Source: Melioribacter sp.
GTDB taxonomy: Bacteria > Bacteroidota > Ignavibacteria > Ignavibacteriales > Melioribacteraceae
Direction: 5' to 3'
Assembly: GCA_023250955.1 (NCBI GenBank)
Contig: JAHEZQ010000006.1
Span: 62,001 to 126,000, forward strand
Length of the DNA: 64,000 nucleotides
The notes under the pieces are model-generated. The model made no database searches, was not told the DNA's origin, and saw only the letters and a list, made by a program, of their open reading frames with translations. The position numbers and the translations under genes were made by a program. This document shows positions 1-64,000 of the stretch, piece after piece (within the stretch, counting starts at the first letter, position 1; each line of letters starts with the position of its first letter).

Positions 1-617
1 GTTATAACTGGTTTTTTAATGGATCCTAGTTTATCAAGAACTGAAATAATTTCTCTTGCGGCATTTTCTATAAATTCAATTCTCTTTAGGATGTTTTCTG
101 AAGAATAATTTGCTTTAGCAATTTCTCTTCGAATAGCCGCTGTAGAAAGATTGATCAATGTTAAAGGTTGTTTTATCTCGTGATTTGTAGTTACAACAGT
201 TGCAGCGAATGTTTTAATTTTTTCTATTTCAATAAGAAATTTATTTGTTTCACTGAATCTAAGCGCTGAATTTATTCGTGCAATTAATTCAGTACGGTTA
301 AAAGGTTTCTTAATATAATCGAAGGCACCTGACTGTAATCCTTGTTGTAAATTATCAGCTTCTGTTAAAGCCGTTAATAAAATTATTGGGATAAGTTTTG
401 TCTCTTCTTTAGATGATAATGTCTTGCAGACGTCAAAACCGGAAATATCGGGCATCATAACATCTAAAAGTATTAGATCCGGTTTTTCATTAACAGCTTT
501 TTGAATCCCCATTTCACCATTGTAAGCTTTTGCGGTTTCAAAACCCTCACGTTCAAGTCTGTCTTGTAGTAAAAAGACGCTATCCGGACTGTCGTCAATA
601 ATCAGAATTTTTTTCAT
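1..617 (-). CDS. Response regulator with C-terminal histidine-kinase-like region, 3' end cut by window
   Basis: Reads from an ATG at 617 with no stop before the window edge, so only the first 205 residues are visible. Residues 1-120 form a canonical receiver: paired aspartates in IIDDS, phosphoacceptor Asp about residue 52 in LLDVMMPD, and the conserved Lys in YIKKPFN. After a linker comes a stretch with THNHEIKQPL-type H-box character (NHEIKQPLT, about residue 150), which is seen in histidine kinases, so the protein is probably a REC-HK of the type that takes phosphate and passes it on. It starts 6 bp after the stop of the hybrid kinase at 624 and is probably co-transcribed with it. The catalytic ATPase half is outside the window, so kinase activity is inferred. 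Confidence 0.85.
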   Translation of the reverse strand, partial: MKKILIIDDSPDSVFLLQDRLEREGFETAKAYNGEMGIQKAVNEKPDLILLDVMMPDISGFDVCKTLSSKEETKLIPIILLTALTEADNLQQGLQSGAFDYIKKPFNRTELIARINSALRFSETNKFLIEIEKIKTFAATVVTTNHEIKQPLTLINLSTAAIRREIAKANYSSENILKRIEFIENAAREIISVLDKLGSIKKPVI

Positions 618-623
618 TGGTGA

Positions 624-2717
624 TTAACCAACTTTGGCTTTTAAATATTTTTTCAATTTTGAAGCAAGTACTTGTGAGTTTATCGGTTTTGTTACAAGAT
701 CATTGAAACCATTTTTTTCAATAACCTCTTTATTATCCAGCATTGCATATGCTGTTAGAGCAATTACAGGTATATTTTCAAATTTTTTCTCTTTGCGTAT
801 TTGTTTTATTGTTTCGAATCCATCCATTTGCGGCATCATTATATCCAAAAATATTAAGTCTGGTTCAACATGATTCAATGTTAACAAACACTCCATACCA
901 TTATGTGCAAAAATGGTATTACAGTTCATTTCTTTAACGAACTCACCGATTGTAAAAAGTGCATCGTTATTATCATCAACAATCAAAATGGTTGGTTTTG
1001 AATCTTTGTTATTTTCGCTCTTTAGGTGATAATTTTTTTGTTCATTTGTATATACTTCTTCAATAAGATTATTTTTTCTATTTGTAACATCGTCATCAAT
1101 TTTTAATCTATCGCGTAATACTTTCAATACATCCATCGGGTGAGATTTTACAGTTAAAGCTATTTCCTTAAACTTAATGTTAAGTCTCTCTACTTGATCA
1201 TGAGTTAATAATTTGGGTAATTTTAAGATGACCGGAACATTTTTTAACAGTCTGTCTTGAGATATATCATAAATAATTTGCAATGATTGTTCCATAAAAG
1301 TAGTAATATCTATTATAACCAGATGCGGTTGTTCGTTTCGAATTTTCTTATTAACATCTGTTGAGGAAGAAATAATAGCAACATCAAAAGTATCTCCAAA
1401 AGATTTTTTGAATGCTTCATATTCATCATGATTGGTATCAACAAAAACAATCTTGCGAATATTTTTTTCAAAATGCGATTCAACCTTCGATATTAATTCG
1501 TTAAACTCATTGAAATTGATTTTTTCAATAATAAAATCGAAGACCCCTGGTTCCCAACCGACTTTCTCTTCTTCTACAATTATTGTAAGTACAATTGGGA
1601 TATACCGTGTTTCTGAATAGCTTTTCATAGAAGGGATAAAAGACCAAAGATTGCCTTCATTTATAAAGGGATTAAATATAACTGCATATGGTAATTTTTC
1701 TTTTGCCAACTTTAAACCATCATCAGAGTTTGAAGTTATTATAACATCATAATCATAAGAAGCTAAATAATCACCGATTAACTTTTGTGAATCCGAATTA
1801 TCATTAATTATGAGTATAGATTTCGTCAGCCGTTTTTCTTTTTCGGGATCAGTTATAGTTAAGAATTGATGCTCTTTTATTTCAACAACATCAAGCACGG
1901 CTTCGGGTAAAACAAAATAAAATCGTGAACCCTCACCCAGAGTACTTTGAAGAGAAAGTGTTCCTCCAAGCAATTCAACATATTTTTTACAGATAGCTAG
2001 GCCTAAACCAGCACCACCATATTTTCTGGATGCACTTCCGTCTACCTGCTTAAACTCGCTAAAAATAATTTTTTTATTTTCTTCAGAAATGCCAATTCCT
2101 GTGTCGGTTACACTAAACTCAATATCACTTCCATTGATTAATTTAATTCCAAGTTGAACAGATCCTACTTCCGTGAACTTAACTGCATTTACTAATAAAT
2201 TAATCAGGACCTGCTCCAGTTTACTCCTGTCTGTATTAAGAAGGACACTAGAGTTTTTCTCCATATCAAAATGTAATTCAAGATTTTTCTCAGAAGTGAT
2301 TTGATGAATATTTGGATAAATTTCTTCGAGAGTATCATTTAATAAAAAGCTCTCTTTTTTAACTTCAATTTTGCCCGACTCAAATTTCGAAAACTCCAAT
2401 ATGTTAGTAATTAAAGAAAGTAATCTTTTCCCGTTTCGATGAACAATATTTAAACGGTCCTTAGCTTTCACAACAACTGAGCCGTCCTTAATCAATAATT
2501 CTGTTAATCCAAGGATTGAAATCAAAGGCGTTCTGAGTTCATGCGACATACTTGCTAAAAATTCTGATTTCACTTTTGTCAGCTCAACTGCTTTGATTCT
2601 TTGTTTTTCAAGTTCATCGGCTTTGTCTTTTAATTGCTGATGAAGTTCTTTCAATTCATCATTTTTCTTAATGATCTGTTCATTTTGTTTTTGATATTCT
2701 TCATTGAGTTCTTTCAA
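624..2717 (-). CDS. Hybrid histidine kinase, kinase and three-receiver half
   Basis: The N-terminal 50 residues are coiled coil. A HisKA domain follows with His about 59 in SHELRTPL, then an HATPase domain with N box (NLLVNAVKFTE), G1 (DTGIGI) and G2 (GAGLGLAICKK). Three receivers follow. The first has Asn where the phosphoacceptor Asp should be (VIFNPF). The second keeps an Asp (VIIDI) but lacks other conserved residues. The third is canonical (IVDDN, FLDIMMPQMDG, TKPI). The only available start is a TTG that overlaps the TGA of the preceding sensor gene, with no independent ribosome site, and the reading frame stays open upstream with kinase-type coiled coil. This is therefore most likely the C-terminal half of one gene with 2714-4159, split by a frameshift near 2760. 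Probable role: membrane sensor kinase next to the pilus operon; ligand unknown. Confidence 0.85.
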   Translation of the reverse strand: MKELNEEYQKQNEQIIKKNDELKELHQQLKDKADELEKQRIKAVELTKVKSEFLASMSHELRTPLISILGLTELLIKDGSVVVKAKDRLNIVHRNGKRLLSLITNILEFSKFESGKIEVKKESFLLNDTLEEIYPNIHQITSEKNLELHFDMEKNSSVLLNTDRSKLEQVLINLLVNAVKFTEVGSVQLGIKLINGSDIEFSVTDTGIGISEENKKIIFSEFKQVDGSASRKYGGAGLGLAICKKYVELLGGTLSLQSTLGEGSRFYFVLPEAVLDVVEIKEHQFLTITDPEKEKRLTKSILIINDNSDSQKLIGDYLASYDYDVIITSNSDDGLKLAKEKLPYAVIFNPFINEGNLWSFIPSMKSYSETRYIPIVLTIIVEEEKVGWEPGVFDFIIEKINFNEFNELISKVESHFEKNIRKIVFVDTNHDEYEAFKKSFGDTFDVAIISSSTDVNKKIRNEQPHLVIIDITTFMEQSLQIIYDISQDRLLKNVPVILKLPKLLTHDQVERLNIKFKEIALTVKSHPMDVLKVLRDRLKIDDDVTNRKNNLIEEVYTNEQKNYHLKSENNKDSKPTILIVDDNNDALFTIGEFVKEMNCNTIFAHNGMECLLTLNHVEPDLIFLDIMMPQMDGFETIKQIRKEKKFENIPVIALTAYAMLDNKEVIEKNGFNDLVTKPINSQVLASKLKKYLKAKVG

Positions 2718-4159
2718 CTCACCAATAAAATTTTCAAGTTGTTCAAAGGATTTTGCGTTAAAATACCAACGGCCAACTGTTCATGAATAACATCAAGGTA
2801 ACTACGGACGTCCGTATGCGGATCAGATTCTGCTGCTAATTCCAGCACACCAATAGTTTCTTTATTATAAACGATCGGGTAGATTATCAAATATTTTATT
2901 TTGATTGAAGCTATTCCGGTTTTTATTTCCGGAAAATTATCTGTGAACCTGAATTCAACTTTCTCCTTCTTTTCAACAGCATTACTGTAAAGACTTACAT
3001 CTTGTTTTAATTCAATAAAATTTTTGCTGATACCAAATGATGAAATTAGTCTTAATGATTTATTTTCAACAAGATAAAGCACGCCAAAAGTTAATCCGGT
3101 TGACTTAATTATTTTTGATAGTGCAGCATCAGAAATTTCAATTAATGTTGGGTTCTGGTTTATGAGAGTTATAAATTCAGAATATTCTTTCTCGGTTCTT
3201 TTATTCCGCACCAGTTCATCAAGCATATGATTGAAAGTTTCTCCGAATTTACCCACTTCATCGTTTGTGAGAATAGGAACACGGTGATCAAGATTTCCTT
3301 TACCAGTGATCTCTGCCGCTTGACTTAATAAAGAAACTTGCTCTCTAAGTTTCGCAGTAAAAACCCAAATTACTATAAAGGTTATAGCACTACCGGATAG
3401 AACAACCAGTAACATCACTAATTTTAATGTGCCCCGGAATTCAACTCCTTCCTTGTAAACATTAAAAACAATAAAATTAATTTTTGCTCCTGGGGTAAGG
3501 ATAGATTTTGGAATAAAAAGCGTAGACATGAAATCCGCATTGTCTAATTCGGCAGAATATAAATCAAAACTGTTTCGGTATCTTAAATCCCGCACTGCAT
3601 TTATTATACTTAGCAGATATACTTGATTCTTTTCCGGATTAGAAATTTCAACCGGAGAATTATTAATTACCAAAGCAACTTCAGCGCGTATTTTTTGAGA
3701 GATTCGATTTAAATACTTGGATGAAATTAAATTTCCATAATAAACTGTTTTGCCATCTGGAAATTGAGCATAACGCAGAACCACATTAGGATTATCTGAA
3801 AAGAATTGTCTGAATGACGATGACCGAATATTTAAATAAGATTCCGACCTAATTTTGAATTCACGTGTATTTATAAGTGAATCATTAACTAGTGTAAAAC
3901 AAAAGTCTATTGAAGTAGAATCAAGATTGATTCTATTAAAATTTCCGACTTGAGGTGAAATTAGGCGGAATTCCTCTTCTATATTTTGATTTTCATTTTG
4001 AAAAACAAATGCAAAATCATTTGCGGAATTAAGAATTGATTTGGATTGCTGCTGCGATAGAATACTGCCTGCTAATGAATAGAAAACTAATGTCGAAGCT
4101 ATAGACATGATGAGGACAATAATAAATGCGATTAATATGAAACGATAGTTAAGTCTCAT
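2714..4159 (-). CDS. Membrane sensor half of hybrid histidine kinase (HAMP-GAF)
   Basis: Residues 7-30 and about 245-268 are membrane segments that frame an extracytoplasmic sensor domain of roughly 210 residues. A HAMP domain follows (about 270-320, with NDEVGKFGETFNHM), then a GAF-like domain (about 330-470). A GGAAGG ribosome site lies 11 bp before the ATG. The last residues after EQLAVG do not look like the end of a protein: in the next frame the DNA continues as WYFNAKSFEQLENFIGELK, the usual coiled coil that joins GAF to HisKA, and runs on into the kinase at 2717. One missing T in a short T run would rejoin the two into a protein of about 1190 residues. Alone it would be a sensor without output. 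It lies 144 bp downstream of the secretin gene. Confidence 0.8.
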   Translation of the reverse strand: MRLNYRFILIAFIIVLIMSIASTLVFYSLAGSILSQQQSKSILNSANDFAFVFQNENQNIEEEFRLISPQVGNFNRINLDSTSIDFCFTLVNDSLINTREFKIRSESYLNIRSSSFRQFFSDNPNVVLRYAQFPDGKTVYYGNLISSKYLNRISQKIRAEVALVINNSPVEISNPEKNQVYLLSIINAVRDLRYRNSFDLYSAELDNADFMSTLFIPKSILTPGAKINFIVFNVYKEGVEFRGTLKLVMLLVVLSGSAITFIVIWVFTAKLREQVSLLSQAAEITGKGNLDHRVPILTNDEVGKFGETFNHMLDELVRNKRTEKEYSEFITLINQNPTLIEISDAALSKIIKSTGLTFGVLYLVENKSLRLISSFGISKNFIELKQDVSLYSNAVEKKEKVEFRFTDNFPEIKTGIASIKIKYLIIYPIVYNKETIGVLELAAESDPHTDVRSYLDVIHEQLAVGILTQNPLNNLKILLVS

Positions 4160-4303
4160 TGTTCGATGGACCTTCCGGTTTAATAAAATTTTAATCGGAA
4201 AGAAATGCTATAATTAATTTTGCGATGGCATTATAATTAAACACGTTGACGGTTAGAAATTTTTTCTCATCTTATCTTTACAAATGATAGCCAATCAAGC
4301 TTT

Positions 4304-5557
4304 TTATTTTACATCTTCTTCTTTTTTAGTGGATTGTTCTTTATACTTTTCTAATTCGCTTTTTTGTTGCTCAATAGAATTTCTTAAAATTGTTTGCTCT
4401 TTGGGTTTCGCAAATCTTTCTTTAAGCGACGGAAGAATTTCTGCTTTGATAAGCAAAATGATTTCTTTCTGAGAGAATGAAACTTGATCGTAACCGAATA
4501 TGTATCTCAATCCAAATACCCACCATGGCAAATCTTTTAAAAATGGAACACCTCTACGAACAGTTGTCTCTTCGTTTGTAATTAACCCACCAATTGCTGT
4601 TTCTTCTCCATTTAGAAGTAGAAGATTTGTTGTTACTTCTGTTTTAGGTTTTTCTGTTGATAACGAACCGATTATAACTGAACTTCTTTCCATTTTAACT
4701 TTTAATGCTACGTAATCTATTCCTTCTTCAGTCATAATAATCGGTGTAGCTTCAATTATAGTTCCACTTTGATAAAATTTATCAATCAAGTTTCCTGCAA
4801 AATCCCTTTCTTTAATTGAGAACTCAGAGCCGACTTGGGTTCTCCCTTGTTTTCCATTAATTGCCGTTATAACCGGACGTGAAATTATTTTTCCAAGATT
4901 CTCATCTTCAAAAAATTTGAGTAATGCAGTAGCTGAGCCGTTGAATGGGCCCATTGAAAAAGTAGATTTACTATTAAGATTAAATTGAGGCGGATTCTGA
5001 GTGGTTTGCCCCGTTGTTGTAGAGGAACCGCCAGTTGAAGTTGCTTGATCTTGAATAGAAACTAATTTACCACCAACTGTTAATCCGGTTTGTGATAAAA
5101 GAAATTCCCAATTAACACCCATCTCTCGCATTTGCGCTATGTTTGCTTCAAACATAACTGCTGAAATTTTTACTTCTCTTTGATCAATTGATACAAGACT
5201 AGAATCGCCTTTACCTTTTAAGTCACTTTTCCTCTTAATAATGATGGTGGACTCAGTTTCTTCTATAAATAAATTATTATACTGTACAATAATCAACAGA
5301 GCCTTTTTGTACTGCATCTTATCAATTTCAATTCCGATTGGCGTTGTTATACTTACCGGCGATACAACTTTCTTGCCTGTAACTTTCTCGCTAACTTTAC
5401 TTATTATTTGCACCGCCTGATCGAAACTGATATTTTCTGATAAAGTAACAAGTTCGTCCGGACTAACATACCCTTTGAGTTTATCCTTCAAATCAATTTG
5501 ACCATGAGTGGTTAACATTAATCCGAATATTATTATAAATACAATTAGCTTTTTCAT
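4304..5557 (-). CDS. pilQ: Type IV pilus / type II secretion secretin (PilQ/GspD-like)
   Basis: Outer-membrane secretin that would form the exit channel for the pilus-like fibre. Residues 1-20 are a signal peptide (MKKLIVFIIIF then Gln). An N-terminal STN/N-domain-like part (about 25-110) is followed by the secretin core, ending with the family signature TVRRGVPFLKDLPWW and KEIILLIKAEILPSL. At 417 residues it is short for a PilQ (no AMIN domains), and it has a Ser/Thr/Gly/Gln-rich loop about residues 195-215. I start it at the ATG at 5557, one base after the stop of the pilO-like gene; an upstream in-frame TTG at 5587 would put ten Lys-rich residues before the signal peptide. The C-terminus is charged coiled coil. 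It is the last pilus gene of the operon. Secretin identity is secure; PilQ versus GspD follows from the neighbours. Confidence 0.85.
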   Translation of the reverse strand: MKKLIVFIIIFGLMLTTHGQIDLKDKLKGYVSPDELVTLSENISFDQAVQIISKVSEKVTGKKVVSPVSITTPIGIEIDKMQYKKALLIIVQYNNLFIEETESTIIIKRKSDLKGKGDSSLVSIDQREVKISAVMFEANIAQMREMGVNWEFLLSQTGLTVGGKLVSIQDQATSTGGSSTTTGQTTQNPPQFNLNSKSTFSMGPFNGSATALLKFFEDENLGKIISRPVITAINGKQGRTQVGSEFSIKERDFAGNLIDKFYQSGTIIEATPIIMTEEGIDYVALKVKMERSSVIIGSLSTEKPKTEVTTNLLLLNGEETAIGGLITNEETTVRRGVPFLKDLPWWVFGLRYIFGYDQVSFSQKEIILLIKAEILPSLKERFAKPKEQTILRNSIEQQKSELEKYKEQSTKKEEDVK

Positions 5558-5558
5558 T

Positions 5559-6446
5559 TTATTTACTCTGCTTTTTTTCTTTTTCAAGTTTCAAATTGTA
5601 ATTCTCGATCACTCCGCCTTTATTAAGTACAAAATTTACTTCGTTGTTCTGATAATTAATGTTGGTAAGATAACCAAGATATACTTGATCACCTTCCCAT
5701 AATAAATAAGTATTACCGCTGGCATCAGAAAGAAAAGCGCCATCCGGAATTAGTGCCAGCAAGTGAGCTGATTGAACATCTAATAGTTTATCCTTATTAG
5801 GAGGTATCTCATTTCTAATAAGAGGATAGAAGAAATCATAAATCGGATTTGGAATAATTTGATTTTCCTTAAAATTCTTAACAAAGAAACGATTGTCATT
5901 CGAATAATATACTTTTGCCTTAAACTTGTAAGTTACAAGATAATGCGGTGTTCCGTCCAGCTCAACTTTTACATTGTTTGATAAATCAATATCGCTAATT
6001 TTTTTAAGCTGTTTACTTTCTTCAATGGCATAAATTAGTTTAATAAAATCATTGAATTCAGCAATGCCATTTAAATTGTAATGATAGATATTGTAATCGG
6101 TAGAAGTTTCGGTTTCGGTAAATTCTATATTCACATATGAGTTCTGAGAAAAATTAAAACTTACGTGATTCACAAAATCAAAGAAGGAAGCCTGGGTAAG
6201 GTGATACGGTATGTTATACTTTCTGTTAACTAATATCGAATCAAGTTCTGCAACTCGTCTCTTAAGAAGATCCAACTGTTGATTCAGGGCATCAGTATCT
6301 AGTTGGTAAAGTTTTAAATCCCGTATTTTTTTCTGCCTATCATTAATTTTTCCTTTTTGTAAAAAGAAATGGAAGAACCCACCGCCAACAACGATGGCAA
6401 TAAAAATTATTAAAATAATGATCGTATTTTTTATTTTACTACTCAT
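5559..6446 (-). CDS. pilO: PilO-like inner-membrane pilus assembly protein with PilP-like tail
   Basis: A single N-terminal membrane helix (about 9-28) is followed by a coiled coil (about 35-75) and a ferredoxin-like alpha/beta domain, the PilO/GspM layout. The part after about residue 200 (NPIYDFFYPL to the C-terminus) has a short beta-rich region with GDQVYLGYLTNI that resembles the PilP/GspC-type periplasmic domain, so this may be a PilO-PilP fusion; that is inference from shape and gene content, as there is no separate pilP. It overlaps the pilMN gene by 4 bp (ATGA) and its stop lies one base before the secretin start, so the three are translationally coupled. Expected role: aligns the inner-membrane platform with the secretin. 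Confidence 0.7.
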   Translation of the reverse strand: MSSKIKNTIIILIIFIAIVVGGGFFHFFLQKGKINDRQKKIRDLKLYQLDTDALNQQLDLLKRRVAELDSILVNRKYNIPYHLTQASFFDFVNHVSFNFSQNSYVNIEFTETETSTDYNIYHYNLNGIAEFNDFIKLIYAIEESKQLKKISDIDLSNNVKVELDGTPHYLVTYKFKAKVYYSNDNRFFVKNFKENQIIPNPIYDFFYPLIRNEIPPNKDKLLDVQSAHLLALIPDGAFLSDASGNTYLLWEGDQVYLGYLTNINYQNNEVNFVLNKGGVIENYNLKLEKEKKQSK

Positions 6447-8011
6447 TTTGTATTAAGAGTATCCTTCATTAACTTCAAATTAAGAATGTATGCAAAAGCG
6501 CTTTTTTCTCTTAACGGTTCATAGTTAATACTTTTCAATAGGGAAGCTTGGTTTTGATCGGCAAACTCGGTAAGAACACTTCTATTTAATGAATATCCAC
6601 TCAATTTAATTTCGTCGGGGGTTATCGGTTCAATTTTAGTTACCCAAAAATTTCTTCTTCTTTCAATAAAGTCGGACATTTTAAAAATTGTTTTATTCCA
6701 AATACTTGAACTTACCGATGCTTGATCGAGAATTTTTTGAGTAGCATCAAAATTCTTAATTCGTTCTTCAATTGGAGTTATTTCATTTACTAGAGCTTGA
6801 TTTTCAATTTGCCGCTGATTAAGCCGGGCAATTTCATAATCAAGATCCTTCATTTGACGGATATTGGAAAGAATGGAGAATGTAAAATAAAATGCTGCTC
6901 CAAAAAGCAAAGGCATAACAGCATAACTGTGCCATCCGAACTGCAGGAATTTTTGATTCTCCTGAATGTACTTTGGCAAAAAGTTTACGCCGACATAAGT
7001 TTTATCAAGTTCATCAAAATATTCTACAGCAACGGAAATTGGAATTGCATACAAAGCTATATTTGTTTGATCTTCTTCAGTAATGGAAGAAATATTAAAA
7101 TTTTCAAATTTAAGTTCTGAAACATTTGCTTCGGGAAATGTCCCATAGAAAGAAAGAATTAGGTTTTCAGATCGGTCTTCACCGCATATAATTATATTAT
7201 CTAATTTAGGAATGCCGCCATTTTCCATTTCCAGAAGTATTTTGGAAAAATAGACATCGTAAGTATGAAGATTTTTTGTCCCAATATCTAAAGTTGATCC
7301 GATATGAGTAAGTTTTTGTCCTTCCATAAAGATCAGCTTACTATATTCTTTTCCAATATAGACTATGAGAGAGTAATCTTCGGGAAAAAACTTTGTGGAT
7401 TTTGAAACATAATATGCTAATGATAATTCTGCAGTCTTAATTGTAGGTATTTTTAAATATCGCTTTTTATTATAGTTGGCAAGTTGATTTATCAAACCAA
7501 CGCAAGGAATTTCTCCTTCAATAAATACTCCAAGCATAGATTTTTCATTCAACTCAAAAACATCCAACAAATCTTCAGTTACTTCTATTCCTTTTGATGT
7601 TTGCAAATCGCTAATAACATTTTCGATCAACTTTTTCTTATTAGCATCACGCTGTCCTTCATAAGTATGAAAATTTATTACCGGTTCAGTTACAATGGGA
7701 ATAAAAAGTAAATTGCTAAGTCTAAAATCAGATAAAAGAGAGTTGAGCTGACCAACATCAGATTCATCAACCTGTAAAGATGAAGATGGAAGAACTCCTT
7801 CAGTATCAAGATTATCAAAAGAGACTTGATCGGCAGAAATTAATTCTCCTCCATCAAGTTCAGCCATTACATCTTGTTTTAATGATGATTGAAGTTTGCG
7901 AGAGATAGTAAGAGAACCAACGCTATGAATTTTAATACCGTCTTTCTCTTTTGATAAAACAGCAAGCTTGGCATCTGTACCTTCACAATATAAACAGACA
8001 ATTTGTTTCAT
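6443..8011 (-). CDS. PilM-PilN fusion, pilus inner-membrane platform
   Basis: The first about 340 residues have the fold pattern of the actin-like cytoplasmic PilM (MKQIVCLYCEGTDAKLAVL at the start, then VYIGKEYSKLIF and a late IIICGE strand). Around residue 340 comes the typical PilN start VGVNFLPKYIQE, then one membrane helix (about 363-383), a coiled coil and a PilN periplasmic domain. In proteobacteria PilM and PilN are separate and PilM binds the PilN N-terminal peptide (FLP motif); here they are one 522-residue chain, so the contact is intramolecular. The ATG directly follows the TAG of pilT with no gap, and the 3' end overlaps pilO by 4 bp. Confidence 0.8.
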   Translation of the reverse strand: MKQIVCLYCEGTDAKLAVLSKEKDGIKIHSVGSLTISRKLQSSLKQDVMAELDGGELISADQVSFDNLDTEGVLPSSSLQVDESDVGQLNSLLSDFRLSNLLFIPIVTEPVINFHTYEGQRDANKKKLIENVISDLQTSKGIEVTEDLLDVFELNEKSMLGVFIEGEIPCVGLINQLANYNKKRYLKIPTIKTAELSLAYYVSKSTKFFPEDYSLIVYIGKEYSKLIFMEGQKLTHIGSTLDIGTKNLHTYDVYFSKILLEMENGGIPKLDNIIICGEDRSENLILSFYGTFPEANVSELKFENFNISSITEEDQTNIALYAIPISVAVEYFDELDKTYVGVNFLPKYIQENQKFLQFGWHSYAVMPLLFGAAFYFTFSILSNIRQMKDLDYEIARLNQRQIENQALVNEITPIEERIKNFDATQKILDQASVSSSIWNKTIFKMSDFIERRRNFWVTKIEPITPDEIKLSGYSLNRSVLTEFADQNQASLLKSINYEPLREKSAFAYILNLKLMKDTLNTK

Positions 8012-9235
8012 CTATCCCTTTAACAATTGAAGGATTCTGGTTTTATTATTAGCATATGCAATAGTATTTTCTTTAGAAATTTTCTTTTCGGTATAAAGCC
8101 TTAACAAATCCTGTTCCATCGTAACCATGCCCTGAGGCCCACCTTGATTGATCATCATGTAAATTTCACTGGTATTATTGTTCTTTATTGCCGCTCTTAC
8201 CGAAGGAGTAACTATTAAAACTTCCTTAGCCAGCACTCTTTTGCCGTCTAAACTAGGTACAAGTTTCTGCGAGGCTACGGAAATTAAAACATCGGCAAGA
8301 CGATTTCTTACTCTTTCTTGTTCAGTTGGATTAACCTCAGCGATTATACGGTCAATTGATTCTACAGCAGATGATGTATGCAATGTTGAGAATACTTTAT
8401 GTCCAGTATCTGTTACTTCTAATGCAGCCATGATTGTATCAGCATCCCTCATTTCACCAATTACAATGATATCGGGATCTTGTCGTAACGCTTGAGTAAC
8501 TCCGTCTTTAAATGAATTTACATCTCTGCCTACTTCACGATGTTTAATTATTGCTTTACGAGATTTGTGGACATATTCAATAGGAGATGCAATAATTACA
8601 ATATGGCATGGATCAGCATCATTATGAAAATCAATAATTGCATCAAGAGTTGTAGATTTACCAGAGCCGGTAATTCCGGTGACCAATGAGAGACCAAATT
8701 TAATGTAGCTGTGGCTCATTGTTTTAACCGCAACTGGATGAAATTCTAAAGATTCGATGGGACGTATTCTTGTTTGTATCGACCGCATATTTAGAGCAAT
8801 GCTATCAAGATCAAAATATGCATCCGCTCTAAATCTAACAGCTAATTGTGCTTTATTGAAATGGAATGAATAACTAAAATCAAGATTTCTTTCTTGTAAT
8901 AAAAATTCTATTTGGCTTTTACTAAGTAAAGTCAAAATAAGTGCTGACGCTTCGTCTTCAGTAAATTGAGGGATATCTTCCACACGTTCTTTCTTTCCAA
9001 AAATTCTAAACCAAACATAATTTTGTGTACCGTGTCCGCCCAACTCAACATCGGATGCTTGCCGATCAATCATTGTTCCTAAAATAGCATTGATCAATTG
9101 TAAGATATGAAGCCGCTGCTCAACCTGAAGCTCGTGAATGTGTTCCGCTATATAATTAACACGCTCAGGGCCAAAAACAGTAGAAGGAATTTTTGCTGTA
9201 AAATTTGTAAGTATCTGTTTCGCATCGGAAATCAT
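8012..9235 (-). CDS. pilT: PilT-type pilus ATPase with altered Asp box
   Basis: Secretion/pilus motor ATPase of the PilT group: an N-terminal PAS-like domain (about 40-170), then Walker A GITGSGKST (about 187), Walker B with DPDIIVIGEMRD and a His box FSTLHTSS. The C-terminal part has no zinc-binding Cys pairs, which separates it from PilB. The Asp box, normally EDPIEF, reads ASPIEY here, so the acidic pair that helps coordinate Mg-ATP is missing, while the later Glu is kept. The C-terminal PilT motif (AIRNLIRE in typical members) is also divergent (AIKNNNTSEI). It could be a weakened or regulatory motor subunit rather than a strong retraction motor; this is inference. It lies between pilB and pilMN, 75 bp downstream of pilB. 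Confidence 0.8.
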   Translation of the reverse strand: MISDAKQILTNFTAKIPSTVFGPERVNYIAEHIHELQVEQRLHILQLINAILGTMIDRQASDVELGGHGTQNYVWFRIFGKKERVEDIPQFTEDEASALILTLLSKSQIEFLLQERNLDFSYSFHFNKAQLAVRFRADAYFDLDSIALNMRSIQTRIRPIESLEFHPVAVKTMSHSYIKFGLSLVTGITGSGKSTTLDAIIDFHNDADPCHIVIIASPIEYVHKSRKAIIKHREVGRDVNSFKDGVTQALRQDPDIIVIGEMRDADTIMAALEVTDTGHKVFSTLHTSSAVESIDRIIAEVNPTEQERVRNRLADVLISVASQKLVPSLDGKRVLAKEVLIVTPSVRAAIKNNNTSEIYMMINQGGPQGMVTMEQDLLRLYTEKKISKENTIAYANNKTRILQLLKG

Positions 9236-9310
9236 TAAAGCTCGTCACTTAAATGAAAAAATAGTAAAATGCTAATAATTTAATTACAATATAAATAAAA
9301 GATAGCTGAA

Positions 9311-11098
9311 TTAGTCTTCCATTGTTGCGCCGATAACTTCTTGAATGGAAGTTAATCCGAGTTGTACTTTCTCAAAGCCTGAATCGCGCAAACTTTTTGT
9401 TCCGTCTTTTCTTGCTTGATCGCGTAATGATTCTTCATCAATTTCTTCACCAGCGCGTACAATTAATCTTCTAACTTCTTTTGTAAAATAAAGAGCTTCA
9501 TGTATTGCCATTCTTCCTTTATAACCACTGTGATTACATTTCTCGCAACCCCCTGCATCATAGATTTCATGCCCTATCCAATCTTTTATTTCGAGTCCCG
9601 TAGGAAGTAAATGCTCTTCAAGATTCACAATTCTCTTTTTACAACTTTCACATAATTTTCTAATAAGTCTTTGTGCAACAATAATGTTAATTGCATAAGC
9701 AATAAGAAATGGTTCAACACCCATCTTAAATAAACGCGCAACAGCACTGGGTGCATCGTTTGTGTGCAATGTAGAAAATGTTAAGTGACCAGTGTTAGCA
9801 AGCTTAATAGCTGTTTCAGCTGTTTCTTTATCACGCATCTCACCAACAAGAACGATATCAGGATCGTGACGTAAGATTGATCTGATCGCCTGTTCAAAAT
9901 TCATTTTGTAACCAATCTTAAGCTGACGGGCTCCTTCAATAACGTACTCTACTGGATCTTCAACTGTTAGAACATTTTTGGTAGGATTGATTACCTGATA
10001 TAGAGCAGCAACTAATGTTGTTGATTTACCGCTTCCTGTCGGTCCCGTTAAAATAATCATACCCTGGGGCTGAGTTATTGCTTTTACAAATGCTGTGTTT
10101 GCATAACCGGTAAGACCTAATTTTCCTAAATCACGGATTACTTTTCTATCATCAAGAATTCTTATTACAATGCTTTCAAATTTATTTTTTAATTCTGTGC
10201 CAACTGTAGGGAGAACGGAAACTCGATAACGAATAATATGTCCATCAATTTCTCTTTGGATAAAACCATCTTGAGCACGCTCTCTTTCAAATCTATCAAG
10301 TCCTTTAGAGCGGTCTTTTACAACTGCCATTACAGCTTCTGGCAATGTACTTTCTTGAGTGTGCCAAAGCATTAATTTACCATCTAAGCGAAAATGTATT
10401 TCTGTTTTGTTACCGGATTTTGGAATAATATGAATATCACTTACACCTTTTCGAGTTCCTTCAATAAGTGCAGCTTCCACTAAATTGATTAACGCACTTT
10501 TATTAATTTCAGCATCGAGCTCTTCTTCGTTAACCGATGCTTCATCTTGAACTACTTGAATTTCTTCACCGGCTTCTTGAACTAATTTTAGATATTCATT
10601 TTCCGAAGACACAAGGAGAGTAATTAATTTTTCATAATCTTTTTTTCTGAGATAATTTATCTCATACTTTTTAATATTTAATGTATATGCAACCTTTGCA
10701 ATATTTCGATCAGTTGGATCAACTGCTGCAAGAATTAATTTGTCTTTTTGTTTTTCGTCGAATTTAAAAGGAATAACACGGTGTTCAAGAAGCATTTTCT
10801 GAACTTCTTTTCCTTGCCGAGTCATTAGGTTTTTCATTTCGGTAACGCGTTCTTCGGGTAACTCTTCAGGATGAATATTTAATTCTTTGAAAGCATAAAG
10901 AACCGCAACTTCCCTAAATATAATATCATGATCGTAACCAAATTCATCAACTAAAATTTGGGCAAGATTTCTTTTCAGTTTGGTTTGATCGTTATCTTTG
11001 ATTCTTAGAGATTGCTCTAAAATTTTATGATCAATAATTCCCTTTTTTAGAAGGAGGTAACCGATCTTGTCGGTCATTTCAAGCTGAGCCTCAATCAT
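9311..11098 (-). CDS. pilB: PilB/GspE-type pilus extension ATPase
   Basis: Cytoplasmic hexameric ATPase that powers fibre assembly. N-terminal MshEN-like domain (about 8-165, a fold that can bind c-di-GMP in some members), then the N2 and ATPase domains: Walker A GPTGSGKSTT (about 350), Asp box TVEDPVEY intact, Walker B DPDIVLVGEMRD and His box FSTLHTND. Two Cys pairs (CESC and CEKC, about 485 and 525) form the zinc site typical of PilB/GspE and absent from PilT. 595 residues is normal for the family. The ATG at 11098 has an AGGAAG ribosome site 8 bp upstream. It follows pilC by 19 bp. Confidence 0.9.
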   Translation of the reverse strand: MIEAQLEMTDKIGYLLLKKGIIDHKILEQSLRIKDNDQTKLKRNLAQILVDEFGYDHDIIFREVAVLYAFKELNIHPEELPEERVTEMKNLMTRQGKEVQKMLLEHRVIPFKFDEKQKDKLILAAVDPTDRNIAKVAYTLNIKKYEINYLRKKDYEKLITLLVSSENEYLKLVQEAGEEIQVVQDEASVNEEELDAEINKSALINLVEAALIEGTRKGVSDIHIIPKSGNKTEIHFRLDGKLMLWHTQESTLPEAVMAVVKDRSKGLDRFERERAQDGFIQREIDGHIIRYRVSVLPTVGTELKNKFESIVIRILDDRKVIRDLGKLGLTGYANTAFVKAITQPQGMIILTGPTGSGKSTTLVAALYQVINPTKNVLTVEDPVEYVIEGARQLKIGYKMNFEQAIRSILRHDPDIVLVGEMRDKETAETAIKLANTGHLTFSTLHTNDAPSAVARLFKMGVEPFLIAYAINIIVAQRLIRKLCESCKKRIVNLEEHLLPTGLEIKDWIGHEIYDAGGCEKCNHSGYKGRMAIHEALYFTKEVRRLIVRAGEEIDEESLRDQARKDGTKSLRDSGFEKVQLGLTSIQEVIGATMED

Positions 11099-11117
11099 CG
11101 TTTTAGCTTCCTATTTT

Positions 11118-12461
11118 TTATTTCATTACAGGTGATTTTGGACTAATGGTTGCTGTTTCAGCAGATACAAGAGTAAGACCAATCATTACAACCATGATTA
11201 CCATTGCAATTCCTACTTGTATAAGTTCAATTACATTCTTAAGTCTATAAACTGTTTCGCTCTCGTAATAATTAGCGAGTTGTAATGCAGTATTTTTAAT
11301 AGTACCAGTTTCTTCACCTGAATGAAATCTTGAAAGAGCAGTTTCAGTAAAAACACCGCTCGCAGTAAAAGCTTCTGTAATTCCAACACCTTTTTTTATC
11401 ATTAAAGGTATTGCCACATTCTTAATTTGATGTTCAAAATAAGTATTACCCGCGGCTTCTGCTGCTATTCTTATTGGCTCAATACTTTCTGCTGATCCAC
11501 TGTATAATGTATAAAATACTCTGCAAAATACTTCAATGAGAGTTTTATGTATCAAGTTACCCATAATTGGAATTTTGAGAATCATACGGTCTACAAAAAA
11601 TTTACCTTTTTTTGTCTTTGAGAATTGCCAAAAGATAATCGGTGGAACTATAAAAAACGATGCAACCAACAAACCGTTACCCATTATAAAATCACTCAGT
11701 TTAAGAGTAGCCGCAGTCATAGGTGGAAGTTTTATATTAAACTTTACAAATAATTTTGCTGTCTCAGGGAAAATGTATCCGACATAAAAAAGTACAGCAA
11801 GAGCTAGAACAAAAAGTGTAACCATCGGAGTTATTAAAGCGCTTTTAATATTCTTTTTAAATTCCTGTTGTCTTTCTAAAAACTTAGCTGTTGCTTTATA
11901 AATTTCTGCCATATTACCGCTCTTAGAAGCTAACCCTAACATATATGCAGTAAATTTTCCAAAGACTGATTGATAACGTAAAAACGTAGCTTCACTATCA
12001 GCACCTTTTTTCATTTCATTATTGATTTGTTTGAGTGTCTCTCTCAGTGTTTTATTTTCGATGTCATTAACAAGTAAAGTAAGAATCTCACTATAAGGAA
12101 GTTTTTGATCTAGAAGTTCAGCACTAATTTTAACAAATGAAACTATGTCCTGCTGCGGAGGTTTAAGATTAAGTTCTAAAAGTTTTCTGTTAACAGATAT
12201 TACTTCATAACCAAGTTTTCTAAGAGCTGCAACTACTTCTTCTTTATTAAATGAACGTTGCTCTCCTCTTATTGGTTTTTCTCTTCCCTTTTTAATTTTA
12301 TAAAGGTATGTGTTTTTCTTTTCAATTGACTGAACCTTAAGCTGATTTTTCTCGGCAAGTCTTTGAACTTTCTTTTTTGCCTCTGAGTAAGTAGGTTCAC
12401 TTATTGAACCGCTTATCACTTGCCCGTTAGGCTTTTGAGCTGTAAATCGAATTTCTATCAT
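11118..12461 (-). CDS. pilC: PilC/GspF-type inner-membrane platform protein
   Basis: Type II secretion F-family membrane protein on which the PilB motor acts. An N-terminal cytoplasmic region of about 95 residues (including a ssDUF-like KKEEVVAALRKLGYEV segment) is followed by two tandem T2SSF domains (about 100-225 and 300-425), with membrane helices near 210-230, 260-285 and 415-437. FTAYMLGLASKSGNMAE and RFHSGEETGTIKN are the conserved segments of the two repeats. No ribosome site is evident before the ATG at 12461, and a terminator lies just upstream at 12486-12523, so expression probably depends on read-through from the pilin genes. Confidence 0.88.
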   Translation of the reverse strand: MIEIRFTAQKPNGQVISGSISEPTYSEAKKKVQRLAEKNQLKVQSIEKKNTYLYKIKKGREKPIRGEQRSFNKEEVVAALRKLGYEVISVNRKLLELNLKPPQQDIVSFVKISAELLDQKLPYSEILTLLVNDIENKTLRETLKQINNEMKKGADSEATFLRYQSVFGKFTAYMLGLASKSGNMAEIYKATAKFLERQQEFKKNIKSALITPMVTLFVLALAVLFYVGYIFPETAKLFVKFNIKLPPMTAATLKLSDFIMGNGLLVASFFIVPPIIFWQFSKTKKGKFFVDRMILKIPIMGNLIHKTLIEVFCRVFYTLYSGSAESIEPIRIAAEAAGNTYFEHQIKNVAIPLMIKKGVGITEAFTASGVFTETALSRFHSGEETGTIKNTALQLANYYESETVYRLKNVIELIQVGIAMVIMVVMIGLTLVSAETATISPKSPVMK

Positions 12462-12485
12462 ATATATAAATTTAATTATAAAAAG

Positions 12486-12523
12486 AAAGCCGATAATCCC
12501 AATTTGTTAGGACTATCGGCTTT
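12486..12523 (-). terminator. Intra-operon terminator after the pilin-like genes
   Basis: A 14-bp inverted repeat (arms 12486-12499 and 12510-12523, core AGCCGATA) is followed on the minus strand by TTTCTTTTTATAATT-like tail (T-rich, 12475-12485). In the minus-strand RNA the single irregular position is a G-U pair; in a plus-strand RNA it would be an A-C mismatch. This fits a terminator for minus-strand transcription, placed between the abundant pilin-like messages and the pilC-to-secretin genes, so that the downstream genes are transcribed at a lower level. Confidence 0.75.
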
Positions 12524-12549
12524 TAATTTAACAAAATTATTGTTAAAAA

Positions 12550-12936
12550 TTAATTGTTTATAGTAGTTGACGTGATCGAATTTGGTCCTACAACCATAGT
12601 TACTTTTACAGCACTAGTACCGTTATTTCCTTTTTCAGTACCAGTACCTACTATTGTAACTGTTTGTGCTGCAATTGTAGCTGCATAAGTACCATTACCT
12701 GTTGTATCAAGTGCGCCTGGAACTGTCCAGCCAGTAAAAGTATTACCGCCACCGCCAAGAGCTGTTGGTTTTCTGTACCATTGTTGTGATAATGATGCTA
12801 AGTTTGTTAAGTCTGCAATAACTCCATCACGATTAGCTTGTGAAGCGCTTGCGGTGAACACATTGATACCGACGACAACTGCGATACCAACAATAATGAC
12901 ACCTAGAACGATTAGTAATAATTGCTGTTGACCCAT
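12550..12936 (-). CDS. Short pilin-like protein, second copy
   Basis: A 128-residue protein starting MGQQQLLLIVLGVIIVG, with one hydrophobic N-terminal helix (about 6-27), then a short Gly/Thr/Asn-rich domain that should be mostly beta strand. It is nearly identical to the gene immediately upstream (12985-13371) in the first 23 and last 21 residues and diverges in the middle (for example ASASQAN versus ANSSESN). It has no typical prepilin leader with Glu at +5: after Gly2 the residues are QQQLL. By place in the operon and shape it should be the fibre subunit or a minor pilin. An AAGGAG ribosome site precedes the ATG by 7 bp. Followed by the terminator at 12486. Confidence 0.75.
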   Translation of the reverse strand: MGQQQLLLIVLGVIIVGIAVVVGINVFTASASQANRDGVIADLTNLASLSQQWYRKPTALGGGGNTFTGWTVPGALDTTGNGTYAATIAAQTVTIVGTGTEKGNNGTSAVKVTMVVGPNSITSTTINN

Positions 12937-12984
12937 TGAAGTACTCCTTGTAGTTTGTTATAGATTGTTATTTAGTACAACTTT

Positions 12985-13371
12985 TTAATTATTGATTGTT
13001 GTTGACGTAATTGAATTTGGTCCGACCACCATGGTTACTTTAACGGCACTTGTCCCGTTATTACCTTTCTCGTTACCTGTTCCTACTAAAGTTATAGATT
13101 GTGCAGCAACTGTAACTGCGTAAGTTCCATGGCCGGTTGTATCAAGTTCTCCAGGAATTGTAAAACCTGTAAAAGTATTAGCACCACCACCTAATGCAGT
13201 TGGTTTTCTATAGTGTTGATGTGCAAGTGAAGCTAAATTAGTTAAATCTGAGATAACACCATTTCGGTTTGATTCCGAACTGTTTGCTGTAAATAAATTG
13301 ATACCAACTACAACCGCGATACCAACAATAATTACACCTAAAACTATTAGTAATAATTGTTGTTGACCCAT
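12985..13371 (-). CDS. Short pilin-like protein, first copy
   Basis: First gene of the pilus operon, 128 residues, with the same layout as its downstream paralogue: MGQQQ start, one N-terminal membrane helix with no charged residue, then a small Gly/Thr-rich globular part ending in SITSTTINN. The equal length and the sharing of both ends show a tandem duplication. The residue at the place of the canonical pilin Glu5 is Leu. AAGGGG lies about 8 bp before the ATG, a strong ribosome site, which fits a highly made structural protein. Pilin function is inferred from position next to pilC/pilB and from the helix; I recognise no named family beyond that. Confidence 0.75.
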   Translation of the reverse strand: MGQQQLLLIVLGVIIVGIAVVVGINLFTANSSESNRNGVISDLTNLASLAHQHYRKPTALGGGANTFTGFTIPGELDTTGHGTYAVTVAAQSITLVGTGNEKGNNGTSAVKVTMVVGPNSITSTTINN

Positions 13372-13678
13372 ATTAATACCCCTTAATTAGTAGTTATTAT
13401 ATTATTTAAAAGATAAATTTTTAATTTAATCTGATCGGTAAAATTTTCCATTTTAATAATCATGTTTTTATTCAAGATTATACCTGTACACAAATACCAA
13501 ACCAAATTTAAATTTTAAATAATTGCACTTTTATTGGGAATAATATATGAAATCATAGGTATAATGCAAAATATATTCTATGAAGAATTTACATAGAAAT
13601 TTTAAATGGTAATTTTTACTGGTAAATTATGGCAAGAATGGGGTAGTGTCCTAATTTCATTTCTGAAAAAAACTATGA
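13372..13678. other. Intergenic region upstream of the pilus operon
   Basis: Spacer of 307 bp between the pilin start (minus) and the end of aspS (minus), about 75-80% A+T. It holds the candidate pilus promoter at 13477-13505 and an about 100-nt leader with the AAGGGG ribosome site. I see no convincing ORF, tRNA or strong hairpin, and no clear terminator for aspS. Confidence 0.5.
13477..13505 (-). promoter_or_regulatory. Candidate promoter of the pilus operon
   Basis: On the minus strand TTGGTT (13505-13500) and TATAAT (13482-13477) are separated by exactly 17 bp, a good match to a housekeeping -35/-10 pair. Transcription would start near 13470, giving a leader of about 100 nt before the first pilin-like gene. 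It is a motif match only. Confidence 0.4.
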
Positions 13679-15448
13679 TTAGTTCTTTATCTTTATATGA
13701 AGTTCTGTCAATTGCTTATCTTCAACATGAGAAGGTGAATCATCCATTAATGAAATACCACTGGAAGTTTTTGGAAAGGCAATAACATCTCTTATTGATG
13801 AAACACCAGCGAATAACATTGCTAATCTATCAAAACCAAATGCAATTCCTCCATGTGGAGGAGCTCCAAATTTAAACGCATTCATTAAAAAACCAAATTT
13901 TTCATTTGCTTCTTCTTCACCAATTCCTAAAGCATCGAACATTTTAGCTTGTAATTTGGAATCATGAATTCTAATACTTCCTCCAGCAATTTCATTTCCA
14001 TTTAATACTAAATCATAAGCACGAGCTTTCACTTTAGCAGGATCAGTGTCCATTAAAGGCACATCCTCTAATCTTGGAGAAGTGAAAGGATGATGCATAG
14101 CATAAAATCGTTTTGTTTCTTCATCCCATTCAAATAATGGAAATTCTGTAACCCAGAGAAGCGATGGTTTAGAATCTGGTTTTATCAATTCCATCCTTTT
14201 TGCCATTTCTAATCGAAGAGCTCCCATGATGGAAAGTGTTTTTATTTTTTGTCCTGTTAAAATGAAAAGTAAATCTCCAGGAGCTGCATTCATCTTCTTA
14301 ATTATATTTTGTTTTTCAGCATTAGATAAAAATTTGGCTATTGGAGCTTCAAGATCATTTTCTTTCACTCTCATCCAAATTAAGCCGCCTGCGCCAAGTT
14401 TTTTTACAAAATCTGTAATCACATCAAGTTGATTGCGTGTGTAATCACCGCAATTTTTTGCAAGAAGCCCTGTAACAATACCGTTGCTGGTAACAGAATC
14501 TTTGAAAACCCTAAACTCAGAGTTTAAGAATATATCATTTAGAGTAACCATTTCAAGATCGAAACGAAGATCAGGTTTATCACTTCCGTATTTTTCCATT
14601 GCACTATCATAGCTCAAACGCAAAAGCGGTAAAGTAATTTCATAATTAAGAATTTTCTTAAAAAATTCTTTCATCAATCCTTCTACAATTTCAAAAATAT
14701 CTTCTACATCTACAAAAGACATTTCAACATCTATCTGTGTAAATTCATATTGACGATCTGCTCTTAAATCTTCATCCCTAAAACATTTTACTATCTGAAA
14801 ATATCGGTCTAGTCCTGCAACCATTAGGATCTGCTTATATGTTTGCGGTGATTGTGGTAATGCATAAAATTTTCCTTTATGCATTCTGCTCGGGACTAAA
14901 AAATCACGAGCTCCTTCAGGAGTGCTTTTCATTAATATTGGTGTTTCAACTTCAACAAATCCGTTCTCATCAAAATATTTTCTTGTTATTTGATACATCT
15001 TATGACGAAGTAAAAGATTTTTTTGCATTTCGTTTCGGCGCAGATCTAAAAAACGGTACTTTAATCGGAGATCTTCATGTACATCAATCATATCCTCAAT
15101 TGGAAATGGAGGGGTTTCTGAATGATTCAGAATTATTAATTTATCTACCATAACATCTATATACCCGGTGGGTAAAGTTGGGTTTTCGGTTCCCTCAGGA
15201 CGTTTTCTAATTTTACCTTCAATAGATATTACAAATTCGTTTCTTAATTTCTTACCGTTTTCGTGTTCACTGGAATTATATGTAGGTTCAAAAACTACTT
15301 GAGTTATACCGTGACGGTCTCGCATCTCAATAAAAATTACACCTCCTAAATCACGCCGAACTGCTACCCATCCATTCAAAACTACACTTTGCCCGATGTT
15401 ATTTTCTCTTAGCTCTCCGCATGTATGTGTTCTTCTATTAAATTTCAT
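13679..15448 (-). CDS. aspS: Aspartyl-tRNA synthetase
   Basis: Charges tRNA-Asp with aspartate. N-terminal OB-fold anticodon-binding domain (about 1-110, with LNGWVAVRRDLGGVIFIEMRDR), then the class II catalytic core with motif 2 (FRDEDLRADRQYEFTQID) and motif 3 (GIAFGFDRLAML); the bacterial GAD insertion lies about 285-420. 589 residues is the normal length of bacterial-type AspRS. Whether it also charges tRNA-Asn (non-discriminating) cannot be told here. It is transcribed divergently from pdxB with a 137-bp spacer. Confidence 0.97.
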   Translation of the reverse strand: MKFNRRTHTCGELRENNIGQSVVLNGWVAVRRDLGGVIFIEMRDRHGITQVVFEPTYNSSEHENGKKLRNEFVISIEGKIRKRPEGTENPTLPTGYIDVMVDKLIILNHSETPPFPIEDMIDVHEDLRLKYRFLDLRRNEMQKNLLLRHKMYQITRKYFDENGFVEVETPILMKSTPEGARDFLVPSRMHKGKFYALPQSPQTYKQILMVAGLDRYFQIVKCFRDEDLRADRQYEFTQIDVEMSFVDVEDIFEIVEGLMKEFFKKILNYEITLPLLRLSYDSAMEKYGSDKPDLRFDLEMVTLNDIFLNSEFRVFKDSVTSNGIVTGLLAKNCGDYTRNQLDVITDFVKKLGAGGLIWMRVKENDLEAPIAKFLSNAEKQNIIKKMNAAPGDLLFILTGQKIKTLSIMGALRLEMAKRMELIKPDSKPSLLWVTEFPLFEWDEETKRFYAMHHPFTSPRLEDVPLMDTDPAKVKARAYDLVLNGNEIAGGSIRIHDSKLQAKMFDALGIGEEEANEKFGFLMNAFKFGAPPHGGIAFGFDRLAMLFAGVSSIRDVIAFPKTSSGISLMDDSPSHVEDKQLTELHIKIKN

Positions 15449-15585
15449 AAACCTATTTTTACTCCGTAGTAATATTTATGGGCAAAGATAAACATTTAAG
15501 AAAGGGTATTCAAATTAGAGGTTGGATACGGTTTCTTTGAACGAGTTGAATTATATTTACAAGTAATTAATTCATGAATGACTAA

Positions 15586-16722
15586 ATGAAGATTGTTGTT
15601 GATGAGAACATACCTCAGGCCCAAGAAGCTTTTAACAGCTTTGGTGAATTAATATTTGCGAATGGACGAAAAATCTCAAATGAGCTTTTAACTGATGTTG
15701 ATGTCTTGCTAGTCCGTTCAATCACTAATGTTGATGAAAAATTATTATCCGGTACAAATGTAAAATTTGTTGCCACTGCTACAGCCGGAACAGATCATAT
15801 AGATAAAGAATATTTAATTAGTAATGAGATAACATTTGCTGATGCAGCTGGCTGCAATTCTTTTTCTGTTGCTGAATATTTAATTGCTGCTTTGTCTAAT
15901 ATTTCTTCAAAAAATAATTTCTCTTTTAACGAAAAAAGTTTTGGTGTTGTTGGAATTGGTAACGTTGGAAGCAAGGTTGTGCGTTTTGCAAAATCACTTG
16001 GCTTTAACATACTGCAAAATGATCCACCTCAAGAGCGAAGACTTGGCACCAAAGATTTCGTACAACTGGAAGAAATCTTGAAATGCGATATTATTTCATT
16101 TCACGTTCCGCTTACTCATTCAGGAATAGATAAGACTTATCATATGTTGAATGAAAAAAACCTTAATCAAATAAAAAGTGGAGCAATTTTAATTAACACA
16201 TCGCGCGGTGAAGTTGTTGATAATAAAGTTTTGAAACAAAGATTACAGAACAATAATGATCTAATTACAGTTTTAGACGTTTGGGAAAATGAACCGAATA
16301 TAGATTTTGAATTATTAGAAAAAGTAAATCTTTGTTCTGCACATATAGCTGGCTATTCGCTTGAAGGAAAAGTAAACGGAACTGAAATAATTTATAATAA
16401 ACTTTGTGACTTCTTAGGCGTTACTCAAAATTGGAAAGCAAAATATCATACAATCTCTAATTCTGTAATAACGATTGATAAGAAATTATCTTTAGAAGAA
16501 TTATTGAACAATATCATCAATCAGATTTATACAATTGAAGACGATGATAAATTATTACGAGAAGGAAAAAATTTGAGTTTGCAACTACAAGCGAAACATT
16601 TTGATAATCTTAGAAAAAACTATCCGGTAAGACGTGAGTTTAACAATTATACTATAAAATTAAATTTTGAAGATCCAGAGACAAAAAAGAAATTAGAATC
16701 TCTCCGTTTTAATGTTATTTAG
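15586..16722 (+). CDS. pdxB: Erythronate-4-phosphate dehydrogenase
   Basis: Second step of DXP-dependent pyridoxal phosphate synthesis: oxidises 4-phosphoerythronate with NAD. D-2-hydroxyacid dehydrogenase fold: Rossmann motif VGIGNVGSKV (about 124), substrate/catalytic Arg in NTSRGEVVD, Glu in VWENEP, and catalytic His in SAHIAGYSLEGK, the last being the PdxB-type form of this motif. The C-terminal 90 residues are the PdxB dimerisation domain. The start DENIPQAQEAF is also family-typical. No other vitamin B6 gene lies nearby. The 3' end overlaps the convergent peptidase gene by 8 bp. Confidence 0.93.
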   Translation: MKIVVDENIPQAQEAFNSFGELIFANGRKISNELLTDVDVLLVRSITNVDEKLLSGTNVKFVATATAGTDHIDKEYLISNEITFADAAGCNSFSVAEYLIAALSNISSKNNFSFNEKSFGVVGIGNVGSKVVRFAKSLGFNILQNDPPQERRLGTKDFVQLEEILKCDIISFHVPLTHSGIDKTYHMLNEKNLNQIKSGAILINTSRGEVVDNKVLKQRLQNNNDLITVLDVWENEPNIDFELLEKVNLCSAHIAGYSLEGKVNGTEIIYNKLCDFLGVTQNWKAKYHTISNSVITIDKKLSLEELLNNIINQIYTIEDDDKLLREGKNLSLQLQAKHFDNLRKNYPVRREFNNYTIKLNFEDPETKKKLESLRFNVI

Positions 16723-17281
16723 TTAAGACCATTTTCCGCACTATTAAATTATCGCCAGTATAAAGTGTATAGAAATAAACTCCGGATGAAAGCTTTAAAT
16801 GCTGAGAGCCAAATGTAGTACTATATGCACCCGGCTGTTGGTATTCATTAACAAGAGTAGTTACTTCACGACCAAGAGAATCATATACTTTTAAAGTAAT
16901 AAAACTTGCCGTGGACAACTGATAATTAATAACTGTACTTGGGTTAAATGGATTCGGATAGTTTTGATATAAAGTCAGTTCATTAGGAATAATATTTTCT
17001 ACTGAGCTTGCTGTTTGCAAAACCGCATAATTGGCTAGTGTTGCAATTGAAAGTTTTGCACATTTTTCGAAATATGGTTTGTTGATAAATTGAAGAACGT
17101 CATCTGATTGATGATAGTTAGAATTAAAATCATGCTTGCCATTTATATAAGAATAATTTTCTATTAACAATACTGCGGAATAATTTTTATTCCAAAACGA
17201 AGCGTGGTCACTGGCTCCAATGCCTGGATTTATTATCGTTAGATTAAGACCTAATCCATAATTGCTATTTATATTTATCAT
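16715..17281 (-). pseudogene. C-terminal part of frameshifted M28 peptidase, with T9SS tail
   Basis: Begins inside the peptidase domain and carries its last zinc ligand (SDHASFW, about residue 26). A T9SS type A sorting domain follows (about 100-188, with NYPNPFNPST and VYDSLGREVTTLV), ending in the usual basic VRKMVLTK. It has no signal peptide and no start of its own that makes sense; upstream in frame the DNA reads IAGKM and continues the family sequence. It belongs to the same gene as 17278-17952, and one missing base near 17290 separates them. If intact, the protein would be secreted by the type IX system and anchored or released at the surface. Confidence 0.8.
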
Positions 17282-17952
17282 CTTTCCGGCAATCTGATTG
17301 AATTTTGTACATCGCGTGTATGTATCTCCGCCAAATTATCACTGTCACTATCCCAAGCTATCATATCCATATTAATTACAGCAACAATACTATCTTTATT
17401 CGAAAATGCTTGCTGAGCATAAAAACTACTTCCATTTAAACCGGTTTCTTCATTATCCCATAAAGCATACACAATGGAATAATCAGTTTGAAACTTGGAA
17501 AGAATTCTTGCTGCTTCCAAAACAGCAGAAGTACCGCTTCCGTTATCATCAGCACCGGGTGCAGATCCTGTATAAGGCCTGCTGTCAAAGTGAGCGCAAA
17601 TTATTATTTTCTGATTAGGTCTTTTTATTCCGCGTTGTATCCCTATAACATTTCCTCCCCCTGCATCAAAAGTTTGAAGTGAAGTTTCAAGTCCATATCT
17701 TCTTAAACGTAACTGTAAATATTCTTCTGCTGCAAAATTACCTGGATTTGAATAAGCACGGGAAAAAATAAACTGGGTCCCGCTTGGAATTACAACCGAT
17801 TTTTCGCCTGTTAAATAATTCAGGTTTTCATAGAGTGAGTCAATACTGACCGAATTTATTATTGCCGTAACTGTTGGATCAATCTGTGCAATTATTATTT
17901 GACTCCTTACCACAAAAATTAAAATAAAATAAAAAGTAATCTTCTTCATCAA
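17278..17952 (-). pseudogene. N-terminal part of frameshifted secreted M28 zinc peptidase
   Basis: Signal peptide (about 1-22, ending IIAQ) followed by the M28 aminopeptidase core: zinc/catalytic residues in AHFDSRP, PGADDNGSGTS, DNEETGL and NMDMIAWDSD. The fifth ligand (His) is in the other frame, in 16715-17281. After DVQNSI the reading frame gives RLPER and stops, while the next frame continues with IAGKMININ as expected for the family. As read, the enzyme lacks one zinc ligand and would be inactive. A single-base sequencing error is as likely as a true mutation. Confidence 0.85.
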
Positions 17953-18100
17953 GAAATACCCTAAATGTTAGTTACTAATCTAAGAAAGAATGATTTTAAG
18001 ACAATGCAATTATATATCACAAGCCTACTTGCATATTTATAAAACTCACCTTATATTTTCAGTCATATTAATGCAATAGCCTAAATAATTAAGAAAATAT

Positions 18101-18562
18101 ATGCTGGATGACTTAGATATAACAATTCTAAAAAAACTTCAGGAAAACGGAAGGACCAAAAGAAATGAACTGGCGGATGCCATTGGTTTGTCCATCCCTT
18201 CACTTAGTGAACGATTAAAAAAATTGGAAGACAACGGTGTGATTGAAGGTTACTATACAAAAGTAAACCGTCATTCATTTGGTTTGGATATCATGGCGTT
18301 CGTCTCTGTTATTATGGACTCATCAAAGAACTATGAAAAATTTACAGATCATGTAAAAAAGACAGCCGAGATATTAGAGTGTCATTCAATTCTTGGAGAA
18401 GGATCTCATATACTAAAAATTGTTGCTAAAGGTACAAAAGATCTCGAATTACTCCTTAGTAAGATTCAATCTTGGCCAGGAGTTACACGAACCATAACAA
18501 GTTTTGTATTATCATCCACTAAGGAAACAACAAGTTTACATTTACAATCTAAAAAGGAGTAG
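18101..18562 (+). CDS. Lrp/AsnC-family transcription regulator
   Basis: N-terminal winged helix-turn-helix (about 3-60: [14 protein letters not shown], then [18 protein letters not shown]) and C-terminal RAM ligand-binding domain (about 68-145). 153 residues is typical. The gene ends 2 bp before glnA and the glnA ribosome site (AAGGAG) overlaps its stop, so the two are one transcript. It is therefore a good candidate for a regulator that senses an amino acid, perhaps glutamine, and controls this operon; the ligand is inference. Confidence 0.93.
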
Positions 18563-18564
18563 AA

Positions 18565-19992
18565 ATGGCAAAAGTAAATTCTCCCGAACTGAATGTTCTT
18601 TCATACATAAAAACGAATAAAATCCAATTCGTTGATTTCAAGTTCATGGATTTTCCGGGACAATGGCAGCATTTCTCTGTCCCGGTTAATCAATTAAGTG
18701 AAGATTCTTTTGAAGATGGATTTGGATTTGACGGTTCATCAATCCGCGGATGGAAACATATTCATGAAAGTGATATGCTAATCATTCCGGATGCAACGAC
18801 AATGTTTCTTGATCCTTTTATAACATTGCCTACAATATCCATGATATGCGATGTATATGAACCTGCTACAAAAGAAAAATATTCACGGTGCCCGCGCAAC
18901 ATTGCACAAAAAGCTGATGCGTATTTAAAATCAACCGGAATTGCTGATACAGCATACTTTGGACCTGAAGCTGAATTTTTTATTTTCGATGATGTACGCT
19001 TTGACTCAGGACCAAATTTTTCTTATTACTCTGTTGATTCGGTAGAAGGAAAATGGAATAGCGGACGTGAAGAAGATCCTAATCTTGGTTACAAGCCTCG
19101 TTATAAAGAAGCTTACTTTCCCGTACCTCCAACTGATAAACTAAATGACATTAGAAATGAAATGGTTGTTAATCTAATGAACATGGGAATTGACGTTGAA
19201 ACACAACACCACGAAGTTGCAAGCGGGGGACAATGCGAAATTGATTTACGCTTTGCACCGTTATTAAAAGCTGCCGATCAGTTATTAATGTTTAAATATG
19301 TTGTAAAAAATACTGCCAGAAAAAACGGAAAAACTGTTACGTATATGCCTAAACCTATCTTCGGAGATAATGGAAGCGGTATGCACGTACACACAAGCCT
19401 CTGGATGAAAGGTAAACCACTTTTTGCAGGTGGCGGTTATGCCGGATTAAGTGAAATGGCTCTTTATTATATCGGCGGACTTTTAAAACATGCACCATCA
19501 TTACTTGCATTTACAAACCCAACAACTAATTCATATAAAAGGTTAGTTCCGGGTTTTGAAGCTCCGGTTAATTTGGCATACTCACAAAGAAATAGAAGCG
19601 CTTCTATAAGAATTCCTATGTTCTCTAGCAATCCTAAAACTAAACGTGTTGAATTCCGCTGTCCGGATGCATCAAGCAATCCTTATCTTGCTTTTTCCGC
19701 TATTATGATGGCTGGTCTTGATGGTATTAAAAATCGAATTGATCCCGGTGATCCTTTAGATAAAGATATTTATGATCTATCACCGGAAGAATTGAAAGAT
19801 GTTCCATCAACACCTGATTCTTTAGGAAAAGCGCTTGAAGCTTTGGCCGATGATCACGAATATTTATTAAAAGGAGATGTGTTTACCGAAGACGTGATAA
19901 ATACCTGGATTGATTATAAAATTGCTAAAGAAATAAAACCGATGGCATTACGCCCGCATCCTTTCGAGTTTGAGATGTACTTTGATGTGTAA
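18565..19992 (+). CDS. glnA: Glutamine synthetase, type I
   Basis: Makes glutamine from glutamate, ammonia and ATP as a dodecamer. Beta-grasp N-terminal domain (about 15-100, with [11 protein letters not shown]), catalytic domain with [10 protein letters not shown], the ATP-binding [12 protein letters not shown] and the RSASIRIP segment. The loop [13 protein letters not shown] keeps the Tyr that is adenylylated in GSI-beta enzymes, so post-translational control is possible. Length 475 matches GSI. An AAGGAG ribosome site lies 6 bp upstream, inside the end of the Lrp gene. A strong bidirectional terminator follows at 20028. Confidence 0.97.
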
Positions 19993-20027
19993 GAAATACT
20001 CAGCATAAAGAAATGTATATTGAAAAA

Positions 20028-20053
20028 GAAAGGCGGAGAGTTCTCCGCCTTTT
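20028..20053. terminator. Bidirectional terminator between glnA and a T9SS protein gene
   Basis: Hairpin with arms AAAGGCGGA and TCCGCCTTT (10-11 bp counting inner pairs), with T-rich tails on both strands (TTTCTATTTTT on plus, TTTCTTTTTC on minus). It sits between two convergent genes, 36 bp after the glnA stop and 20 bp after the stop of the minus-strand gene. Confidence 0.88.
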
Positions 20054-20073
20054 CTATTTTTGTAAAGACTAAA

Positions 20074-21087
20074 TCATTTAATCAACAACATCTTTTTCAC
20101 TTCCACAAATTTTCTTCCGCTTTCAATTGATTGGGCTGTCATTTTTACTAAATAAATTCCACTGGAATGTCTTGATGCATCGAATGATAGTTCATAGTGT
20201 CCTTCATTCTGAACTTCATTTACAAGAGACGATATTCGTTCTCCCAAAATTGTATAGATGGAAATATTCACACTGCTTTGACGCGGTAGATCATAGCGAA
20301 TAAGTGTACTTGGGTTAAACGGGTTTGGATAATTTTGAAGAAGCATATAATCCGACGGAACGATTGCAAAATCATCAACAGATGTTGCAGTAGTTGTAAT
20401 ATTCATTTCAGAACTGAATTCAGACTCAGTATTTGTATTATAACCAGTTACTCTGTAACTATATTGTGCACCTGCTGCTATACTATTATTATCTATAAAC
20501 GTATGTACATTCGCAGCAGTTGTGCCAACTTGCGTCCAACTACCTGAAGGAAGAGTTTTTTTTTCAATTCTATAACCAGTTTCATTAGTTGCATTATCCT
20601 GCCAGCCCACATTAATTGTTCTCGGCGGATTCTCAGTTAAAGTAAGATTTGTTGGAACAGATATCGGATTTTGTTTTGTCAGTGATGCTGTTCCAGTTAT
20701 CGGGTTTGGGCCAGCCGGAACCCAATTAAACGTGAAAGTGCCAGTAATGTTAAGTCCGCTAAAAATACCTGATACAGTAATGTTACTTGCATTAGGATTG
20801 GGACAGTTTGCAGCTCCACCAGAATAAGCTCCCGTAGCATAAGTTCCTGTGCCTGTAACATCACCCCAAATATCTGAGTGAAAACTCACGGTGAAACCTG
20901 TTGAGTTAAAAGCAATATCTGTAGAAAAACCCGGCCTATTATCTACACCTAATATAGCACCGCCAACAAGCCAATCTGCATGAGCAGTTTGATGAACTTG
21001 GTTCCACAGTAATTGTAACAGTAATATTTCCAGAGCTACTATAAAAGCTATTAATCCACTGTCCAGTCCAAGTACCCTGCATTGCAT
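20074..21087 (-). pseudogene. Main part of a frameshifted fibronectin-III protein with T9SS tail
   Basis: From about residue 38 (HADWLVGGAILGVDN) the sequence is a beta-rich domain, then a fibronectin type III domain (about 140-230, with GYRIEKKTLPSGSWTQ and YSYRVTGYN), then a T9SS type A sorting domain (about 250-337, with NYPNPFNPSTLIRYDLP). The first about 30 residues of the open frame, starting MQCRVLGLD, are out-of-frame reading of the true N-terminus, which lies in 20939-21169. One extra G in GTGGAAC near 21002 explains the break. Function unknown; probably an exported adhesin-like or structural surface protein. Confidence 0.8.
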
Positions 21088-21169
21088 TTATATTACGAAT
21101 TTGTGAATGGACGTTATATGTTAACGATAATATTAACAGCAAAGAAATTGAAATAAATTGTTTCTTCAT
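20939..21169 (-). pseudogene. N-terminal part of the same frameshifted exported protein
   Basis: Signal peptide (about 1-22, MKKQFISISLLLIL, ending HSQ) and the first about 30 residues of the mature protein (MQGTWTGQWINSFYSSSG). After TVTITV the frame changes to a Cys/Arg-rich nonsense stretch and stops, while the correct continuation NQVHQTAHADWLVGG is in the frame of 20074-21087. The two fragments overlap by about 150 bp, as expected from a single indel inside one gene of about 1.1 kb. Confidence 0.8.
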
Positions 21170-21297
21170 TCCACGCCTCTTATTGATATTTGAACACAGA
21201 AGAACCTAATTAAAATTCGATTTTGTGTCAAGAATAAATTATGAGTATGAGACTTTTATTAAAAGTAAAGAGGAGAATAATGTACTAGATAATTAAT

Positions 21298-22728
21298 TCA
21301 CTGCGGTAAAATTATTTCTTGAGTGCGGAATGCTCGCGGGAATTGGCTTTTCAATCCTTCTTTGGAGGCAACTGCTGTTCCGAGAAAATAGTTTCTATAT
21401 TTAACAACTTTTTGTCCGCCGATTTCAAAATGTTTTTTAATTGTTCCACCGCTGAAATAAATATTTAGTTCATGGGTGCTTTCAAGCACAACAATATTTT
21501 TTGTAATTGCTGCTCCAAAAACTTGAGCGGCAAGCGGGTTTAGCTGTAGAATTCCGCGTTTATCAATTGTACCTAATCTAGTTCCAATTCTATTAAATGA
21601 TTCGAGATGATCACTATTCCAATCATTACAAACAAAATGAATATCATTGTTCTTGATCAAATATTTGTAATCGTCAAATTTATTTTGATCTATTCCATAA
21701 TAATCAGAAAGAATTTTTAGATAACCATTTACTTTTCCGCTGGATGATTTAATCAGATCATATTTTTTTTCTTGTCTTACAGTCCGCTCTAACGGTTCGG
21801 TCTTATCAATCTTTTTTAGTTTTGCAACAAAAAATCCTTCACTTTCAATTTTCCAAGGAAAAATCCGTCTGGTTTTTTTTAACTCACTATTTAAAATTTC
21901 ATTTCCAACTTTTGTATGCCCCTCATTGCATTTTACAGGCAATTCAATCTCTTCAAGTTCTACAGGATATTTATTCAACACTTTATTTATTACCATTTCG
22001 TTTTCTTCAAGCGTTAATGTACATGTCGAATAAACAATCTCTCCGCCAACTTTACACATTTTAATTGCAGCAATAAGAAGGCGCAATTGTAAGTCCGACA
22101 TTGCTTCAGCTTTACGTTGATCCCACCAGTTACTAACCTCACCTTTTTTCTGAACGATTCCCAATGCGCTGCACGGTGCATCAACTAAAATTTTATCAAA
22201 CCGATTTTCAAACTGCTTGCTTAACAATTCTCCTTTGCCGTGTAAAATGCCAACATTCACCAAACTCATTTTATCAACATTAAAAACCAAACTTTTCAAA
22301 CGGTCAACGGAAATTTCATTAGCGATCAAAGTTCCGCGATTGTTCATTAATTCTGCAAGCTGAGTTGTTTTCGAACCCGGTGCTGCACATAAATCTAAAA
22401 CTGTATCGCTACTGTTTGGATTAAGAACAAGAGCTGGTATCATTGACGACAAACTTTGTATGTAATACTTGCCCAAAATAAACTCGAGAGTTTTGCTTAC
22501 AACATCCTCGCCGGAAATAATTCGAAATGCATTTCTAATATTGGGGATAGACTCAAGATGAATTCCATAACGCTTAAGCTCTAACTCTAAATGATCGTTA
22601 TCGCACAGCGAGGAAAACCTGAGATATGGTTTGTACTGACTGTTGTGATATTGTTTATAATTAATTAAAAATTCCTCACCAAAGTGCTTGCGGATATAAT
22701 CTGTTATGTTACTGCTAAGTTCTATCAA
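21298..22728 (-). CDS. RsmB/RsmF-family RNA cytosine-5 methyltransferase
   Basis: SAM-dependent m5C methyltransferase of the NOP2/RsmB/RsmF group. SAM motif I LDLCAAPGSKTTQL (about 112), catalytic Cys in DAPCSALG (motif IV) and the second Cys in STCTL (motif VI). The C-terminal about 150 residues form an RNA-binding extension (with FNRIGTRLG and IDKRGILQL) like that of RsmF/YebU or Trm4-type enzymes, and there is no NusB-like N-domain as in RsmB. The substrate is probably 16S rRNA; the exact base cannot be read. One base separates its start from the end of the next gene upstream, so they are co-transcribed. Confidence 0.88.
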   Translation of the reverse strand: MIELSSNITDYIRKHFGEEFLINYKQYHNSQYKPYLRFSSLCDNDHLELELKRYGIHLESIPNIRNAFRIISGEDVVSKTLEFILGKYYIQSLSSMIPALVLNPNSSDTVLDLCAAPGSKTTQLAELMNNRGTLIANEISVDRLKSLVFNVDKMSLVNVGILHGKGELLSKQFENRFDKILVDAPCSALGIVQKKGEVSNWWDQRKAEAMSDLQLRLLIAAIKMCKVGGEIVYSTCTLTLEENEMVINKVLNKYPVELEEIELPVKCNEGHTKVGNEILNSELKKTRRIFPWKIESEGFFVAKLKKIDKTEPLERTVRQEKKYDLIKSSSGKVNGYLKILSDYYGIDQNKFDDYKYLIKNNDIHFVCNDWNSDHLESFNRIGTRLGTIDKRGILQLNPLAAQVFGAAITKNIVVLESTHELNIYFSGGTIKKHFEIGGQKVVKYRNYFLGTAVASKEGLKSQFPRAFRTQEIILPQ

Positions 22729-22729
22729 A

Positions 22730-23173
22730 CTATTGTCGTGTGAGGTTGAGTGAGTTGAATACTTGTATCGAATTTCTTTTAAATCCTTTAGAGTTTGGGA
22801 AGTTCTGTTTGAACTCTTTTTCCATTTCTTTTAAGAATGAATCAAGATGTTTTTCGTAATCGCGTACAGTTTCATATACATGCATTGCCTCTTTAGGAAT
22901 TTTTATCTGCAATGGTTTTAATCTGTTCGCATATAGAACATATTTTGCCTTAAAGTGATCGTCAGTAGTAAAAATAGTTTCGCCAAGTTCATTCGTGATT
23001 TGGTAGCTGTCAAAAAATGGGGGCGGGAGAAAAAGAATTTTTCCGGGCAGAGAAATTTCTTCGTATTCAGCAGAGACGATAAAATCATCCGGGAATGATT
23101 TTAATTTCTCTTTAATCTTTTCAACCCAATTTTGTGTGAACTCTTTTTCTGTCATATTAGTTTTATCGGTCAT
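22730..23173 (-). CDS. Conserved-looking hypothetical protein, 147 residues
   Basis: I do not recognise a family. It has no signal peptide or membrane segment, is mixed alpha/beta, with a charged helical C-terminal half (VYETVRDYEKHLDSFLKEMEKEF). It overlaps the TolB-like gene by 4 bp (ATGA) and is followed after one base by the methyltransferase, so it is embedded in a tight operon, which supports it being a real gene. Confidence 0.75.
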   Translation of the reverse strand: MTDKTNMTEKEFTQNWVEKIKEKLKSFPDDFIVSAEYEEISLPGKILFLPPPFFDSYQITNELGETIFTTDDHFKAKYVLYANRLKPLQIKIPKEAMHVYETVRDYEKHLDSFLKEMEKEFKQNFPNSKGFKRNSIQVFNSLNLTRQ

Positions 23174-24327
23174 TTAAAATTTATATCAACCGCTTCCGGT
23201 TTTTCTATCCAATCCGCAACAAAAACATTCGTATCGTGTGTTGGTTTTCTATCCGTTCTTCGGTTAGAACAAAAAACTATTTTTTTACCGTCGTACGAAA
23301 ACATAGGGAAAGCATCGAACGTTTCTGAATTAGTAATTTTTTCAAGTCCGGTACCGTCAATATTAATCATAAAAACATCGAATATTCTACCACCTTTATT
23401 AACTGAGTGATTATTGGAACAGAACAAAATCTTTTTTCCATCTGGATGAAAAAAAGGAGCCCAATTAGCGCCCGGAAGGTGTGTGACTTGTTTTGCATTC
23501 TTGCCGTCAATATCTGCAACGAAAACATTTAATTCTTTCGGTTCAACATAACCTTCGGCCAGAAGTTTTTTATATGTTTCAGCTTCATCGCCTTGTGGCC
23601 TGCTTGCTCTCCAAACAATTTGTTTTGAATCACGGGAAAAGAAAGCGCCGCCGTCGTATCCTAATGTGTTAGTAAGTTGTAAATATTTTCCGGTCTTTAT
23701 CTCATACCGCCATAATTCTAAATCGCCAGAACGAGTTGAAGTAAAAATTATATATTTACCATCTGGTGATACAGTTGCTTCGGCATCATAACCATTACCG
23801 CCGATTAATACCTTGGGATCGGATCCGTCTTTGTTTGCAACATAAATATCATAGCTGTTGAATAAAGGCCAAACATATCTTCCACCGCTGAACATTTGAT
23901 GTTCTGGACATTTATCTCCTGCGGCATGAGTTGAAGCATAAATAATTCTTCCATCTTTAAGAAAATAACTGCAAGTGGTTCTTCCCTTCCCAGTGGAAAT
24001 TAGTTGATATCGTTTTCCGTCTTCTACCAGAGAACCGTCAATATTCATTTTGAAAATTTGATCGCACGGTTGTGAATTAATTTCGTTCCAATCACTTTGA
24101 AACGTTAACTGCTTATTGTCAAAACTCCAATATGCTTCGGCATTATTCCCGCCGAACGTAAGTTGTTTTATATTTCGAAAATGAGTTTCACCGGTAAATC
24201 GAAGCGAATCTAATGATGGATTATAATTTCGTTTTTGCTCAGTTGTTGTAAAAGAAAAAAGTACCGGCATTACTAAAAGAATTAATAATAAAGAAATTTG
24301 GGAAGAGATAATTCTATTTTTCATCAA
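23170..24327 (-). CDS. Exported TolB-like beta-propeller protein (PD40 repeats)
   Basis: Signal peptide (about 1-27). The rest is built of WD40-like PD40 blades, recognisable by repeated D-G-K motifs: NKQLTFQSDW, SPDGKYIIFTSTRSGDLEL, SRDSKQIVWRASR, HPDGKKILFCSNN and SYDGKKIVFCSNR. No TolB N-terminal domain, so it is not the Tol-Pal TolB itself. Likely periplasmic, with a binding or scaffolding role; ligand unknown. Its stop is coupled to the 147-residue gene, and lgt lies 20 bp upstream. Confidence 0.85.
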   Translation of the reverse strand: MMKNRIISSQISLLLILLVMPVLFSFTTTEQKRNYNPSLDSLRFTGETHFRNIKQLTFGGNNAEAYWSFDNKQLTFQSDWNEINSQPCDQIFKMNIDGSLVEDGKRYQLISTGKGRTTCSYFLKDGRIIYASTHAAGDKCPEHQMFSGGRYVWPLFNSYDIYVANKDGSDPKVLIGGNGYDAEATVSPDGKYIIFTSTRSGDLELWRYEIKTGKYLQLTNTLGYDGGAFFSRDSKQIVWRASRPQGDEAETYKKLLAEGYVEPKELNVFVADIDGKNAKQVTHLPGANWAPFFHPDGKKILFCSNNHSVNKGGRIFDVFMINIDGTGLEKITNSETFDAFPMFSYDGKKIVFCSNRRTDRKPTHDTNVFVADWIEKPEAVDINFK

Positions 24328-24347
24328 AGTTTGTTCTTTCTAAAAGG

Positions 24348-25133
24348 TTACTGAATTTTTATGACTTTTTTATCTTTTCGGAATAGAAAATAAATTCCAA
24401 GGATTACAAAGGGAACGCTTAAGAGTTGTCCCAAATTTAAAAATAAATTCTGCTCGAAGGGAGATTGGTTCTCTTTAAGGAACTCTACAATAAATCTGAA
24501 TCCGAAAACAGAAACAAGAAACAATCCGAACAGCAATCCATTCTTGAATTTCCCTTTAACTCTAAAATAGAATGAAAGTAAAAAAATAAAGATTAACAGA
24601 TATGCGATTGCTTCGTAAAGCTGTGCCGGATGGCGAGGAATATTATCTACGGAGACAAATACAAATCCCCAATTTCCGTTAGTCGGTTTACCAATTATTT
24701 CCGAATTAAATAAATTTCCCAAACGGATAAAAAATCCGGAGAGTGCAACCGTTATAACCACACGATCCATAATCCACAAAAATGAAATTTCTTTTTTCTT
24801 GCGCGTATAAAGAATTAGTGCGGTTATTATTCCAATGCCAGCACCGTGACTTGCCAAACCGCCTTTCCAAATCTGAAGTATTTCTAACGGATGACTTAAA
24901 TAATAATCGGGATTATAAAATAGACAATGACCAAGGCGTGCGCCGAGGACTGTCCCAAGAATCATATACCAAACTAAATCGTTTAAATCATGTTCCGATT
25001 TATTTTCTCTCTTAAAAATAATTACCATAATTTGGTAGCCGACAATAAATGACATTGCAAAAAGAAGTCCATACCATCGAATTGTGATTGGACCGATCGA
25101 AAAAATATCAGGGCTTACATTCCAGTTTATCAC
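24348..25133 (-). CDS. lgt: Prolipoprotein diacylglyceryl transferase
   Basis: Inner-membrane enzyme that adds diacylglycerol to the lipobox Cys of prolipoproteins, the first step of lipoprotein maturation. Seven predicted membrane helices; Lgt motifs GGLASHGAGIGI and the signature RLGNLFNSEIIG with its Arg, Asn and Glu, plus RHPAQLYEA. The start is a GTG at 25133 with AAGG 5-6 bp upstream; no better ATG exists. At 261 residues it is normal. Among its clients in this window is the bamD product. Confidence 0.95.
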   Translation of the reverse strand: MINWNVSPDIFSIGPITIRWYGLLFAMSFIVGYQIMVIIFKRENKSEHDLNDLVWYMILGTVLGARLGHCLFYNPDYYLSHPLEILQIWKGGLASHGAGIGIITALILYTRKKKEISFLWIMDRVVITVALSGFFIRLGNLFNSEIIGKPTNGNWGFVFVSVDNIPRHPAQLYEAIAYLLIFIFLLSFYFRVKGKFKNGLLFGLFLVSVFGFRFIVEFLKENQSPFEQNLFLNLGQLLSVPFVILGIYFLFRKDKKVIKIQ

Positions 25134-25135
25134 AT

Positions 25136-25273
25136 TTACCTTACTTTAATGGTTTGATCTTTATCTGATTTGAAGCAGCAGCCTAAGGAAAAAAATGATT
25201 TTGTATTCGGCTGTGATGGCAAATTTACATAATAGACAGTTAATAAAGCAACTAAGCAGAATGCTCTTTTAAT
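25136..25273 (-). other. Possible small membrane-protein ORF between ccmB and lgt
   Basis: A 45-codon open frame between stops, ending 2 bp before the lgt start, reads like a real protein: one hydrophobic helix (CLVALLTVYYV) then a polar tail with adjacent cysteines (SLGCCFKSDKDQTIKVR). No ATG, GTG or TTG gives the whole frame; the first codon after the upstream stop is ATT, and no ribosome site is visible. It may be a small gene with an unusual start, or the remains of a gene. The amino-acid content, not an alignment, is the only support. Confidence 0.25.
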
Positions 25274-25292
25274 TCAAAAAAGGATAAAATGA

Positions 25293-25952
25293 TTATTCTT
25301 CCCAGATAAAATCGAACAATAAATAAGAAGCTGTTAACATTACTACATCGTAACAAACAAGAACTGCAATTTCTACAAATGAACTGCTTACAGAATTACC
25401 ATCCATTGCATGCTTGGTCAGTTCCAAAAGAGTTAGAATAAGAGGAAGTAAAATCGGGAATGATAAAACAGGGTAAAGAGTTCCTTTGGAACTGGCTTTG
25501 GATATTATTGCGGCAATAATAGTTGATGAAATTGCGATACCGACATTTCCGAACAGAAATGCAATCGCAAATAACGTAAAGTTTTTTATTATGAAAGAAT
25601 TAAATAGGATTGCAAAAAGAAAAGTAATTACAAAGTTCATCAGGAAAACGAGCAAGAGATTAAAAATAAGTTTACCTGAAAAAATAGTTGACGGTGCGGC
25701 AATTAAATGAAGAGTCATTGTAGTACCGCGTTCTTCTTCCGATACAAACGCGCGTGAAAGTCCAGACATTGCTGAAAAAAATATTACGACCCATAAAAGT
25801 CCGCCTGTTAAATATTCCGTGATCTTTTCACTTCCAATTGAAAACATAATTACGCTGATTGTAACCAGAATAAACATTGCAAGAGCATTAATTGCATAAC
25901 GCGTGCGTAGTTCCGACTGCCAATCTTTTTTAAATAGCGAATATGCTTTCAT
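25293..25952 (-). CDS. ccmB: CcmB-type haem exporter permease
   Basis: Six predicted membrane helices over 219 residues, and the CcmB segment FSAMSGLSRAFVSEEERGT with LIAAPST following. It would form an ABC transporter with CcmA for cytochrome c maturation (system I). It overlaps ccmA by 4 bp (ATGA). No ccmC, ccmE or ccmF lies in the window; the genes that would normally come downstream are replaced by lgt. Confidence 0.9.
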   Translation of the reverse strand: MKAYSLFKKDWQSELRTRYAINALAMFILVTISVIMFSIGSEKITEYLTGGLLWVVIFFSAMSGLSRAFVSEEERGTTMTLHLIAAPSTIFSGKLIFNLLLVFLMNFVITFLFAILFNSFIIKNFTLFAIAFLFGNVGIAISSTIIAAIISKASSKGTLYPVLSFPILLPLILTLLELTKHAMDGNSVSSSFVEIAVLVCYDVVMLTASYLLFDFIWEE

Positions 25953-26593
25953 TTGCCAATTGCCCTTTTAAATTTTTCCAATTCAATTACTTGGCTGCAT
26001 AGTGCAATATCTGAATCTTCATTCGAAGCAATGATCACCAGATTATTTTCTGCTTCTTTCTTGATTAGTGCATAAACTTTTTCTTTGCCGGGATTATCTA
26101 AATTTGATGTTGGTTCATCTAAAATTATAAGAGATGGTTGGTGCAAAAGAGCAAAAATAAATTTCAACCGTTGTTTCATGCCGGATGAATATCCGCGGAT
26201 AAGGTCATTTTTCCGGTCAATAAGTTTTAGTTCATTCAGTAAAAAGTCTGAACGTTCTTTATTGAAACTAATCCCTCTAATATTTGAAAAGTGTAAAAGA
26301 TTTTCTTCTGCGGTGAATTCATCATAAAGAAAAAGATACGGTGAAACAAAACCAATCTGATTGTGAAGTTTGAACGATTCTATTTCTTTCAAATTATTTT
26401 TATGAATTACTTTTCCGCGCGTTGGTGAAATTAAATTTGCAATAATTTTAACTAATGTTGATTTGCCGGAACCATTCGGGCCTGATATTCCATAAATATG
26501 CTGTGACGAAAAAGAAAAATTAATTCCGTCAAAGATCAATCGTCTTCCGAAATACTTAACAAGATTATTTAATTCAACTGTGTAATTAGTCAT
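25949..26593 (-). CDS. ccmA: CcmA-type ABC transporter ATPase
   Basis: A 214-residue ABC ATPase: Walker A GPNGSGKSTLVK, signature YSSGMKQRLKF, Walker B LIILDEPTSNLD. The H-loop His, usually in a TTHQ-like segment, is absent: the equivalent stretch reads IIASNEDSD. The link to cytochrome c maturation rests on the adjacent CcmB and on length. It overlaps the metalloprotease gene upstream by 8 bp, so the group is one transcript. Confidence 0.85.
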   Translation of the reverse strand: MTNYTVELNNLVKYFGRRLIFDGINFSFSSQHIYGISGPNGSGKSTLVKIIANLISPTRGKVIHKNNLKEIESFKLHNQIGFVSPYLFLYDEFTAEENLLHFSNIRGISFNKERSDFLLNELKLIDRKNDLIRGYSSGMKQRLKFIFALLHQPSLIILDEPTSNLDNPGKEKVYALIKKEAENNLVIIASNEDSDIALCSQVIELEKFKRAIGK

Positions 26594-28208
26594 TTTGTAT
26601 TACGAGTTTTCCTTTTTTAATAGCATCTCCGGATTTGGTAACGTAAATATAAACACCCGTACTAAGTTTATTATTATTTTTATCCAGTCCGTTCCAAATT
26701 ACAACTACTTGGTCAGCGGTAACAATAGGTTTTTGTGAAGAATAAACCAAATTCATGTCGGTAGAATAAATGTACAAATCAACTAACCCGTTGTTTGATT
26801 TTGCAACTGGGATAAAAATTTGATTGTTAACCGAATATCTAAACGGCTGAGGAAATACATAATCTAATTCCACACTTGCTAGCTGCCCGTTATCAATTGG
26901 TATATCATTAAATATATCTGATTCGCCAAGTAAAAGTGAATTTGCACTTTCTATTTTTGAATAATATCCATCCAATATTTTTCTGGAACCTGTTAACTGA
27001 TCTGAAGATAGCGTATATGTGAACGGCAATCCGCTTATAGGTGATGCAATGGCACCGTTTAGATCTGCATTACTCACAATCGAAACTAAATTATCTGCCC
27101 CATTAGTAAAAAAAATAAAATTATTTGATATAGGATCTGAAGTTATATTAATAGTGGTAGACGGTTTTGTGAATGGTATAGTCATCATCGGATGAATTAA
27201 AGGATAATTTGCGGCTTCTTCAAAATATTTGTTAGGGACCGTGCGCGTGTTTGTAAAATAAGTCCACAATCCAAACTTGTTGAATTCTGTTTTTAATGTT
27301 GATCCGGCTTCCAGTATTGCATCGGCGATTGATTCAACAGCACGTTCTTGCCTCATCAATTCCCATGTTCGCTTAATAACGTTTGCGCCGAATCTATCTC
27401 TGAGGAAAATATTCCATATGGCAAGATCGTATCCGTCATTTGAAGAAAATGCTCTTTGCGGATTTCTAAAATAAGTATCCAGATAATTATAATAATCGTT
27501 GATGCTGTCGTAAACAAATTCCTCCATAGATGTTGATGTAAGCTCAAAATAGTAAGTGTCGTTTGCCCGGTAAATGTAATTTCCGATCTGTATTCCGTGA
27601 TGAAATTCATGAGCAATAGTAACACGTGCTGCATCTATTCCATGAGTGTAATAGTTTGTTCCGAAATCATTATCCATTACTGTGTAACAAGTATAAGTAT
27701 TGCTAGTAATTTGATTTTCAAATTCTGTATATCCGTATAGACCGCCGGAAAGATTTTGAATATAAATGTCATAACGGTCATCTCCCCCTGCCCCGGCATC
27801 TCCAGGCGGCGATGGATAACCAAGAATGTTTACTTCATAATTATAAGAGGAATCTGCCGCTTGAGCTAATTGGTTTATGTTATATATTGGTGCATCAACA
27901 CCTGATTTCATAAAATGTATTCTAAACTTCCCTGAAGGAGTTACAAAACTTGTATCGGTGGTTGGCCTGTCTAGAACTTTTTTAAGAAGATTTTTTTGCT
28001 GTTCACTAAATTTATCGTAATTCATTTTCACTTGATTTACAATTCCGAATCCGCATTTTATCGGGAGATTAGTTTCACCGGCAACCTGCGGTTTTACATT
28101 TTGATTGATTCCTCTTACTTGTAAGAATTCATTATATAATGAATCTATATTTTGTGCCGATGATATTAAAATTGGGATTGAGTAAAGAAGTAATAAAAAT
28201 TTCTTCAT
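26586..28208 (-). CDS. Exported zinc metalloprotease (HEFHH) with FlgD-like/T9SS-type C-terminus
   Basis: Signal peptide (about 1-18). The HExxH zinc motif AHEFHHGIQ lies near residue 200, with a helical region after it; this arrangement resembles the MXAN_6640-type putative metalloproteases. The C-terminal about 85 residues (VIWNGLDKNNNKLSTGVYIYV and a final KKGKLVIQ) match the FlgD-Ig-like form of T9SS sorting domains. Likely a surface or secreted protease. It overlaps the FG-GAP gene upstream by 4 bp and ccmA downstream by 8 bp. Confidence 0.8.
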   Translation of the reverse strand: MKKFLLLLYSIPILISSAQNIDSLYNEFLQVRGINQNVKPQVAGETNLPIKCGFGIVNQVKMNYDKFSEQQKNLLKKVLDRPTTDTSFVTPSGKFRIHFMKSGVDAPIYNINQLAQAADSSYNYEVNILGYPSPPGDAGAGGDDRYDIYIQNLSGGLYGYTEFENQITSNTYTCYTVMDNDFGTNYYTHGIDAARVTIAHEFHHGIQIGNYIYRANDTYYFELTSTSMEEFVYDSINDYYNYLDTYFRNPQRAFSSNDGYDLAIWNIFLRDRFGANVIKRTWELMRQERAVESIADAILEAGSTLKTEFNKFGLWTYFTNTRTVPNKYFEEAANYPLIHPMMTIPFTKPSTTINITSDPISNNFIFFTNGADNLVSIVSNADLNGAIASPISGLPFTYTLSSDQLTGSRKILDGYYSKIESANSLLLGESDIFNDIPIDNGQLASVELDYVFPQPFRYSVNNQIFIPVAKSNNGLVDLYIYSTDMNLVYSSQKPIVTADQVVVIWNGLDKNNNKLSTGVYIYVTKSGDAIKKGKLVIQND

Positions 28209-30337
28209 TTAATTTTTTCAAAAGTTAATGAATTGAGTAAGCTGTTTGAATAGATCAAAAATGTTCTTCTGTTGTTTAAGACGGTAACAAGATAATTATT
28301 GATATTTTTTGAAACAAATAAATCCTTTTCAATAGGTGATTTTTCTACTCCTATAAATGAAATACCGCTAAGTTTTCCCTTCTCATTATAAAAATAAAAA
28401 GAAAGTTCATCACCATCGCCGTTTATATTATATCCTGTTGTTACATTGTTGCTTAATGCAATTTTTATTGGATACTTGTTCATCTTACTGCTACTGAATG
28501 TATAAAGGAAAGATTTGTTATTGTTTGTAATCCAGAATGTAACCGGTCTCGCTCTATCAATTAATTCTCTTAAACAAATCATGGTATAATTAATTTTATC
28601 TTTTTCATTAACGTTGAAACTGAGCATGATTTTACGATCAATAACTTTTTTATCAAAAACTGTTTTAACTAGATTGAGTTGTTTTTCTTTTTTCTCAATA
28701 CTGTACACATCTTTATAAATTCCAAATGTTAACCACGATCTTTCAACGTTTGATTCAATTAAGTTGGATTGTGATGATTCAAGACCGAAATCTTTATACT
28801 CAAATTCTTGTAAATATGTTTTATTATCTTTTTTAATCAGCGCATAAATATTCTGTCGGTCTTTCAATCTATCGCTTATTACTTTAAAATCTTCAAGTAA
28901 TCCGCCAGTGTATAAAGTTTGTCTTTTGTAATTATGTTCATCAAAATTCATTCTAATAATTTCTATCGTACCTCTATTTGAATAACAATAAAAAGTTTTG
29001 ATTCTTGATTTGTTTTCGTCAACAACAATGTTTGTAAAATCAGATAAGAGCGGAATACTAAAATAAGTTCTAAACAAATTCCTTCTTTCACTTAATAAAA
29101 GTTTTAGCGTTTTTTCAGTCTCATCAATAAAACAAAAATCCTCAAACTTATCGTTCAGGTAATCAAAAGTTGTTAAAGCAGATGGTTTAAGTCCAAGTGA
29201 AATCGAAAAAGAATCGTCATTAATTCCCGGTTTGTTAATAAGATATATTTTCCCCTCGGTGCTAATGAGAGCTAATTTTTTCCCAGTCCGATCTATATAT
29301 GCTGTTAGGTCTGCAAGTCCATTTTTTTGTAAATAAATAATTGGCGGGTAAAACACATTTGTGCTTTTCGCAAACGAAATATATAATGTTCCACTTTGAG
29401 TATTTATAAAAGCTATATCGTTAAAACCGTCTCCGTTAAAATCAAGAATTGCATATTTATCGGGTTTAGCCGGTGTTTCTAATATAAATTTTTTTTGAAA
29501 TGAGGAAACCGAATCTCCAAGCAAAACTTCAAAATGATTATTCTTGATATAAACTAAATCATTATATCCGTCGGAATTAAAATCAACAGTTTTGAATTCA
29601 CTTATTTCACCGTTCAATCCGATAGAACGTGATTCCGTATAATCCCCAGCTCCATTATTATAAAACAACAAAATAGAGTTTGAATATAGATCAACTGCAG
29701 CAATATCTGAATATGAATCATAATCCAGATCAATAAATGTTGAGGCCAAAAATACTTTTTCGGGATCAATTCTTGTTTCGTGAAGATTTTTATTTTTTTC
29801 TTTTATGATAGAGAGTCCGCTAAGCGAAGTTCCAGAGACTAATCCTTCGGGTTTTCCATCGCCATCTATATCTCCAACATCAATGTTCGAAGGAAAGCCC
29901 TTTAATTTAATTTTGCTTTGTGAAGAGATTGTACCGTTTCTTGAAAATGTAGAAATTCCGACTTGTCTAGTCTTGCGCGAGAGGAAAATAAATCTTTTCT
30001 CGGAAGCACCTGTGCTGAAGGAATGAATATTAGAAATGGCTATGGGAAAATATTTTTCTGGTAGATTTATTAGATCAGATTTATTATTTGATAAAGCGGA
30101 AACATATTTATTGTTGGATGAATTATAGATCAATAAATCTCTATAGCCGTCCGAGTTATAATCAATAGAAAATATATTTGTAAAATTGTTCTTTACAGAA
30201 AATTCTCTATATCTACAAAAACCGTTTATTGGAATTTGAGCAATGATGTCGGAGAAAAGAAAGAGAGTGACAAGAAGTGAATTTAATATTATTTGTTTAA
30301 CCGCCGAGACGATTTTTTCTTCTTTGAAGTGCTTCAT
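28205..30337 (-). CDS. Exported FG-GAP/VCBS beta-propeller protein
   Basis: A hydrophobic export segment (LNSLLVTLFLFSDIIAQ) is followed by repeated calcium-binding-like motifs of the form D-x-D-G-D: NSDGYRDLLIY, DIDGDGKPEGLV, DYDSYSDIAAV, NSDGYNDLVYI and NGDGFNDIAFI, which mark integrin-type FG-GAP/VCBS propeller blades in the first half. The second half is less regular. I use the ATG at 30337 (MKHFKEEK); an earlier ATG at 30406 would add 23 residues before the signal peptide and overlap the thioesterase gene by 110 bp. No T9SS tail is clear. Surface binding role is inference. Confidence 0.75.
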   Translation of the reverse strand: MKHFKEEKIVSAVKQIILNSLLVTLFLFSDIIAQIPINGFCRYREFSVKNNFTNIFSIDYNSDGYRDLLIYNSSNNKYVSALSNNKSDLINLPEKYFPIAISNIHSFSTGASEKRFIFLSRKTRQVGISTFSRNGTISSQSKIKLKGFPSNIDVGDIDGDGKPEGLVSGTSLSGLSIIKEKNKNLHETRIDPEKVFLASTFIDLDYDSYSDIAAVDLYSNSILLFYNNGAGDYTESRSIGLNGEISEFKTVDFNSDGYNDLVYIKNNHFEVLLGDSVSSFQKKFILETPAKPDKYAILDFNGDGFNDIAFINTQSGTLYISFAKSTNVFYPPIIYLQKNGLADLTAYIDRTGKKLALISTEGKIYLINKPGINDDSFSISLGLKPSALTTFDYLNDKFEDFCFIDETEKTLKLLLSERRNLFRTYFSIPLLSDFTNIVVDENKSRIKTFYCYSNRGTIEIIRMNFDEHNYKRQTLYTGGLLEDFKVISDRLKDRQNIYALIKKDNKTYLQEFEYKDFGLESSQSNLIESNVERSWLTFGIYKDVYSIEKKEKQLNLVKTVFDKKVIDRKIMLSFNVNEKDKINYTMICLRELIDRARPVTFWITNNNKSFLYTFSSSKMNKYPIKIALSNNVTTGYNINGDGDELSFYFYNEKGKLSGISFIGVEKSPIEKDLFVSKNINNYLVTVLNNRRTFLIYSNSLLNSLTFEKIK

Positions 30338-30767
30338 CAAATCTTCTTTTTTCGTCATCTGTTTCAGGTACAATTTCGAATGTATCAACGGGATTTCCAT
30401 TTTCATCTACGCTGACAAAAGTTAAATATGCTGTATTAGTATGAATGCGTATTCCATCTATGTGCGATTCTGCAAATACCGTTACTCCAACTTCCATAGA
30501 AGTTTTAAAGGCGCGATTTACAGATGCAATTAAAGTTACAACATTGCCCAGTTTAATGGGATGATGAAAATCAATCCGGTCAACAGAAGCAGTAACACAA
30601 ACGCGTTGAGAATGTCTTGCTGATGAAAGCGCCGCACAAATATCTATCCAGTGCATTAGCTGTCCACCCAATAAATTTCCAAGTTGATTAGTATAGTTTG
30701 GCAGAACTAATTCAGTCATTGTAATAATTGATTCACTAACTTTCTTCTTTCTTCTTGGTTCGGTCAT
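30297..30767 (-). CDS. Acyl-CoA thioesterase, YciA/BFIT hotdog family
   Basis: Single hotdog domain of 156 residues with the family features LVLPNYTNQLGNLLGGQLMHWID (long helix with Asp) and the strand pair DFHHPIKLGNVV and TAYLTFVSVDENG. Hydrolyses acyl-CoA thioesters; chain-length preference cannot be read. It overlaps the bamD gene upstream by 4 bp (ATGA) and the FG-GAP gene downstream by about 40 bp. Confidence 0.88.
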   Translation of the reverse strand: MTEPRRKKKVSESIITMTELVLPNYTNQLGNLLGGQLMHWIDICAALSSARHSQRVCVTASVDRIDFHHPIKLGNVVTLIASVNRAFKTSMEVGVTVFAESHIDGIRIHTNTAYLTFVSVDENGNPVDTFEIVPETDDEKRRFDEALQRRKNRLGG

Positions 30768-31519
30768 TTCTTACTCATTAACTGAGTTTCTGTTTCCTTA
30801 AGTTCTTTTGCGTTTGCGTCATCAGGGTAACGATTTACAAATAAGTTAATATCTGCAAGCGCTTCATTGTTCAATCCTTTTATCATCTCTAACTTAATTT
30901 TATTGTAAAGAGATATTGGTGCAAACTTAGTATCATGATAAGTTTCTGCGACAGCGCCGTAACACTTCATTGCGGCAATTGAATATTCCATTTTTTCATA
31001 AATCAATGCGGCTTGATAATCTTTCTGAGCCAATTTTTCGTTGAGTGTTTTAATTTTTTGTTCAGCTTCTTCAACTTTCTTATTTGCTGGGAAAAAATCT
31101 ATAAACGCCTGCAACTCTTCTATAGCTTTCTTTGTATATGCTTGATCAAGCTGGTATGGAGGAGATAATTGAAAATATGATTCAGCAAGCATGTATTGTG
31201 CGTCCGGAACAAAAGGACTTGCCGGAATATTCCTGATCAGTTTACTGAATTCATATGCCGATAATAAATATTGTCCGCGTTTGAAATAAGTCATTCCTAA
31301 GTAATATTGTGCATCATCATTAAATGCACTGCCGGAATACTGTAATAGAAAACTTTGGAATTGCTGAATTGCCTGTTCATAATCTTCATCATTATAAAGT
31401 TGATAAACATAATTATAATATTGTTCGGCGTTGAATTTGCTTGTATCTACTGCGCTTGAACACCCTATTATAAATGATAAAGTTAAAACGACCGTTAGTA
31501 ATTTCATCTTGTTTAACAA
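30764..31519 (-). CDS. bamD: BamD-like outer-membrane assembly lipoprotein
   Basis: Signal peptide with lipobox (LSFIIGCSS), then five TPR-like helix pairs: AEQYYNYVYQLYNDEDYEQAIQ, FNDDAQYYLGMTYFKRGQY and so on, the layout of BamD/ComL, which works with BamA in inserting outer-membrane barrels. The TTG at 31519 is preceded at good distance by GAGAGG; an ATG four codons later (31507) is the alternative, with the ribosome site then too far. Length 251 matches the family. Confidence 0.88.
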   Translation of the reverse strand: MLNKMKLLTVVLTLSFIIGCSSAVDTSKFNAEQYYNYVYQLYNDEDYEQAIQQFQSFLLQYSGSAFNDDAQYYLGMTYFKRGQYLLSAYEFSKLIRNIPASPFVPDAQYMLAESYFQLSPPYQLDQAYTKKAIEELQAFIDFFPANKKVEEAEQKIKTLNEKLAQKDYQAALIYEKMEYSIAAMKCYGAVAETYHDTKFAPISLYNKIKLEMIKGLNNEALADINLFVNRYPDDANAKELKETETQLMSKK

Positions 31520-31587
31520 GTATTTCCTCTCTTTTAAACGTTGTAAAAATAAACAATTTAGGTTAGCTGTGAAATACCAATTCTACG

Positions 31588-32187
31588 TTATTTACTGCGA
31601 ATGCTAAACAGTAAAACAATCGTTACGATTAGAGTTCCGACAACAATAATCGGTTCCCACAAATTTGATAAAAGAGGCGTTGATGGTATTGTTGATTGTG
31701 TAAACGGCAGTGTTTGATTTTCCAATCCGGATATTTCATCAAGCTTTACGGTATCAATTTGACTTTCCGTATAACTAAACGACTTAATGGTTTTATCTGC
31801 ATTTGTAATAGTTAAAGAACAATTGAACGATATTTCTCTTTCCAGCATAAGACCGCCAAACAAACCATCGGAAAAAGGATTTTTGTATTCAACTTTTAGT
31901 GAGGTAGCCGTATAATTTACTGCCGGGTTTAATTCAACGGTAGAAGCTGTTAATGAATAACCGTGTTCGCTGAATGCTTGAAATATTTTCGGCTTTAGAA
32001 CCTCAAGCGTGGAAGAAGATGTAAATGAAAGATTAATTGTTTGTTTTGTACCAAGAATAGAATCAGCTTTAGGAACTGATCTATCAATTAATTTATAAAT
32101 TACATCAAGATTAGTTTTTGTCTGAGCGAAAGATGAAACGGATATCAATAAAGATAAAATTATAACAATGATCGGTTTTGTTTTCAA
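31588..32187 (-). CDS. Exported hypothetical protein with C-terminal membrane anchor
   Basis: Signal peptide (about 1-21, ending SSFAQ), a soluble domain rich in Ser/Thr (about 25-170), and a membrane helix at the C-terminus (PIIVVGTLIVTIVLLF) followed by RSK. It is thus probably held in the inner membrane with its body in the periplasm. I do not recognise the family. It lies 68 bp upstream of bamD on the same strand. Confidence 0.75.
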   Translation of the reverse strand: MKTKPIIVIILSLLISVSSFAQTKTNLDVIYKLIDRSVPKADSILGTKQTINLSFTSSSTLEVLKPKIFQAFSEHGYSLTASTVELNPAVNYTATSLKVEYKNPFSDGLFGGLMLEREISFNCSLTITNADKTIKSFSYTESQIDTVKLDEISGLENQTLPFTQSTIPSTPLLSNLWEPIIVVGTLIVTIVLLFSIRSK

Positions 32188-32274
32188 TTAAATACAAATT
32201 TTTTTGAGGATTGATTTCAAATTAGAAATTCGCAAAAGTAATTCCAAATAATAATTTATTAGGACTTCACAACC

Positions 32275-32364
32275 TTGTCATTGCGAGCCACTACAAAGTA
32301 GTGATGAAGCAATCTAGATCTTGTAGATTGCTTCATCCCGCCCGTGCGGGATTCGCAATGACAA
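32275..32364. repeat. 90-bp palindromic repeat element (REP/MITE-like)
   Basis: Ends in 12-bp perfect inverted repeats (TTGTCATTGCGA at 32275-32286, TCGCAATGACAA at 32353-32364). Inside is a perfect 14-bp hairpin (32303-32316 with 32324-32337, GATGAAGCAATCTA, loop of 7) and a 6-bp hairpin (TCCCGC 32336-32341 with GCGGGA 32346-32351). Higher G+C than its surroundings. It starts 10 bp upstream of the htpX stop. The motif TCATTGCGA...GAAGCAATCT is known to me as a common intergenic repeat of many bacterial genomes, so a non-autonomous dispersed element is likely. Confidence 0.85.
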
Positions 32365-32374
32365 ATAAAAAATT

Positions 32375-33229
32375 TTATCTTCTACCTGCTGCAATTTCTT
32401 GAAGACGTGCAATTCTCTCTTCAATAGGCGGGTGAGTAGAAAATAACTTCATCAAGGATTTTCCGCTTAATGGATTTACAATAAACATATGCGAAGAAGA
32501 CGTTCCGGCATTTGTCATAGGAATTAATTTATTTCCTTGCTGAAGCTTATTCAAAGCAGAAGCTAATGCAAGCGGTTCACCTGAAATTTGCGCTCCACCC
32601 TCATCAGCCATGAATTCACGTGACCGTGATATTGCCATTTGAATTAACATCGCTGCTATTGGTGCAATAATTATTAAAGCCAAATCAGAAAAAACATTTC
32701 CTCTATCACGTTCATTTCTTCCACCGCTGAACATTGCAGCCCATCCTGCCATTCGTGCAATAAAGGTTATCGTTCCAACCAAAGTTGCTGCTATAGTTCC
32801 AACTAAAATATCTCTGTTCTTCACGTGAGTTAATTCATGAGAAATTACACCTTCAAGTTCATCGCGTGTCAATAAGTTTAATATACCGGTTGTAACTGCC
32901 ACAGCACTATGCTGCGGATTTCTTCCGGTAGCAAAAGCGTTTGGTGATGGATTTTCCATTACATAAACTTTGGGCATCGGCAGTTCAGCCTTCATTGATA
33001 AGTTCTCAACTGAATCAAAAAGTTGTGGATATTGTTCACGAGTAACTTCCTTAGCGTGATACATTGTTAAAACTATTTTATCCGAAAACCAGTATGAACC
33101 GAAATTCATTACAAGCGAAATTAAAAATGCTACCATCATACCGGATTGACCACCGATCAAATTTCCGACAAGAATAAATAACACCATCATCACAGTCATT
33201 AATACAACTGTCTTAAAGCCGTTCATCAA
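32375..33229 (-). CDS. htpX: Membrane zinc metalloprotease HtpX
   Basis: Quality-control M48 protease of the inner membrane. Two N-terminal membrane helices (about 8-28 and 30-50), the zinc motif HELTHVKNRD (about 133), a second helix pair (about 145-200), and the third ligand Glu in SREFMADEGGA (about 210). The motif THPPIEERIARL near the C-terminus is family-typical. 284 residues is normal for HtpX. Confidence 0.95.
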   Translation of the reverse strand: MMNGFKTVVLMTVMMVLFILVGNLIGGQSGMMVAFLISLVMNFGSYWFSDKIVLTMYHAKEVTREQYPQLFDSVENLSMKAELPMPKVYVMENPSPNAFATGRNPQHSAVAVTTGILNLLTRDELEGVISHELTHVKNRDILVGTIAATLVGTITFIARMAGWAAMFSGGRNERDRGNVFSDLALIIIAPIAAMLIQMAISRSREFMADEGGAQISGEPLALASALNKLQQGNKLIPMTNAGTSSSHMFIVNPLSGKSLMKLFSTHPPIEERIARLQEIAAGRR

Positions 33230-33403
33230 TTACTCCATTTTTTTGAATCAAATTTATGGTGAAAGTTTTGTTCTATCAAGTTTGTTTGAGTTGTTATTCT
33301 AACAGATATTGAAATTAAATTGTTCCAATATAACAAGCGATTGAAGTTTGGCTTGCCTTTATTGGCATTTATCTGTAAAATCGCATCAAAATTAAAAGGA
33401 ATT

Positions 33404-34333
33404 ATGAAACAGAAATTAGTTTTTCTCTTTGCATTTGTAATTTCATCCTTAATCTCTGCGCAAAGCACATTTGAATTTTTAAAATTAGATACAAGTCCGC
33501 GCGCAGCGGCAGTTGCCGGAAGTTTTGTAGCTAACAATGATGACCCAAATGTAATTTTCTATAATCCGGCAGGAATTAATTTACTTACTGGCACACCGGT
33601 TTCATTTTCCTTTTTAAAACATCTGTTAGATATCAACTCAGCAAGTTTAACATTTTCAAAAGAGTTTGAAGGTATTGGAAGATTAGCTGCCGGAATTCAA
33701 TATATCAATTACGGATCATTTACTAAAGCAGATGCAAGCGGGACAAAACTTGGTGAGTTTAACGCAGGAGAGATGGCCCTTCTTATTGGGTATGGAAATC
33801 AATTAGACAACAATTTTTATTACGGTGTTAATCTAAAATTCATTTATTCAAGTATTGCAGGCCAATCCTCATCGGGATTAGCAATTGATCTAGGTCTACA
33901 TTATGCAATACCGGAATTAAGATGGAATTTTGGTTTTTCTATTTTAAATCTTGGAAAGCAGTTATCGAGTTACTTCAGCACAAAAGAAGATTTACCCCTC
34001 GATATACGTTTAGGTTTCTCAAAAGAACTTGAAAAACTTCCTTTCAGATTTTATTGGTCATTTAATAAACTTAACGAAAGACAAGACAACTTTTTTGACC
34101 GCTTCGGACAAATTACTGTCGGCGGAGAATTCCGTTTAGGTCAAAGCATGCGTTTGAGATTTGGTTATGATAATGAGAAAAGACGCGAAATGAAAATCGG
34201 AACAACTGCCGGATTGGCGGGATTTAGTGTAGGGCTTGGATTTATTGTCAGTAAATACAATGTTGATTATTCATTCTCATCTATGGGGTCAATAGGTGCA
34301 ATGCATCGGTTTGGTATTTCAACAAACTTATAA
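33404..34333 (+). CDS. porQ: PorQ/PorV-type outer-membrane barrel protein
   Basis: Signal peptide (about 1-20, MKQKLVFLFAFVISS, ending SAQ), then STFEFLKLDTSPRAAAVAG and the NDDPNVIFYNPAGI segment, typical of PorQ/PorV (FadL-like) proteins of the type IX secretion system, and a regular beta-barrel pattern to a terminal F-x-STNL. Start chosen at the ATG at 33404 with AAAGGA 6 bp upstream; the frame is open further up to 33320 without a signal peptide start. The presence of T9SS substrates in this window fits. PorQ rather than PorV is inferred from length (309) and the FLKL start. Confidence 0.7.
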   Translation: MKQKLVFLFAFVISSLISAQSTFEFLKLDTSPRAAAVAGSFVANNDDPNVIFYNPAGINLLTGTPVSFSFLKHLLDINSASLTFSKEFEGIGRLAAGIQYINYGSFTKADASGTKLGEFNAGEMALLIGYGNQLDNNFYYGVNLKFIYSSIAGQSSSGLAIDLGLHYAIPELRWNFGFSILNLGKQLSSYFSTKEDLPLDIRLGFSKELEKLPFRFYWSFNKLNERQDNFFDRFGQITVGGEFRLGQSMRLRFGYDNEKRREMKIGTTAGLAGFSVGLGFIVSKYNVDYSFSSMGSIGAMHRFGISTNL

Positions 34334-34346
34334 AAGCAATTATCAA

Positions 34347-35495
34347 TTATTCCTTAAACGGTGTTTTAAGATATTGTTCCGCTAACTTATGAGAATCATT
34401 CCTATCGCGTAATTGTAAAGTCTCGTTATAATATTTGATCGCTTTATCACGCTTTCCCATTTGGTCGTACAACATTCCTAAATAAAAAACAGTATTAATT
34501 AAAAACCCAGATTCATTTTCTTTATCTAACTCACGCGAAAGCCTTTCAGATTTTTCAAAATAAACAAGGGCAGAATCAGCTTTCTCTTTCAATTTAAAAT
34601 CCATACCGAGATAATAAGTCGCTTCGCGTTCAAATCGTTTATTATATCCGGGCATTCCGTGTTTTGCTTTAATGTAAATATCGCGAAACGTTTTTATAGC
34701 CTCGGAATAATTATTTTCTTTTACAAATGTGAGTCCGTAATATCTTTGAAAGTAAGGATTATTCGGAAAATCATTCAACAATATTTTTCCCCACTTTCTG
34801 GATTCTTCCATGTTTTCTTCAAATTGAAATAAGAGCTTCTGCAGGAATGACCGTGATTCAATTCTTGTATACCTTCCATTCCATGCAACATTTTCCAGTT
34901 CTTTAATACCGCGGTTTTTATCACCTTTAGGGAAAAAAATCATAAAAGGTTTTACCGCTGAATATTTTTGAGGAATTACTTCAGCATAGTAATGATAAAT
35001 TCCAAAACCAAGTTGTACATCAACATTTTTAGGATTTACTTCGTAAGATTTGAAAACAAGACTAAGTCCTTCTTTTCCATCGAGCGCGGCTTTGAACCAA
35101 CTTTCACGAATTGCCCGTAGTTGTCCTCGGAAACCAAGCGAACCGCCTTTGAAAAACATTGCATCAACATTTTTATCGTTCTTATCAAGAATTTCATCGC
35201 ACATGTTTATACATTCTTCGAGCTGATTGAAAAATTTTTCATCTAAACTTTCATTATCAAGATCAAGAAGAATTCTCCACCAGGTTATCATTGCTTTAAA
35301 AAATTTTCCGGAAGGATGCGTTGAATATTCTTTTGTTACTATATCAAAAGTCTTCTCTGCTTTATCGAATTCAATACCGTAGATTTGATTCACTCCTGCT
35401 TTAACAAGTGAATCGTGCCTAACCCAATTGTAGTTTTGCGCGGAGATACGAAGAGTAACTAGAAGAAGAACTGAGAAAAATATTTTTGTTTTCAA
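34347..35495 (-). CDS. Exported TPR-repeat protein
   Basis: Signal peptide (about 1-19, ending ISAQ). TPR-like repeats across the length, clearest toward the end: YFQRYYGLTFVKENNYSEAIKTF, REATYYLGMDFKLKEKADSALVYF and NTVFYLGMLYDQMGKRDKAIKYY. Likely periplasmic protein-protein interaction scaffold; no specific partner is visible. Its 3' end faces the porQ-like gene with a 13-bp gap. Confidence 0.8.
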   Translation of the reverse strand: MKTKIFFSVLLLVTLRISAQNYNWVRHDSLVKAGVNQIYGIEFDKAEKTFDIVTKEYSTHPSGKFFKAMITWWRILLDLDNESLDEKFFNQLEECINMCDEILDKNDKNVDAMFFKGGSLGFRGQLRAIRESWFKAALDGKEGLSLVFKSYEVNPKNVDVQLGFGIYHYYAEVIPQKYSAVKPFMIFFPKGDKNRGIKELENVAWNGRYTRIESRSFLQKLLFQFEENMEESRKWGKILLNDFPNNPYFQRYYGLTFVKENNYSEAIKTFRDIYIKAKHGMPGYNKRFEREATYYLGMDFKLKEKADSALVYFEKSERLSRELDKENESGFLINTVFYLGMLYDQMGKRDKAIKYYNETLQLRDRNDSHKLAEQYLKTPFKE

Positions 35496-35539
35496 GCGAA
35501 TCTCTTTGGTTTTGTCACTCTAAGATTAAATTTTCTCAA

Positions 35540-35613
35540 ATTAGTAATCTGAGATTTTTCGTCGTTTTTCGATAAGCTCAGAATTTCTCAGAATGACATG
35601 TTAACATGTCATT
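35540..35613. repeat. Degenerate TCTGAG...AATCTC repeat with 22-bp palindrome
   Basis: On the minus strand this stretch reads TCATTCTGAG, AATTCTGAG, ... CGACG AAAAATCTCAG, which resembles the dispersed repeat CTGAGCGAAGCGAAGAATCTC. It ends in a perfect 22-bp palindrome with arms AATGACATG and CATGTCATT (35592-35613) that overlaps the lpdA stop. No T run follows on the minus strand, so I call it a repeat rather than a terminator. Confidence 0.55.
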
Positions 35614-37030
35614 TTCTTTTAGGACGGTACATATCAGTTGCTCGTCCGTAAAAAACTTCAGCCGCCGCCATCATAGTCTCGGATAAAGTTGGATGAGGAT
35701 GAATCGTTAATTCTAAATCTTTAACAACCGCTCCCATTTCAATTGCTAATGTTCCTTCAGCTATCATATCTCCTGCACCGACTCCAACAATCCCAACTCC
35801 AAGAATTCTTTCCGTCTCGGGTTCAATTATTAATTTAGTCATTCCGTCATTTCGATCCAATGTAGTAGCTCGTCCACTTGCACCCCACGGAAATTTTGCA
35901 ACTTCGACTTTAATTCCTTTTTCTCGTGCTTCTGTCTCACTTAATCCTGTCCATGCAAGTTCGGGATCTGTAAATACAACTGCTGGAATTGCATTTGGTT
36001 CAAACGCAACTTTATGACCGAGTATTGCTTCAACAGCAACTTTCCCTTCTGCTGAAGCTTTATGTGCAAGCATTGGATTACCAACTACATCGCCAATCGC
36101 ATAAATATTCTGATCATCTGTTTTCAATGTTTTATCAACAACAATAAATCCGCGTTCATTTATTTTCACATTTGTTTTTTCTAAAGCTAAACCATTTGTA
36201 ATTGGTTTACGGCCAACCGATATCAAAACTTTATCAAAAATTTGAACCGGCTCCGTAACATTTTTTCCTTCCAGCTTAACTTGAATACCTTCTTTTGTTT
36301 CTTTCAATTCAACAACTTTAGTTTCAACAAAAACATTTTCCATTTTTGCTTTAACACGTTTTTCTAAAACAACAACTAGGTCACGATCTGCACCGGGCAA
36401 AATTCCCGGCAGCATTTCAACAACTGTAACTTTACTTCCGAGTGCGGCATAAACCGTACTTAATTCCAAACCGATATATCCTCCGCCAATGACCAGAAGC
36501 CGGTTAGGAATATCGTTTAATTCAAGTGCCGATGTTGAATCCATAACATTTGGAGAATCTATCGAAAGTCCTGGTACCTTTGCGGGTGTTGATCCGGTTG
36601 CAATAATTGCTTTTTCAAAAATTATCTCTTCAGTTGTGCCATCAGATTTATTTATAAGTAAAGTATTCGAATTTATAAACGAAGCTTTTCCTTGAATAAA
36701 ATTTACTTTGCGGAGTTTTGCAACTTGTCCTAAACCACTTGTCAGTTTACTTACAACACCGTTCTTAAAATCTCTAAGTTTATTTAAATCAATTTTTGGC
36801 TCTCCGAATTCAACTCCCCATTTTTTTGCTTCTTCAGCTTCAGTAATTAATTTTGAAATATGTAGTAATGCTTTCGAGGGGATACAACCCTCCCATGTAC
36901 ATACACCGCCAGGATTTTTTTTCATATCAATCAATGTAACTTGCATACCTAAGTCGGAAGCAAGAAATGCAGCAGCATATCCGCCCGGTCCGCCGCCGAT
37001 TACTGCTAATTGTGTTTTCGTAGACATCAT
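35609..37030 (-). CDS. lpdA: Dihydrolipoyl dehydrogenase (E3)
   Basis: FAD enzyme that reoxidises lipoyl groups of 2-oxoacid dehydrogenase complexes. FAD motif VIGGGPGGYAAAF, redox-active disulphide CTWEGC (the usual form is CLNVGC, so the four residues between differ but spacing is kept), NAD motif VIGGGYIGLEL, second FAD motif YAIGDV, and the C-terminal catalytic HPHPTLSE. 473 residues. With aceF and aceE on the same strand at 40-44 kb it completes a pyruvate dehydrogenase complex, though two plus-strand genes lie in between, so it has its own promoter. Confidence 0.95.
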   Translation of the reverse strand: MMSTKTQLAVIGGGPGGYAAAFLASDLGMQVTLIDMKKNPGGVCTWEGCIPSKALLHISKLITEAEEAKKWGVEFGEPKIDLNKLRDFKNGVVSKLTSGLGQVAKLRKVNFIQGKASFINSNTLLINKSDGTTEEIIFEKAIIATGSTPAKVPGLSIDSPNVMDSTSALELNDIPNRLLVIGGGYIGLELSTVYAALGSKVTVVEMLPGILPGADRDLVVVLEKRVKAKMENVFVETKVVELKETKEGIQVKLEGKNVTEPVQIFDKVLISVGRKPITNGLALEKTNVKINERGFIVVDKTLKTDDQNIYAIGDVVGNPMLAHKASAEGKVAVEAILGHKVAFEPNAIPAVVFTDPELAWTGLSETEAREKGIKVEVAKFPWGASGRATTLDRNDGMTKLIIEPETERILGVGIVGVGAGDMIAEGTLAIEMGAVVKDLELTIHPHPTLSETMMAAAEVFYGRATDMYRPKRK

Positions 37031-37230
37031 TTACCAATCAATTATTTTTAATGCGGATAAAATAAGAAAAAAGACGTGAATTATTTTTGTAGTGATAAAT
37101 ACATTAGGGGATTTTGGATTTACTATTATTGTTGCTATTTTTATAAAAGTAAGAATCATAACCACAGTATATTTAATAAAATCCACACTGTTAAATATTT
37201 AATATTCTTTAGAATAAAGCTGGGGGTGAA

Positions 37231-39408
37231 TTGAAGAATGTTTTCAATATGAAAATCACATTTATTTTTATTTCACTTCTTGCACTGCAACTAATATCAG
37301 CTGAGGATAAACTAAAATCCGTAAAGACTGAAAATCCTCCTATCATTGACGGTAAACTTGATGATAAGATTTGGAATGATGCTCTTGTTGTATCCGGCTT
37401 TAAAACTTTTGCGCCGGATTTTGGAAAAGATGGATCAGAAATAACAATCGCTTATTCAGCTTACGATGCGGAGAATCTATACTTTGCGTTCCGTTGCTTC
37501 GATAAAGAACCACATAAAATAAAATCTAGTGTTTCAAGCCGCGATAATATTCGTCCAGATGATTGGGTCTGTATAAATCTTGATTCATTTTATGATCAGC
37601 AATCCTTGTATGCATTCTATGTTAATCCGCTCGGTATTCAAATGGATAGCAGGTTTGCATCCGGTCAAGAAGATTTTAGTGCGGATTTTGTTTGGTATAG
37701 CAGTGGACAAAAACTTTCTGATGGTTATAGTGTTGAGATAAGCATTCCGCTAAAGAGCATCCGGTATTCTGAAGGAAACCCAGTCACTATGTCAATTTTC
37801 TTTGAAAGATACATAAGCAGATTTTCAGAACATGATTCATATCCCGAACTGGATCCCGCAAAAGGATTTGCATTCCTTACTCAAATGGCACCATTAATTT
37901 ATTATGACTTGAAAAATTACACATTGTTCGAATTGCTTCCTGCTTTTACTTACAATCAGAAATACAATCTCAATGCAGGACAATTACAAAAATATGTTAA
38001 TAAAGGAGAAATTAGTTTAACCACAAAATATGGAATTACATCGGATCTGATTCTTGATGGAACTTACAATCCTGATTTCAGTCAGATTGAAGCAGATGCC
38101 GGACAAGTTGATGTAAACTTAAGATATCAATTGTACTATCCGGAGAAGAGACCATTTTTTCTGGAAGGAAATGAAATTTATAATGTTGCAGCAACTCAAT
38201 CTTCGGAAATTGATCCGCTAATTTCTTTAGTCCATACAAGAACAATCGTTAATCCTTTAACTGGAATTAAACTCTCCGGCAAAGTTGGTTCTAAAAACAC
38301 AATTGCTTTTATGTTTGCTATGGATAAACTACCGGCTGATATGACTGCTTTATCGGACGACTATGCTTACGTTCCTATCTTTAGATATAAGCAATCTTTT
38401 TCCGATGATAGTTACCTTGGCGGAATAATTACAGATAGAGAAATAAAAAACAGTTATGACCGCGTAATAGGAACGGATGGTATGTTAAGGCTAACTGATG
38501 CTAGTACTCTCGAATGGAACGCTTTCTATTCAAGTTCAAATTCAAATCCTCTCCAAGAAAATCAAGCTGGGCGTGCTTTAGGATTAGTGTATAAATACGA
38601 TTCAAGAAATTTATATTACAGTTTTACTGGAAAAGAAATCTCGGAGAATTTTAATACTGAGACGGGTTACTTAACCCGCACAGGCATTTTTGCTCTTACA
38701 GGATTAGTTAGACCAAAAATTTATCCTAATTCATCTTTTATACAAAGAATTGATTTAGAAACCTTCTCCGCACAAACGCAAGATAAACCAAGCAGTATGT
38801 GGGAAACATATAACTATCTTTCAGCTCAAACTTTTTTTCTTGGTTCTTGGAATTTTAAGTTGAAGTATTCATATGCAACAGAAATTTTTGAAAATGAAAA
38901 ATTTAGAACCGGGGGATTTCTAGTCAGTTTTGGAAGTCAATTTACCAAGCAGTTCTCTATATCATTATCTTATAAAAGAATAAATGCAATCTACTATTCA
39001 GTAAATCCTTATCAGGGAAAGAGCAACCGCGTCAGCACTATTATGGTTTTAAATCTTTCAGAAAATTTTGAATCTTACTCTACTTTTACATTTTCTGATT
39101 TCACTCGCGATTCGGATTCACAACTTATTTATGAATACCCAATTTTCCGTGAAAGATTAACTTACCAATTTAATAAGTATTTATTCTTCCGCGGAATTGT
39201 TGAGTACAACAAATATAAAAGACAATTGCTCACAGATTTTCTTGTTTCTTTTACTTATGTACCGGGAACTGTTATTCATTTGGGCTACGGGTCTCTTTAT
39301 GAAAAAACAGAATGGAATGAATTTCAAAATAGATATGTTGACAGCAATAATTTTCTTGAAGCACAAAGAGGATTCTTTTTCAAAATGTCCTACCTATGGC
39401 GAAATTAA
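37231..39408 (+). CDS. CBM9-like / DUF5916 outer-membrane protein
   Basis: Signal peptide (MKITFIFISLLALQLISA), then a carbohydrate-binding family 9-like domain (about 30-215; PPIIDGKLDDKIWNDA is its classic start), then a long beta-strand region that should be an outer-membrane barrel (DUF5916; YYPEKRPFFLEGNEIY is its marker). Ends in aromatic RN after a strand, as barrels do. The frame opens with TTG at 37231, 4 bp after GGGGG; an ATG at 37249 gives the signal peptide directly and is the alternative. Role unknown; perhaps glycan binding or uptake. Followed after 12 bp by the SDR-type gene. Confidence 0.85.
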   Translation: MKNVFNMKITFIFISLLALQLISAEDKLKSVKTENPPIIDGKLDDKIWNDALVVSGFKTFAPDFGKDGSEITIAYSAYDAENLYFAFRCFDKEPHKIKSSVSSRDNIRPDDWVCINLDSFYDQQSLYAFYVNPLGIQMDSRFASGQEDFSADFVWYSSGQKLSDGYSVEISIPLKSIRYSEGNPVTMSIFFERYISRFSEHDSYPELDPAKGFAFLTQMAPLIYYDLKNYTLFELLPAFTYNQKYNLNAGQLQKYVNKGEISLTTKYGITSDLILDGTYNPDFSQIEADAGQVDVNLRYQLYYPEKRPFFLEGNEIYNVAATQSSEIDPLISLVHTRTIVNPLTGIKLSGKVGSKNTIAFMFAMDKLPADMTALSDDYAYVPIFRYKQSFSDDSYLGGIITDREIKNSYDRVIGTDGMLRLTDASTLEWNAFYSSSNSNPLQENQAGRALGLVYKYDSRNLYYSFTGKEISENFNTETGYLTRTGIFALTGLVRPKIYPNSSFIQRIDLETFSAQTQDKPSSMWETYNYLSAQTFFLGSWNFKLKYSYATEIFENEKFRTGGFLVSFGSQFTKQFSISLSYKRINAIYYSVNPYQGKSNRVSTIMVLNLSENFESYSTFTFSDFTRDSDSQLIYEYPIFRERLTYQFNKYLFFRGIVEYNKYKRQLLTDFLVSFTYVPGTVIHLGYGSLYEKTEWNEFQNRYVDSNNFLEAQRGFFFKMSYLWRN

Positions 39409-39420
39409 ATATTTATCATT

Positions 39421-40080
39421 ATGAAAATTAAAACTATTATAACCGGTTCAACTGGTATGGTTGGAGAAGGAGTTCTTCACGCATGCCTCAAAAATCCTGA
39501 AGTTGAATCAGTACTTGTTATAAATAGAAAATCAAGTGGGGTTAAACACAATAAGTTAAAAGAAATTATTCACAAAGATTTTTTTGATCTATCTGCAATT
39601 GAAAATCAACTTTCAGGATATAGCGCTTGTTTTTTTTGCGCAGGAGTTTCTTCAGTAGGGAAAAAAGAAGACGACTATAAACGAATCACTTATGATTTAA
39701 CTATGAACTTTGCAAAAACAGTTTCAAGGTTAAATCCAGGAATGGTTTTTACTTATGTATCAGGAGTTGGAACTGATAGCACCGAAAAAGGAAAAAGTAT
39801 GTGGGCACGTATAAAAGGCAAAACTGAAAATGATTTGCTGAAACTTCCTTTCAAAGCTGCTTATATGTTTAGACCCGGTTATATTCAACCTACAAAAGGA
39901 TTAACGAACACTTATAAAATATATAAAGTACTCGCTCCCCTTTACCCGGTTTTTGAAAAACTTTTTCCGAAATATGTTGTTACACTGGAGGAAGTTGGAT
40001 TAGCAATGATAAATGTAGTGCTGAAAAGTTACGAAAAGAAAATTTTAGAATGTGATGATATCAGAAATATTGCACAGTAG
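39421..40080 (+). CDS. NAD(P)-binding SDR-type epimerase/oxidoreductase
   Basis: Atypical/extended SDR of 219 residues: nucleotide motif TGSTGMVGEGV (about 8-18), CAGVSSVGK, and YVSGVGTDSTEKGKSMWARIKGKTE, where the usual YxxxK is replaced by a W-x-R-x-K arrangement, so it resembles the small NAD-binding group (TIP30/HTATIP2-like) rather than classical dehydrogenases. Cytoplasmic; substrate unknown. It ends in the palindromic repeat at 40077. Confidence 0.75.
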   Translation: MKIKTIITGSTGMVGEGVLHACLKNPEVESVLVINRKSSGVKHNKLKEIIHKDFFDLSAIENQLSGYSACFFCAGVSSVGKKEDDYKRITYDLTMNFAKTVSRLNPGMVFTYVSGVGTDSTEKGKSMWARIKGKTENDLLKLPFKAAYMFRPGYIQPTKGLTNTYKIYKVLAPLYPVFEKLFPKYVVTLEEVGLAMINVVLKSYEKKILECDDIRNIAQ

Positions 40081-40125
40081 AGACGAGGCCTCCCGACAAG
40101 TCGGGACAAGTTACAACTTCTCTAC
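40077..40125. repeat. Nested inverted repeat between convergent genes
   Basis: Outer arms GTAGAGA (40077-40083) and TCTCTAC (40119-40125) enclose a perfect hairpin TCCCGAC-AA-GTCGGGA (40091-40106). The left arm includes the stop codon of the SDR gene. No T run on either strand directly after it. It is probably a dispersed intergenic repeat that may also stop transcription from both sides. Confidence 0.6.
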
Positions 40126-40132
40126 AAAAAAT

Positions 40133-41818
40133 TTATCCTTCTAAAGAAAGTAAAAATGGATTCTCCAACGCATTAACCACCCATCTCACAAATCTAATTC
40201 CATCTGCTCCGTCAATAATTCGGTGATCGTAAGAAAGTGATAACGGCATTATCAATCGCGGTTCAAATTTTTCGTTAATGTAAACCGGTTCATAAGATGA
40301 TTTGGAGACACCAAGAATGGCAACTTCCGGAGAATTAACTATCGGAGTGAAATATGTTCCCCCAATTCCGCCGAGATTAGATATTGTAAAACAGCCGCCT
40401 TGCATTTCTTCAAGCGAAAGTTTTTTATCTCGTGCTTTTTTAGAGACCTCTTGTAATTCTATGGAAAGCTGAATTATATTTTTCTTATCAACATCTCTAA
40501 TAACCGGAACGAGCAAGCCGCGGTCGGTATCAACTGCGACACCAACATTTATAAATTTTTTGAATATGATCTCGCTTTTATCCATATCTACACTTGTGTT
40601 AAATTGAGGAAAGACCTTAAATGCTGATGCGATCACTTTAAGAAGAATTGCAGTTACAGTTAATTTGCCTCCGGCTTCACTTACTTTCTTGCCGAATTGC
40701 TTCCGCAAATTTTCAAGTTCAGTTATATCTGCCTTATCAAATTGTGTTACATGCGGAACTGTCGCCCATGAATATGATAAATGCTCTGCTGTTTTTCTCC
40801 GGATGTTACTCATTGGCTGGCGTTCTATTTCTCCCCACTTTGAAAAATCGGGAAGAGATTCTTTTACAACTCCAATACCGCCGGACGAGAAACCACCTTT
40901 TTGAATCTGCTCGTTCAAAGTTTTTGCATAAGTTTTAACATCTTCAATTGAGATTCTACCGCCCGATCCGCTGCCCCGTACTTGTGAAATATCAACACCG
41001 ATCTCATGTGCAAATCTTCTTACAGATGGTGCTGCAGGAACTACAACTTTGGAAATATTTTTTGGAACAGAAATTACTGTCGGTAAGTGATGAGTTAAAT
41101 CAATCTTTGATGGGGAAGGCTGTTGTTGGTTGTCAGTTGTTGGTTGTCGGTTGTCAGTAATTGGTGATTGGTAATTAGTGATTGGTTGTAATTCTTTATT
41201 CTCAATTATTAAAGCAATTTGTCCGACAGCTGCTTTATCACCATCTTTTACTTTAACTTCTTTAACAACACCGCCAACTTCAGTAGGAATTTCGATTGTT
41301 GCTTTGTCTGTTTCAATTTCAAGAATTATTTGATCGACGTCAACTTTATCGCCGATTTTTACTAATACTTTTGTAATGTTAGCAGTAATAATATTTTCAC
41401 CAAGCGGTGGGATTTTAAATTCGTAGTTATTAGTGATTGATGATTGGTGATCAGTTGTTGGTTGTGCTTCAATAACTTTTTCTGATTTCTGACTCCTTGT
41501 TTCTGATTCCTTATTTTTGATTTTTGGTTTCTTTTCTTCTCTAGTCTCCTCCGTCTCACTTTCAACTGTCAACTGCGAACTGCTAACTTCTATCTCGACC
41601 AATGGTTCGCCCACATTTGCTTTCTGACCGTCTTTCACATAAACTTTTTTTACAATACCGGAAACATCGGAAGGGATTTCTACTGTTGCTTTATCTGTTT
41701 CAATCTCAACAACAACTTGATCAACTTCAACTTTATCGCCTTCTTTCAAATTAACTTTGATCACATCCGCTGAGTTTATTCCATCACCAAGATGCGGTAA
41801 TCTAAAATCTACAATCAT
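40133..41818 (-). CDS. aceF: Dihydrolipoyl acetyltransferase, E2 of pyruvate dehydrogenase
   Basis: Core of the pyruvate dehydrogenase complex. Two lipoyl domains (about 1-77 and 131-206) with lipoylated Lys 43 and 172 in EIETDKAT; linkers 78-130 and 207-260; E3/E1-binding domain (about 263-298, APSVRRFAHEIGVD); catalytic domain (about 320-561) with active-site DHRIIDGADG. The linkers are unusual: instead of Ala/Pro-rich they are Thr/Gln/Asn/Ser/Lys-rich (QPTTDHQSSITNN, QPITNYQSPITDN) and their DNA is made of heptanucleotide repeats. It starts 90 bp after aceE stops, beyond a repeat element. Confidence 0.95.
   Translation of the reverse strand: MIVDFRLPHLGDGINSADVIKVNLKEGDKVEVDQVVVEIETDKATVEIPSDVSGIVKKVYVKDGQKANVGEPLVEIEVSSSQLTVESETEETREEKKPKIKNKESETRSQKSEKVIEAQPTTDHQSSITNNYEFKIPPLGENIITANITKVLVKIGDKVDVDQIILEIETDKATIEIPTEVGGVVKEVKVKDGDKAAVGQIALIIENKELQPITNYQSPITDNRQPTTDNQQQPSPSKIDLTHHLPTVISVPKNISKVVVPAAPSVRRFAHEIGVDISQVRGSGSGGRISIEDVKTYAKTLNEQIQKGGFSSGGIGVVKESLPDFSKWGEIERQPMSNIRRKTAEHLSYSWATVPHVTQFDKADITELENLRKQFGKKVSEAGGKLTVTAILLKVIASAFKVFPQFNTSVDMDKSEIIFKKFINVGVAVDTDRGLLVPVIRDVDKKNIIQLSIELQEVSKKARDKKLSLEEMQGGCFTISNLGGIGGTYFTPIVNSPEVAILGVSKSSYEPVYINEKFEPRLIMPLSLSYDHRIIDGADGIRFVRWVVNALENPFLLSLEG
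41126..41188. repeat. Heptanucleotide repeat array inside aceF (second linker)
   Basis: Nine consecutive 7-bp units with no gap, consensus T(T/C)(G/A)GT(T/G/A)(G/A) on the plus strand: TTGGTTG, TCAGTTG, TTGGTTG, TCGGTTG, TCAGTAA, TTGGTGA, TTGGTAA, TTAGTGA, TTGGTTG. They encode residues about 210-231 of E2. As 7 is not a multiple of 3, three units give a 7-residue period. The units resemble the short tandem heptamer repeats (STRR) known from cyanobacteria. Confidence 0.85.
41430..41589. repeat. Three further heptanucleotide arrays inside aceF (first linker)
   Basis: 41430-41464 has five units of the same family as the second-linker array (TTAGTGA, TTGATGA, TTGGTGA, TCAGTTG, TTGGTTG). 41480-41535 has eight looser units around TTCTGAT. 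41562-41589 has four units around TCAACTG. Together they encode most of residues 77-130, the linker between the two lipoyl domains. Confidence 0.75.
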
Positions 41819-41835
41819 TTTATTTCCTCTTCAAA

Positions 41836-41907
41836 TTCTGAGTTCGGCGATAGCCGAACGAAGAATCTCAAACTTAAATTAGTTAGAGATACTTCGCTTC
41901 GCTCAGT
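41836..41907. repeat. Paired inverted copies of a TCTGAG...GAATCTC repeat between aceE and aceF
   Basis: Left copy on plus: TTCTGAG, hairpin GTTCGGC-GATA-GCCGAAC (41842-41859), then GAAGAATCTC. Right copy on minus: CTGAGCGAAGCGAAGTATCTC (41886-41906, written 5' to 3' in two parts). The two are in opposite orientation, and the pair fills the spacer between the aceE stop and the aceF ribosome site. Similar to the degenerate copy at 35540. Confidence 0.7.
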
Positions 41908-41908
41908 A

Positions 41909-44587
41909 TTAAAACTTTGCCGGATCCTTTTTATCGGGATTAATTCCCAAATCCTTAACAGCCTTTTTTACAACCTCAGGTTTAATCTTTCCTTCTTTCA
42001 TCAAAGAATAAAGTGTTGCATAAACAATATGTTTTGCATCTACTTCAAAAAAATCACGCAAAGAAGTTCTTCCTTCGCTTCTTCCGAAACCGAAAGTGCC
42101 AAGAGAATGAAGCAGACCCGGAAGCCATTTTGCAATTGCATCGCTCGATAGCTGGACATAATCCGAAGCGGAAATAAAAACTCCGCTTTCACCTTTTGTT
42201 GCTTGAGAAACGTAAGGAACTTTTGCTTCTTTATCCGGATGAAACATATTCCAGCGCTCTGCTTCTTGTGCATCAAGATGTAAATTTTTGTAACTGGTCA
42301 CACTCCAAATATCAGTTGATACATTGTATTTGCTTTCAAGAATTTCTTGTGCTTTGATTACTTCGTTTAAAATTGTTCCGCTGCCAAGCAAGTGGGCTTT
42401 TATTTTCTGTTCCTTAACTCCACTCGCTCTAAATTTATACATTCCTCTTAATATTCCATCTCTAATACCTTTTGGCATTTCAGGCTGCGCATAATTCTCA
42501 TTCATAATTGTGATATAGTAATAAACATTCTCTTGTTTTTCATACATGCGGTAAATTCCATCACGAATAATTACTGCAAGTTCGTAAGCAAATGCCGGAT
42601 CGTAAGCAACAACATTTGGAATTGTATATGCAAGCAAGTGGCTATTTCCGTCTTGATGTTGTAAACCTTCACCTGCAAGAGTTGTGCGTCCTGCTGTAGC
42701 GCCAAGTAAAAATCCTTTACACCGCATATCACCTGCAGCCCATGCAAGATCACCAAATCTTTGGAAGCCAAACATAGAATAATAAGTAAAGAACGGAATT
42801 GTATTGATGCCGTGTGTGGCATATGAAGTACCAGCTGCAATGAATGACGACATCGAACCTGCTTCGGTAATTCCCTCTTCAAGAATTTGTCCGTTCTTTG
42901 CTTCTTTATAATATAGTAAGCTGTCTTTATCAACCGGTTCATATAATTGTCCCGGGTGAGAATAAATTCCAACTTGTCTGAACAAAGCTTCCATACCAAA
43001 TGTACGCGCTTCGTCAGGAACGATAGGAACAATTAAATGACCGAGTTCTTTATCTCGTAAAAGTTTGGCTAGAATTTTTACGAACACCATTGTTGTTGAA
43101 ACTTCACGTCCTTCAGTGCCGGAATAAAATTCTTCAAATAATTCTTCCGAAGGAGTTTTAAGAGGTGTAGCTTTAGTAACTCTTTTAGGAATGTAACCGC
43201 CGAGGGTTTTTCTTCTTTCTTTTAAATATTTGATCTCGGCAGAATCTTCGGGCGGACGGTAGAACGGTGTTTTCGTAATTTCATCATCGCTAATTGGTAT
43301 TGAGAATCGTGTTCTAAATTCTTTTAATTCTTCTTCATTCATTTTTTTCTGCTGATGGGTAATATTCTTTCCTTCGCCAGCTTCGCCAAGTCCGTAACCT
43401 TTAACAGTCTTTGCAAGAATAACTGTTGGTGCGCCTTTATGTTCAACGGCAGCTTTATAAGCGGCATAAACTTTTTCTGGATCATGTCCGCCGCGTTTCA
43501 TTTTTAACAGCTGCTCATCGGTATATTTATCCACAAGTTTTAATAATTCAGGATACTTTCCAAAAAAGTTTTCACGAATATATTTTCCATCATGTACAAT
43601 ATAATTTTGAGATTCACCATCAAGAACTTCATTCATTCTTTTAATCAGCGAGCCGGATTTATCAGCAACAAGTAGAGGATCCCAATCGCTTCCCCAAATG
43701 ACTTTTATTACGTTCCATCCTGCGCCACGGAAATTTGCTTCAAGTTCCTGAACAATATTTCCATTACCGCGAACCGGTCCATCAAGTCTTTGTAAATTAC
43801 AATTGATTACAAAAATTAAATTATCAAGTTTCTCACGCGATGCTAAAGAAATTGCACCAAGTGCTTCGGGTTCATCTGTTTCACCATCACCGAGAAAAGC
43901 CCAAACTTTTTGATCGCTTGGTTTCTTTAATCCGCGGTCCTCTAGATATCTGTTAAATCTTGCTTGATAAATTGCTTGTATCGGTCCAAGTCCCATTGAT
44001 ACGGTAGGAAATTCCCAGAAGTCAGGCATAAGCCACGGATGCGGATAAGAAGAAAGTCCGCCGCCCGGTTTTAATTCTCTTCTAAAATTTTCTAATTGCT
44101 CTTTGGAAATTCTACCTTCAAGAAAAGCGCGTGCATAAATACCTGGTGATGCATGACCTTGAAAATAAATTATATCACCTTCTGTGTCGCCATCTTTACC
44201 TCTGAAAAAATGATTGAAACCAATTTCATAGAGAGTTGCAGCCGAGGCGTAAGTGGATATATGTCCACCTATTCCCGCTTCTTCTTTGTTTGCGCGGACA
44301 ACCATTGCCATTGCATTCCAGCGTATTAAACTTTTAATGCGGCGTTCAATTTCTCTTCCGCCTGGGAAAGGAGGTTCTTGTTCTTTTGGTATTGTATTTA
44401 TATGAGGTGTGTTTGCGGTAAACGGAAGATCAACACCGGATTCGTGTGCGTAAGTATCAAGATTATGTAACAGTTCTCTTACTTTTTCCGGTCCTCCTGA
44501 TTGCAGCACATACTCTAATGATTCCAACCATTCACGGACTTCAATTTCATCTAAGCCTGAATATCCGTTTTTATTATTTTCGTTCAT
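41909..44587 (-). CDS. aceE: Pyruvate dehydrogenase E1, homodimeric type
   Basis: Thiamine-diphosphate enzyme that decarboxylates pyruvate and acetylates E2. 892 residues, the length of the single-chain AceE type (not the alpha/beta two-gene type). TPP motif GDGETDEPEALGA ending in NCNLQRLDG (about 235-270), N-terminal E2-binding region, and HQDGNSH-type segment in the middle domain (LQHQDGNSHLLAY). Start ATG at 44587 with weak ribosome site (AAAAGGATT). First gene of the aceE-aceF unit. Confidence 0.97.
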   Translation of the reverse strand: MNENNKNGYSGLDEIEVREWLESLEYVLQSGGPEKVRELLHNLDTYAHESGVDLPFTANTPHINTIPKEQEPPFPGGREIERRIKSLIRWNAMAMVVRANKEEAGIGGHISTYASAATLYEIGFNHFFRGKDGDTEGDIIYFQGHASPGIYARAFLEGRISKEQLENFRRELKPGGGLSSYPHPWLMPDFWEFPTVSMGLGPIQAIYQARFNRYLEDRGLKKPSDQKVWAFLGDGETDEPEALGAISLASREKLDNLIFVINCNLQRLDGPVRGNGNIVQELEANFRGAGWNVIKVIWGSDWDPLLVADKSGSLIKRMNEVLDGESQNYIVHDGKYIRENFFGKYPELLKLVDKYTDEQLLKMKRGGHDPEKVYAAYKAAVEHKGAPTVILAKTVKGYGLGEAGEGKNITHQQKKMNEEELKEFRTRFSIPISDDEITKTPFYRPPEDSAEIKYLKERRKTLGGYIPKRVTKATPLKTPSEELFEEFYSGTEGREVSTTMVFVKILAKLLRDKELGHLIVPIVPDEARTFGMEALFRQVGIYSHPGQLYEPVDKDSLLYYKEAKNGQILEEGITEAGSMSSFIAAGTSYATHGINTIPFFTYYSMFGFQRFGDLAWAAGDMRCKGFLLGATAGRTTLAGEGLQHQDGNSHLLAYTIPNVVAYDPAFAYELAVIIRDGIYRMYEKQENVYYYITIMNENYAQPEMPKGIRDGILRGMYKFRASGVKEQKIKAHLLGSGTILNEVIKAQEILESKYNVSTDIWSVTSYKNLHLDAQEAERWNMFHPDKEAKVPYVSQATKGESGVFISASDYVQLSSDAIAKWLPGLLHSLGTFGFGRSEGRTSLRDFFEVDAKHIVYATLYSLMKEGKIKPEVVKKAVKDLGINPDKKDPAKF

Positions 44588-44759
44588 TATATATAATCCT
44601 TTTTTCTCTTCAACCTAATTGATAACTGGAAAACAAATATGAGTGCCCGCTAAATGCGGACATAAATTTAATAATTCTGTTGCTTGAATTCTATTCTACT
44701 TAGTTAAGAATGTTCTTACAATAGATAACGAGGTCTGTGATGGGTTAGTTCAATTTAAG

Positions 44760-44786
44760 GAAGGAACAAGATTTACTTGTTCCTTC
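44760..44786 (-). terminator. Hairpin after the small barrel gene
   Basis: Perfect 11-bp stem with 5-nt loop (GAAGGAACAAG at 44760-44770 and CTTGTTCCTTC at 44776-44786), 22 bp after the stop of the minus-strand barrel gene. The tail on that strand (CTTAAATT) is only weakly T-rich, so termination strength is uncertain. The rest of the 220-bp spacer to aceE holds nothing else I can name. Confidence 0.55.
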
Positions 44787-44807
44787 ACGTAATAAATATT
44801 TAAAATA

Positions 44808-45419
44808 TTAAAAAGAAAGCATCTTTAAATTGACGAACATAGCAACATTATTTAGATCCTGGTTTTTAAGTTTTGTAATGGAAATTTCTGAACTGTTTTC
44901 ATCTAATCCACTTACCATTTTATATCCGAGACCAAACGCAAGACGAGTTGTAGGAGTAAAATTTATTTCTAAAATTAAACTCGGTTGTACAAAGAAATAG
45001 TTTGTTCCAAAAATGTTGAAGAAGTTATCCAATAGATTATTTTTTGTTCGATAGTCCTTAACGGTTCCAACTCCGGCAAAAATATTAAATCCAAGATGAA
45101 CTAGTTTTTCTGAATTGAAGCTATATTCAGCCTCCACCCCAAAAGCTCCTGTGTTTACTTTTGAATGTGTCAGATTAACGTAACCCGAAAGACCTACAAA
45201 AAATGATTGATTAAAATATACTCCGCTTGATAGTCCAATCATTCCGGCTACTTGATTTTGGATTGGAGTAAATTGAATTCCATATCTAGTTACATAATGC
45301 ATTGATGAGCTCTCAGAGAATAATGATTCGGCCTTAGAACTGTCTTTTGTTTGACCAAGACATATTAAATGTTCAAAAAGAAAAAATAAAACTAGGGTTG
45401 TTAAAATATTTTTTTTCAT
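44808..45419 (-). CDS. Small outer-membrane beta-barrel protein, hypothetical
   Basis: Signal peptide (about 1-23, ending LGQ), then alternating-residue strands over about 170 residues (VAGMIGLSSGVYFNQSFFVGLSGYV, LVHLGFNIFAGVGTV, TRLAFGLGYKMVSGL) and a final aromatic (LKMLSF), as in 8-stranded OmpX/OmpA-like barrels. 22 bp downstream of the acyltransferase gene; function unknown. Confidence 0.75.
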   Translation of the reverse strand: MKKNILTTLVLFFLFEHLICLGQTKDSSKAESLFSESSSMHYVTRYGIQFTPIQNQVAGMIGLSSGVYFNQSFFVGLSGYVNLTHSKVNTGAFGVEAEYSFNSEKLVHLGFNIFAGVGTVKDYRTKNNLLDNFFNIFGTNYFFVQPSLILEINFTPTTRLAFGLGYKMVSGLDENSSEISITKLKNQDLNNVAMFVNLKMLSF

Positions 45420-45441
45420 TTTATCACCTTTTGTTAATTCA

Positions 45442-46644
45442 TTACGAATTTTCTGTTTGTAATAATTTATTTTTAATCGTTTTTGAGTCTGCGAGTTTTA
45501 TAATGGGTTTCATACCAAATAATAATCTCGTTACATTCAACCGTTTAATTAAAAATTCGTAAATAAATAAACTTATACCGAACGTAACGAAAACCAATAA
45601 AACAAATTTCGGCAGAACCCCCCAATCCAATTGAATTATATAGTAAGCGAAAATTAATTCAACACTTTGGTGTAAAATGTACAATGGATAAACCGATTCA
45701 TTCGCGTAAGAAAGAACTTTACTCGGTTTATTCAAAAGTATTCTTCCATAACCAAGTATTGCAAAGAGTAATGAAGGAATCATCAACATTTTGAAAATAC
45801 CATAAACATAAATAAACCAACCAGCATCTTCATTAACAACTTCGAATGTTGGACCCCAAACGAAAGCAGCTAAGATAAAAGTAGGAATCAGAGCTTGCAG
45901 AAGCGATTGTTTTCTTTTTGCAACTAATACATCCCAAAATCCATTGATTGAAGAAATACCAAAACCTACAATAAATAATGTAAATGAAACACTATGTAAA
46001 TACCAATCATCAATTAGTCCATGTGTTTCGGGAAATTTCTGACTAAGTGTGTAATAATAAATCAGTAATGGAACTATGAGTGAATAAATTGAATTAGGAT
46101 GTTTTTTAAGAAACGATCCTATTTTATTTCTAAAATTAAGTGATTTTTCATTGTGCAAATATTTGAAGAGCGGATAAGCCACTAATGAATAGATAAATAT
46201 ATAAAGTACGTACCAGAGGTGATGCCAGCTTAAACTTCCGCCCATTGGATAGGGAACAAAATTGAAAACTGTTTTCCAGAATTCCCAATAATTCGCGAAA
46301 TGAAATCCATGGAATAATCTATCGTAATAAATTTGCGGCGGGACAATAATTAACATCCCGAATATGAGAGGAATCAAAAGTCGTCTGCTTCGCTCTGCAA
46401 AAAATGATTTTCCTATACGTGTGCCCATAGAATGGTAAAGAACAATTCCGGAAATCATAAACAATAAAGGCAGGCGCCATTGATGCAAAAATCCCATCCA
46501 AGTTTCAAACCATTCAACAGTTTGAGAATTCTTTAAATGAAATTCCCAAGGGACGAAAACCATTCCTACATGAAAAAATATTAGAATATAGAATGCTATT
46601 ACTCTCAGCCAATCTATATCGTGACGTCTTTCTTTTGTTTCCAT
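45442..46644 (-). CDS. Acyltransferase family 3 membrane protein
   Basis: About ten membrane helices in 400 residues; starts with RRHDIDWLRVIAFYILIFFHVG, the classic first helix with the catalytic-type His of acyltransferase 3 / OpgC proteins, and RSRRLLIPLIFGML with its Arg pair follows. Such enzymes move acyl groups onto surface glycans or lipids; the substrate here is unknown. Upstream spacer of 233 bp faces the LytS-like gene divergently. Confidence 0.88.
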   Translation of the reverse strand: METKERRHDIDWLRVIAFYILIFFHVGMVFVPWEFHLKNSQTVEWFETWMGFLHQWRLPLLFMISGIVLYHSMGTRIGKSFFAERSRRLLIPLIFGMLIIVPPQIYYDRLFHGFHFANYWEFWKTVFNFVPYPMGGSLSWHHLWYVLYIFIYSLVAYPLFKYLHNEKSLNFRNKIGSFLKKHPNSIYSLIVPLLIYYYTLSQKFPETHGLIDDWYLHSVSFTLFIVGFGISSINGFWDVLVAKRKQSLLQALIPTFILAAFVWGPTFEVVNEDAGWFIYVYGIFKMLMIPSLLFAILGYGRILLNKPSKVLSYANESVYPLYILHQSVELIFAYYIIQLDWGVLPKFVLLVFVTFGISLFIYEFLIKRLNVTRLLFGMKPIIKLADSKTIKNKLLQTENS

Positions 46645-46716
46645 TGTAACTCCTGTTGTTTGGTAATTGTGACGTGAAAAATATTGTATCGGTTTTATTT
46701 TTAGAGGTGATTTGTC

Positions 46717-46812
46717 ATGAGCGGAGATTTAATGTACATAAGCGGGATAAACTCCAATGTAATTTCGGACACGTTGGAATCGAATGAATGGAACCTTAAA
46801 CTAATTTTGTGA
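46717..46812 (+). other. Possible 31-codon small ORF or leader
   Basis: ATG at 46717 is preceded at 7-8 bp by AGAGGTGA, a better ribosome site than that of any neighbouring gene, and the frame runs 31 codons (starting MSGDLMYISG) to a TGA. It lies in the divergent spacer upstream of the LytS-like gene on the same strand. No hydrophobic segment. It may be a small protein, a leader peptide or chance. Confidence 0.25.
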
Positions 46813-46877
46813 TTTCATAGTAACTTCTTTGAAGTTTGTTTCCCTTTAATGCCCGTGTAAATCCCTTTTATACCATA

Positions 46878-48086
46878 ATGAATGAGAATGATTATTCTAT
46901 TTACAATATTAGATTAAAGAATTTCATAAATTATTTATGCAATAAAATGACGCCGTATAAAATGCTTAAAGACAAAACAAAGAAGAGAATTAAATTCTCT
47001 CTCATAATGTTTGGTGTTGCAACTGTTATAGGTTTGATGAGCTTTGCAATTGTGGTTACAACGGAATTAGCTGAAAATTTTACCAATCTAACTTCTAAGG
47101 ATTTAGCAAAGATTATTTATCCTTTAGTTGATGAGTTAACCGGAGCGTACACATTTGTATTACTTATACCATTGTTGCTTATATTTTTTAAGAAGGTACC
47201 ACTAACAAAAGATAATTGGATTAACAAACTTCCACTCTATTTAATAGCTTCGCTTATTATTGGTTTAACTCACACTTCAATGATGTTCATCTCCCGCTCT
47301 ATAATATACCATGTTCTTAATTGGGGAAACTATGACTACGGCTACATCCCTTTTAGACTTGTTATGGAATATTTAAAACAGTTCGTCATATTCTGGGGAG
47401 TGTTTACTGTTTATGCTTTGATAAAAACATTCCAAGAAAAAGAGGCACATAAAATCAAGACGGCACAACTTGAAGAACAGCTTACAAAAGCAAGACTTGA
47501 AACATTAAAGATGCAGCTCAATCCACATTTTCTTTTCAATACATTGAATATGATTTCATCCACAATGTACGAGGACACACAAGCCGCCGATAAAATGATT
47601 GCAAACTTAAGCGATCTTCTCAGAATCACTTTAAAAAGTTCTTCGAAAGGTGAAAACACACTTGCAAAAGAGATTGACATTCTTAATCTCTACATTGAAA
47701 TAATGAAAGCGCGTTTTAAGGACAAGCTTGTGATTGACTTAAAAATAGATGAAGAAACAATTGAAGCACTTGTTCCCAATTTTATATTTCAGCCGCTTGT
47801 GGAAAATTCCATTAAGTATGGGATGGAAAATTTGACAAGTACTAAAATCGAAATTTCAGCTAAAAAGTTTTCCGATAAGTTAATCATAAAAATAAAAGAT
47901 AACGGTCCGGGAATTCAGAAAGATTCTGCTGCTGTTTTAAATAGTGGAGTAGGATTATCAAACACATTTGAACGTTTAGAAAAATTATATAGTAATAATT
48001 TTGAATTTAATTGGGAAAATTTAAGTGGGGGAGGACTTCTGCTGACACTAGAGATTCCATTCAAAGAAGAGGAAGAACAAAATTGA
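46878..48086 (+). CDS. LytS/YehU-type sensor histidine kinase
   Basis: About four to five membrane helices (roughly 35-55, 80-100, 115-140, 160-185), a short coiled coil (EEQLTKARLETLKMQ), then the His_kinase domain with phosphoacceptor His in LNPHFLFNTLN (about 216) and the HATPase part (NSIKYGM, DNGPGI, GVGLSNTFERL). The open frame begins with TTG at 46836; I prefer the ATG at 46878, and a third choice is the ATG at 46947 just before the first helix. It overlaps the LytTR regulator by 4 bp, so they form a two-component pair. Confidence 0.88.
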   Translation: MNENDYSIYNIRLKNFINYLCNKMTPYKMLKDKTKKRIKFSLIMFGVATVIGLMSFAIVVTTELAENFTNLTSKDLAKIIYPLVDELTGAYTFVLLIPLLLIFFKKVPLTKDNWINKLPLYLIASLIIGLTHTSMMFISRSIIYHVLNWGNYDYGYIPFRLVMEYLKQFVIFWGVFTVYALIKTFQEKEAHKIKTAQLEEQLTKARLETLKMQLNPHFLFNTLNMISSTMYEDTQAADKMIANLSDLLRITLKSSSKGENTLAKEIDILNLYIEIMKARFKDKLVIDLKIDEETIEALVPNFIFQPLVENSIKYGMENLTSTKIEISAKKFSDKLIIKIKDNGPGIQKDSAAVLNSGVGLSNTFERLEKLYSNNFEFNWENLSGGGLLLTLEIPFKEEEEQN

Positions 48087-48838
48087 AAGTATTAGTTGTT
48101 GACGATGAACAGCCGGCACGAAAAAAGATTATTTCATTTTTAAAAGATGAGAGTGAGATAGAACAAATTCTAGAAGCCGGAAACGGAATCGAGGCAATTA
48201 AAAAAATAAAAACTGAAAACCCCGATATAGTCTTTCTAGATATACAAATGCCGGGGATAAACGGTTTTGGTGTAATTGAAGAAATAGGTGCCGAAAATAT
48301 GCCTCCAGTAGTTTTTGTTACGGCATACGATCAATATGCAATCAACGCATTTGATGTGAACGCTGTGGATTATTTGTTAAAACCATTCGACAAGGAGCGC
48401 TTTTCAAAATCTTTTAACCGTGTCACCGAAGAAATTAAATTCAAGAATGAGAAAACAAATGATATAAAACTGATTCTGGATGAAGTGAAAAAAGAAAAGA
48501 AATTTTTAGAACGATTTTTAATAAGCGTAGGATGTAAATATTTTTTTGTTGCCGCAAGTGAGATAATATTTATTTCATCCGCAGAAAAATATGTAGAGTT
48601 GCATACAGCGAAAGGAAAATATCTTTTAAGAGATACGATGAACAATGTTGAAGAATCGCTAGATCCGGAAAAATATGCCCGCATTCACCGTTCTTTTATT
48701 GTTAATGTGGAACAGATTCAGGAAATGCAGCCATGGTCTCATGGCGATTATGTTGTGATTTTAAAGAATGGTGAAAAATTAAATATGAGCAGAAGATACA
48801 AAGAGAATCTTTTCTCTAAAACGGATCCATCAGATTAA
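48083..48838 (+). CDS. LytTR-family response regulator
   Basis: Receiver (1-115) with phosphoacceptor Asp 53 (FLDIQMPG), VVDDE at the start and LLKPFD; then LytTR DNA-binding domain (about 150-245, with IIFISSAEKYVELHT and RIHRSFIVNVEQI). Start is a TTG in TTGA overlapping the kinase stop, with GAGGAAG upstream; the frame is open from 48011, but the receiver begins exactly at this TTG. Partner of the kinase just upstream. Confidence 0.93.
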   Translation: MKVLVVDDEQPARKKIISFLKDESEIEQILEAGNGIEAIKKIKTENPDIVFLDIQMPGINGFGVIEEIGAENMPPVVFVTAYDQYAINAFDVNAVDYLLKPFDKERFSKSFNRVTEEIKFKNEKTNDIKLILDEVKKEKKFLERFLISVGCKYFFVAASEIIFISSAEKYVELHTAKGKYLLRDTMNNVEESLDPEKYARIHRSFIVNVEQIQEMQPWSHGDYVVILKNGEKLNMSRRYKENLFSKTDPSD

Positions 48839-48841
48839 GAC

Positions 48842-49714
48842 TTACCCTTCCGGTTCAGTGTGAACCATTACTTTTACATTTTTTATTTTCTTATTGATCG
48901 CTTCTTCAACTTTGTGTGATATTGCATGCGCTTGGTCTATCGTCATTTTTTTATCTACATGAATGTTAAGATCAACAAATTTGTACGGACCGGATTCGCG
49001 AACTTTTATATCATGAAATTGTTTTACTTCCAATATATTTTTCACAATATCTTCCACCATTTCATGTAATCCTTTTGGTGCACTATCAATTAGAGCATCA
49101 AAAGATCTTTTACCCAATCTATAACTTACCGTTAGAACAATCATAGCTACAATTAATGCAGCAATCGGATCCGCGTACTGAAAATTAAAAGTAACTCCAA
49201 TCAATCCGATTAAAACTACTGCAGAACTCCAAATATCTGTTGAGAAATGTAGTGCGTCTGCTTCAAGAGCCTGGCTATCATGCTTTTTTGCAACTTTATA
49301 TAAAGCACGTGATCGGGAAAAATCAATTATGATTGATGTTATAATAACTACAAAACTCCAAACAGTTACTTCGATGTGAACTTCTTGTGTGATCAATCTT
49401 CTTATAGCCTCGTAAATAATCCATGCGCAAGTTATAACAAGCAGTAATGTTTCAACTAATGCGGAATAGTTTTCAATTTTACCGTGACCGTAATTATGTC
49501 CTTCGTCTGGCGGAACATCGGCAAACTTAACGGCAAAAAAAGTAATTATGGCAGCAACCAGATCCAACGCAGAATGGAGCGCTTCGGAAAGAATTCCCAA
49601 GCTTCCTGTAAGAATTCCAATCACAAGCTTAAACCCGGTTAAAAAAATTGCAGCTACAACCGAAGTTAAAGCTATAGATTTTTTTTCTTTAGTTGCTAAA
49701 CTAGAATTACTCAT
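48842..49714 (-). CDS. Cation diffusion facilitator (FieF/CDF family)
   Basis: Proton-coupled efflux of divalent metals. Six membrane helices and a cytoplasmic C-terminal domain (about 205-290, HDIKVRESGPYKFVDLNIHVD). Metal-site motifs LHSALDL in helix 2 and DALHFSTDIWSS in helix 5 (His/Asp pattern, FieF-like). HNYGHGKIENYSAL between helices 2 and 3 is family-typical. Metal not determined; Zn, Fe or Mn possible. Ends 3 bp from the convergent LytTR gene. Confidence 0.92.
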   Translation of the reverse strand: MSNSSLATKEKKSIALTSVVAAIFLTGFKLVIGILTGSLGILSEALHSALDLVAAIITFFAVKFADVPPDEGHNYGHGKIENYSALVETLLLVITCAWIIYEAIRRLITQEVHIEVTVWSFVVIITSIIIDFSRSRALYKVAKKHDSQALEADALHFSTDIWSSAVVLIGLIGVTFNFQYADPIAALIVAMIVLTVSYRLGKRSFDALIDSAPKGLHEMVEDIVKNILEVKQFHDIKVRESGPYKFVDLNIHVDKKMTIDQAHAISHKVEEAINKKIKNVKVMVHTEPEG

Positions 49715-49767
49715 TTAAGAAGTAATATTGTTTTAGATAGAAGTTAACTTAATAATTCTCAATCAAA

Positions 49768-50100
49768 CTAATTTACTTTCTCAATTACAACTGCGGTACC
49801 GTAACATAAAACTTCCGTAACTCCGCCCATTACTTCTGTAGCATCATATCTAACACCGAGTAATGCATTAGCACCAATCGCTTGTCCGTGTTGAACCATT
49901 AATTCAAATGCATCCGAGCGAGTTTTCTCGCAAAGTTCTGTAAAGAGTGTAATGTTTCCGCCAAAGATTGTCTGCAATCCGGCTCCGATTGTTCCAATTA
50001 CAGAACGTGAGCGAACTACAATTCCTTTTACTACACCAAGATTTTTTACAACTTTGTAACCGTCAATGGTAAATGTGGTTGTAATCAGTGAATGATCCAT
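49768..50100 (-). CDS. YbjQ/UPF0145 family protein
   Basis: 110 residues, with the family features GIVVRSRSVIGTIGAGLQTIFGG and AIGANALLGVRYD; forms pentamers in characterised structures, with unknown role. 10 bp downstream of the DUF72 gene on the same strand. Confidence 0.9.
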   Translation of the reverse strand: MDHSLITTTFTIDGYKVVKNLGVVKGIVVRSRSVIGTIGAGLQTIFGGNITLFTELCEKTRSDAFELMVQHGQAIGANALLGVRYDATEVMGGVTEVLCYGTAVVIEKVN

Positions 50101-50110
50101 ATTAACTCCT

Positions 50111-50974
50111 TTAATTATGTTTAATTAAATTTCTAATTTTTTGAATCGTCAACGGCGCAGAACCTTCAAAGTGGTTATTAACATTTAAGTAAACATTAAT
50201 ATCTCTCTCAAGTAATTGCAAAACCATAGAACAAATTTTTTCCAATTCATCATCTTTGGGATCAACAATTTTATTCCACTCACCGCCAGTTCGTGTTTCA
50301 ATTCCCTGTTTGTCCGGTCCGTGTAATCTTATCACTGTAAAATCTTTAATGTAATCCTTGTAACGATTATAGATTTCATAAACCGGCGGCATATCATATC
50401 CTTGCATAAATACATGTCCAATTTTGTTATCTCTAAGAAATTGAAAGTAAGTTTCATTAATATAATTCTGATTACGGGTTTCTATTGCAAACATTAATCT
50501 TTCTGGTAATTTGCTGGCAAATTCTCTAAAGAGTCCTTGAAATTCAAACTGAGATTTCATCTTTTCTTTATTGAGGTATTCAAACTGAAACATGAGCGGA
50601 CCAAGATTTTTATGCAGTGGTTTTATCGAATGTAAAAATTCTTTAAGTAAATCCATCGAAAGGAAATGAGGATTAAGAACCGGCTGATGGTCTACATCCG
50701 ATTTATTCAAATGTGTAAGAGTTATCGTGTTCGGAAGTTTTATAGAAAATTTAAACTGCGGTGTGACAGATTCCTTGTAGTTTTTTGCTACATAACTCTG
50801 GGGTAAAATAATATTATTTATTCCGTAAAGAGAAAAAAACCATTGTGGTATTTCTACAGAATTAAAAAATGCCGAATATTCTTTTAGATAATTTATTTCA
50901 GGATTATCCGAATATAACAATCCTTTCCATGATTCATATTTCCATCCGCAAGTTCCGATTCGTAATTCAGCCAT
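50111..50974 (-). CDS. DUF72 family protein
   Basis: TIM-barrel-like protein of 287 residues. Starts IGTCGWKYESWKGLLY, the usual DUF72 start (IGTSGW.Y..W), then NSVEIPQWFF, SIKLPNTITLTH and AIETRNQNY. Function of the family is not known; a link to nucleic-acid repair or sugar chemistry has been guessed from the fold. It lies 6 bp from the CorA-like gene upstream and is likely co-transcribed. Confidence 0.9.
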   Translation of the reverse strand: MAELRIGTCGWKYESWKGLLYSDNPEINYLKEYSAFFNSVEIPQWFFSLYGINNIILPQSYVAKNYKESVTPQFKFSIKLPNTITLTHLNKSDVDHQPVLNPHFLSMDLLKEFLHSIKPLHKNLGPLMFQFEYLNKEKMKSQFEFQGLFREFASKLPERLMFAIETRNQNYINETYFQFLRDNKIGHVFMQGYDMPPVYEIYNRYKDYIKDFTVIRLHGPDKQGIETRTGGEWNKIVDPKDDELEKICSMVLQLLERDINVYLNVNNHFEGSAPLTIQKIRNLIKHN

Positions 50975-50980
50975 TTACAA

Positions 50981-51895
50981 TTACCATCTTTTCCATTTCC
51001 AAAAAACAAAAAAACATGCAACTGAAATAAATGCGAGACTCATAATTATAATAAATGCAAGAGGATGTTTTTGAAACGGGATTTCAACATTCATGGAAAA
51101 CGCACTTACTACAAAAGTGGGCACCATTATCATTATCGTTATTATGTTAAGAGTTTTCATCAACACGTTAAGATTATTGCTGATGATAGAAGCCTTCGCA
51201 TCCATTAAACTTGCAAGAATATTAGAATATATTTCTGCCTGCTTATAACATTGGTTATTTTCGATCAAGATATCATCAAGGAGTTCAATCTCATCCACGG
51301 TTAAATTTAATTTTGTACCGTTAAGTTTTATTTTTTCAAGCAAAGCTCCGTTAGAGTTGATTGCGTTTTGAAAAAACACTAAACTTTTTCCAAGTGTAAA
51401 TTGATTAAGTAAATATCTATTCTCCATTGCTGTAGAAATTTTCCTTTCTATTTCATCCGAAAGCATATTAATAACTTTTAAGTGTTCGATAAAATGCATT
51501 ATAGAAGTGAAAATCAGTTTTAAGGTAATATCATTTAGTGAATAAACTTTGTTGAAATGTTTACCCGAAAAAAGAGGTATCTCATCATTAGCGATTACCA
51601 CTAATTTATCTTTAAACAAAAATGCACCAAGAGAGTTAACGCGGAAAAGGAGCGGCTCTTTGGCTGAATAGTTCTTGGGAATTTTGAAAATCATAGCCAG
51701 ATGATCGGGTTCAAATTCTATACGCGATAATTCATCGGCATCTAAAGATGAGTTGAGTGTGTGTTCATCAAGTTTGTATTCTTCAACAAGAATTTTTTTT
51801 TCGGCTTCATCAGGATTATTATAAATTTTTATGCTGCCAACACCATTTTCATCATGAACAATTTTGTTTTCTACTATCTTATAAGTTTTGAGCAT
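50981..51895 (-). CDS. CorA-like divalent metal transporter, SMN variant
   Basis: CorA layout: N-terminal cytoplasmic alpha/beta domain (about 1-150), long helices (about 155-240) and two C-terminal membrane helices (about 242-265 and 275-298), ending in the basic WKWKRW. The selectivity signature at the end of the first helix, normally GMN, reads SMN (AFSMNVEIPF), so the Gly is lost. The start is the ATG at 51895 with GGGAGG 5 bp upstream; a GTG at 51901 lies inside that ribosome site. Mg transport is expected for the family; whether this variant conducts Mg is open. Confidence 0.85.
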   Translation of the reverse strand: MLKTYKIVENKIVHDENGVGSIKIYNNPDEAEKKILVEEYKLDEHTLNSSLDADELSRIEFEPDHLAMIFKIPKNYSAKEPLLFRVNSLGAFLFKDKLVVIANDEIPLFSGKHFNKVYSLNDITLKLIFTSIMHFIEHLKVINMLSDEIERKISTAMENRYLLNQFTLGKSLVFFQNAINSNGALLEKIKLNGTKLNLTVDEIELLDDILIENNQCYKQAEIYSNILASLMDAKASIISNNLNVLMKTLNIITIMIMVPTFVVSAFSMNVEIPFQKHPLAFIIIMSLAFISVACFFVFWKWKRW

Positions 51896-52016
51896 GGGCA
51901 CCTCCCGATTTTAGAAAGTGGTTACGAAGCGAGAAATATTTATTTAAAATTAATACACGGATTTCGGCATTGCTAGAATTAAATTCTAATCACTCTTCCT
52001 TACAAAGTTATCATGT

Positions 52017-52442
52017 TTAATCACTTATAGCCCACTTTTTAATAATATTTATCTGTATAAGTTCTAATTTTGCACTCGGATGCATAATTGTATAAAAAGA
52101 TGGGGGCATTTCATCTTTATTGATTTGTTCCAAAATCTCTTTCTTAAGTTTGTTTCGGTTATCAGAATATAATTTTTCCCATTCTGAAAAATTTAAATCC
52201 TTTCTTCCGTCCATTACATCTTTTACAATCAACCATGAGATCGGTGCTATTTTACTATACCAGGGCCAAACAGTTTCGTTCGAATGACAATCATAACATG
52301 AGCTTTTAAAAATATTCTTTACTTCCGTTGGCGCATTTATATCTGCCGTTACCGGTGGATTTGCACGTTCTACCTCAATGAACTGAATTCCAATGAACGC
52401 GATAATCAATAAAAGAAAAATAATTCTTTTCACTCTTTTCAT
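52017..52442 (-). CDS. Haem-binding domain protein (CxxCH)
   Basis: N-terminal membrane anchor or signal (RIIFLLLIIAFIGIQFIEV), then a domain with one covalent-haem motif CYDCH (about 50) and a late DEMPP segment with Met, the usual layout of the periplasmic Haem_bd domain. Its presence agrees with cytochrome c maturation by CcmAB here. 141 residues. It lies 57 bp downstream of mfd's end only by position: mfd is on the same strand further upstream of the window's right side, so this gene follows mfd by 57 bp and may share its transcript. Confidence 0.88.
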   Translation of the reverse strand: MKRVKRIIFLLLIIAFIGIQFIEVERANPPVTADINAPTEVKNIFKSSCYDCHSNETVWPWYSKIAPISWLIVKDVMDGRKDLNFSEWEKLYSDNRNKLKKEILEQINKDEMPPSFYTIMHPSAKLELIQINIIKKWAISD

Positions 52443-52499
52443 TTTAACTCCATTTTATATCGTGATCTTACAATTATCTTTTTAAAAGATAAAAAATAT

Positions 52500-55400
52500 T
52501 TAACTGATCACTGAAATTACTCCAAGAATTTCTTTACAGAATTTGATTAGAAAATTCATTGCCGCTTCGGCAGAGCCGAAATTATTATTCATTTCGAATT
52601 TCATTGTTTCATTTGCCTGTACAAATTTAATATCTTTTGAATAATTCTTGTTGATGAAAGTTAAAAGAGGAATAAATTTGTTCTGATAGAAGTTCCCCTT
52701 ATCTTCTTTAGGCAAAACAATTGTAATCTTATTAAACTGTATTATTACTCTTTCAAACAGCGCGAACGAAGAATAAAATCTTAGAACTGCAGCAAGAATC
52801 AATCTTTCTACATTCGGCGGAATTTTTCCAAACCGGTCTGTCATTTCTTCTTTTATTTCATCGAGTTCTTCAATTTTGATCATAGAAAAAAGAGCCGTGT
52901 AAAAACTAAGCCTGTCTGCTTGATCTGGCATATACGAGTGTGGAATTCCTATCTCGAAAAATGTATCTATTGTTGGCGAAGAACGCTCTTGCTGTCTTGG
53001 CAAATCCTTAAATACTTCTTTGAACTCGTCTTGCTTTAATTCGTCCACAGCCTCATCAAGAAGTTTTATATACATATCGAATCCAATTGTATCAATAAAT
53101 CCGCTTTGTTCAGTTCCAAGTAAATTTCCTGCACCACGGATTTCCAAATCTCGCATTGATAAATTAAATCCTTCACCAAGATCAGTATATTCTTCAATCG
53201 CCTGCAATCTCTTAACTGCTTTTTTTGTAATTGTGTCTAATGACGGAACAAGAAAATATGCGTATGCTTGTCTATCGCTTCTGCCAACTCTACCTCTAAG
53301 TTGATGAAGTTCAGCTAAGCCAAAACGGTCGGCGCGGTTAATTATAATTGTATTAACATTTGGAATATCAAGTCCGCTCTCAATTATTTTTGTGGAGATC
53401 AGCATGTGATATTGTTTGCTCAAGAATTTATGAATCACATTTTCAAGTTCCGATGGTTTCATTTGTCCGTGTGCAACACCGATTTTTATTTCAGGTATAT
53501 ATTTTTGAATGTACGCTGCAATTTTATCAATTGATTGAACACGGTCATGTACAAAATATATTTGTCCGTTACGTTTTACTTCTGTTAAAATCCACTCTCG
53601 CACTTTATGAATATTGAACATTTCAACTTTTGTATAAATAGATTGCCGATTCGGTGGCGGAGTTGCTATAATAGAAAGATCACGTGCACCAAGCAGAGAA
53701 AGATTCAGTGTTCTTGGAATTGGCGTTGCAGTTAAAGTTAGTGTATCAACATTTGCTTTTAATGAACGCAATTTTTCTTTTGCCATAACTCCAAAGCGGT
53801 GTTCTTCATCTATAATAAGAAGTCCGAGTTCCTTAAAAGAAATATCTTTCGAAAGCAGGCGGTGAGTTCCAATTACTAAATCAACCTCACCATTTTCAAG
53901 TTTTTTTGTAATTGTTGTTTGTTCGGATTTGTTTTTAAATCTGGAAAGCGCTTCTACTCTAACCGGAAATTGAGTTAACCGATCCTTAAAAGTATTGAAA
54001 TGCTGTTCGGCCAAGATTGTTGTCGGTACAAGCAAAGCAACTTGTTTGCCATCATTTATTGCTTTGAATGCGGCACGTACAGCAATTTCAGTTTTACCAA
54101 ATCCCACATCGCCACACACAAGGCGGTCCATCGGGTTTTCACTTTCCATATCACGTTTAACTTCTTCGGTAACCTTTGTTTGATCGGGTGTGTCTTCATA
54201 AAAGAATGATGCTTCAAGTTCCTTTTGCCAAATAGAATCGGTACTAAAAGAGAATCCTTGTGCGGATTTTCTTCTTGCATAAAGTGTAATAAGTTCGCGC
54301 GCGGCTTCTTTTATCTTTGCTTTAGCTTTTTTCTTTGTTGATTTCCACTCACCTCCGCCAAGGACTGAAAGTTTAGGCGCAATATTATCTTTAGAAGAAA
54401 ACTTTTTTACCAGAGAGAGATAATTCAGATTAACATAAACAACTCCGCCTTCAGCATACAAAATTTTTATTGATTCTTGCTCTGTTGTTCCGATCTTAAT
54501 CGTTTCTAATCCAACGAATTGCCCTATTCCAAAATTCTCATGAACAACAAAATCTCCTTTTTTGATCGAAGCAAAATCTTTGACGCGGGATTTTTTGTAC
54601 TTAAGTTTTGTAGAAATTTTTGTGCGGTAAGGCTTGTTAAAAATTTCGTAGTCAGTTAGAAGAACAAGATTATCCTGCTTTGCTATAAATCCGCTCTTTA
54701 TTCCAAATACGATTATCTTGATCTTTCCTGCTTCAAACAATTCTGTCAATTCTTTTTTATAATCAGATAGTAATTCAAAGAGACGCTGATTCTGCAGTTC
54801 ATTTTCTACGGCAATAATTATTTGAAAATTTCTGTTTGCATAATCTTTTAAAAAAGCGAACAACAGTTCAAAGTTGGAGTTTATTGCCGCTGCGGGATTT
54901 AGTTGGAGATTAATTCGCTCATCGTGATGACCAATTGCATCTTCAATTATCCATCGTGCATTTTTCTCAAATAGTTTTTCTACCGAATCAAAATTTTCAT
55001 TCCTTCTTTCAGCCTTTTCTTCTTTCCTTTCAACCACTTCTTTCGTTTCATAAAGTTCTTCTTTTAAATCATCATCAATATCTTCTTCGTACTGTTGCGA
55101 AGTTGTATTTGTTTTTTTGTTGAAGAGATTATGCAATTCAAATTCATCGGCAAAAACAAGCGGGTTATTTAAGTAATCAAAAATATCTACGCTTAATTCT
55201 TCTGTGTTTATTGATGCAGCAACAGTTGCAGAAGATAGTTTATCAAGCGAGCGCTGGCTATCAGGATCAAAGTGGCGGATTGATTCTATAAAATCTCCGT
55301 CAAATTCCAATCGTACCGGCTGTTTCTCGCTGTAAGACCAAAAGTCAATTATTGAACCGCGCACTGCAAAATCGCCGGGACCATCAACATATTTATCGCG

Positions 55401-55856
55401 GTTATAATTTATAGTGTTAAAATATTCGATCAGATCATTGTACGTTAAGTTACCGCCGATTTCGACTTTAGTTGTGTTTTTATCTATCGCATTCTTTGAA
55501 GGTAACTTCCGTTTAAGTATTTCATAAGTCGAAATAAGAATGAATTTATTCCTCTTGTTAAGATCGGTCAATCTTTCCTGGAGAGTTTCGGCATTCAATT
55601 CGTCGACTGATACAATTATACCCTCCAATTCAAGTATGCTTAATTCAACTTTAGTTTCATTTACGGATTGAACTGATGGGCAAAGAAGAAGAATTTGTTT
55701 TTCTCTCTCAACAATATTTTTTATAAAAAGAGATTTTGACGAACCCGCGAACGGTGAGACAAATATTTTCCCTTGTTGAGTTGAAGTAAATACTTTTTCT
55801 TTTAATTCGTTTAAGGATTGAATAGAATTTATAAAAATATCTGTGGTTGATTTCAT
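52500..55856 (-). CDS. mfd: Transcription-repair coupling factor
   Basis: Removes stalled RNA polymerase at lesions and recruits UvrA. 1118 residues. UvrB-like N-terminal domains (about 1-350), an RNA-polymerase-binding CarD-like domain (about 430-500, KKGDFVVHENFGIGQFVG), then an SF2 translocase: Walker A GDVGFGKTEIA (about 583), DEEHRFG box (about 685), TATPIPRTL and the C-terminal helicase motifs (GRVGRSDRQAYAYFL). The C-terminal TRCF domain begins after about 970. A charged Glu/Lys-rich insertion lies about 250-290 (EEDIDDDLKEELYETKE). Confidence 0.96.
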   Translation of the reverse strand: MKSTTDIFINSIQSLNELKEKVFTSTQQGKIFVSPFAGSSKSLFIKNIVEREKQILLLCPSVQSVNETKVELSILELEGIIVSVDELNAETLQERLTDLNKRNKFILISTYEILKRKLPSKNAIDKNTTKVEIGGNLTYNDLIEYFNTINYNRDKYVDGPGDFAVRGSIIDFWSYSEKQPVRLEFDGDFIESIRHFDPDSQRSLDKLSSATVAASINTEELSVDIFDYLNNPLVFADEFELHNLFNKKTNTTSQQYEEDIDDDLKEELYETKEVVERKEEKAERRNENFDSVEKLFEKNARWIIEDAIGHHDERINLQLNPAAAINSNFELLFAFLKDYANRNFQIIIAVENELQNQRLFELLSDYKKELTELFEAGKIKIIVFGIKSGFIAKQDNLVLLTDYEIFNKPYRTKISTKLKYKKSRVKDFASIKKGDFVVHENFGIGQFVGLETIKIGTTEQESIKILYAEGGVVYVNLNYLSLVKKFSSKDNIAPKLSVLGGGEWKSTKKKAKAKIKEAARELITLYARRKSAQGFSFSTDSIWQKELEASFFYEDTPDQTKVTEEVKRDMESENPMDRLVCGDVGFGKTEIAVRAAFKAINDGKQVALLVPTTILAEQHFNTFKDRLTQFPVRVEALSRFKNKSEQTTITKKLENGEVDLVIGTHRLLSKDISFKELGLLIIDEEHRFGVMAKEKLRSLKANVDTLTLTATPIPRTLNLSLLGARDLSIIATPPPNRQSIYTKVEMFNIHKVREWILTEVKRNGQIYFVHDRVQSIDKIAAYIQKYIPEIKIGVAHGQMKPSELENVIHKFLSKQYHMLISTKIIESGLDIPNVNTIIINRADRFGLAELHQLRGRVGRSDRQAYAYFLVPSLDTITKKAVKRLQAIEEYTDLGEGFNLSMRDLEIRGAGNLLGTEQSGFIDTIGFDMYIKLLDEAVDELKQDEFKEVFKDLPRQQERSSPTIDTFFEIGIPHSYMPDQADRLSFYTALFSMIKIEELDEIKEEMTDRFGKIPPNVERLILAAVLRFYSSFALFERVIIQFNKITIVLPKEDKGNFYQNKFIPLLTFINKNYSKDIKFVQANETMKFEMNNNFGSAEAAMNFLIKFCKEILGVISVIS

Positions 55857-55881
55857 TTTTCTTTCTTTAAAATATACTACA

Positions 55882-55906
55882 CCCTTCTCCGCGGAAGCGG
55901 AGAGGG
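55882..55906. repeat. G+C-rich hairpin between mfd and the Lon-like gene
   Basis: CTTCTCCGC-GGAA-GCGGAGAGG forms a 7-8 bp perfect stem extended by a bulged arm (CCCT/AGGG). It lies in the divergent mfd / Lon-like spacer of 183 bp, so it cannot be a terminator for either gene. It resembles common dispersed intergenic palindromes of this kind; the rest of the spacer is A+T-rich and has AGGAAA 7 bp before the ATG at 56040. Confidence 0.55.
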
Positions 55907-56039
55907 ATGTTTCAAAATTACTTTGGTAAAGGTAAGGGAATTAATTCAATTTATATAGATGTAATAATGATTTTCAATAACATCAATTTTGTGTTATTTT
56001 TGATTCAGATTTCCACTCACTAATCACAGGAAATTTACA

Positions 56040-58529
56040 ATGGCGCTTCTAAAAGCACATCCGCAGAAAGAATTAAAACCAGAAGATCTAAAATGGTCTT
56101 GCGACACTAAATTTTTTGATTTTGAGGATACGGAAAAAGTAAAACCGATTGAAGGAATCGTTGGACAAGAGCGTGCTTTGAAAGCACTGCGTCTCGGTGT
56201 TGATTTAAAAAGTTTGGGTTACAATATTTTTATCACGGGGTTATCCGGTACGGGAAAGTTTACAGCAATAAAACAAATGCTGGAATCAATTACACCCGAT
56301 TATTCTCATTTAAACGATTATGCATATGTAAATAATTTTCAAGATGAAGATAGACCAACACTTCTGCAGTTTCCTTCCGGTCAAGCAACTAAATTCAGGA
56401 AAGATCTTTCATGGGTAATAAAGTTTTTACAGGAAAAGATTCCGCAATTACTTTCCACCGACCCATTCACAGCTAAAAAGAAACAAATGCTAAATGGGTT
56501 CGGCCAAACCCAGCAAAAAATGATGACTGACTTCGAAGATAAATTACGTAAAGATAATTTTACTTTGGGACAGGTAAAGGTTGGTGAAATGGTGCGCCCG
56601 GAAATTCTAGTGGTAGTAGATGATAAACCAGTTTTTGTTCAGCAGCTTGACGAGTTTGTTCAATCAGAAAAATTAACTAAGGAAAAAGCTCAGGAAATAA
56701 TTACTAAGTATGCTTCATATCAGGACGAACTTCAGATACTTTTTAAACAAAGCTTAAAACTAACGCAAGATTTTCAAGAAAAAATTTCACTGCTCGAATC
56801 GGACTTTGTAAATGGATTCATCATGGTTACAATTGATGATCTTAAAAAGAAGTATAAACCGCATTCAGTAAAAGAATATTTAGATCAGGTGCATGAAAGT
56901 ATTCTGCAGAACCTTGATGTGTTTAAGGGACAAAAACCTGTTCGCGAAGAAACCGGCGGCGGAATTGTAATTGATTATTTAAAAGAATATGAAGTAAATA
57001 TTATTCTTGATAACTCTTCCACAAAAAAATGTCCCGTAATTGTTGAATCATCTCCAACATACAATAACCTTTTTGGAACAATTGAAAAATACAGCGACGG
57101 AAAAGGCGGCTGGTATGCAGATTTTACAAAAATAAAAGCTGGATCATTGCTGCGCGCAAACGGAGGTTATCTTATCATTAATGCAATGGATGCTTTTGGT
57201 GAACCAGGTGTATGGAAAACTTTGAAGCGTGTTTTATTGTTTGGGCAGCTGGAGATTCAAGACATTGCAAATATTTATCAGTTTTCTCCGAGTATTTTAA
57301 AACCGGAACCAATCAATATTGATACAAAAGTAATTATGATCGGCAATGCAAACATCTATTCGATTCTTTCTTCGTATGAGGATGACTTCAATAAAATTTT
57401 TAAAGTGAAAGCTGATTTTGATTATGAGATGAAGCGGACAGACACGGCAATGACTGAGTATGCAAAGATCATTAAAAAATTAATTGAATCGGAAAAACTT
57501 TTAGAGTTTCATAAAACAGCAATAGCAAAAATTATTGAATACGGGGCGCGTTATGCAGGAGAAAAAAATAAATTAACAACCCGCTTCGCTTACATAGCCG
57601 ATCTTGTACGAGAATCAAATTTCTGGGCGCGCAGTGCCGGGCATAAAATGGTTACTAAAAAAAATGTGGATGAGGCATTCGATGCATCTAAAGATCGTCA
57701 CGGACTTTATGAATCAAAACTTTCTGAAATGATAAATGATGGAACCATTTTAATTGATACCGAAGGGGCGCGGATTGGGACCATAAACGGTCTTGCTGTT
57801 TATGAAAGCGGTCAGCATTCATTTGGAAAACCAACACGTATTACCGCTTCGGTTTCTTTAGGTAATGGAAATATAATTAATGTTGAACGCGAAGCTGGGT
57901 TAAGCGGAAATACGCACAACAAAGGTGTACTTATCATCACGGGATATTTTAGAGAAAATTTTGGGAATAGAATTCCTCTCTCTTTTACGGCTAGTCTGGT
58001 TTTCGAACAAGGATACGGAATGATTGACGGCGATAGCGCTTCGATTACAGAAATTTGTGCTTTACTCTCAGCGCTTTCAAATATTCCTATAAAACAATCT
58101 TTTGCAATTACCGGATCTGTAAATCAAAAGGGTGAAATACAACCAATAGGCGGAGTGAATGAAAAGATCGAAGGATTTTTTGATGTCTGTAAAATGAAAG
58201 GTTTGACCGGGAAACATGGAGTAATTATTCCACAACAAAATGTAAAAGACTTGATGCTTAAAGATGAAGTATTAAATGCAGTGAGGAAAAATCAATTTCA
58301 TGTTTATGCAGTTTCTAAAGTTGAAGAAGCTATTGAGATTCTTACCGGTTTACGTGCAGGGAAAAAATTAAAAAATGGTAGATATCAATCCGATACTATC
58401 TTCGGTGAAGTAGAAAAAGAACTTACCTCAATGAGAAAGAGATTACGTCCTCCATCAACAAAGAAGAATAATTCAAAATTGAAAGAGAATATTGCAACAA
58501 AACAAAAGAAGAGGAAGAATAAAAAGTGA
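56040..58529 (+). CDS. Lon-like AAA+ protease (LonB/YcbZ-type, S16)
   Basis: N-terminal LonB-like domain and Walker A GLSGTGKFT (about 69), with a long helical insertion (about 120-320) between Walker A and the rest of the AAA module; S16 protease domain (about 570-780) with catalytic Ser in GDSASI (about 666) and Lys in NEKIEGF (about 708). 829 residues, longer than E. coli YcbZ (586), because of the insertion. The C-terminus is Lys/Asn-rich (NSKLKENIATKQKKRKNKK). Cytoplasmic; substrates unknown. Overlaps pyk by 4 bp (GTGA). Confidence 0.9.
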   Translation: MALLKAHPQKELKPEDLKWSCDTKFFDFEDTEKVKPIEGIVGQERALKALRLGVDLKSLGYNIFITGLSGTGKFTAIKQMLESITPDYSHLNDYAYVNNFQDEDRPTLLQFPSGQATKFRKDLSWVIKFLQEKIPQLLSTDPFTAKKKQMLNGFGQTQQKMMTDFEDKLRKDNFTLGQVKVGEMVRPEILVVVDDKPVFVQQLDEFVQSEKLTKEKAQEIITKYASYQDELQILFKQSLKLTQDFQEKISLLESDFVNGFIMVTIDDLKKKYKPHSVKEYLDQVHESILQNLDVFKGQKPVREETGGGIVIDYLKEYEVNIILDNSSTKKCPVIVESSPTYNNLFGTIEKYSDGKGGWYADFTKIKAGSLLRANGGYLIINAMDAFGEPGVWKTLKRVLLFGQLEIQDIANIYQFSPSILKPEPINIDTKVIMIGNANIYSILSSYEDDFNKIFKVKADFDYEMKRTDTAMTEYAKIIKKLIESEKLLEFHKTAIAKIIEYGARYAGEKNKLTTRFAYIADLVRESNFWARSAGHKMVTKKNVDEAFDASKDRHGLYESKLSEMINDGTILIDTEGARIGTINGLAVYESGQHSFGKPTRITASVSLGNGNIINVEREAGLSGNTHNKGVLIITGYFRENFGNRIPLSFTASLVFEQGYGMIDGDSASITEICALLSALSNIPIKQSFAITGSVNQKGEIQPIGGVNEKIEGFFDVCKMKGLTGKHGVIIPQQNVKDLMLKDEVLNAVRKNQFHVYAVSKVEEAIEILTGLRAGKKLKNGRYQSDTIFGEVEKELTSMRKRLRPPSTKKNNSKLKENIATKQKKRKNKK

Positions 58530-59953
58530 GCAGCGTTTTTGCAAAAACAAAAATATTAGCAACATTGGGCCCGGCAACCAATACACGGGATCAAATTGAA
58601 GCATTGATTAATGCCGGTTGTGATGCTTTCCGTCTTAATTTTTCACATGGATCTTACAAAGACTTTGAAAAAATATTTCATAACATAAATGATATTTGTG
58701 TTGAAAAATCCTTACCTGTTCCAATCTTGATTGATCTACAAGGACCGAAAATAAGAATAGGCGAATTAAGCCAGTCTGAAATTCAAATTGAAAGCGGCAA
58801 CATAATTGAATTGACAAACGAAAAAATTCTTGGAACTGCAGAAAAAATTTATACTAGTTATAAAGAACTTTCCAAAGACGCCCAAGTTGGAGAAACTATT
58901 TTAATTGATGACGGATTAATTCGATTAGAAGTGAAAGAGAAAAAAAAGGAATCGGTAATTTGTAAAATTATTGAAGGGGGAATGCTCAAACCTAAAAAAG
59001 GAATGAACCTTCCCGGAATGAAATTGAGCACGCCTTCTGTGACGGAAAAAGATTTTGAAAATCTTGAGTTTGCTCTTAAACAACGTGTTGATTTTATCGC
59101 ATTATCTTTTGTTCGAGAAGCTAAAGATATTCTTCATTTAAGAAAATGGCTTAAACAAAAAGGGTATGAAAAACCGATAATTGCTAAAATTGAAAAACAG
59201 GAAGCCATAGAAAATTTTGATTCAATACTTGGTGAAGCAGATGGCATTATGGTTGCCCGCGGCGATCTGGGTGTGGAGATTGCTCCGCAGCTTGTTCCCG
59301 TTTTCCAAAAAAGAATTATCAATAAATGTAATTCGGTTGGTAAGCTTGTTATAACAGCAACACAGATGCTTGAATCAATGATTAACAATCCAGTGCCGAC
59401 ACGTGCTGAGGCATCCGATGTAGCAAATGCAGTTTGGGATGGAACTGATGTTGTTATGCTCAGCGGTGAAACATCTGTTGGGAAATATCCTATTGAAGCT
59501 GTAAAAATCATGAACACTATTTTACTTACTACGGAAGCTCAATCAACATTCAAACAAGAAATTAAGTTTGATATCCCGAAAGATTTAACAGATAATTTAT
59601 TCGATTCAATGGCTCACGCACATAAAAATATTTCCGAACAAATTGGTGCTGCTGCAATTGTAATTTTTACACATCTTGGGCGCAAAGCAATAAGCACTGC
59701 AAAGTTTCGTCCGAACGCGACAATTTTTGCTTTTTCAGATTCGTTTGAGGCTTGCAACATACTCAATCTTCAATGGGGAATTCGCCCGCTCTATCTTGAA
59801 AATATTGATGATGAAAACGCCGCTGTCCAGAACTCAATGAATATACTTCTCGAAAAGGGATTCATTAGTAAAGGAGACCTTCTAATCTTTGCCGCCGGCA
59901 GACCACATATTGATAAAGACAAAAGCAGTTGGATGAGATTTGTAATTGTTTGA
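58526..59953 (+). CDS. pyk: Pyruvate kinase
   Basis: Last step of glycolysis. 475 residues: N-terminal KILATLGPATNT, substrate/metal motif IALSFVREAKDI, KIEKQEAIEN with catalytic Lys, MVARGDLGVEI, ITATQMLESMI with RAEASDVANAV, and a C-terminal effector domain (about 345-475). GTG start overlapping the stop of the Lon-like gene; GAGGAAG is the ribosome site. It feeds pyruvate to the PDH complex coded at 40-44 kb. Confidence 0.97.
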   Translation: MSSVFAKTKILATLGPATNTRDQIEALINAGCDAFRLNFSHGSYKDFEKIFHNINDICVEKSLPVPILIDLQGPKIRIGELSQSEIQIESGNIIELTNEKILGTAEKIYTSYKELSKDAQVGETILIDDGLIRLEVKEKKKESVICKIIEGGMLKPKKGMNLPGMKLSTPSVTEKDFENLEFALKQRVDFIALSFVREAKDILHLRKWLKQKGYEKPIIAKIEKQEAIENFDSILGEADGIMVARGDLGVEIAPQLVPVFQKRIINKCNSVGKLVITATQMLESMINNPVPTRAEASDVANAVWDGTDVVMLSGETSVGKYPIEAVKIMNTILLTTEAQSTFKQEIKFDIPKDLTDNLFDSMAHAHKNISEQIGAAAIVIFTHLGRKAISTAKFRPNATIFAFSDSFEACNILNLQWGIRPLYLENIDDENAAVQNSMNILLEKGFISKGDLLIFAAGRPHIDKDKSSWMRFVIV

Positions 59954-59955
59954 AA

Positions 59956-60987
59956 ATGAAAAATGATTCACTCAAACTTGCAAAATGGTGGGAAGAAGCA
60001 GAAAATGGAAAATTGCTTTGTACACTTTGCCCACGCTACTGTACAATTGGTGAAGGACAAGCCGGATTTTGTTACATCCGCCAAAATATCGAAGGAAAAC
60101 TTTATTCAACCGGATATGGAAAACCAACCGGCTTCGCAATTGATCCGATAGAAAAAAAACCGCTCAATCATTTTCTTCCAGGAACAGAAATTTTAAGTTT
60201 TGGAACTGCGGGATGTAATCTTGGATGCAAGTTCTGCCAGAACTGGTCTATCAGCAAAGCAAAATTAGACAGTGTTCATTCTCTTTCTTATTCACCGGAG
60301 GATGTTATTGCACTTGCTAAGAAACATAATGTTCCTTCCATAGCTTTTACATACAATGATCCGGTGATTTTCGGTGAATATGTTATTGACATTTCGAAGA
60401 TTGCTCAGGAAGAAAATATTAAATCAGTTATGGTGACTGCCGGTTATATTGATAAGAATGCTCGCAAAGATGTTTTCAAATATATTGATGCTGCAAATGT
60501 TGATCTAAAAGCTTTCTCGGAAACTTTCTACCACAAATTAACTTTCTCGCATCTTAATTATGTCCTTGATACTCTTATTTGGCTGAAAAAAGAAACCAAT
60601 GTTTGGTTTGAAATTACTACGCTATTAATACCCGGCGAAAATGATTCTGAAGAAGAAACAAAAAAAATGTGTGATTGGATTTTAGAAAAAATTGGAGATG
60701 ATGTGCCTTTACACTTTACTGCATTTCATCCCGATTTTAAGATGATAAATAAAGGACCAACCCCAGCTTCAACATTATTGAAAGCACGAGAAATTGCACT
60801 TCAATCCGGAATTAAATTTTGTTATGTGGGTAATGTTCATGATTCAATTGGGCAGAACACATATTGCCCAAATTGCAGTAATAAGCTTATTGTTAGAGAC
60901 TGGCATTCGGTTAAAAGTTATAACTTAGTAAATAATAAATGTCACACTTGTGGTGCAATAATCGCGGGCGTTTTTTCTAAAAAGTAG
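59956..60987 (+). CDS. Radical SAM enzyme of the AmmeMemoRadiSam (PflA-like) family
   Basis: Radical SAM core with CNLGCKFC (about 86-93) binding the 4Fe-4S cluster. An N-terminal Cys motif (CTLCPRYC with GFC later) and a C-terminal zinc-ribbon-like pair (CPNC and CHTC) are characteristic of the AmrS group. HFLPGTEILSFGTAGC is family-typical. Start ATG at 59956, 2 bp after the pyk stop; the frame is open upstream inside pyk but an earlier start is unlikely. AMMECR1 and Memo partners are not in the window. Function of the system is not well known. Confidence 0.9.
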   Translation: MKNDSLKLAKWWEEAENGKLLCTLCPRYCTIGEGQAGFCYIRQNIEGKLYSTGYGKPTGFAIDPIEKKPLNHFLPGTEILSFGTAGCNLGCKFCQNWSISKAKLDSVHSLSYSPEDVIALAKKHNVPSIAFTYNDPVIFGEYVIDISKIAQEENIKSVMVTAGYIDKNARKDVFKYIDAANVDLKAFSETFYHKLTFSHLNYVLDTLIWLKKETNVWFEITTLLIPGENDSEEETKKMCDWILEKIGDDVPLHFTAFHPDFKMINKGPTPASTLLKAREIALQSGIKFCYVGNVHDSIGQNTYCPNCSNKLIVRDWHSVKSYNLVNNKCHTCGAIIAGVFSKK

Positions 60988-61096
60988 TTGTATAAATTAA
61001 TTTATTATGAATATATTGTCACTGAAGATCTGTCTCTCAAGAGAAAAATCCTTAATAAAAGAAATATAATTTCAATTTAATTTGTATGGAGTTAGT

Positions 61097-61588
61097 ATGA
61101 AAAAACTGAAAGTACTTGTCTTTTTTTTCGCTTTAATATTGATGATTGGTTCATCAATTGTTAGTGCCCAGGGTAAGCTTGGTGTCGTTGGTAAATTATT
61201 TACCAAGCAAGAAGCAAATGTTTTATTTGGAAAAGTCATTGGATCAATGAATCTCAGCGTTAGTGAACTTAAAAATGCTCTTTCAAATACAAAAGATTAT
61301 GTATTAATCTCAGTTAAAAATAATACAGTTATTCTACGCGATGAAAGAAGAAAATCTATATCTGAAGAAAATGAATATCTTGATGATAAGGATGTTTTAT
61401 ACATATTCAGTAAGAGCCAAATTGAAAATTTACTTGGTAATACTTTACTAAAAACAACAAGTAGTCTGAGCGTATCAGCTTCAACCGATTCTATTGTAAC
61501 TGTTGAAATTAGGGCATCAGTTTTAACATTAACAGCTGGTGATACTACGCTTGAATTTGCTTTACCCTGTCCACCAATGTGTGACTGA
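61097..61588 (+). CDS. Exported hypothetical protein, 163 residues
   Basis: Signal peptide (about 1-25, MKKLKVLVFFFALILMIG, ending VSAQ). The mature part has two beta-rich stretches with Ser/Thr/Val (SLSVSASTDSIVTVEI) and two Cys at the end (PCPPMC). The ATG at 61097 has GGAG 5 bp upstream; a TTG at 61082 is in frame but has no ribosome site. It is 28 bp upstream of the membrane protein of the next locus and may be its secreted partner. No family recognised. Confidence 0.75.
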   Translation: MKKLKVLVFFFALILMIGSSIVSAQGKLGVVGKLFTKQEANVLFGKVIGSMNLSVSELKNALSNTKDYVLISVKNNTVILRDERRKSISEENEYLDDKDVLYIFSKSQIENLLGNTLLKTTSSLSVSASTDSIVTVEIRASVLTLTAGDTTLEFALPCPPMCD

Positions 61589-61616
61589 TTAATACTAATT
61601 AATTAAGACAAAAGTT

Positions 61617-62180
61617 TTGATAAAGTACTTAATCTATTTCAGTGTTTTTGTCTGGTTGTTCCCACCAATCAGACAATTTCGATCAAGCAAGTTTTTCTTC
61701 TTTTTGATACTTGCTTTAATGGATCCGATTGCGTTTTTATATGCCGAAATTTTTAAGACTGCTGTTTCTTTTAATTATTACTTGATTGGAATCTATTTGC
61801 TTTTGGTTGCTGTATATTTTCCTAAAAGTAAAGTCGAAATTAAATATTCTCTTATCGTAGGATGTACATTTTTTATCATCTTTTTATATTCATTTAACTT
61901 TACATCAAAAGATCTTTATCTAATAGCAATCCTATTGTTAATTGTTTTACTAATTACTTTTTTAAAAATTTTTATTGTGGAGTATGCTATAAATTCTAAA
62001 ATTAATGTTTTCTATTTAGTTTTAATCTTTTATATACTTACAAGTATTTCTAAATTTTTAATCGTACTCATAGGTTTTGCAGATGCAACTGCTTTCTTTA
62101 TTATTACAACAATCGCACAAATACTCTTTGGACTCTACTTTTCGATCTACAGAGAAAATAAGCCCGGAAAAACTATTTAG
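61617..62180 (+). CDS. Multi-TM membrane protein, probably the sensor half of the next kinase
   Basis: About six membrane helices in 187 residues and little else, starting MIKYLIYFSVFVWLF. TTG start at 61617. Its last codons (KPGKTI then stop) read through a run of five A at 62168-62172; removing one A gives KPGKLFSVENPLLFSLLLL, which continues directly in the frame of the kinase. So it may be the N-terminal part of one sensor kinase of about 595 residues. As a separate protein it would be a six-TM protein next to the kinase. Confidence 0.7.
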   Translation: MIKYLIYFSVFVWLFPPIRQFRSSKFFFFLILALMDPIAFLYAEIFKTAVSFNYYLIGIYLLLVAVYFPKSKVEIKYSLIVGCTFFIIFLYSFNFTSKDLYLIAILLLIVLLITFLKIFIVEYAINSKINVFYLVLIFYILTSISKFLIVLIGFADATAFFIITTIAQILFGLYFSIYRENKPGKTI

Positions 62181-63399
62181 TGTAGAAAACCCGCTTTTAT
62201 TTTCTTTGTTATTACTTGTCCTAATCTTAGTGATAACCTTTATTTATTACCGTTTTGTAATAATACCGATGAGAAAAAAGCATCTTAGATCAGAAGAAAC
62301 CTTGCGTCTTCAGCAAGCAGAATCAATTGCTCTTTTTGCAGAACTTTCTCCCGATCCTATTTTTAGACTGGATGAATCCGGAAAAATTACTCTAGCAAAT
62401 AATTCCGCACACAAAATTTTTCCGCATCAAGTATTGCTAGGCGAGACAGTACAAAACCTTTTCTCTTTTATACAAAATAAAGAGATAAAAGAGATCATAG
62501 ATCAAGAGAAAACTATTAATCAATCTGCATTAATAGGCAATAATTATTTTCAATTCATTCTAGAAGGTATTAGTAAACTTAATATTTGCCAGGTTTATGG
62601 CCGAGATATAACCGAATTAAAAAACACCGAGAGCAATCTAAAAGTAGCATTAATTAATGCGGAAGAATCTAAACGCTTAAAGGAATTCTTCTTAGCGCAA
62701 ATTTCACATGAGATTCGTTCACCGTTGAATGTTATAGTTGGTTGTACTGATCTTTTGCTCGATGAATCTAATGACGCGATGGAACGTGAGTTTGGCTCTA
62801 TTTTGCGTTCAATGAAAAATAACAGTAAACGATTATATCGAACATTTGACCTGTTGTTAAATATGTCGCAGCTTCAAACCGGTAAATATGAAGTTCGTTT
62901 GGAAAAAATTGATCTTCATGCACTTTTAAAAACTCTGCAAAGCGATTACAAATCTTTAGCCGAAGAAAAAGGGTTAGTTATTAATCTGACTAATTCAATT
63001 AAAGAAGATGCTAGTGTTATCGCAGACCATTATTCGATTACGCAAATATTTGCTAATCTTATAGATAATTCTATCAAGTACACAAATAAAGGTGAGATCA
63101 ACTTAAATATTTATAGAAACAATACAAATATTTGCGTTGATTTAACCGATACCGGCAAAGGAATGTCTAAAGAATATATTGATAAACTCTTCGCTCCGTT
63201 TTCACAAGAAGAAATGGGATACACAAGAAGATACGAGGGAACAGGGTTGGGATTAGCACTTGTAAAAAGTTTTATAGACATTAATAAAGCTCAGATAAAA
63301 GTAAAAAGTGAACTAAATAGTGGAACAACATTCACAGTAATATTAAATGGAGATAAGAAATGGGGCTTACAGCCGAACAAAAACCCAGACTTCTTATAA
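62077..63399 (+). CDS. PAS-containing histidine kinase, start uncertain
   Basis: One membrane helix (about 46-64, LLLLVLILVITFIYYRF), then a PAS-like domain (about 85-185, AELSPDPIFRLDESGKITLANN), HisKA with His in SHEIRSPLN (about 211), and HATPase with NLIDNSIKYTN, DTGKGMS and GTGLGLALV. The first about 40 residues of the open frame are a second reading of the preceding gene, without a ribosome site; no good start exists near the membrane helix except TTG at 62206. This is the reason to suspect a frameshift from 61617-62180. It overlaps the receiver gene by 40 bp. Confidence 0.8.
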   Translation: MQMQLLSLLLQQSHKYSLDSTFRSTEKISPEKLFSVENPLLFSLLLLVLILVITFIYYRFVIIPMRKKHLRSEETLRLQQAESIALFAELSPDPIFRLDESGKITLANNSAHKIFPHQVLLGETVQNLFSFIQNKEIKEIIDQEKTINQSALIGNNYFQFILEGISKLNICQVYGRDITELKNTESNLKVALINAEESKRLKEFFLAQISHEIRSPLNVIVGCTDLLLDESNDAMEREFGSILRSMKNNSKRLYRTFDLLLNMSQLQTGKYEVRLEKIDLHALLKTLQSDYKSLAEEKGLVINLTNSIKEDASVIADHYSITQIFANLIDNSIKYTNKGEINLNIYRNNTNICVDLTDTGKGMSKEYIDKLFAPFSQEEMGYTRRYEGTGLGLALVKSFIDINKAQIKVKSELNSGTTFTVILNGDKKWGLQPNKNPDFL

Positions 63400-63797
63400 C
63401 TGAAGACGATTATGAAAATCAAAAATTTCTTGAATTGTTTCTCAAGAAATATTTCACAATCGATATATGTGATTCGTCCGAATCTTTTTATGCTTTAATG
63501 AATAAAGAGAAATATGATATCGTTCTTATGGATATTTCTATTAAAGGGAAGAAAGACGGTCTTGAATTAACAAGAGAGTTAAAGAATGATCCGAATTATT
63601 CTAACATCCCGGTTATCTGTTACACTGCCCATGCATTTAATAAAGACAGATTAAATGCTCTTGACGCCGGATGTGATGCTTATTTAAGTAAACCATCGGA
63701 TATCCATACTCTTCTTAACTCATTATTCGATCTTCTACGAGAGAAAGGGAAATTAATTGTAGGATCTAATCATATACAGGGTTTGGCTACATCATAA
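63360..63797 (+). CDS. Single-domain response regulator (CheY-like)
   Basis: Receiver of 145 residues: acidic pair in TEDDYEN, phosphoacceptor Asp in VLMDISIKG (about 58), Thr in CYTAHAF and Lys in LSKPSD. No output domain, so it passes the signal by protein contact or phosphorelay. ATG at 63360 with GGAG upstream, inside the end of the kinase gene. Terminator follows at 63803. Confidence 0.92.
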   Translation: MGLTAEQKPRLLITEDDYENQKFLELFLKKYFTIDICDSSESFYALMNKEKYDIVLMDISIKGKKDGLELTRELKNDPNYSNIPVICYTAHAFNKDRLNALDAGCDAYLSKPSDIHTLLNSLFDLLREKGKLIVGSNHIQGLATS

Positions 63798-63802
63798 AAC
63801 AA

Positions 63803-63837
63803 AACCCCGATCTCGAGTGTCGTAGAGAAACGGGGTT
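63803..63837 (+). terminator. Terminator of the kinase-receiver operon
   Basis: Arms AACCCCG (63803-63809) and CGGGGTT (63831-63837) with an inner TCTC/GAGA pair, followed by CTTTTT. Located 6 bp after the receiver gene, with the ahcY 3' end on the other side. Confidence 0.85.
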
Positions 63838-63864
63838 CTTTTTGAATGAATTAATTTACAAAAA

Positions 63865-64000
63865 TTAATATCTGTAATAATCCGGCTTGTAAGGACCTTC
63901 AGCTTTCACACCAATATATTTTGCCTGCTTCTCATTCAGCAGCTCCAATTCAACCCCGATTTTTTCTAAATGCAATCTTGCTACTTGTTCATCGAGATGT
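63865..64000 (-). CDS. ahcY: Adenosylhomocysteinase, C-terminal end, cut by window
   Basis: The last 44 codons read [20 protein letters not shown] ... then [17 protein letters not shown] and stop, which matches the invariant C-terminus of S-adenosylhomocysteine hydrolases (GPYKPDHYRY type). The Lys-Pro-Asp-x-Tyr-Arg-Tyr tail contributes to NAD binding by the neighbouring subunit. It recycles S-adenosylhomocysteine to homocysteine and adenosine. The rest lies beyond the window. Confidence 0.93.

Follow-up and report, generated by a model that had tools for sequence, protein, structure and literature searches.

Degenerate heptanucleotide arrays in the linkers of a Melioribacter pyruvate dehydrogenase E2 recur in other enzymes and beside four-helix-bundle genes

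Heptanucleotide repeats of cyanobacteria go by the name STRR. The palindromic elements of Rickettsia are copies that share one sequence. For the TAACTGA repeat, the available text of MacGregor 2015 (PMC4679880) describes tandem 7-bp units scattered in the genome, mostly intergenic with some in ORFs, and considers repeats within genes likeliest when unit numbers are multiples of three. It also reports that indels among Cyanothece strains come mostly in 7-nt increments, that some genomes hold mixed heptamers, and that the ORF cases are mostly short hypothetical proteins or protein ends, the exception being an RNA polymerase beta'-like ORF. According to the accessible part of PMC4692102, long repeats are under-represented in ORFs, and a survey cited there found simple repeats suppressed mid-gene in prokaryotes. 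The available portion of PMC2229807 makes the Rickettsia elements, 105 to 146 bp with long stem-loops, a precedent for in-frame selfish DNA in conserved proteins; they also lie between genes and appeared neutral in a tested case. The Coxiella IVS is located in 23S rRNA and combines an S23/IVP ORF (S23p), tandem heptamers of variable number upstream of it, and inverted complementary ends with a 28-bp terminal stem (PMC4990558, available portion). Among the literature matches listed, nothing else connects heptamers with an S23 protein. Heptamers in PDH E2 linkers or flanking four-helix-bundle genes appeared in no title or abstract start among those matches, most subscription journals lying outside the coverage.

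We analyzed a window of 64,000 nucleotides (the whole stretch of DNA under study) from a 67-contig draft genome of Melioribacter sp. with 3,264,875 bases. By Pfam, its PDH E2 gene encodes lipoyl domain 1, linker 1, lipoyl domain 2, linker 2, an E3-binding domain, and a catalytic domain; the lipoyl, E3-binding, and acyltransferase domains that define an E2 are all present. The domain order and the flexible linkers agree with E2 as described in the available part of PMC8421416, where domain number varies in nature. What differs is that the linkers here are written in heptamers out of phase with the codons and that a domain-loss junction lies in repeat-bearing linkers. Both linkers consist largely of degenerate 7-bp arrays, which fill most of each linker (Table 1). 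TRF reported arrays at 41122-41186 and 41479-41532, and a period scan added ones within 41407-41472 and 41538-41606, which were trimmed by eye to arrays B and D.

Table 1. Features of the PDH E2 region, in window coordinates
Feature	Coordinates	Strand	Details
PDH E2 (dihydrolipoyl acetyltransferase)	40133..41818	minus	561 aa; ORF call and Pfam
Array A, linker 2	41122..41189	minus	~9 units; family TYRGTKR as read on plus strand; CAACCAA/CAACTGA/TCACTAA on coding strand; encodes QPITNYQSPITDNRQPTTDNQ
Linker 2 short start	41190..41212	minus	~2.5 units resembling TTGAGAA family (coding strand); by reading the sequence, unscored
Lipoyl domain 2 and edges	41194..41426	minus	between arrays A and B; missing in E2 of G007 and G008
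Array B, linker 1	~41427..41465	minus	~5 units; family and orientation as array A; encodes QPTTDHQSSITNNY; ends by eye
Array C, linker 1	41479..41532	minus	second family, TYYTKRY on plus strand; AATCAGA/AATAAGG on coding strand
Array D, start of linker 1	~41558..41595	minus	GTTAGCA/GTTCGCA/GTTGACA on coding strand; orientation opposite to arrays A and B; ends by eye
PDH E1, upstream neighbor of E2	41909..44587	minus	892 aa; homodimeric type by length and Pfam

The initial annotation of this DNA had described linkers built of 7-bp units with two same-family arrays of 9 and 5 units, and arrays A and B, which share one orientation, agree with it; the peptides that it listed (QPTTDHQ, QPITNYQ, and QPTTDNQ) are present in the E2 translation. 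The span that it gave for the repeats, 41126-41589, also takes in lipoyl domain 2, inside which neither TRF nor the period scan detected an array. The TTGAGAA-like start of linker 2 is weak in our E2 and looks longer by eye in three relatives (L031, L048, and L064). The period scan found no period-7 array in the E1 gene at the cut used. Short REP-like palindromes, recognized by eye, flank the E2 gene at 40081-40110 and 41838-41860.

Over the whole 64 kb, scanned in 42-base windows, the top period-7 score was 31. Among periods 4 to 21, only the multiples 14 (31) and 21 (32) equaled the period-7 best, the next score being 29 at period 13. None of 500 codon shuffles per linker reached the observed score (P = 0.002, the floor of the test), so the period-7 signal resides in the DNA rather than in the residues. 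When the two linkers were folded as RNA, each against 60 codon shuffles, neither stood out as more stable (z = -0.12 and -1.95), and stable hairpins in our E2 linkers are thus not supported. Linker 2 of L064 likewise had no unusual fold (z = -1.15), though its arms look complementary by eye. Among linkers with period 7 at P ≤ 0.004, only linker 1 of L061 fell below -2.5; its relative L136 was at -2.25.

Named E2 relatives belong to Melioribacter, Stygiobacter, and other Ignavibacteria, with VEPI01000046 ("Melioribacter sp. MnB_16") as the best match; the named near relatives are MAGs. An E2 match was present in 52 of 57 genomes, and 30 loci were compared. Of 11 genus genomes, 8 had period 7 at P ≤ 0.004 (11 of 19 linkers), as did 6 of another 12 named records (9 of 20 linkers), compared with 0 of 18 genomes from other genera of the family or order (0 of 36 linkers). 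These counts leave out duplicates (L060, L062, L065, L068, and L094), partial loci (L057 and L074), L073, and most other loci from outside Ignavibacteria; L032 and L055 are absent from the E2 tree. One genus genome (G006) had 16 matches to TYRGTKR yet no E2 linker at P ≤ 0.004. The second E2 of our own genome showed no clear excess at period 7 (22, against 16 to 21 at six other periods).

Since E2 linkers need flexibility, selection could have favored a Q/P/T/N-rich linker, with the DNA period as an incidental outcome. We consider this very improbable: the period disappears when codons are shuffled and the residues kept, the second E2 and the E2s of the 18 other-genera genomes lack it, and RpiA and Fmt carry such stretches too. 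Nor is there support for the recruitment suggested earlier, in the sense of a function: the second E2 and the E2s of those 18 genomes do without the repeats. An assembly or binning artefact is more improbable still. The genomes are drafts and L031 has a run of N inside its linker 2 array, but the pattern recurs in separate assemblies, including G001, G007, and G018 (5, 8, and 1 contigs), and the E2 reading frames stay open.

A change of linker length in steps of 21 bp had also been predicted. Against the E2 of G003, which is 91% identical over the protein, our gene differs by one 21-bp indel in array C and one in linker 2; the array C indel is seen relative to L031, L042, and L045. The linker of DsbD, between its N-terminal and membrane domains (Pfam), measures 58, 59, 51, 44, 44, 58, 44, 65, 76, 56, and 61 residues in 11 genus genomes, 7 of which are equal modulo 7 (the 44/51/58/65 series); as the relatives share history, the 11 lengths are not independent events. 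Period 7 at P = 0.002 was found in DsbD of 7 of the 11 (a different seven) and in 0 of 4 parsed copies from outside the genus (18 of 30 loci parsed). The two E2 indels and the DsbD series bear the prediction out. Other changes occur besides such steps: E2 linker lengths overall show no fit to steps of 7 residues, and one group of relatives has lost a domain. Our E2 and that of G003 are further separated by a 3-bp gap next to a stretch of N and by two insertions of 30 bp in the G003 gene. Such in-frame 30-bp insertions occur twice in G003 (L031, linkers 1 and 2) and once in G008 (L042, linker 1), share linkers with heptamer arrays, and have short inverted arms by eye. In one DsbD linker (L345), a stretch with short inverted arms, also by eye, lies alongside the heptamer array.

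The E2s of G007 and G008 are short by about 92 codons, corresponding to lipoyl domain 2 plus the inner portion of each linker. In the DNA alignment, array B runs straight into array A; in the protein alignment, the end of array C meets the beginning of linker 2. The junction is within repeat-bearing linkers, its exact point differing by alignment. On the E2 tree, G007 and G008 are sisters (100/92) and group with our E2 and that of G003 (98/96), and the genus also holds two-lipoyl E2s in G001, G002, G005, G006, and G010. The loss is therefore derived, as G007 and G008 nest among two-domain relatives. Recombination between similar arrays in the ancestor of G007 and G008 would be the simplest route. 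The one-domain labels of L048 (N, broken start) and L069 (begins at a contig end) are undependable and were not used. Lipoyl-domain loss as a general mark of heptamers was rejected, because L071 and L072 also have a one-lipoyl E2 and carry no significant heptamers.

Next, we consider how far the repeats reach beyond E2. A search of our genome with three-unit patterns gave 13 exact matches for TYRGTKR and 14 for TYYTKRY, against 2 and 0 for the reversed controls, and the TYRGTKR matches vary at all four degenerate positions. As the initial annotation had anticipated, the same heptamers are found elsewhere: the two families occupy 15 loci outside the window, of which 7 (8 with L012) are in ORFs, 6 are intergenic, and 1 runs over a gene end. 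In a 658-kb sample of our genome, not picked for arrays except that the window is included, there were 18 period-7 arrays at a looser cut and 10 at a stricter one (6 of the 10 outside the window), and none of nine other periods exceeded 9 arrays at the looser cut or 1 at the stricter. The 18 comprise 11 coding (4 of them in E2), 3 partial, and 4 intergenic arrays; without the window, the 14 that remain are 7 coding, 3 partial, and 4 intergenic. Coding sequence makes up 92% of the 658 kb, and the share of arrays that are coding remains lower than that. Confinement of heptamers to intergenic DNA was rejected on the arrays in ORFs, both at the other loci and in this sample. Placement in coding linkers, which the initial annotation had singled out, therefore holds for E2 but is not special to it.

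Arrays of TYRGTKR occur in 11 of 12 genus genomes and in 3 of 45 others. The reversed control pattern, itself a 7-bp unit, occurs in 7 of 57 genomes (G000, G005, G009, G010, G011, G044, and G048), 5 of which are in the genus. G018, a member of a related genus, had 5 and 2 period-7 arrays in 400 kb at the two cuts, and other periods gave at most 3 and at most 2, which is little or no excess. These arrays resemble TAACTGA repeats as tandem 7-bp units beyond chance, scattered in the genome and sometimes in ORFs, but TAACTGA is one exact heptamer and mostly intergenic (PMC4679880, available text), whereas here degenerate families rather than a near-identical unit lie in the middle of enzymes, without a predominance of intergenic sites, and in inverted pairs around a gene family. 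The same source reports TAACTGA upstream of start codons in Beggiatoaceae and proposes such repeats as sites for an RNA- or DNA-binding regulator. That the arrays here are regulator sites is very unlikely, as many of them are inside genes and their many sequence families do not fit a single binder.

Arrays recur in other enzymes as well. By Pfam, hosts include RpiA, the Fmt C-terminal domain, an AMP-binding (MenE-like) ligase, GH31, and an integrase, and in AlaRS an array sits between the SAD and DHHA1 domains. Between two matched stretches, our RpiA has 58 residues, compared with 3 in a solved RpiA (6zxt). Among 12 parsed relatives (23 of 30 fetched loci given), 6 had significant period 7 (P = 0.003, the floor), namely, five genus copies, with 70 to 118 residues between two motifs, and G018, with 67. 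Of those without period 7, G016 has 61 residues and the other five have 47 to 49. The heptamers differ among the array-bearing relatives. In Fmt, period 7 (P = 0.002) was present in 5 of 8 parsed genus copies and in 0 of 5 outside the genus (lowest value, 0.016; 19 of 28 loci given, 13 parsed). The copies outside the genus have a short loop at the array site, and 16 residues of the stretch are missing from solved Fmt. In both RpiA and Fmt, the array is thus an in-frame insertion in a conserved protein gene that is missing from orthologues. E2 linkers are present in all relatives, which leaves an insertion in E2 hypothetical.

At one Fmt site, our genome and G008 carry one kind of paired array and G003 and G007 another. 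Given the sister relationship of G007 and G008 in the E2 tree, this pattern reflects turnover, exchange between lineages, or paralogy. Our own genome has a second Fmt place, 80% identical to the query; the two Fmt-like places are G000:C13:2-535 and G000:C37:5270-5776, in a genome rated 100% complete, with contamination at 0.27%. The MenE-like ligase is no longer for its array than a solved relative, and an insertion there is not supported. The loop in seven parsed relatives (of 20) measures 66, 73 (four times), 80, and 81 residues, and at this site arrays persist while units drift and length is mostly constant.

The MenE-like site is what would be expected if each array had arisen in place by slippage on a chance short repeat, with nothing moving, polymerase-DNA contact favoring heptamers, and disordered linkers tolerating them. 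Slippage is also the origin proposed for abundant heptamers in the available parts of PMC4679880 and PMC4692102. We regard this account as possible but rather unlikely, given that the same degenerate families occur at unrelated loci and in 11 of the 12 genus genomes and that near relatives carry different array families at one and the same place in Fmt.

A further pattern links the arrays to one gene family. In related genomes, same-family arrays in opposite orientation lie about 400 bp apart and enclose a gene of 121 to 123 residues. The enclosed gene of L140 belongs to PF05635 (23S rRNA-intervening-sequence protein; its bAvd match was below the cut-off), and the other enclosed genes were recovered by a PF05635 family search. 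Period-7 arrays were present on both flanks, typically inverted, at 15 of 30 genus four-helix-bundle loci (30 compared of 112 matches) and at 0 of 209 ordinary genes, these controls being from our own genome only. The flanks reached 175 bases out from the profile match for the four-helix-bundle genes, possibly with some coding bases, and 150 bases for the controls. At a slightly higher cut, periods 5, 6, and 9 gave no such genus locus and period 8 gave one. By eye, the flanking arrays belong to the same families as those of E2. The arrays are hence not direct repeats alone; at these loci they form inverted pairs.

Across the order (53 loci minus L212, L216, and L219, at contig ends), both flanks had period 7 at 27 of 50 loci (17 of 30 genus loci and 10 of 20 from elsewhere in the order), period 8 at 4 of 50 (L154, L156, L163, and L166), and any other period from 5 to 12 at none. 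Period 7 as a trait of all four-helix-bundle loci was rejected on the four period-8 loci and on the 19 of 50 with no shared period at the cut. Two further loci (L153 and L168) have a period-8 array on one flank. The two flanks were complementary above the shuffle maximum at 35 of 50 loci, the null being a plain letter shuffle of 40 rounds.

The paired arms are polarized. Of 31 two-armed loci, 20 were G-rich on the left and C-rich on the right, 0 were the reverse, and 11 were unclear; because an inverted pair reads alike on either strand, the G-then-C order is a property of the element. Eighteen other neighboring array pairs were G-then-C in 8 cases (5 of them four-helix-bundle loci), reverse in 0, G-G in 3, and unclear in 7, one of the G-G pairs being arrays A and B of the window. 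Inverted, polarized pairing around one gene family is likewise unexpected from independent slippage. Along the coding strand of E2, the stretches follow one another as D (11 G, 4 C), C (9 G, 7 C), and B (1 G, 12 C), then, after lipoyl domain 2, the short start (4 G, 1 C) and A (3 G, 24 C). In each E2 linker, a G-type stretch thus stands ahead of a C-type arm, perhaps as in the inverted pairs. A family search found no four-helix-bundle gene near E2.

We favor, with a probability of about 0.6, the reading that heptamer-armed repeats are tolerated in frame in linkers and loops and change by slippage and recombination. The repeats of the E2 linkers would then belong to a class of degenerate heptamers found throughout the genus, present as single arrays or as inverted pairs (G-rich arm, then C-rich) with or without genes between them, the four-helix-bundle S23/IVP gene being one recurrent gene between the arms. 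Copies in genes would survive only in frame, in linkers or loops where extra residues do little harm, and would gain and lose 7-bp units by slippage; changes by three units or a multiple of three (21 bp, 7 residues) would pass coding selection. Lipoyl domain 2, with similar arrays to either side, could be deleted by recombination, and the heptamer-coded segments would act as ordinary flexible linkers. Copies probably move, and the E2 arrays probably descend from such elements instead of having arisen in place; slippage and recombination are the presumed mechanisms, and the coded segments are presumably neutral. E2 is a hotspot of a wider genus habit. The initial interpretation is partly supported, being right about coding heptamers and 21-bp steps, but it is too narrow in missing this habit and the arrays that frame a gene family.

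A much more speculative extension, which we think improbable, is that four-helix-bundle (S23/bAvd-like) proteins mobilize, perhaps via RNA, minimal selfish elements without any conserved sequence, defined solely by inverted arms with a register of 7 or 8 bp. Arms copied with variation might then have seeded new families, entered housekeeping genes in frame, rewritten the same loops, and helped to remove the lipoyl domain in PDH E2.

The heptamer arrays work like Rickettsia palindromic elements without being members of that class. Both lie in frame in conserved proteins as well as between genes (PMC2229807, available portion). Unlike the Rickettsia elements, the loci here share only a 7-bp register and a set of families, which differ by locus and by relative, and our E2 linkers have no unusual stem. 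Like the Coxiella IVS, the four-helix-bundle loci combine an S23/IVP ORF, inverted complementary ends, and tandem heptamers by the ORF (PMC4990558, available portion), but those read with gene context sit between protein genes. An S23/IVP ORF between inverted ends, often found at four-helix-bundle loci, is absent at E2, where the arrays stand without an ORF.

Because heptamers run out of step with codons, they are presumably the repeats least easily tolerated mid-gene, yet the genus carries them in PDH E2, RpiA, Fmt, AlaRS, and DsbD despite the mid-gene suppression of simple repeats cited in the accessible part of PMC4692102. A natural seven-residue linker series and a natural lipoyl-domain loss offer material on the importance of linker length and lipoyl-domain number, and the array flanks give a new handle on the role of an abundant four-helix-bundle family outside rRNA.

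Several loci showed further features. An aminotransferase-like gene lies beside the four-helix-bundle locus in four cases (L140, L143, L145, and L148), with a heptamer array that encodes its N terminus (MNKKQPTTNNQKPTTK and variants). At L145, the locus of G007, both arrays are kept and the four-helix-bundle gene is reduced to two pieces in the family search. Inverted arrays about 1.7 to 1.9 kb apart surround a DUF5131-type gene (Pfam on the L144 copy) in G001 (L142:591-2526) and G005 (L144:702-2407); a second enclosed gene without a Pfam match differs between these genomes, and the outer neighbors look alike. At L189:12461-12561, L196:19842-19923, and L149:955-1018, inverted pairs have almost nothing between their arms and look like emptied loci.
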